Below, in pieces: positions 1 through 21,238 of a stretch of 21,238 nt of DNA (positions are counted from its first letter, which is position 1; every line of letters starts with the position of its first letter). This DNA comes from a virus. Position numbers and translations under genes: made by a program. The notes under the pieces were generated by a model that was not told the DNA's origin, did not search any database, and saw only the letters and a program-made list of their open reading frames with translations. The stretch spans positions 1 through 21,238 of IMG/VR virus record IMGVR_UViG_3300043449_000845. One strand, 5' to 3'.

Positions 1-1830
1 TGCAGTCTTTGTTTTTTCTCCAGCTTGCTCAGTTGTAGTAATTGTTGCAAATTCATAGTTCAGTAGTTTGTTTATCTGTTGCTCAATGAGCGTGTCAAAG
101 TTACGCTTCTGTTGGTCGCTTAGTGCGCCAAACTCCGTGACAAATCCGCCCTGCGTTTGTCTTGTCCTGGCACCCTCCTGCGATCGTACCGACTGCTGTG
201 CGTCAATAAGCGCGTCAACAACAGCCTCGATTTCTGACATCGGGATTTCTTCGGCATTGTTCATCCTGGCCTCAAGGCCAGAAGAGATAGGCTGTATGAC
301 GCTATTGATGACCTGTAGGACACCTTGGTCCTCTTGCGGTATCTCCATACCAACTTCGGGAGAAACTTCGTCAGGAGCCATCTGTGGGGCTTCTGGGGCA
401 GCCTGGTCAATGCGCTCTACATCTAGGGTGATTGTGGGTGTTTGGAACTCGGTAATCTGCTGCGTTAGCTCGTTAATACGACCTGTAATTTGGGCGATCT
501 GGTCATCTATTCCTTGATGGAAAGATGGGTCAACATTGTTTTTCTCCTCCTCTAAGGCTTTAACCGACTCTTCCAGATCTACCTTTTCGTTAAGCAGGTC
601 TGCCGTGTTTACGGCAACATCCGGATCCACGTCTTTTGGCATTTTACCGACAGCCCTATTTACGCTTGCGACTTTGGCAAGGAACGCATCCGCTTGTTCC
701 TGGGTGAGCTTACCGGCATCAACCAAGTCCGCAGCGGCTTGCGCTGCTGCTTCTGGATCTTCAGCCGCCTTCTTGATGGCTGTAGACTTAGCTGTAGCTG
801 CATCAAATCCAGTCCCAACTCCGGCAAACGTTCCGGCACCCAATGCCGCAGAGAGAGTCATAACAGCGTAATCTCTCGCGGACTTCATTTCAGGAGCCGC
901 TTTGTCGTATCCGGCAGCGGCAAAAGACGCATTGCGTAGCACGTTGCCAATCTCGACGGCATATTCTTCTCCGACCTCTTTGGCTACCTTTTCCGTAAAT
1001 TCCGCTACGTATCTTCCAGCGTCTGCTCTTGATAACCCCTTTCCGCCAATACGAACCAAGTCGTTCAATACGCGCTTACGAAGAGGTCTAATGAGGCTTG
1101 CATCAGGCATAATGAGCTCTGACGCGCCCTCGATCGTTCCGCCTATGGTTTGAAATGTCAAACGATCCAACGGATCTGTGATTCCAAGTTCTTCCGCCTC
1201 CCTACCGCTTTCTTGAAACCCAGATATGAACATTGGCAACGTTCCGGCAACTCTCACTCCAGCTCCGGCAGCACCGCCAAGGCCAATAGATCCAATCATA
1301 AGCGGTATAGAGTTAGCGAATGCCGCAGCAGATTCTTCTAGCAGACCCATCTCTTGGCGAGTCTTTGTTTTGTAGTCTTCCTTGAGTGGCCTTGCCGTCT
1401 TGCTTAAAGCTTGCGCCCCAGCAATCGGCACACCACGACTAATCATCCCAAACTCATAACCGGTTTGAGTGAAGTCATTCCACATTCGGTTTGACCCGTT
1501 GATGACATTATTCCCAATATTTTCCCAAAATCCAATCTCCTCGGACTTGTCTTTCTTTTGGGAATAGCCCTTTAGGGCTGACTGAGTCTGAGCCTTATCA
1601 GCTATTGGATCACCAGTCGATGCGTATTGTAAACCATCTTGTTCGCCAAGTGAAGGTGCGGCTTGGTCTTTTTTTTTTACAGGTTGTTCGTCAAACATCA
1701 CGAACTCTCCGTACTGTGGGTTTTGTTCAACCCACATTTGAGCAAGCTCTAGGTCGCCCATGTTGATGTACTCAGGGTACTTGTTCTTTACCCTCTGAGA
1801 GAACGTCCGATAGTCTACTTTATTTGGCAT
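1..1830 (-). CDS. Large virion/ejection protein, N-terminal 610 codons (runs off left edge)
   Basis: Reading leftward from the ATG at 1830, the frame stays open for 610 codons to base 1 without a stop, so the C-terminus is missing. Residues 1-48 carry a short motif, KNKYPEYINMGDLELAQMW, followed by NPQYGEF. I associate this kind of YPEY/L-A-x-x-W motif with very large phage proteins that are packed in the virion and ejected with DNA. Residues about 165-205 and 321-342 are Ala/Gly-rich hydrophobic stretches that could insert into a membrane. Residues about 355-390 are an Ala-rich helix, 410-465 a likely coiled coil, and 468-505 a Pro/Glu-rich linker. The start lies 10 bases below the end of the previous gene and has an A-rich leader (AAACAAAACAG) with no Shine-Dalgarno. 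It closes a run of four genes after the muzzle gene. Enzymatic domains, if any, would lie in the missing part. Role as a cargo/ejection protein is inference. Confidence 0.8.
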   Translation of the reverse strand, partial: MPNKVDYRTFSQRVKNKYPEYINMGDLELAQMWVEQNPQYGEFVMFDEQPVKKKDQAAPSLGEQDGLQYASTGDPIADKAQTQSALKGYSQKKDKSEEIGFWENIGNNVINGSNRMWNDFTQTGYEFGMISRGVPIAGAQALSKTARPLKEDYKTKTRQEMGLLEESAAAFANSIPLMIGSIGLGGAAGAGVRVAGTLPMFISGFQESGREAEELGITDPLDRLTFQTIGGTIEGASELIMPDASLIRPLRKRVLNDLVRIGGKGLSRADAGRYVAEFTEKVAKEVGEEYAVEIGNVLRNASFAAAGYDKAAPEMKSARDYAVMTLSAALGAGTFAGVGTGFDAATAKSTAIKKAAEDPEAAAQAAADLVDAGKLTQEQADAFLAKVASVNRAVGKMPKDVDPDVAVNTADLLNEKVDLEESVKALEEEKNNVDPSFHQGIDDQIAQITGRINELTQQITEFQTPTITLDVERIDQAAPEAPQMAPDEVSPEVGMEIPQEDQGVLQVINSVIQPISSGLEARMNNAEEIPMSEIEAVVDALIDAQQSVRSQEGARTRQTQGGFVTEFGALSDQQKRNFDTLIEQQINKLLNYEFATITTTEQAGEKTKTA

Positions 1831-1839
1831 CTGTTTTGT

Positions 1840-3126
1840 TTAGAAAACTAAATCGTTGTCAAGTCCTTGTGTATTGCCACCGGAGGCTGGAGCAGCTCCA
1901 CCTCCCTGCATAATCATGGCCTTTATCTGATTGGCTACAGCATTGTCGTTGTAACCAGCGTTTACGGCCATCAGCCACTCATCGTTGCTTGGAACAAACA
2001 CGACTTCTTTTGTGATTTTTGATTCGGCTTTACTGGCCGTACCAGGAACGGTAATGCCGGTTCGTCCTTTTAGGAGAACGGTTGGGACTAAGTTGGCCTT
2101 TGGAAAGCTCTTGGCGAATTGCGCTCTTACAGGTATTCTTTCACCATTCTGGGAGATGTACGAGAATCCTTGCTCATACCCCGTGACATCAATCTCTTGG
2201 TCAAAGCTTCCAGGCTTTAACACGTTCTTCTTTGGGTCGCCTGTCTTGCTCAAAAGAGCAAATCCTGCAACCCTAGACGATGTCGGCGATATCTTAACCG
2301 TGTTCTCGAATAATCGCTTCTTCATTAAGCCTTCATAAAGACCTAGGTTGGCGATTGTCGCATCTGATAATTTGTCTCCCTTTGGAGGCGGAGCAAACAC
2401 GATGCCTTTTCCCTGAGAGTAGGACCTGGCCTTATCGAGGTACGGCTTGATAACCTTCTTAGTTTGATCGTCACCCTCGGCATAAGCCTGCTCAAGAGCT
2501 GGGATAGAGCTTGCAGCTCTTGCCCTAAACTCGTTCTGCGCAGCAACGTCGCCACGGGTAATTCCTTCTTTTGACAAATCGTCAAGTATCCGGAACTCGT
2601 GCTCAAATACTTCTCCGCCAAGCCCCTCAAGAATGTCAGCCTTCTTCCTACGACCCTGTTGGTACGCATACTCCTCTTCATTCCTGCCTCTAACCAATGT
2701 TTGGTAAGCCTTATCCGCCTCACGTTCTGCCACAGCGACCTGTGCAGCACCGGTAGAGATGGCCCTGGCTTGCTGCTGCAAGCCTTGTACGCGCTTACGA
2801 AACTCTTGGTTCAACGCAAAGCTCTCAGGCACGGACATGTCCACCTTGCTGGGATCGATGCCGAACTCGGCAGCTTTGTTGACGAACTGGTTCAGCTCGT
2901 CTACGCCGGCAAAGAACTGCGCTCTTGACTGCTCGTCAGCCATTGCCATGACATTGGGGTTCAGCCCAAATTGTCCTTCACTGATCATCTCCATAGGCTG
3001 CATGGCAGCCCTGGACATCGGGTTAGCAGTGGCAGCACTGACGCCTTGGTTCATCCGGAACACCGGCACCTGAAATCCAAGACCAGCAGTCTGCTGGGCT
3101 ACTCTAGGGGTAAGTTCAACGGCCAT
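1840..3126 (-). CDS. Putative internal virion/cargo protein, 428 aa
   Basis: This frame is fully coding, with the compact spacing and codon style of its neighbours. It starts inside the end of the 411-residue gene (11-nt overlap, 3116-3126) and stops 9 bases before the next start. The N-terminal third is rich in Met/Ala/Gln. Residues about 95-160 are charged and Ala/Gln-rich and probably form long helices (VAVAEREADKAYQTLV). The second half is more beta-like and globular, and the tail is a flexible Gly/Ala/Asn stretch ending DNDLVF. There is no signal peptide, no clear transmembrane segment and no catalytic motif I recognise. Position in the post-muzzle cassette suggests a protein loaded into the head or tail and ejected into the host, like the cargo proteins of crAss-like phages. 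That role rests on context only, and the family is unknown to me. Confidence 0.75.
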   Translation of the reverse strand: MAVELTPRVAQQTAGLGFQVPVFRMNQGVSAATANPMSRAAMQPMEMISEGQFGLNPNVMAMADEQSRAQFFAGVDELNQFVNKAAEFGIDPSKVDMSVPESFALNQEFRKRVQGLQQQARAISTGAAQVAVAEREADKAYQTLVRGRNEEEYAYQQGRRKKADILEGLGGEVFEHEFRILDDLSKEGITRGDVAAQNEFRARAASSIPALEQAYAEGDDQTKKVIKPYLDKARSYSQGKGIVFAPPPKGDKLSDATIANLGLYEGLMKKRLFENTVKISPTSSRVAGFALLSKTGDPKKNVLKPGSFDQEIDVTGYEQGFSYISQNGERIPVRAQFAKSFPKANLVPTVLLKGRTGITVPGTASKAESKITKEVVFVPSNDEWLMAVNAGYNDNAVANQIKAMIMQGGGAAPASGGNTQGLDNDLVF

Positions 3127-4351
3127 ATTCTATTCTTTCGAAAGCATCGAAAACAGGGACATGATTCCGTTTCAATGGGTTATGACGGCCACCGTATAGC
3201 TCGTGCAACATTGTGTAATATCGCAAGTGGCCCCTTGGGCGTAAGGGGGCTTCAATTTGAGGGCTTCTTAATGATGGGGCTCGCATAATGCCCTGACGCA
3301 TTGTTTCGCCACCACCAAGAGATTGGCCTTGAACCTCATCTATGTATGATGGTCCTCCCTCAAACCCTGGCAGTCCAAGCCTTGACATCATCGCTGCTTC
3401 AAGTGGATTGACGGCTCTTTGAATAGGAGCTGGTTGCGGCTGCACTGACGCTGCTTGTTGACTCAATAATCTAGATGGGACATAGGACGAATACGGGTCG
3501 GGTCGTTCAATTGGTATTGCCGGTAGCATGTCCATGGCTGGCCTCGGTGGGGCGTATGTCATTTCGTTCCTCGTTAATAAAGGCGTTGCCGTATACGAGG
3601 GTGACGCGTCCATCAGGGGATTTGGCACAGGTGAGCCAACTGACCCAGGCGTTCCGATAGGGGTCATTGGAGCGATAGTCTCTGCATCTCTTGGTGTCAA
3701 ATCTCGCATGGCATTGTACATCCGGAAGTTCTGAATGTATTGCGGGATGTCCGCAACGGAAGCACCAGCGGCAGCGCCAATATTGGCTCTCTGCTGAGCA
3801 ACGTCAGCCTCTAAGCCTTCCCTCTGACGAGCATAGTCTTGGAGCCCGAGTTGGTACTCCATGGCTTCCAAGTTCCTCTGCTGTTGCATCTCTTGGTTTC
3901 TCATATTAATCAACTGGTCCAGCTCAGCTCGGTTCCTTGCCTGCATGTTCATATCGGTAAGCAAGCCCTGCCTCTGCTGTGCAGCGGCATTCGAACTAAC
4001 CCCCTGCATGTAGGCTAAGCCTGCTCCACCACCCAGTCCTGCAGCGATTTGACGACCGCGTTCCATTTGCCTGGCAGTCTGCTCATCCATGGCCCTCTGA
4101 TAACCCATCATGGGTTGGTCAGCCAGTTGTTGCTGTTGGGCGATTCTTTGGCTCAGGAGAGGGTTTTGACGGAAAGCGGGTAGCGAAGGTCGCTGAAGAC
4201 CAGAAAGTCTTTCCTGTGCCCTCCTACGGGCATTCTGGGAGACCAATGCTGAGATGATGTTCCCGGCAATGGGAGCACCAATGGATACGTATGGATTAAC
4301 ACCCATACGGGCTTGGGCCATCTTAGCGAGTAATTCTTCGGTCGTAGCCAT
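3116..4351 (-). CDS. Putative internal virion protein, Gln/Ala/Arg-rich, 411 aa
   Basis: The product is dominated by Gln, Ala, Arg and Met. A short hydrophobic stretch near residues 19-38 (NPYVSIGAPIAGNIISALVS) and a glycine-rich patch near 103-115 (AAGLGGGAGLAYMQG) could contact membranes. Residues about 120-195 are strongly helical and Gln-rich (NMRNQEMQQQRNLEAMEY) and probably form a coiled coil. Residues about 220-330 are Pro-rich and likely disordered. The last 45 residues turn basic and aromatic. It starts two bases after the stop of the 140-residue gene and overlaps the next gene by 11 nt, so translation is probably coupled along this cassette. Such compositions are common in podovirus ejection proteins, but I recognise no specific family. 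Assignment as an ejection/cargo protein is inferred from composition and location after the muzzle gene. Confidence 0.75.
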   Translation of the reverse strand: MATTEELLAKMAQARMGVNPYVSIGAPIAGNIISALVSQNARRRAQERLSGLQRPSLPAFRQNPLLSQRIAQQQQLADQPMMGYQRAMDEQTARQMERGRQIAAGLGGGAGLAYMQGVSSNAAAQQRQGLLTDMNMQARNRAELDQLINMRNQEMQQQRNLEAMEYQLGLQDYARQREGLEADVAQQRANIGAAAGASVADIPQYIQNFRMYNAMRDLTPRDAETIAPMTPIGTPGSVGSPVPNPLMDASPSYTATPLLTRNEMTYAPPRPAMDMLPAIPIERPDPYSSYVPSRLLSQQAASVQPQPAPIQRAVNPLEAAMMSRLGLPGFEGGPSYIDEVQGQSLGGGETMRQGIMRAPSLRSPQIEAPLRPRGHLRYYTMLHELYGGRHNPLKRNHVPVFDAFERIEYGR

Positions 4352-4353
4352 TG

Positions 4354-4776
4354 TTAAACAAATTTAAGGTATTCAGTCCTATTAGGCATAACATTCTTGC
4401 GCATATTTTGTATCTCGGAAAGGTAAGCGTCCTGCCTGGCAGACGCCATCGCGTCAGCAATGGCTTGATTACGATCGGCCATCTCAGAGGCATACATTTG
4501 GTTGTACTCCTCCTCGGCTTGAGCCTCAGCATCTGCTTGCGCTCCACCGCTAAAGAGCGATCCGGCAGCTCCTCCCAAAGCACTACCAACTGATGCCCCT
4601 ACTGCCGTGCCAAGCCCAGGGATGATGCTTCCGGCAATGGCCCCTAGGGTTCCGCCAATGGCTGCAGCCCAAGGCGTATCAGCTTGTTGCTTTTCCTGCT
4701 TGGCTTTAGCCCCTGCCTCCTCAATGTAGGAGAACTTGTTGGGCATCATAACGGGGTTGTATAGACTTGGATCCAT
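4354..4776 (-). CDS. Small glycine-zipper membrane-active virion protein, 140 aa
   Basis: Residues about 36-76 form a long run of Gly, Ala, Ser, Leu and Ile with regular small residues (IGGTLGAIAGSIIPGLG, then SVGSALGGAAGSLF). This is the glycine-zipper pattern of proteins that insert into membranes as packed helices. It is flanked by a charged N-terminus with Lys/Gln and by a helical, acidic Ala/Glu-rich C-terminal half (residues 79-125). This layout resembles the small internal ejection proteins of T7-like podoviruses in architecture, not in recognisable sequence. The start codon overlaps the stop of the muzzle gene by one base (TAATG), so it is probably translated by ribosomes finishing the muzzle protein. 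A role in forming the DNA passage through the host envelope is inference. It could instead be a minor tail component. Confidence 0.75.
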   Translation of the reverse strand: MDPSLYNPVMMPNKFSYIEEAGAKAKQEKQQADTPWAAAIGGTLGAIAGSIIPGLGTAVGASVGSALGGAAGSLFSGGAQADAEAQAEEEYNQMYASEMADRNQAIADAMASARQDAYLSEIQNMRKNVMPNRTEYLKFV

Positions 4777-7700
4777 TACCTGAAGACTTTTCTGAATTGG
4801 TTGACCGCAGAGCGAAGGTTGATACCGGTTGTCGTGTTGCTAAACCATAGCTTAATCGTGTGGTAAGCTCCTACGAGTCTTTTGCTATTGCCATCGCGAA
4901 TGACGTTTGTGCTACTCATGCCGAGTCTCGATACGATGCCAGCAGTTTGATCATTGGTGGTTGATGGTGTAAGGTTAGTGCTGTCGTTGTAAGCGGTTAT
5001 GTTGAACTTGCTAAATAACGACTGACTATTAATACCAACAACGTCAAGCACTTTTGGTTCATTTAAATCTTTGTTGAAGACATACTCAATTTTTGCATCA
5101 ACCGAAGTGATGTGCTGACCTGTTAAAAGGTTTAGATAGCTGTTTTTGGAGCCCTTCCATTGGTTAATATGGATGTCTGCTACATCGTTTTGATTGTTTC
5201 TATGGGTCTGAATCAAGTAAGTGCTACCGTTCAAATCAAAGATGTACAATGGTCTATTAGCCAATTGGCCACCATGTCCATTTGCCTGCCAATCAAGATT
5301 GGACATAAATGCGTCTAGCTTGACGCCATACGAGAGCCACTTAATGATGTCTTGGTTATCAAAGCTGTCATCACTTGATAAAGCGCCCATAATGTACAAG
5401 ACCTTGTCGACTTTGTCATAAGACATCTGCAAGGTGTGTTCAAGCCAAGGTACGTAGGTTTCCGAGAAGTTCTCCCGGAAATACTGCTCCATCCTTGACA
5501 GCGATACGATCTTGGCGCCATCCAAAAGATTTATGAGGACGCCCCGCTTGGTGTCCAAAGCGTAAACTCCATTCTCCGTGGGAATCATACAGCGAAGGAG
5601 CTCGACGCCATAGTTCGTTGTCAGATACTTCGGAGGAGTGTTGTCGCTAATGTAGGTACCACCCTGTACGGCCAACGTAGAGTTGTCTTGGAGAGTCGTG
5701 AGCGACTTGTTGACGTACAGCAGGGAGACAGAGTCGTCTTGACCAATGATAGGCTCTCCATCGTTTAGCAGAGCGATTTTAGTAACCTTGCCGTACTTCT
5801 CGTCCATATCAAAGAAGTTGAAGGCCCTAAATCTTGAAAATCCGTCTTGACTAAGGTCTGTGCTACGCACGTCTGAGTAGATGAGCCTAGCGGGGTAGTT
5901 GTTCGATATGGATATAAGTCTATTCTCTGAAAAGAACTTTTTGGGGAAATTCTCAATGGAGTAACCAAAATTGTATTCATAAAATGCATCGGCCCTGTAG
6001 TGATCTACGGTGCCAGCTGTGGCGCCAGTCAAATTGTAATAAGGAAACCGGTTTTGATCCGATGTGTAAAAGGCATTTGCTTCGCCTTCAGTGTACATTT
6101 CAATGTACTCGGGGCTAACCTTTGTGCCAGTTTTATATACTCTTGATGGACCACGCGTTGTAAAACTATTACAACAGCCCCTAATGTCAAAATCGAAACC
6201 ACCGGTTCCGCTCTCTGTTGGAAGGTAATATCCAGGCACGTTGTACTCATCGTTTACCTTGTACCTATACTTAGATATGAAGCAGTCTCCACCCCAAACC
6301 TCAAGCGTAACTGTTTGTCCAGTTGATGTTATTTTTTGGTAGGCACCTGTATGTATGTATTCCTGTATTTGATTTGGATTTCCATATCTTGAATCGTTTT
6401 TGCCGGCACGAAGGTTTGCAACATAAAGCGCTTGCTGTATGTCGCTATTTGGGTTTGAGTATTGATTAAACGCCGTGCTTGACGTCCCTGTAGTCCCAGT
6501 AAATTGAAATTCAACACCGCCGTCCGAGTTTTCTATTGGCAAATAAGTATACGATACTCCTGATGGAGAAGCGGCAAAGCTTTCTTTTGGATAGGACGGA
6601 GCAAAATCATTGTTGTTTGGACTTGCGGAAGTGTATCCCCAAGAGCCATTCCATGTGACGTTCATAAACGGATTGTTATATATTAATCCGTTTCTCAATT
6701 GACTTCCGGTAGCAGATAAGCTAAAGTTGTTTAGGTATTGAGCAAAAGCCACACTTGCGTATGTGTTAGCTCTTGCAGTGTTTGTCGTGTCCCTTGGGAT
6801 GTAGCCAAATTGTCCTGCACTCAATGGGCAGTAGTTGGCAACGATTAAGTAAAGAGGGTCGTCAAGGGCTTGATTCAATGATATGGCTAGTGATCGCTGA
6901 CTCTCAATGTTTGTCGTAAACAATGCAACTGTGCCAGTGTCAGTCATATCCATAATGGAGTTGCCCTTTTGTTGTAGAGTTAACTCTGTCCCACCAACTA
7001 GGTAATTAACGCCAGTGCGCGAGACTCCAGCAGGGTTTGAAGAAGCCCTATCGGCTGAATCAAGGAGTATTGCGTTTTGACCCATTGTTATGGGTATAAT
7101 TAACTTCTCTGTTGCAAGAGTACTGAGGTTGAGTAGCGTTCTTGTGTAGTATCCGTATGGTAATCCCGGATTTGACAAGGCTGTTCGAACATCTGATGAC
7201 TTAAGCGATCCAACAAAAGAAGCTGTTGTCAATCCGTTGACTTGAAGAAACGACTCATGTATTTTTCTTCTGTATGTAGGAACATAATTCCCCCCAACAC
7301 CCGGAGATGTTTGGGTTCTCATATTGACAAAATCGTTTGGATACCAATGTTGTTTATGGTCTAAACAAGAATATACTCTAGCTTCGACATACCCTGTCGG
7401 AGTGCTATAACTGGTCCTATTGTTTGAGTCTGCAAACGAAAAAGTTACATTGGGCGTTATAGGCGTTAAATTTGACAAAGTAAAACCGCAAACGTCCACA
7501 ATGTCTACATTCATTGTCACTAAGTCAGGAATCTTTATTAAAGGCGATCCAGTGATATTGTAAACATAGTCAATAGCAGGAGCAAAAGCTTTCTTCCATA
7601 ACATCCTGTTTTCGGGTATGGTGTTTATGCCTTGGTATCCAGGAAGATTGTAAGTTGCCTGAGATACTATAGATCCGGGAGTTTGTCCAGAAACAGCGTT

Positions 7701-9683
7701 TGGAGTAAAAACCTGCATATTTCTTGCGGCCCCCATCTTTAAACACTTTGGACCCAAATAGTCTAGTTCCCCAACTCCATCCGTTGTCGTGTAATCTAAA
7801 CCCGTTGTGCTTGTAACATATTTGCCTGGCGTTGACACTCCTAGATAAAGACTCGCCGGGACGATTGGGGTTTGATATAAAATGTCTTTATCTCTATCCA
7901 TTCGAACAACTGCCATTCCTCTTGCCCACTCCGGGTGACCAGAAACACTCAATCCAAGGCCAAGAGCTTGAGGCAAAGATGCGGCTTCTCCTCCGGTACC
8001 TAGTAATGAATATGGTCCATACTCGTATGTGCCGAATGTTCCGGTAGTGCCGGTATTTGACACGCCTAAATGCTCTCTTTTGGGGAACTTCCAGGAAAAT
8101 GGATCAGAAGAATGGCTATACGCATTCCCCTTCCGAGGTAATAGCTGTGCCGTCCCTGTGGCTATATTGAGCAACGGATATGGAGCCAAAACACTAGCGG
8201 GCATTGCAATGACCAGATTAGTTGTAACAACCGAAATTATTTCTGTTTCAAAGTAGAACGTATCTGTACCAGGTATCTCCATAATACAAAACACTGATTC
8301 CCCTTGTACAAATCCAGTTGTGCCTATTGGCCAGTTTGTGCCTCTAGAAATAGTTATTGTGTTTTCATCGTAATTTATTCTCCCAGCGGTTATTGTTCCT
8401 GTCGTCACGTTTCCGACTTTTTCCGTACTAGCCGAAAAGTTTGTAAAATCCAATGGCTTTACAGGGGACCAATTTCCGTAATCATCGTGGTAAGTGACCC
8501 CAAATCTATAAACTTCATCTCGGAAATAACCTCGGTAACGATTTGTGTTGATTGGGTCTTCGTAATTCACCAATCGGCGAATGGTCTTGGCCTCAATAAT
8601 GTTAACCTCGTCGTCCGCAATTCTACGGTTAAAGTACTTGATGTTCCCCGCGAGAAGGCGATTATCTTTCTCCACAATTGTTTTGACGGTCTCTACCGGC
8701 GCATCAGGAGCCGTAATCTCATCAATGTCTATTTCGTACTCGGCCTCTGTGCCTTTGTAAGTTCCTGTAAGAGTTCCGCTTGTAGCTCTGTTTGCAATGG
8801 TGTTAATGTATGCCACTTTTTGCTCTACATAAGTTCCATCGTTATTCTTCACAACAGCAATTTCTACGCTGTCGTAAGTCCCAGATACCTCATTAGGGCC
8901 TACTAAAATGCTGTAGTTTATAGACCTTGAGGTTTGCTGATTGACCCTGCCACCATAGTAGTTGATGGATGTTCCCGACGTGTAAGCAAGCGGAATCGCC
9001 GGAACTGGGTTTGTAAATGTAGACCACTTTGTGTATCCAATTGGTGTTGTTTTCTTAAATCGATACGCCAATTGATAAGTACCGGCAAGCAATGCTCCAT
9101 TATTTCCAATGCTAGTTACTGACATGTTCATTGAGTAGCTTGCGTCCGATATGACGTTCATTAAGGCTGCACTTGCGTACACCCAAAAGGAGTCATCCAT
9201 GTCTATCTTTCTAATCGTATTAGAAAAATCGGTGAAATAAACTGCTTTGTTTTCCCGATCTTCCGTAAAGAAAGAATCAATGCTTGTTGTAGCAGAGAAG
9301 TTTAAGTCAGAACCTTCGTAAATGGTATGAATAGTCCCATCAGCAAATGTGATGTCTTGCGCAAAAAAGTAGATTCCGTGATTGCTATTGCCACCACCAC
9401 CAACATATGTGTAAACGACAAATCCATCTCTTGATACACCAGAAATCTTAGCTTTAGCTATCGTGTATCCAAGGATGTTGACGCTTTCAATTGTATAAGC
9501 TGTATTTAAGTTTTTTGACTGTAGGTTAACGCAGCTCTTGATTTGGTTAACAATCATCTGCTCGCCCGCAGCTGTCAACTCAATGTTGGTTGCATCACGA
9601 TAGGTATCCTCCGGCTGAAAGGCCGGAGAAAAGTCCTTGTGCATGCCCTTGAAGAATGTCTGACCCTCTTTCTTAATTTCCAT
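4776..9683 (-). CDS. Giant tail protein of the crAss-like muzzle/stabilization type, 1635 aa
   Basis: This is the largest gene here. The first 34 residues contain TFFKGMHKDFSPAFQPEDTY followed by RDATNI, the F-x-KGM-x-KD...P...TYRDA-x-N signature I associate with the 'stabilization' proteins of crAss-like phages, later seen as the tail muzzle. Residues about 185-300 hold beta-sandwich-like segments (LAGTYQLAYRF), followed by KDNRLLAGNIKYFNRR near 339. Residues about 1240-1330 carry ENRLISISNNYPARLIYSDV and later DMDEKYGKVTKIALL, typical of beta-propeller or folded tail-tip repeats. The protein is almost entirely beta-type and rich in Asn, Thr, Ser, Gly and Tyr. Its start overlaps the upstream stop by one base (TAATG). 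The central part (about 6000-8450) is visibly more AT-rich than both ends. It probably forms the distal tail, holding the ejection proteins and contacting the host. Receptor binding is unproven. Confidence 0.8.
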   Translation of the reverse strand: MEIKKEGQTFFKGMHKDFSPAFQPEDTYRDATNIELTAAGEQMIVNQIKSCVNLQSKNLNTAYTIESVNILGYTIAKAKISGVSRDGFVVYTYVGGGGNSNHGIYFFAQDITFADGTIHTIYEGSDLNFSATTSIDSFFTEDRENKAVYFTDFSNTIRKIDMDDSFWVYASAALMNVISDASYSMNMSVTSIGNNGALLAGTYQLAYRFKKTTPIGYTKWSTFTNPVPAIPLAYTSGTSINYYGGRVNQQTSRSINYSILVGPNEVSGTYDSVEIAVVKNNDGTYVEQKVAYINTIANRATSGTLTGTYKGTEAEYEIDIDEITAPDAPVETVKTIVEKDNRLLAGNIKYFNRRIADDEVNIIEAKTIRRLVNYEDPINTNRYRGYFRDEVYRFGVTYHDDYGNWSPVKPLDFTNFSASTEKVGNVTTGTITAGRINYDENTITISRGTNWPIGTTGFVQGESVFCIMEIPGTDTFYFETEIISVVTTNLVIAMPASVLAPYPLLNIATGTAQLLPRKGNAYSHSSDPFSWKFPKREHLGVSNTGTTGTFGTYEYGPYSLLGTGGEAASLPQALGLGLSVSGHPEWARGMAVVRMDRDKDILYQTPIVPASLYLGVSTPGKYVTSTTGLDYTTTDGVGELDYLGPKCLKMGAARNMQVFTPNAVSGQTPGSIVSQATYNLPGYQGINTIPENRMLWKKAFAPAIDYVYNITGSPLIKIPDLVTMNVDIVDVCGFTLSNLTPITPNVTFSFADSNNRTSYSTPTGYVEARVYSCLDHKQHWYPNDFVNMRTQTSPGVGGNYVPTYRRKIHESFLQVNGLTTASFVGSLKSSDVRTALSNPGLPYGYYTRTLLNLSTLATEKLIIPITMGQNAILLDSADRASSNPAGVSRTGVNYLVGGTELTLQQKGNSIMDMTDTGTVALFTTNIESQRSLAISLNQALDDPLYLIVANYCPLSAGQFGYIPRDTTNTARANTYASVAFAQYLNNFSLSATGSQLRNGLIYNNPFMNVTWNGSWGYTSASPNNNDFAPSYPKESFAASPSGVSYTYLPIENSDGGVEFQFTGTTGTSSTAFNQYSNPNSDIQQALYVANLRAGKNDSRYGNPNQIQEYIHTGAYQKITSTGQTVTLEVWGGDCFISKYRYKVNDEYNVPGYYLPTESGTGGFDFDIRGCCNSFTTRGPSRVYKTGTKVSPEYIEMYTEGEANAFYTSDQNRFPYYNLTGATAGTVDHYRADAFYEYNFGYSIENFPKKFFSENRLISISNNYPARLIYSDVRSTDLSQDGFSRFRAFNFFDMDEKYGKVTKIALLNDGEPIIGQDDSVSLLYVNKSLTTLQDNSTLAVQGGTYISDNTPPKYLTTNYGVELLRCMIPTENGVYALDTKRGVLINLLDGAKIVSLSRMEQYFRENFSETYVPWLEHTLQMSYDKVDKVLYIMGALSSDDSFDNQDIIKWLSYGVKLDAFMSNLDWQANGHGGQLANRPLYIFDLNGSTYLIQTHRNNQNDVADIHINQWKGSKNSYLNLLTGQHITSVDAKIEYVFNKDLNEPKVLDVVGINSQSLFSKFNITAYNDSTNLTPSTTNDQTAGIVSRLGMSSTNVIRDGNSKRLVGAYHTIKLWFSNTTTGINLRSAVNQFRKVFR

Positions 9684-10384
9684 TAATTAGGGGTTTTAGG
9701 CGTTCTCATCAATCGTTTTTGGTTTGGAAGCATAGTAAGCCACATGGCAATCGCGGCTTCAATCTCGGGCTTCTGAGGTTGGTTACGCTTCGACATAGCG
9801 TCAGCTTTCAAGGTAACCCATTGCTGATACAACATCTGTACCTCGCTCATAGGGATCTCGTTACGCTTCTTGTATCGCTCACGCTTGACAAACATGTATT
9901 CGATGTAAGCCACCAAAGCTCTCAAGTAATACTCAGGGGCCAGTGGCACGTTATCGGAGTCTACAGGCATAGCGTAATACCGCAAAATGACCGTGGTGTA
10001 GTTGTTGTTTACAATCGTGCTACTGAAAATCAGGTTGTTCCCTTGACGACTGACAACATAGTCTTTGTCGTAGGTCGTTTGATCATCGTCTGGGACATTT
10101 GTCCAATAGTTCGAGTCAAAGAATGGGTAAGCCACATGTCCGTTTGTCCCTTCCTGAATGGCGATAGAGTCAATGTACACGCATGAATCAGGGATTGGGA
10201 AATAGTTGAACGGAGACGTAATAATCAACCCAGTGGTGTTTGTGAGGTTTAGGGTATTTAACCCGATGTCCCTCAATCCCTGAAGCGCCCATTCGTAGAA
10301 GAGAACCCTGTATCGGTCGTTCTCCATGCCCAAGGCAATCGCTGCGCTGCTGACGATCTCGTCGATGCTTACGGTGTTCTTCAT
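9683..10384 (-). CDS. Tail ring/adaptor protein, 233 aa
   Basis: The N-terminus is helical (SIDEIVSSAAIALGM, then RYRVLFYEWALQGLRDIGLN), followed by a beta-rich middle (residues about 50-145, with PFNYFPIPDSCVYIDSIAI and NLIFSSTIVNNNYTTVILRY) and a helical C-terminus with KRERYKKRNEIPMSEVQML. This helix-beta-helix layout, and a place between portal/capsid and the giant tail gene, fit the small ring proteins of crAss-like and T7-like podoviruses that stack below the portal. It overlaps the preceding gene by 4 nt (ATGA) and the muzzle gene by 1 nt (TAATG), so the three are probably translated together in a fixed ratio. The exact ring position cannot be told from sequence alone, and the assignment is partly by context. 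Confidence 0.7.
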   Translation of the reverse strand: MKNTVSIDEIVSSAAIALGMENDRYRVLFYEWALQGLRDIGLNTLNLTNTTGLIITSPFNYFPIPDSCVYIDSIAIQEGTNGHVAYPFFDSNYWTNVPDDDQTTYDKDYVVSRQGNNLIFSSTIVNNNYTTVILRYYAMPVDSDNVPLAPEYYLRALVAYIEYMFVKRERYKKRNEIPMSEVQMLYQQWVTLKADAMSKRNQPQKPEIEAAIAMWLTMLPNQKRLMRTPKTPN

Positions 10385-11124
10385 TGCTCTTTAGCCTGTT
10401 CTAAGTTGGTGGATTGATAAAGCTCTGTCTCTCGGATGGAGATGCCAGCCAATTGCAGAGCCCTAAACAAAAGTTCGTTATGGAACATCGGGTCAATCTC
10501 TGGATTGACGATTGTCCCGGTCGTGCTAATTGGTCTTGGGAATACCACTACTTCAATAAGATATGAAGAGTTGTTTACCGGAGCAGATGGGTAAAACTCA
10601 ATCTGACCAAGGCTCGTTGTTCCGGATGTTCCAGAAGCATACGATGACACGGTGTAGATGGCGTTTCGGTTCTTGTTAGCAGTAGCGCTATTAAACGTCC
10701 TAAGGTTCTTGTAGACATTTGTAGCAGCACGAATGGATCTTACCCTCTTAGCGCTGACATAATCGACTGTAGAGCCTGTGGAGGCTTGTACGAGGAAGTC
10801 AACAACCTTGTAGAGAGACGTACTGCCAGTGCCCAATGCCGTGTTAATCGCAGCAAAAGTTATTGTGCTTGTAGTGCTGGTCACCCCTGTAACCGTAGCA
10901 GTTCGAAGAAGAGTCCCAATGCCTTGCTGGAAAGCGTCCTCACGGCTGAAATCAAGAGCGTCAACGTCCTTGCGGTCTTGCTTCTTGGAAGGGAAAAGGA
11001 TTTCGTCAACAAGGCTCAGCTGAGCTGTGTTGAAGAAGTTGTCCTTTTCTGTTGCGGTGAAGTAAGGCGATCCAACTTTGTCGCAAATAAGGTCAAACCT
11101 TGCACTTAATTCTGTTGCTGTCAT
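10381..11124 (-). CDS. Head-tail connector/ring protein, 247 aa
   Basis: The N-terminal 45 residues are helical, with SPYFTATEKDNFFNTAQLSL followed by VDEILF. This is the 'tail-end helix with N-x-AQ' style I associate with the adaptor ring proteins of crAss-like phages. A Thr/Ser-rich beta region spans residues about 80-200 (TVTGVTSTTSTITFA), and the C-terminus is again helical (HNELLFRALQLAGISIRETE). It is the first gene after an intrinsic terminator at 11171-11199 and heads the connector-muzzle-ejection run. Its leader is A/T-rich (GTTAAAAGAAAGATAGCAAC) with no clear Shine-Dalgarno, and I see no textbook promoter in the 46 bases between terminator and start. Its stop is fused to the next start as ATGA. 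Connector function is inferred from position and fold pattern. Confidence 0.7.
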   Translation of the reverse strand: MTATELSARFDLICDKVGSPYFTATEKDNFFNTAQLSLVDEILFPSKKQDRKDVDALDFSREDAFQQGIGTLLRTATVTGVTSTTSTITFAAINTALGTGSTSLYKVVDFLVQASTGSTVDYVSAKRVRSIRAATNVYKNLRTFNSATANKNRNAIYTVSSYASGTSGTTSLGQIEFYPSAPVNNSSYLIEVVVFPRPISTTGTIVNPEIDPMFHNELLFRALQLAGISIRETELYQSTNLEQAKEQ

Positions 11125-11170
11125 TGGGCGTTGCTATCTTTCTTTTAACAATCAATCCAACATACGGGTT

Positions 11171-11199
11171 CAAAAGAAAAGGGGGCCGAAGCCCCCTTA
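11171..11199 (-). terminator. Intrinsic terminator after the 264-aa gene
   Basis: On the minus strand the bases read AAGGGGGC, loop TTCG, GCCCCCTT, then TTCTTTTG. The 8-bp stem is perfect and capped by the very stable UUCG tetraloop, and a U-rich tract follows. It sits 22 bases below the stop of the 264-residue gene and points in the direction of transcription. On the plus strand no T-run follows, so it acts one way. Confidence 0.9.
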
Positions 11200-11220
11200 A
11201 CCCAACCAAACCCTACTGGT

Positions 11221-12015
11221 TTACTGCTGTGGCCTTTTAGGCTTCATATGCTTGTTAAGCTCAGCCATGGTGATCTCTGGGCCTTGCTCCTCAACAGGTT
11301 CTTTAACCACCTGCTTGGGCTCCTCTTTCTCCGAGTCCAAGAAGCCAATACGGCTCTCAACCATGTCCAAGACTTCTTTCTCGTTGACCAATTTGCCGAT
11401 CGTCGAGTTCTCGTCCACACCCAAGGTGTAGCTACCAAAGCGATACACGCCGTCGTTCGTTGTGATAACGCCACGACCTACCGCTGTACGCACCAGGTGA
11501 CGCATACGAGCTTCCTTGTTCGGAATGTTGTACACCTTCAAGAACTGCTTTGGGTTACGCTCAGCGTAAGTCAAAACATTCTCAAACGCCAAGGTTTCGT
11601 CCTCCTCATCGTAGAACATGCCGCAGAGCGATGCAACCTCCAAGAGCCTACGTCCCTTCAGCTCAGATGCCAACGTGAGCGCCTTAGCGTTCAACAGCTT
11701 GTCCTCAATGCGCTGCCTGGACTCAACCTCCGGCTGAAGCCTCTTAAACAACGCAGTACCATTAAACCATGGAGACTCCGGATTGTTCGGATGATTCGTC
11801 AAGAAGTCCATCAAGTCCTTGTTGGCCTTGTGGACCAACATCGGCTCGTCCATGTTGAAGTGAAAGCGCTTGTAGCGCGTACGACCATCCGGAAGGATGG
11901 TTTCCGTCAAACGATGGACTTGTCCGTCCAAGGTCTTGTACTCCGAAAAATGAAAAGTACTCCCGTTTCCTGCCTGCAGGAGGAAGAACTCAAAGTCGCT
12001 TTGTTTTACTGGCAT
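11221..12015 (-). CDS. Conserved-looking phage protein of unknown function, 264 aa, own transcription unit
   Basis: I do not recognise the family. The N-terminal 60 residues look beta-like (FHFSEYKTLDGQVHRLTETI, then a basic strand RTRYKRFHF). Residues about 95-160 are helical, and about 160-200 read like a winged-helix unit: a helix-rich NIPNKEARMRHLVRTAVGRG followed by a two-strand wing, VITTNDGVYRFGSYTLG. The C-terminal 50 residues are charged and probably disordered (KEEPKQVVKEPVEEQ). The gene lies between the major capsid and connector genes but is separated from both by strong terminators, so it must be made from its own promoter or from readthrough. The leader ATAAAATCAAAACA is A-rich, as usual in this genome. 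A structural or accessory assembly role, or a DNA-binding role, are both possible; neither is shown. Confidence 0.8.
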   Translation of the reverse strand: MPVKQSDFEFFLLQAGNGSTFHFSEYKTLDGQVHRLTETILPDGRTRYKRFHFNMDEPMLVHKANKDLMDFLTNHPNNPESPWFNGTALFKRLQPEVESRQRIEDKLLNAKALTLASELKGRRLLEVASLCGMFYDEEDETLAFENVLTYAERNPKQFLKVYNIPNKEARMRHLVRTAVGRGVITTNDGVYRFGSYTLGVDENSTIGKLVNEKEVLDMVESRIGFLDSEKEEPKQVVKEPVEEQGPEITMAELNKHMKPKRPQQ

Positions 12016-12030
12016 TGTTTTGATTTTATG

Positions 12031-12039
12031 ACACTATAA
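12031..12039 (-). promoter_or_regulatory. Candidate promoter element upstream of the 264-aa gene
   Basis: The 9-mer TTATAGTGT lies 15 bases upstream of the ATG at 12015, between the capsid-gene terminator and this gene. The same 9-mer occurs directly upstream of the terminase operon (19234-19242). Both places are just where a new transcript should begin after a terminator or terminator-like hairpin. TATAGT resembles a -10 box, but I see no matching -35 or Bacteroidota -33 element, so the call is tentative. Confidence 0.3.
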
Positions 12040-12062
12040 CACCGAATGTTTGGATTGGTTCT

Positions 12063-12095
12063 AAAAAAGAAAACCCCCGCCTTTCGGCGAGGGTT
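12063..12095 (-). terminator. Intrinsic terminator after the major capsid gene
   Basis: On the minus strand AACCCTCGCC, loop GAAA, GGCGGGGGTT forms a 10-bp stem with one G-U pair and a GNRA tetraloop, followed by TTCTTTTTT. It starts 22 bases below the capsid stop codon and would end the long terminase-to-capsid transcript. The plus-strand reading has no T-tract after the stem. Confidence 0.92.
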
Positions 12096-12116
12096 CTCCA
12101 CGTAGAACCGCTGTGT

Positions 12117-13487
12117 TTAGGCAGCGTACAACAACCCGTGGTTGTTGGCAGCACGGAGCTCCACACCGATGGACGAGTAGAAGTCCACTGTGAAGCCGTC
12201 CTTACCATTGGAACGGGATGCAGAGGCGCCAGCTTCAGGAGAGGTGATACCTTCCTGGACGGTGCGCCGGAACTCGAGGCTTTGGCCGAGCAAGTCCTGC
12301 TTGTAGCGCAGGTTGATCAGCGGGTTGCCACGGTCGTCGGTACCCATGTTCAAGAACAACATGGCTTTGTCCCAGTTGATACCAGAGGTAGCAGGAGCAG
12401 GGAAGAGAGCCTCGTTGGCGAAGGGGTAGTACAGAACGAAGTTCAGAATCTTGTCCATGAACTTGTACTTGGTGATGTTGATACCAGTCATCAAGCCTTC
12501 GTTGCCGAATACTCCGAAGCTGATACCACCATTCAAGGTGTAGTCACGCAAGGCGAACTGAGCGTCAGCGTAAGCAGAGCTACCGCAAAGAACGGTGAAC
12601 TCAGAGCCTTGGCTGTTCAAACACATCAAGCGAACTTGCTCGGCAAGGTCAGTCTCAGCGATGGCAGAGGAGTAGGTACCTACGACACCGTCAGCGATGA
12701 CGCGTGGAAGGATACCGTTACCACCAAGGCGGCCAGACATTACGTTGCCAGTTGTGGCAGATCCATTTGACTTCGCAGCCAAGATGTACATCTCACGGTC
12801 CATGGCCATCTCTTGCATGGTCTCCATCTCGTTGATGTAGTAGTAGGACCACTCGCTGTCCGACTTCTTCACGTACTTCATGTTGGAAGACTGAGTGGTA
12901 GAACAAGTGACCGAACGACGCATGATGCCCAAGTACTCACTCACTTGGTTTTCATTCCATACACGACCGGATGGGCTGTCAGAGTACTCTTGCTGCAAGT
13001 TGTACAGGTGAGCAAACTTGATTCCTGATGTCGCAATGCTAGCGCCGAAGCTAGCTCCAAGAGCAGTGATCGAAAGCGTTCCAGAAGCGCCGTTTCCGCC
13101 AGCACCAGTTACCGCAGTGACAACACCATAAGCGTTGTTTTCAAAGCGAATAACGTCGCCAGGCAAGAAGGAAGCTTGAGTTCCAGTTGGCACTGTTACG
13201 GTACCAGTGGTGTCGCCAGACGCCCCGGTAGGAGCAGTAGTGGTGGTCACCGATTGGCGGAACTTGCCTTTCTCAAACCAGTTGAACACGTCGTTACCAA
13301 CAACGGGGTTCTTGCGGCCGATACGGCTCAAGAGCGTAGTGATGGTGTACTGAGGGAAGCGATACGTGATGTAATCGCTGAAGTCGGGTTTTTGGATTCC
13401 ACCAAAAACGTAGGTGCTGTCTACATTACCAGTTCTGATGGTATTGGGAGCAGCATTGCTGGGGTTGACCTGATTTACGTAAGCCAT
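12117..13487 (-). CDS. Major capsid protein, 456 aa
   Basis: Location after portal and scaffold, length, and a strong terminator of its own all fit the major capsid protein. The N-terminal arm is followed by SRIGRKNPVVGNDVFNWFEK (residues 54-73), a segment of the kind seen before the E-loop in HK97-fold capsids. Residues about 79-160 are an unusually Thr/Gly/Ala-rich beta insertion (ASFLPGDVIRFENNAYGVVT) that probably forms an extended E-loop or small surface domain. Residues about 210-250 look like the spine helix (EMETMQEMAMDREMYILAAK), and the C-terminal half holds A-domain-like strands. The start is the ATG after an AAAAAACTAAAA leader with no Shine-Dalgarno, typical of highly expressed Bacteroidota genes. 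HK97 fold and capsid role are inferred from context and pattern, with high confidence in role. Confidence 0.88.
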   Translation of the reverse strand: MAYVNQVNPSNAAPNTIRTGNVDSTYVFGGIQKPDFSDYITYRFPQYTITTLLSRIGRKNPVVGNDVFNWFEKGKFRQSVTTTTAPTGASGDTTGTVTVPTGTQASFLPGDVIRFENNAYGVVTAVTGAGGNGASGTLSITALGASFGASIATSGIKFAHLYNLQQEYSDSPSGRVWNENQVSEYLGIMRRSVTCSTTQSSNMKYVKKSDSEWSYYYINEMETMQEMAMDREMYILAAKSNGSATTGNVMSGRLGGNGILPRVIADGVVGTYSSAIAETDLAEQVRLMCLNSQGSEFTVLCGSSAYADAQFALRDYTLNGGISFGVFGNEGLMTGINITKYKFMDKILNFVLYYPFANEALFPAPATSGINWDKAMLFLNMGTDDRGNPLINLRYKQDLLGQSLEFRRTVQEGITSPEAGASASRSNGKDGFTVDFYSSIGVELRAANNHGLLYAA

Positions 13488-13505
13488 TTTTTAGTTTTTT
13501 AAAGT

Positions 13506-14645
13506 TTAAAATAAAGGTTTTTCACCCTTTCTTAACCTATCAACTTCGGATTCAACAAGAGAAAGTGCCTTTCGTGGTGTAACCTCGGCGATGTTGGTCG
13601 TCTTGGGTCGGTCCACGTTAGACAAGTTTTGAATCACAGCGGCTTTTCCTGAGTTCTTGGCACTGCGTGTAGCGTACTCAAGCACCTTGTCGAACATCTC
13701 CAGCTTATAGGCGCTTTGCACCATCTTCTGGAAATCCGGTTCTCCACTAGGCTTCAGGAAGTGCTTAATCTGGAACTCAGTAGCTTTGGCTTTGTCGTTG
13801 TAGGTGGTAAGCATCTTTTCGATGCTCGCCCGGTCTTGGTCTTTGACCTTGACGCGATCTACACGCTCAACACCCTTGATTGCTTGCTTTAGGTTCTCGT
13901 CGTAAGCCCTTTGGCTCTGCTCCGCCTTAATAGCAATCTGTTGCTTCTGAGCATCCTGCTGCAACTTCAAGTCCTTTCGTATCCTCTTCGCGTTAAGGCG
14001 AATTTGGGTCTCGTCAAGGGAGGCCAAGTAATCATCGAGTTCCTCCTTCGAATCGAAGTCGGATTTCAGCTCATACGACAAAAGCTCCACATCGGGAACT
14101 CCATCGTAATCAAAGGAAGCTAAGCCCAGGTAACCGAGCCAGTCTCCCCCCTGCTTCATGATCTCGTTGGCCTCTCGGATCATATCGTTGGCGAAGACGG
14201 TCTTGGTGGATTCTTTCGTTTCCTCCAACTCCTGCTTGATCTGCTTGAACTTTTCGACAAACTCCGAAGAGTCTTTCACGTCGCTAAGCCCTAACGTCTC
14301 AAACTCCGATTGATACTTGGTAACAAAGTCATCTGTCACCGGTACCTCCTTGCCTTCGTCAAGGTCAATGTCGAAATTGAGGTCCTTTTCAGGGTTCTCG
14401 TCAACATTAACATTTTGATTGCCGTCTTCGTTTGTTTCGAGAACTTCGGGCTCATCGTCCGGGTCTACATCAACATCGACTTGAGCCGGAGGCTCAGGTT
14501 CTGCGAGTGGTTCCGCTTGCGCAGCAGACTGGTCCACAATGCCTTGCGCTCTTAGAGCGGCCTGTTCGTTCTCGTCACCACCGGACATAGCCGTAGATGC
14601 GTCGCCCTCCAGCTTCTGGAGAGCCAACAATTCTAAATCTTCCAT
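13506..14645 (-). CDS. Scaffold-like capsid assembly protein, 379 aa
   Basis: The protein sits between portal and major capsid protein, where tailed phages usually encode the scaffold. The first 110 residues are extremely acidic and low in complexity (EPEPPAQVDVDVDPDDEPEV) and probably disordered. Residues about 120-150 form a charged helix (FVEKFKQIKQELEETKE), and about 205-250 form a Gln/Lys-rich coiled coil (RIRKDLKLQQDAQKQQIAIK). The C-terminus is basic (SEVDRLRKGEKPLF), like scaffold tails that bind the inner capsid wall. No protease motif is evident. The leader AACCAATAAACACTT includes the portal stop, 6 bases before the start. The gap to the capsid gene is only 18 bases. Scaffold role is inferred from position, charge and coiled coils; it might instead remain in the virion. 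Confidence 0.78.
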   Translation of the reverse strand: MEDLELLALQKLEGDASTAMSGGDENEQAALRAQGIVDQSAAQAEPLAEPEPPAQVDVDVDPDDEPEVLETNEDGNQNVNVDENPEKDLNFDIDLDEGKEVPVTDDFVTKYQSEFETLGLSDVKDSSEFVEKFKQIKQELEETKESTKTVFANDMIREANEIMKQGGDWLGYLGLASFDYDGVPDVELLSYELKSDFDSKEELDDYLASLDETQIRLNAKRIRKDLKLQQDAQKQQIAIKAEQSQRAYDENLKQAIKGVERVDRVKVKDQDRASIEKMLTTYNDKAKATEFQIKHFLKPSGEPDFQKMVQSAYKLEMFDKVLEYATRSAKNSGKAAVIQNLSNVDRPKTTNIAEVTPRKALSLVESEVDRLRKGEKPLF

Positions 14646-14651
14646 AAGTGT

Positions 14652-16877
14652 TTATTGGTTTTTTTGTTCTTTCAAAGCCTCCATGATGAGGTTGAAGTTC
14701 TGTTCCTGCTCTTTCTTGAGCATGTCGAGCTGAGTTTGTTGTTCCATTGTACGGTTCTTTAACTCTTCTCTTAACATCTGCAATTGACCTTTGTTCTCGG
14801 AACGAGCTCTGTCTACTTGAATTTGCTTCTCCGTGTCTCCCAAAATCTGTTGCTGGATGGCTTGTTGTTGCATAGCCATCTGCTGCTCTTGGGCTTGTTG
14901 CCCTTGAGCCGCCTTACGGTCCGTCAACGCTAAGAACTTCTTAACACTTTCCTTCGTATCTGGGTTGAACAACAGAACCATCGCCTCAGCGATGCTCAAG
15001 CTGTTCGCCTGGACGGCCGCACTGACGAGCTGTTCGAACTTCTGACGGTTGTTCATGATGTCGTCAGAATTGACCTTCACAAAGATGCCATAGTCCTGCA
15101 ATGGAATCTCATCGTCCACCTCCATGATGTCAATGCCGATCTGAGAAACAATCGGCTCGTACTGCTCCTTGAGGAACGGGAAGATAGTCTTGATGTAGTT
15201 CGCGTACTTCTGCAGCAGTTCGTTTTCAAAAATCTCAAAAGCCTTGTTCAAAGGCTGTGTTATCAAACTGCTCTGCATTACAGCCATTTGGCTCACACCA
15301 ACCAACGCATCGCCCTTCTGGAAACCCTGACGCGCATCGTTGATGCCAGAGATCTTGTCAATCTCCATGTCGATGTAGCTCGCTAGGTTCAGGTACAGGT
15401 TGATGGAATTGGAGATACCCGTGTCGATGCTTGGGAATGGATTACCCGCCGGAGGAACGCCCTCCTGGCCGCTACTCGTAAAGGCAATACCGGCCGTCTT
15501 CAAGTAGTACATGATGTCCTGCAACTGCAAGTTGTCCGGCTTGTAACGCAAGTCGTAGACAAATCCTTTACGGCCGGCAGAAGACATCTCCTGCTGCACC
15601 GTGTACATAATCAAGTCCTTGAACTCCTGCAACGCAGCCATCTCTTCCACCTTCGAAACGCTTCGGAAGTTGACGTACTGCGGGGAGATAATCGTGTAGC
15701 TGTACTCCGCCCTGACGGGGTTGTCCACGCTGTCCCTTACGATGTTGTTGGCTTCGCCCCACTCCTTGACAACGCTAGACCCCACCAAGGTGGCTTTCCG
15801 GATCGTCTCGATATTTCGCTCCTCAATCCTTCCACCAGCCTCTTTCTCTTTCTCGCTCAACTTGGGCTTCTCCCCTTTGCCGAGGATCTTTACGTGCTCA
15901 CCGCCATACTGGTCCACGGTGACCTTCGCTCTCACCTGTCGGATGTCTCGCCATTCGGCGTAAAACACCAAGCACATGAATTGATTGTTCACGGTGATGT
16001 AGGGCAGCAAGAAGTTGGTTCCGTTCTGCGAATAACCACCCCAGAGCCAAGAACCTTGGTCGTATCGGATGCTGTTAAGCTCCTCGAGCGTAAGCCCATA
16101 GGTATCGCAGATCTCCGTGACAGGGGCGTAGCGCCATTCGCCAATAAAGGCCGATGTGCTAAAGCTGTCGTCAAAGACGTACGGGTCCGCAATCACGTAC
16201 CTCGGGTCTACACGACGGATGTGCGGCTTACCATACTTCAGTTCGTGTTTCCCAATGGCCCGGCCGACAATCAAGATGTCTCGCCAAAAGGCGAGCCTCG
16301 TCTGCACGTACTTGTCTCGCTCCACCTCGTAGCGGAGAATCGAGTCCATGGTTCGCTCAATCGGCTCCTTGTAAGAGGACTTCATATACAACTCCAACTC
16401 CTCTTCGGAATACGGCATGAATGCCGGTTCCTTCATCTCCATGAGCTCCCCCGTAGGGTCAATCTGAGGCATTACCATGGCCATAATCTTCTCAGCCATA
16501 ATCTGAGCCTTCTTCTTCATCTTCCGCGACACTGCGTCGCGGTTTAGCGTCTTGCAGCTTACGTCCAACTTCTGGACCGCCACCTCTCCCTCCAACAAGT
16601 TAATCTTGTTGCGGATCTTGTTGTAGTTGATCCACAAGGCCGGTAGGCTCTTGCCATTGTAGTCTTTCTGCAGGAAGTCAAACTTCTTGGACAAGTCATA
16701 ATCTCCATTGTAGAAGTTCATGCTCTTGTCCATGGCGGTATAGAGGTTCGGGATGTACCCGTTGGCGACCGTTTGTCCCAAAATCGCCAGGATGGCGTTC
16801 TTGTGGTAATCCTCCCCTTTCTGGGAGTCTGGTACCCACATGTTGGGGAAAGTGGTCTGGATCGCTTCTGCGCTCAT
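14652..16877 (-). CDS. Portal protein, 741 aa, crAss-like type
   Basis: This protein forms the dodecameric ring at one capsid vertex through which DNA is packaged and ejected. Length and the segment MNFYNGDYDL followed by LPALWINYNKIRNKINLLEG (residues about 53-98) match the style of portals in crAss-like and related Bacteroidota phages. Residues about 198-225 (FWRDILIVGRAIGKHELKYG) and VDPRYVIADPYVFDDS follow the usual portal wing pattern. Residues about 505-540 (INDARQGFQKGDALVGVSQM) match the long helix/tunnel-loop region. The last 110 residues are a Gln/Lys/Glu-rich coiled coil (QQAQEQQMAMQQQAIQQQIL) that could reach into the capsid as a barrel. Its start overlaps the terminase stop as ATGA. 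A further frame on the other strand within this gene is an antisense shadow. Confidence 0.88.
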   Translation of the reverse strand: MSAEAIQTTFPNMWVPDSQKGEDYHKNAILAILGQTVANGYIPNLYTAMDKSMNFYNGDYDLSKKFDFLQKDYNGKSLPALWINYNKIRNKINLLEGEVAVQKLDVSCKTLNRDAVSRKMKKKAQIMAEKIMAMVMPQIDPTGELMEMKEPAFMPYSEEELELYMKSSYKEPIERTMDSILRYEVERDKYVQTRLAFWRDILIVGRAIGKHELKYGKPHIRRVDPRYVIADPYVFDDSFSTSAFIGEWRYAPVTEICDTYGLTLEELNSIRYDQGSWLWGGYSQNGTNFLLPYITVNNQFMCLVFYAEWRDIRQVRAKVTVDQYGGEHVKILGKGEKPKLSEKEKEAGGRIEERNIETIRKATLVGSSVVKEWGEANNIVRDSVDNPVRAEYSYTIISPQYVNFRSVSKVEEMAALQEFKDLIMYTVQQEMSSAGRKGFVYDLRYKPDNLQLQDIMYYLKTAGIAFTSSGQEGVPPAGNPFPSIDTGISNSINLYLNLASYIDMEIDKISGINDARQGFQKGDALVGVSQMAVMQSSLITQPLNKAFEIFENELLQKYANYIKTIFPFLKEQYEPIVSQIGIDIMEVDDEIPLQDYGIFVKVNSDDIMNNRQKFEQLVSAAVQANSLSIAEAMVLLFNPDTKESVKKFLALTDRKAAQGQQAQEQQMAMQQQAIQQQILGDTEKQIQVDRARSENKGQLQMLREELKNRTMEQQTQLDMLKKEQEQNFNLIMEALKEQKNQ

Positions 16878-18757
16878 TTACGTTCTAGTTTGCCCTCTTT
16901 GTTGGTGACGTACCCCAACCCAGCAAAAAGGTTGTCATCCGTCTTTTTTCTTAACAAACGGCTTTTAGATGCGGTTCGTAAGTTAATCAAAGTTAGACCC
17001 CATGCGTCAACGCGGTCATACTTCCGCTTCCGGTTCTCGGGGTTGTAATTCGCCAAATCCGCCAACAAGTCTCCAAAAAAGTACTGCTCGATGTTGTTCG
17101 AGATGTCGTCATCCAAGATGCCAATCATTTGGTCTTGAATCATTTCGTCCATGTAAACGCCGTACTCAACGCTGTTCCCGGGCCTGGCTAATTTGCCAAT
17201 CTTGGGTGGTTTTTTCGCCAAAAACCTAGTCAGCTCCCGGTCCTGGAAGTAGGCAATCATTCGGGCTCTGTTCCTTTCAATCAGCACCGTGCAAGGGTTC
17301 TTCTTGCTGTAGTACTCCAGAGCCAATGCGCATTGCTCGTACGCTTCGTTCATATCCTTTGGCTTCGCCGTGTACTGCAGGACAGCCCCCTGGCTGGCCG
17401 TTTCTTCATCCAAAGATAAACCCTTCGCAATAAAGAACGACAGGTCTGACCCTGACCCCTCCTTCTTGGCACCATCCGTAGGGTCACACCCTGCCGCATA
17501 CAGCACGTCGTCCTCCGGTTCCTCACGCATGATGATATCCCCGTCCTCCTTTGGGATGAAGACGACTTTGTCGTTGGACTTGCGAAAGACACCACGCTTG
17601 AGCAGTGGTGGATTTGTGTCCAAGAATCCCATCCGGTTATTGAGCAGCTCCACATCAAAAGGTGACTCCCCAACCTGGATGAACATCTCCTCGGGTTCCA
17701 ATGGGTACTGCACCACGAAGTCGTAGTAACGCTTCATGGACTGCTTTTTCTTCTTCTCACGTTCGCTGAGGATGTACTTGAGCCCTTCAATCACGTTCTC
17801 GTTACCAAAGTCCCCCTCAATCATAAAACCACTCCACCCTGCGGCAAAGTATCTCTTCAGGCCATAGCTCTCCGCGTTGTACCAGAAGTCCTTGAAGTCG
17901 TCCCCATTCTCCGCTGCATCTCCCGCTGTACCGGCAAGGATGGGTACGCCCTTCCTTGTGATACCATCGTCAGCCGCCAATGCAGGCTCCGTGTAGGACC
18001 AGTTCTGTTTCAACTGCCCAGGCAACCACTTGCCAGGCTCTTCGTACACCACCATACGCATACCGGCACCCTCAAAGGATGTCGGCTCCGGAGAACGCCC
18101 GAAGATGACTGAGTTCAGTCCCACCTTCTTGATGTTCCCATCCTTGTCGCGCACTTTCTTGGAAAGGTCCAGCCTGGACGCTGAGTTACCCGCCAGTGAC
18201 GTCGCCCGGAGGAAAGCCGGTAGGTTGTTGTAACCGGTCTTCAGGACGTCATTCATGAACTTCTTCATGTCCTCCTCGGTCTTGGACGTAAAGCCAATCT
18301 CCGAGTACGGGTTGTGAATTGCTGTGCAGTACATGGCGTTAGCCAGGCTGTACGACTTACCCCAACGTCTCCGTCCTCCCAAAATAACCCCCTTGCCGGT
18401 GTTGTCCTCGTACAAGTCAGAACCACCGTAGAGGCACGACTCAATCAAGTTGAAGAACTCGGCATTGCAACGCCGAAACTCCGGGGAGATAAGACCTCCG
18501 TTCTTGGATTTCATCTTCCAGAAGTAGGTGTACATGTACATCATCCCACAGATGCCGTTGTAGCCAAACCTAGTCCTTCGTATCTGCTCATGCTCCCACT
18601 TGGCTTGCTCCGTCTTGTTGGAGAAGCTCGGGATGATCATACGCTGAGGCTTGTACGTAGACATCTCCAAGGCACCAATCTTGTCAAGGTAGTGCTTGAC
18701 CCGATCGTTGACATCGTAAGCCTGGTTGTACAGAAAGTCAATAAGGCTCTGCTTCAT
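16874..18757 (-). CDS. terL: Terminase large subunit, 627 aa
   Basis: This is the DNA-packaging motor. The N-terminal ATPase shows a Walker A, GGRRRWGKS (residues 127-135), and a Walker B, MVVYEE (235-240), with the catalytic Glu at the end. A coupling motif, GTAGD, lies at 276-280. The C-terminal RNase H-like nuclease shows GCDPTDGA (423-430, metal-binding Asp425 and possibly Asp428), VLIERNR with Glu494, and YDRVDAWG (Asp581 and Asp584). All key residues are present, so the enzyme should be active in ATP-driven packaging and in cutting concatemers. It overlaps the upstream small gene and the downstream portal gene by 4 nt each (ATGA), giving coupled translation. There is no Shine-Dalgarno. 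Length is normal for a large terminase. Confidence 0.95.
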   Translation of the reverse strand: MKQSLIDFLYNQAYDVNDRVKHYLDKIGALEMSTYKPQRMIIPSFSNKTEQAKWEHEQIRRTRFGYNGICGMMYMYTYFWKMKSKNGGLISPEFRRCNAEFFNLIESCLYGGSDLYEDNTGKGVILGGRRRWGKSYSLANAMYCTAIHNPYSEIGFTSKTEEDMKKFMNDVLKTGYNNLPAFLRATSLAGNSASRLDLSKKVRDKDGNIKKVGLNSVIFGRSPEPTSFEGAGMRMVVYEEPGKWLPGQLKQNWSYTEPALAADDGITRKGVPILAGTAGDAAENGDDFKDFWYNAESYGLKRYFAAGWSGFMIEGDFGNENVIEGLKYILSEREKKKKQSMKRYYDFVVQYPLEPEEMFIQVGESPFDVELLNNRMGFLDTNPPLLKRGVFRKSNDKVVFIPKEDGDIIMREEPEDDVLYAAGCDPTDGAKKEGSGSDLSFFIAKGLSLDEETASQGAVLQYTAKPKDMNEAYEQCALALEYYSKKNPCTVLIERNRARMIAYFQDRELTRFLAKKPPKIGKLARPGNSVEYGVYMDEMIQDQMIGILDDDISNNIEQYFFGDLLADLANYNPENRKRKYDRVDAWGLTLINLRTASKSRLLRKKTDDNLFAGLGYVTNKEGKLERK

Positions 18758-19233
18758 GTGTGGAAGTCGTCAATTGCTGACATGCCACCCACTTCGCTGT
18801 CCTGTGGTTGCTCCATGTTCATCTCGTTATTGATGAGAAGCTCGATGGCCTTGCGTTGCTTGGTGAGGTCTATGAGCGAAGCGGAAAGCTTCTTGATCTC
18901 GTCAGCCTCTAAGCCGGCCGCATTCTTGAGTCGTTTACGAATCTCGGAGAGAGCCGCTTCCAAAGCTTCCAGTGACTCCCTTTCGGAGCCAATGCCCTGC
19001 ATCTCGTAGTACGCTTCGATGTACTTGTCCATCTTGTCCTTGCGGATGGACGCCACAGAGCCAATGGCTCGTTGGTAGCGTTCATCTGGACCTAGGTTCT
19101 TGTAGGGAGACTTCCAGTCTGCGTAGAGGGCTACGAACTTGAACTCGTCCGATGTGATGCCCTTGAACTGCGGAAGGATGGAAAGGTGAGGGTTGTCGTC
19201 AAAGACGTCTTCTTGACTTATCTTAAATAGCAT
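18754..19233 (-). CDS. Terminase small subunit candidate, 159 aa
   Basis: It lies directly before terL with an ATGA overlap, the usual place of the small terminase, which recognises the phage genome for packaging. Residues about 28-62 (DEFKFVALYADWKSPYKNLG, then ERYQRAIGSV) form a helical N-terminal unit of a type I recall next to terL in Bacteroidota phages. Residues about 84-135 are a long Lys/Glu/Leu helix (LEALEAALSEIRKRLKNAAG), likely an oligomerising coiled coil, followed by a flexible acidic tail. No clear helix-turn-helix can be read, so TerS is inferred from position, size and helical content. The start at 19233 lies only 8 bases after a hairpin and directly after TTATAGTGT. A leader that short would make the mRNA nearly leaderless if that element is a promoter. 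Confidence 0.75.
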   Translation of the reverse strand: MLFKISQEDVFDDNPHLSILPQFKGITSDEFKFVALYADWKSPYKNLGPDERYQRAIGSVASIRKDKMDKYIEAYYEMQGIGSERESLEALEAALSEIRKRLKNAAGLEADEIKKLSASLIDLTKQRKAIELLINNEMNMEQPQDSEVGGMSAIDDFHT

Positions 19234-19242
19234 ACACTATAA
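19234..19242 (-). promoter_or_regulatory. Candidate promoter element before the terminase operon
   Basis: The 9-mer TTATAGTGT directly abuts the ATG of the small terminase candidate and is identical to the one at 12031-12039. If it works as a -10 box, transcription would start at or just after the start codon. It could also be a post-transcriptional site or coincidence in an AT-rich gap. Confidence 0.25.
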
Positions 19243-19264
19243 ACCAAAGCAAAACGCTTTGGTT
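19242..19264 (-). terminator. Hairpin (9-bp stem) between the 250-aa gene and the terminase operon
   Basis: On the minus strand AACCAAAGC, loop GTTTT, GCTTTGGTT makes a perfect 9-bp stem. Only a short TTTA follows, so as an intrinsic terminator it would be weak. It lies after the duplicated gene end and 8 bases before the next start, so it could also act as an mRNA 3'-end stabiliser or a processing site. Confidence 0.5.
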
Positions 19265-19343
19265 CTTCAACTAGTAGTATAATCGTACTGAAAGCATTGC
19301 TTTTCTTCAACTAGTAGTATAATCGTACTTGGAGCATAGCTCC
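19263..19343 (-). repeat. 40-bp tandem duplication of the 3' end of the 250-aa gene, with hairpins
   Basis: Bases 19263-19289 and 19303-19329 are identical over 27 nt and exactly 40 apart. The left copy is intergenic and the right copy contains the last codons of the 250-residue gene. Each copy is joined to a 13-nt hairpin, at 19291-19303 (AAAGC-AAT-GCTTT on the minus strand) and 19331-19343 (GGAGC-TAT-GCTCC). The intergenic copy still reads KAMLSVRLYY-stop, against GAMLQVRLYY-stop in the gene. It therefore looks like the remnant of a related gene's end, not a random repeat. Confidence 0.9.
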
Positions 19344-20063
19344 TACAAGCAAACCATTAGTGAGGTCTGTACCATCGTACGACTCAATGGCGATGCGTGC
19401 ATCAGTGCTCCGGTATGCTTTAAACCACAATGCCGTCGTGATTGGGTCAATGTAGTTTCCGTTTTGCAATGTAATGTTCAAAGACCCATTGCTTGCTGGG
19501 AAAGCACCTGCGCCCTTGAGGGTTGTCGAAATGGACCCGAAAACCAAGTTGTATGTGCCTGTGGATACGTATGAGGCGCTAACGTTCTCGGAAATTTCGT
19601 TCTTGATTACAGTAACGGTTGGCGCTGTTGCTCCAGACTGAGTGAGTAGGCAAACAAACTCGGCATATCCTTTATCGGCAGCAGCTGCAGCACTAACAAT
19701 GGATGGCAGGGTCGTAGCAGTTGTGAAAACGATGGGAGCCGTTGCTGGCCAATTAAGCTCCACGCGCCTAACCGATGTGTCGTTGTATACTTGAGCCAGG
19801 TAGTCTTGGTTTACAAGCACTTCTTCTTTAGTCCAGAGAGCTCCATCGACCCGTGTCGGGGTTCCAATGGATACCAACCCAAAGCCTGACTTGACAGTCT
19901 CCAATGTGTTGTTCGCAATCCTAGAACTCCCGTCGCTGAGCACCAATAACGTCTTCGTGGTTTGCGTAGTATGCGCATAAACCACCTGGTTCTTGTTAAT
20001 GGCGCCAGCAGAGTCTGGTGCACCAGCCAATGTCTGAAACGAGAAGTTGAATAGTTGGCTCAT
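19311..20063 (-). CDS. Putative virion surface/fibre-like protein, 250 aa
   Basis: The protein is beta-type, rich in Thr, Ala, Ser, Val and Gly, with few charged residues and no Cys-rich or catalytic motif, as in capsid decoration or fibre proteins. The N-terminus has MSQLFNFSFQTLAGAPDSAG, and the middle has an Ala-rich stretch (SIVSAAAAADKGYAEFVCLL) followed by TVTVIKNEISENVSASYVST. The C-terminus ends LLVGAMLQVRLYY, and this end is duplicated below the stop codon. The gene follows the 236-residue gene with 6 bases between. No Shine-Dalgarno precedes its ATG (CTTAATCCAAC). I do not recognise the family. A head-fibre or decoration role is inference from composition and from location next to packaging genes; a tail-fibre part is an alternative. 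Confidence 0.75.
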   Translation of the reverse strand: MSQLFNFSFQTLAGAPDSAGAINKNQVVYAHTTQTTKTLLVLSDGSSRIANNTLETVKSGFGLVSIGTPTRVDGALWTKEEVLVNQDYLAQVYNDTSVRRVELNWPATAPIVFTTATTLPSIVSAAAAADKGYAEFVCLLTQSGATAPTVTVIKNEISENVSASYVSTGTYNLVFGSISTTLKGAGAFPASNGSLNITLQNGNYIDPITTALWFKAYRSTDARIAIESYDGTDLTNGLLVGAMLQVRLYY

Positions 20064-20069
20064 GTTGGA

Positions 20070-20780
20070 TTAAGGAAGAATAGTTGCAAGTGCCGTAGTG
20101 GTGGCCAAAACCAAGTTGTCAGGAGTGTCAAGGTAGACTTCGGTGATTACGCTTGCCACTGAAGCGTAAGCCGTATCGTTGGCAATGGTGCAGGCCGTCT
20201 TAACAAACTTGCGCCCAATTACGCATCCATTTGTTCCGGACGCATTGGTTAGTATCTGGCGATTGTTGATGAATCGCAAAGGAAAAGCAGCTGAAAGGTA
20301 TTTTACGGCACTTGCCCCCTGAGTGTTTGCCAAGGTAACGGGCGCATTTGTAATAGCAAACTCGTAGCACTTTCCGTTGAAAACATACTGGACGTTGGTT
20401 GCTCCAGTACCAGTTGCGGTTGTAAGGTAAGCGAGAGCGATGTTTTGAACATTGATGACGAAAGTACCCGTAGCCGTAGACACTCCGCTCACTGGAGCGT
20501 CGTACTTCCCAATGCCACTTACCGTAGAAGTAACAGTAATAAAGGCGGCTGTACCACCAGAGTTCCCTACAGCAACATCCGCAAAAGAGCCCGTAGTAAT
20601 CGTGGCAACACGTTCCGCTCCAACGGACTGGTCAAAGAACTCGACATATCTGTTGTCTCCCGTGCCAGCGTAGGCCCACTTGAAATCATCCGTGGAAATA
20701 GCGCACTCACGAAGCGTATTGCCCGTTAATGCTGTGCCGTTGTTATTTACTACCTCGGTAAAACGAATTGTACTTGCCAT
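20070..20780 (-). CDS. Putative virion structural protein, 236 aa
   Basis: The product is Thr/Ala/Val/Gly-rich and beta-type, and resembles the 250-residue neighbour in composition but not in readable sequence. Residues about 60-125 look like an immunoglobulin-like or jelly-roll unit (GGTAAFITVTSTVSGIG, then TGTFVINVQNIALAYLTT), followed by NVQYVFNGKCYEFAI near 131. The C-terminal third has the positively charged CVIGRKFVKTACTIANDTAY. No signal peptide or transmembrane segment is present. The start has an A-rich leader (AGAACTAACAAAACT), and a gap of about 46 bases separates it from the upstream gene. The pair with the 250-residue gene probably forms a two-gene unit for surface components. 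No known family is recognised. Confidence 0.72.
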   Translation of the reverse strand: MASTIRFTEVVNNNGTALTGNTLRECAISTDDFKWAYAGTGDNRYVEFFDQSVGAERVATITTGSFADVAVGNSGGTAAFITVTSTVSGIGKYDAPVSGVSTATGTFVINVQNIALAYLTTATGTGATNVQYVFNGKCYEFAITNAPVTLANTQGASAVKYLSAAFPLRFINNRQILTNASGTNGCVIGRKFVKTACTIANDTAYASVASVITEVYLDTPDNLVLATTTALATILP

Positions 20781-20826
20781 AGTTTTGTTAGTTCTGAAAC
20801 ATTAACAATACGGCCTTGGCGATGGT

Positions 20827-21165
20827 TCACTCCTCGTCTTCCCCGAAGACGTCATCAAAGCCATGGTCGATCTCAATGATCGCCCCAAGCATCGTGAGTA
20901 GCTTGTCGCAGAACTCCTCGTCCTCCCAATCAATCATCCCCCAGTAGCAAACCACGGGTCCATCCAACGTCTCCGTCTCAAAGACCTTCGTCTCGTCATC
21001 AAAAGACACAATCTCCGCGTACTGCACAATGCTGTACCGGTCGTCCGCATGGGGAACCACCTTGTGCGTAGCGCTCTCCCAATAGCCAGGTCCATCCGAC
21101 CCTTCGTCCAACCAGGAACGCCGATGGAACTCAAATCCGTAATGCTCCAAGATGTGCTCACTCAT
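20827..21165 (-). CDS. Small acidic protein of unknown function, 112 aa
   Basis: The product is rich in Asp, Glu, Tyr, Trp and His, for example EHYGFEFHRRSWLDEGSDGP near the N-terminus. A compact beta-like middle follows (YSIVQYAEIVSFDDETKVFE), then a strongly acidic C-terminus (DHGFDDVFGEDEE). It is unusual here in having a GGAGG 10 bases before the ATG, although those bases may just be codons of the upstream gene. The start overlaps the end of an upstream open frame by 8 nt (ATGAGTGA). Acidic mini-proteins of phages often bind host proteins or mimic DNA, but nothing here proves that. No known domain is recognised. Confidence 0.65.
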   Translation of the reverse strand: MSEHILEHYGFEFHRRSWLDEGSDGPGYWESATHKVVPHADDRYSIVQYAEIVSFDDETKVFETETLDGPVVCYWGMIDWEDEEFCDKLLTMLGAIIEIDHGFDDVFGEDEE

Positions 21166-21238
21166 GGTCTAAGATCCTCCGTTTGTAGTTGCTGCTCTCC
21201 AATAAAGCCCTGTAACGGCTCTCAAATACCGAAAAAGG
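21158..21238 (-). CDS. C-terminal 26 codons of an unknown upstream gene (runs off right edge)
   Basis: From base 21238 leftward one frame is open for 26 codons to a TGA at 21158 and encodes a helical, basic end (ESRYRALLESSNYKRRILDH). The 8-nt overlap with the next start (ATGAGTGA) fits the tight packing seen elsewhere. A second open frame ends at a TAG 5 bases before the ATG, so the choice of frame is uncertain. Confidence 0.4.
   Translation of the reverse strand, partial: PFSVFESRYRALLESSNYKRRILDHE

What the first reader, a model, noticed from the sequence alone, without database searches (positions are those of the whole stretch)
19263..19343. Duplicated C-terminal coding end of a structural gene left in the intergenic gap
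The last codons of the 250-aa gene, its stop and the next 8 bases occur twice, exactly 40 bp apart. The downstream copy is out of frame with the gene yet still reads KAMLSVRLYY-stop against GAMLQVRLYY-stop. Two of the changed codons are synonymous (GCT/GCA, CTC/CTT). A fresh slip duplication would not show codon-wise divergence next to 27 identical bases. I infer the remnant of a second, related gene ending in M-L-x-VRLYY, left when fibre-like genes were exchanged by recombination at a shared 3' end. If so, this end is a swap point for surface-protein modules.
Basis: partly seen in the sequence, partly recalled or inferred. Interest (0 to 1): 0.6.

Follow-up and report, generated by a model that had tools for sequence, protein, structure and literature searches.

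The report
Stranded stub of a swapped phage fibre end
The gap behind a virus fibre-like gene holds a 40-base leftover of the end of another version of that gene, a scar from the swapping of receptor-binding tips that is common in bacterial viruses; it is a neat case but of an ordinary kind.

Summary
The repeat is real: 27 identical bases (AGTACG...TAG + TTGAAGAA) occur twice, 40 bp apart, on the minus strand (19263-19343). Relatives explain it. In 22 related IMG/VR records the gene before the 159-aa gene has a shared N-terminal part and at least four C-terminal types (...RLYY, ...KFFG/A, ...IYFG, ...REFSF/REQQF). These types are scattered over the tree of the flanking genes as if at random (10 changes; shuffles 11.1). 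Record L027 has a full-length gene ending NAMLSIRLYY-stop, followed by the same stem-loop. The window's downstream, out-of-frame copy plus its stem-loop match L027 at 66/70 bases, although the fibre genes themselves are saturated (61% identical; 19/69 fourfold sites). The flanking gene is 95% identical to L009 and 71% to L027. The downstream copy is therefore most likely the stranded end of an L027-type allele, and the in-frame copy belongs to the gene now present. Relatives' gaps are 22-39 bp; the window's 77 bp equals L027's 37 + 40. No relative carries two full-length genes or a repeat array. The order of events is unresolved. New member of a known kind.

The parts
19311..20063 (-). 250-aa fibre-like gene: N-terminal part shared with relatives, C-terminal beta domain (about 133-250) ending GAMLQVRLYY
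   Evidence: ORF; family alignment; C-terminal domain modelled at block pLDDT 68-93 apart from residues 181-190; BFVD matches include annotated tail fibres, PDB look finds phage tailspike C-terminal domains, Z 4-7.5
19303..19343 (-). copy 1: in-frame gene end, GAMLQVRLYY-stop-TTGAAGAA
19263..19303 (-). copy 2: out-of-frame stub of an L027-type gene end, KAMLSVRLYY-stop-TTGAAGAA
   Evidence: with the rest of the gap it matches the end of the L027 gene at 66/70
19303..19329 (-). 27-nt identical tract, first copy
19263..19289 (-). 27-nt identical tract, second copy
19244..19262 (-). stem-loop CCAAAGC-gtttt-GCTTTGG, terminator-like but with only a weak U run, identical to that of L027; other relatives carry differently sequenced stems here
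18754..19233 (-). 159-aa downstream gene, conserved right flank of the exchange
   Evidence: 95% DNA identity to L009, 71% to L027
20070..20780 (-). 236-aa gene before the fibre gene; it lies in the same low-identity block (about 19234-20790) between highly identical flanks

Best explanation
The window is from a tailed phage distantly related to phages of Bacteroidota, whose fibre-like gene exchanges its C-terminal, probably receptor-binding, module between strains. Shown: the gap still holds the last 11 codons (stop included), the 8 trailing bases and the stem-loop of an L027-type allele, while the gene in front of it is a different allele with its own end. Inferred: an L027-type end arrived in this backbone, then the gene body was replaced, and the new 3' junction fell about 40 bp short of the old gene end instead of replacing it. 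The most economical version is a 40-bp tandem duplication of the old end, followed by a crossover at the shared VRLYY-stop tract in the first copy; the alternative is direct imprecise (microhomology) joining. The stub probably has no function: its frame is closed by a TGA just upstream and the real stop precedes it.
For: Copy 2 differs from L027 at 1 of the first 15 nt, copy 1 at 7 of 15. Copy 2 through to the next ATG matches L027 at 66/70, the fibre gene's last 100 codons at 53% (Fisher p = 8e-12), and fourfold sites across the gene at 19/69, i.e. saturated. The right flank is 95% identical to L009 and 71% to L027. Window gap 77 = L027 gap 37 + 40; other relatives 22-39. Module types are scattered on a well-supported flank tree: 10 changes, shuffled mean 11.1, as low in 42 of 200. 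L026 and L027 are sister flanks with different modules. One gene per record, no tandem paralogue. The same C-terminal domain occurs on unrelated N-termini in L063 (33%, E 4e-10, ends LEVRVYP) and weakly in Flavobacterium elemo phages (ends IEIRVYN).
Against: Only one relative (L027) carries the matching end. The stub is short (41 nt). The 27-nt tract is identical between the copies while L027 differs at 3 of these 27 positions, which fits an in-situ duplication better than a simple leftover. A misassembly of two co-occurring strains cannot be excluded without reads. VRLYY-type ends are similar throughout the family, so part of the likeness is by descent.
Confidence: 0.78

Rival explanations
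1. Plain replication-slippage duplication of the gene end, followed by point divergence of one copy; no module exchange involved.
For: Head-to-tail spacing of exactly 40 bp and 27 identical bases; such duplications are common.
Against: All six differences fall in 15 of 42 nt (P 0.001). The diverged copy is the in-frame one, and its divergence from L027 (7/15) matches the saturated gene body, while the stub and stem-loop stay 94% identical. That step in identity needs recombination. No relative has a repeat array.
Confidence: 0.13
2. A structured RNA element: three stem-loops (GGAGCtatGCTCC, AAAGCaatGCTTT, CCAAAGCgttttGCTTTGG) separated by identical 27-nt spacers, kept by compensatory change and acting in termination or processing between the two genes.
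For: Two base pairs differ on both sides between the copies and remain paired; only 8 of 192 synonymous encodings of GAMLQ and 16 of 288 of KAMLS give a perfect stem.
Against: The array exists only in this record. L027, L012 and L007 lack the stem at this site, and their peptides cannot encode it. The RNA fold of the whole region has z = -1.5. The window holds 40 perfect 5-bp/3-nt-loop stems anyway.
Confidence: 0.04
3. Assembly artefact: two co-occurring strains with different fibre alleles joined in one contig.
For: The record is an IMG/VR virus contig, and the relatives show that strains with different alleles circulate.
Against: The junction TTGAAGAA|AAGCAATGC has only a few bases that could be shared by both parents, too short for a usual k-mer join, and the window is otherwise open and syntenic with relatives.
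Confidence: 0.05

Closest known systems
Mosaic phage tail fibre / tailspike genes (conserved N-terminal anchor, exchanged C-terminal receptor-binding module), e.g. Alteromonas phage A5 sharing its host recognition module with distant phages (PMC10579305, abstract); older cases in P2/Mu/T4 phages from my own knowledge
   Same: Shared N-terminus, different C-termini, exchange between otherwise similar genomes, module found in unrelated phages
   Different: Here a short end of the replaced allele is still visible behind the gene; the phage group is uncultured and its receptor is unknown
Relaxed homologous recombination of phage genomes by Rad52-like recombinases (PMC3945230, abstract only)
   Same: Short imperfect shared tracts (VRLYY-stop, stem-loop, start of next gene) could serve as crossover sites
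   Different: The recombinase of this phage was not looked for
Tandem slippage duplication (VNTR-like)
   Same: Head-to-tail copies, 40-bp period
   Different: Two copies only, copies of different allelic identity, absent from all relatives

Membership tests
Mosaic tail-fibre-like adhesin gene | Conserved N-terminal part with different C-terminal modules among close relatives | tested here: met
   four C-terminal types
Mosaic tail-fibre-like adhesin gene | Module type does not follow the phylogeny of flanking genes | tested here: met
   10 changes on the flank tree vs shuffled mean 11.1
Mosaic tail-fibre-like adhesin gene | C-terminal domain with fibre/tailspike fold | tested here: inconclusive
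   17 BFVD hits at E <= 1e-3, among them annotated tail fibres; best PDB looks include phiAB6, Pam1 and Dettilon tailspike C-termini, but Z < 8; no Pfam or PHROGs family
Mosaic tail-fibre-like adhesin gene | Binds a host receptor / located on the virion | not testable with these tools
   no cultured close relative of this phage group found
Simple variable-number tandem repeat | Copy number varies among relatives | tested here: not met
   no relative has a second unit; gaps 22-39 bp
Diversity-generating retroelement target | Reverse transcriptase in the genome | tested here: inconclusive
   no RVT_1 match in 14 relative records, controls ring, but all records may be incomplete; template repeats not searched
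Structured RNA element (copy-1/copy-2 stems) | Stem conserved among relatives | tested here: not met
   copy-1/copy-2 stems absent in L027, L012, L007; the stem-loop at 19244-19262 is a separate feature

The most novel reading that the evidence does not exclude
The region from the fibre gene's VRLYY-stop through the stem-loop to the next start codon is a dedicated exchange boundary in this phage group, where modules and their stem-loops are swapped as cassettes at a preferred site, and the hairpin-bearing stub marks an intermediate of that process.
Probability: 0.08. Interest if true: 0.5.

Novelty: new member of a known kind. Interest (0 to 1): 0.3.

Why it matters
It is a readable scar: the identity of the previous fibre allele can be named from 41 leftover bases, and it points to a 1.5-kb locus in an uncultured phage group where probable receptor-binding tips turn over independently of the tree of the flanking genes. 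That locus tells where to look for host-range determinants in these phages. The principle itself is well known.

Tried and rejected
Search for the exact 25-mer in IMG/VR: no other record. TACTACTAGTNGAAGAAC gave four chance hits in unrelated genes plus the L027 contig. The junction pattern gave one chance hit (L065). Pfam and PHROGs give nothing for the fibre proteins. A scan of bacterial genomes with the C-terminal alignment found no relative. Distant homologues of the 159-aa gene (L058, L059, 40%) have no fibre gene before it. The PDB Foldseek search itself gave no match at E <= 0.001, and the N-terminal half is modelled poorly, so LytTR-like matches to residues 1-130 were not used. Hairpin/RNA reading considered and set low. 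DGR considered: no reverse transcriptase found. The genome search cannot draw relatives for a virus record.

Full report
Observation. The repeat is as described. Two copies (19263-19301 and 19303-19341, spacing 40) share 27 identical bases on the minus strand and differ at six positions, all within the 15 nt before that tract's coding part. The first copy met in the direction of transcription is the true end of the 250-aa gene; the second lies behind its stop in another frame. In the stub's own frame a TGA precedes it, so it encodes at most RKAMLSVRLYY (sequence).

What the gene is. The window holds terminase, portal and structural genes of a tailed phage: PHROGs hits for terminase, portal and a virion structural protein, and a terminase 22-25% identical to those of uncultured human-gut phages and Flavobacterium phages. 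The 250-aa protein has no Pfam or PHROGs family. In relatives found through the downstream 159-aa gene its N-terminal part is shared, including by the 427-433-aa types (36% over residues 2-175), while the C-terminal part comes in at least four types. The modelled C-terminal domain is beta-rich, with the repeated codons forming the last strand. It resembles annotated viral tail fibre proteins and, below the trust limit, tailspike C-terminal domains. 'Fibre-like' is therefore likely but not proven. The same domain, with ends LEVRVYP and IEIRVYN, sits on unrelated N-termini in L063 and, weakly, in cultured Flavobacterium elemo phages.

The stub has a source. L027 has a full-length gene ending NAMLSIRLYY-stop-TCGAAGAACCAAAGCGTTTTGCTTTGG. 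From copy 2 to the next start codon the window matches it at 66/70, and the 37 bases behind the stop at 36/37. Over the gene itself the two are 61% identical with 19/69 fourfold sites equal, i.e. saturated, and 53% over the last 100 codons; the step at copy 2 has Fisher p = 8e-12. The in-frame copy 1 differs from L027 at 7 of 15 nt, like the rest of the gene; copy 2 at 1 of 15. The flanking 159-aa gene goes the other way: 95% to L009, 71% to L027. The window's gap is 77 bp; L027's is 37 bp, exactly one 40-bp unit less, and all others are 22-39 bp. So an L027-type gene end with its stem-loop sits in an L009-type backbone behind a gene body that is neither.

The locus is an exchange locus. Per-60-nt identity to L008/L009 is 85-100% upstream of about 20790 and mostly 85-100% again from 19233 on, but 30-85% between; the low block holds the 236-aa and 250-aa genes. 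On the tree of the downstream flank (2,300 nt, 23 rows) the C-terminal type changes 10 times against 11.1 for shuffled labels. L026 and L027, sister flanks, carry different modules. The stem-loop behind the gene tends to go with the module: CCAAAGC in window and L027; GAAACGG-like behind REQQF/RTQQL/RTQTF-type genes in two clades; CCAAGAC behind both RLYY and KFFG types of one clade. So the 3' boundary of exchange is mostly between stem-loop and next start codon, and sometimes at the gene end.

Mechanism. Shown: stub and stem-loop are L027-like, gene and backbone are not; one gene per record; no repeat arrays. Inferred: replacement of the gene body left the old end behind. The 27 nt identical in both copies, including three sites where L027 differs, favours a local 40-bp duplication of the old end before the new module recombined into the first copy. 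A donor end identical over 27 nt joined imprecisely upstream of the old end is the alternative. I cannot separate these.

Rivals. Slippage plus divergence fails to explain why the gene side is saturated while stub and stem-loop are 94% identical. An RNA element is unlikely because the small stems exist only here. Misassembly is unlikely but untested without reads.

Verdict. It is an ordinary kind of event in phage fibre genes, unusually legible.

Noticed in passing
window 19244-19262 and gaps of L007-L028: A stem-loop ends about 7-8 nt before the start codon of the 159-aa gene in many relatives with different but compensating stem sequences (CCAAAGC/GCTTTGG, CCAAGAC/GTCTTGG, CTAAGGC/GCCTTGG): terminator or translation-control element, partly linked to the fibre module type.
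   Followed up: partly
window 20070-20780: The 236-aa gene before the fibre gene is also low in identity between otherwise highly identical flanks, so the exchanged block spans two genes.
   Followed up: partly
L009 2683-3963, L017 2677-3975, L026 2683-3963: The 427-433-aa alleles carry an extra C-terminal domain (GGVIFHVD...DWVLPS...WASNQ...REQQF) that looks by eye like a DUF1566/C-type-lectin-like domain but matches no Pfam family.
   Followed up: no
window 19303-19343 and 19263-19303: Both variable halves form perfect 5-bp, 3-nt-loop hairpins with two pairs changed on both sides; about 4-6% of synonymous encodings would do so for each. Probably chance, unexplained.
   Followed up: yes
L058, L059: A 40% identical homologue of the 159-aa gene stands in another phage group with different genes in front of it and no fibre gene of this family.
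   Followed up: no
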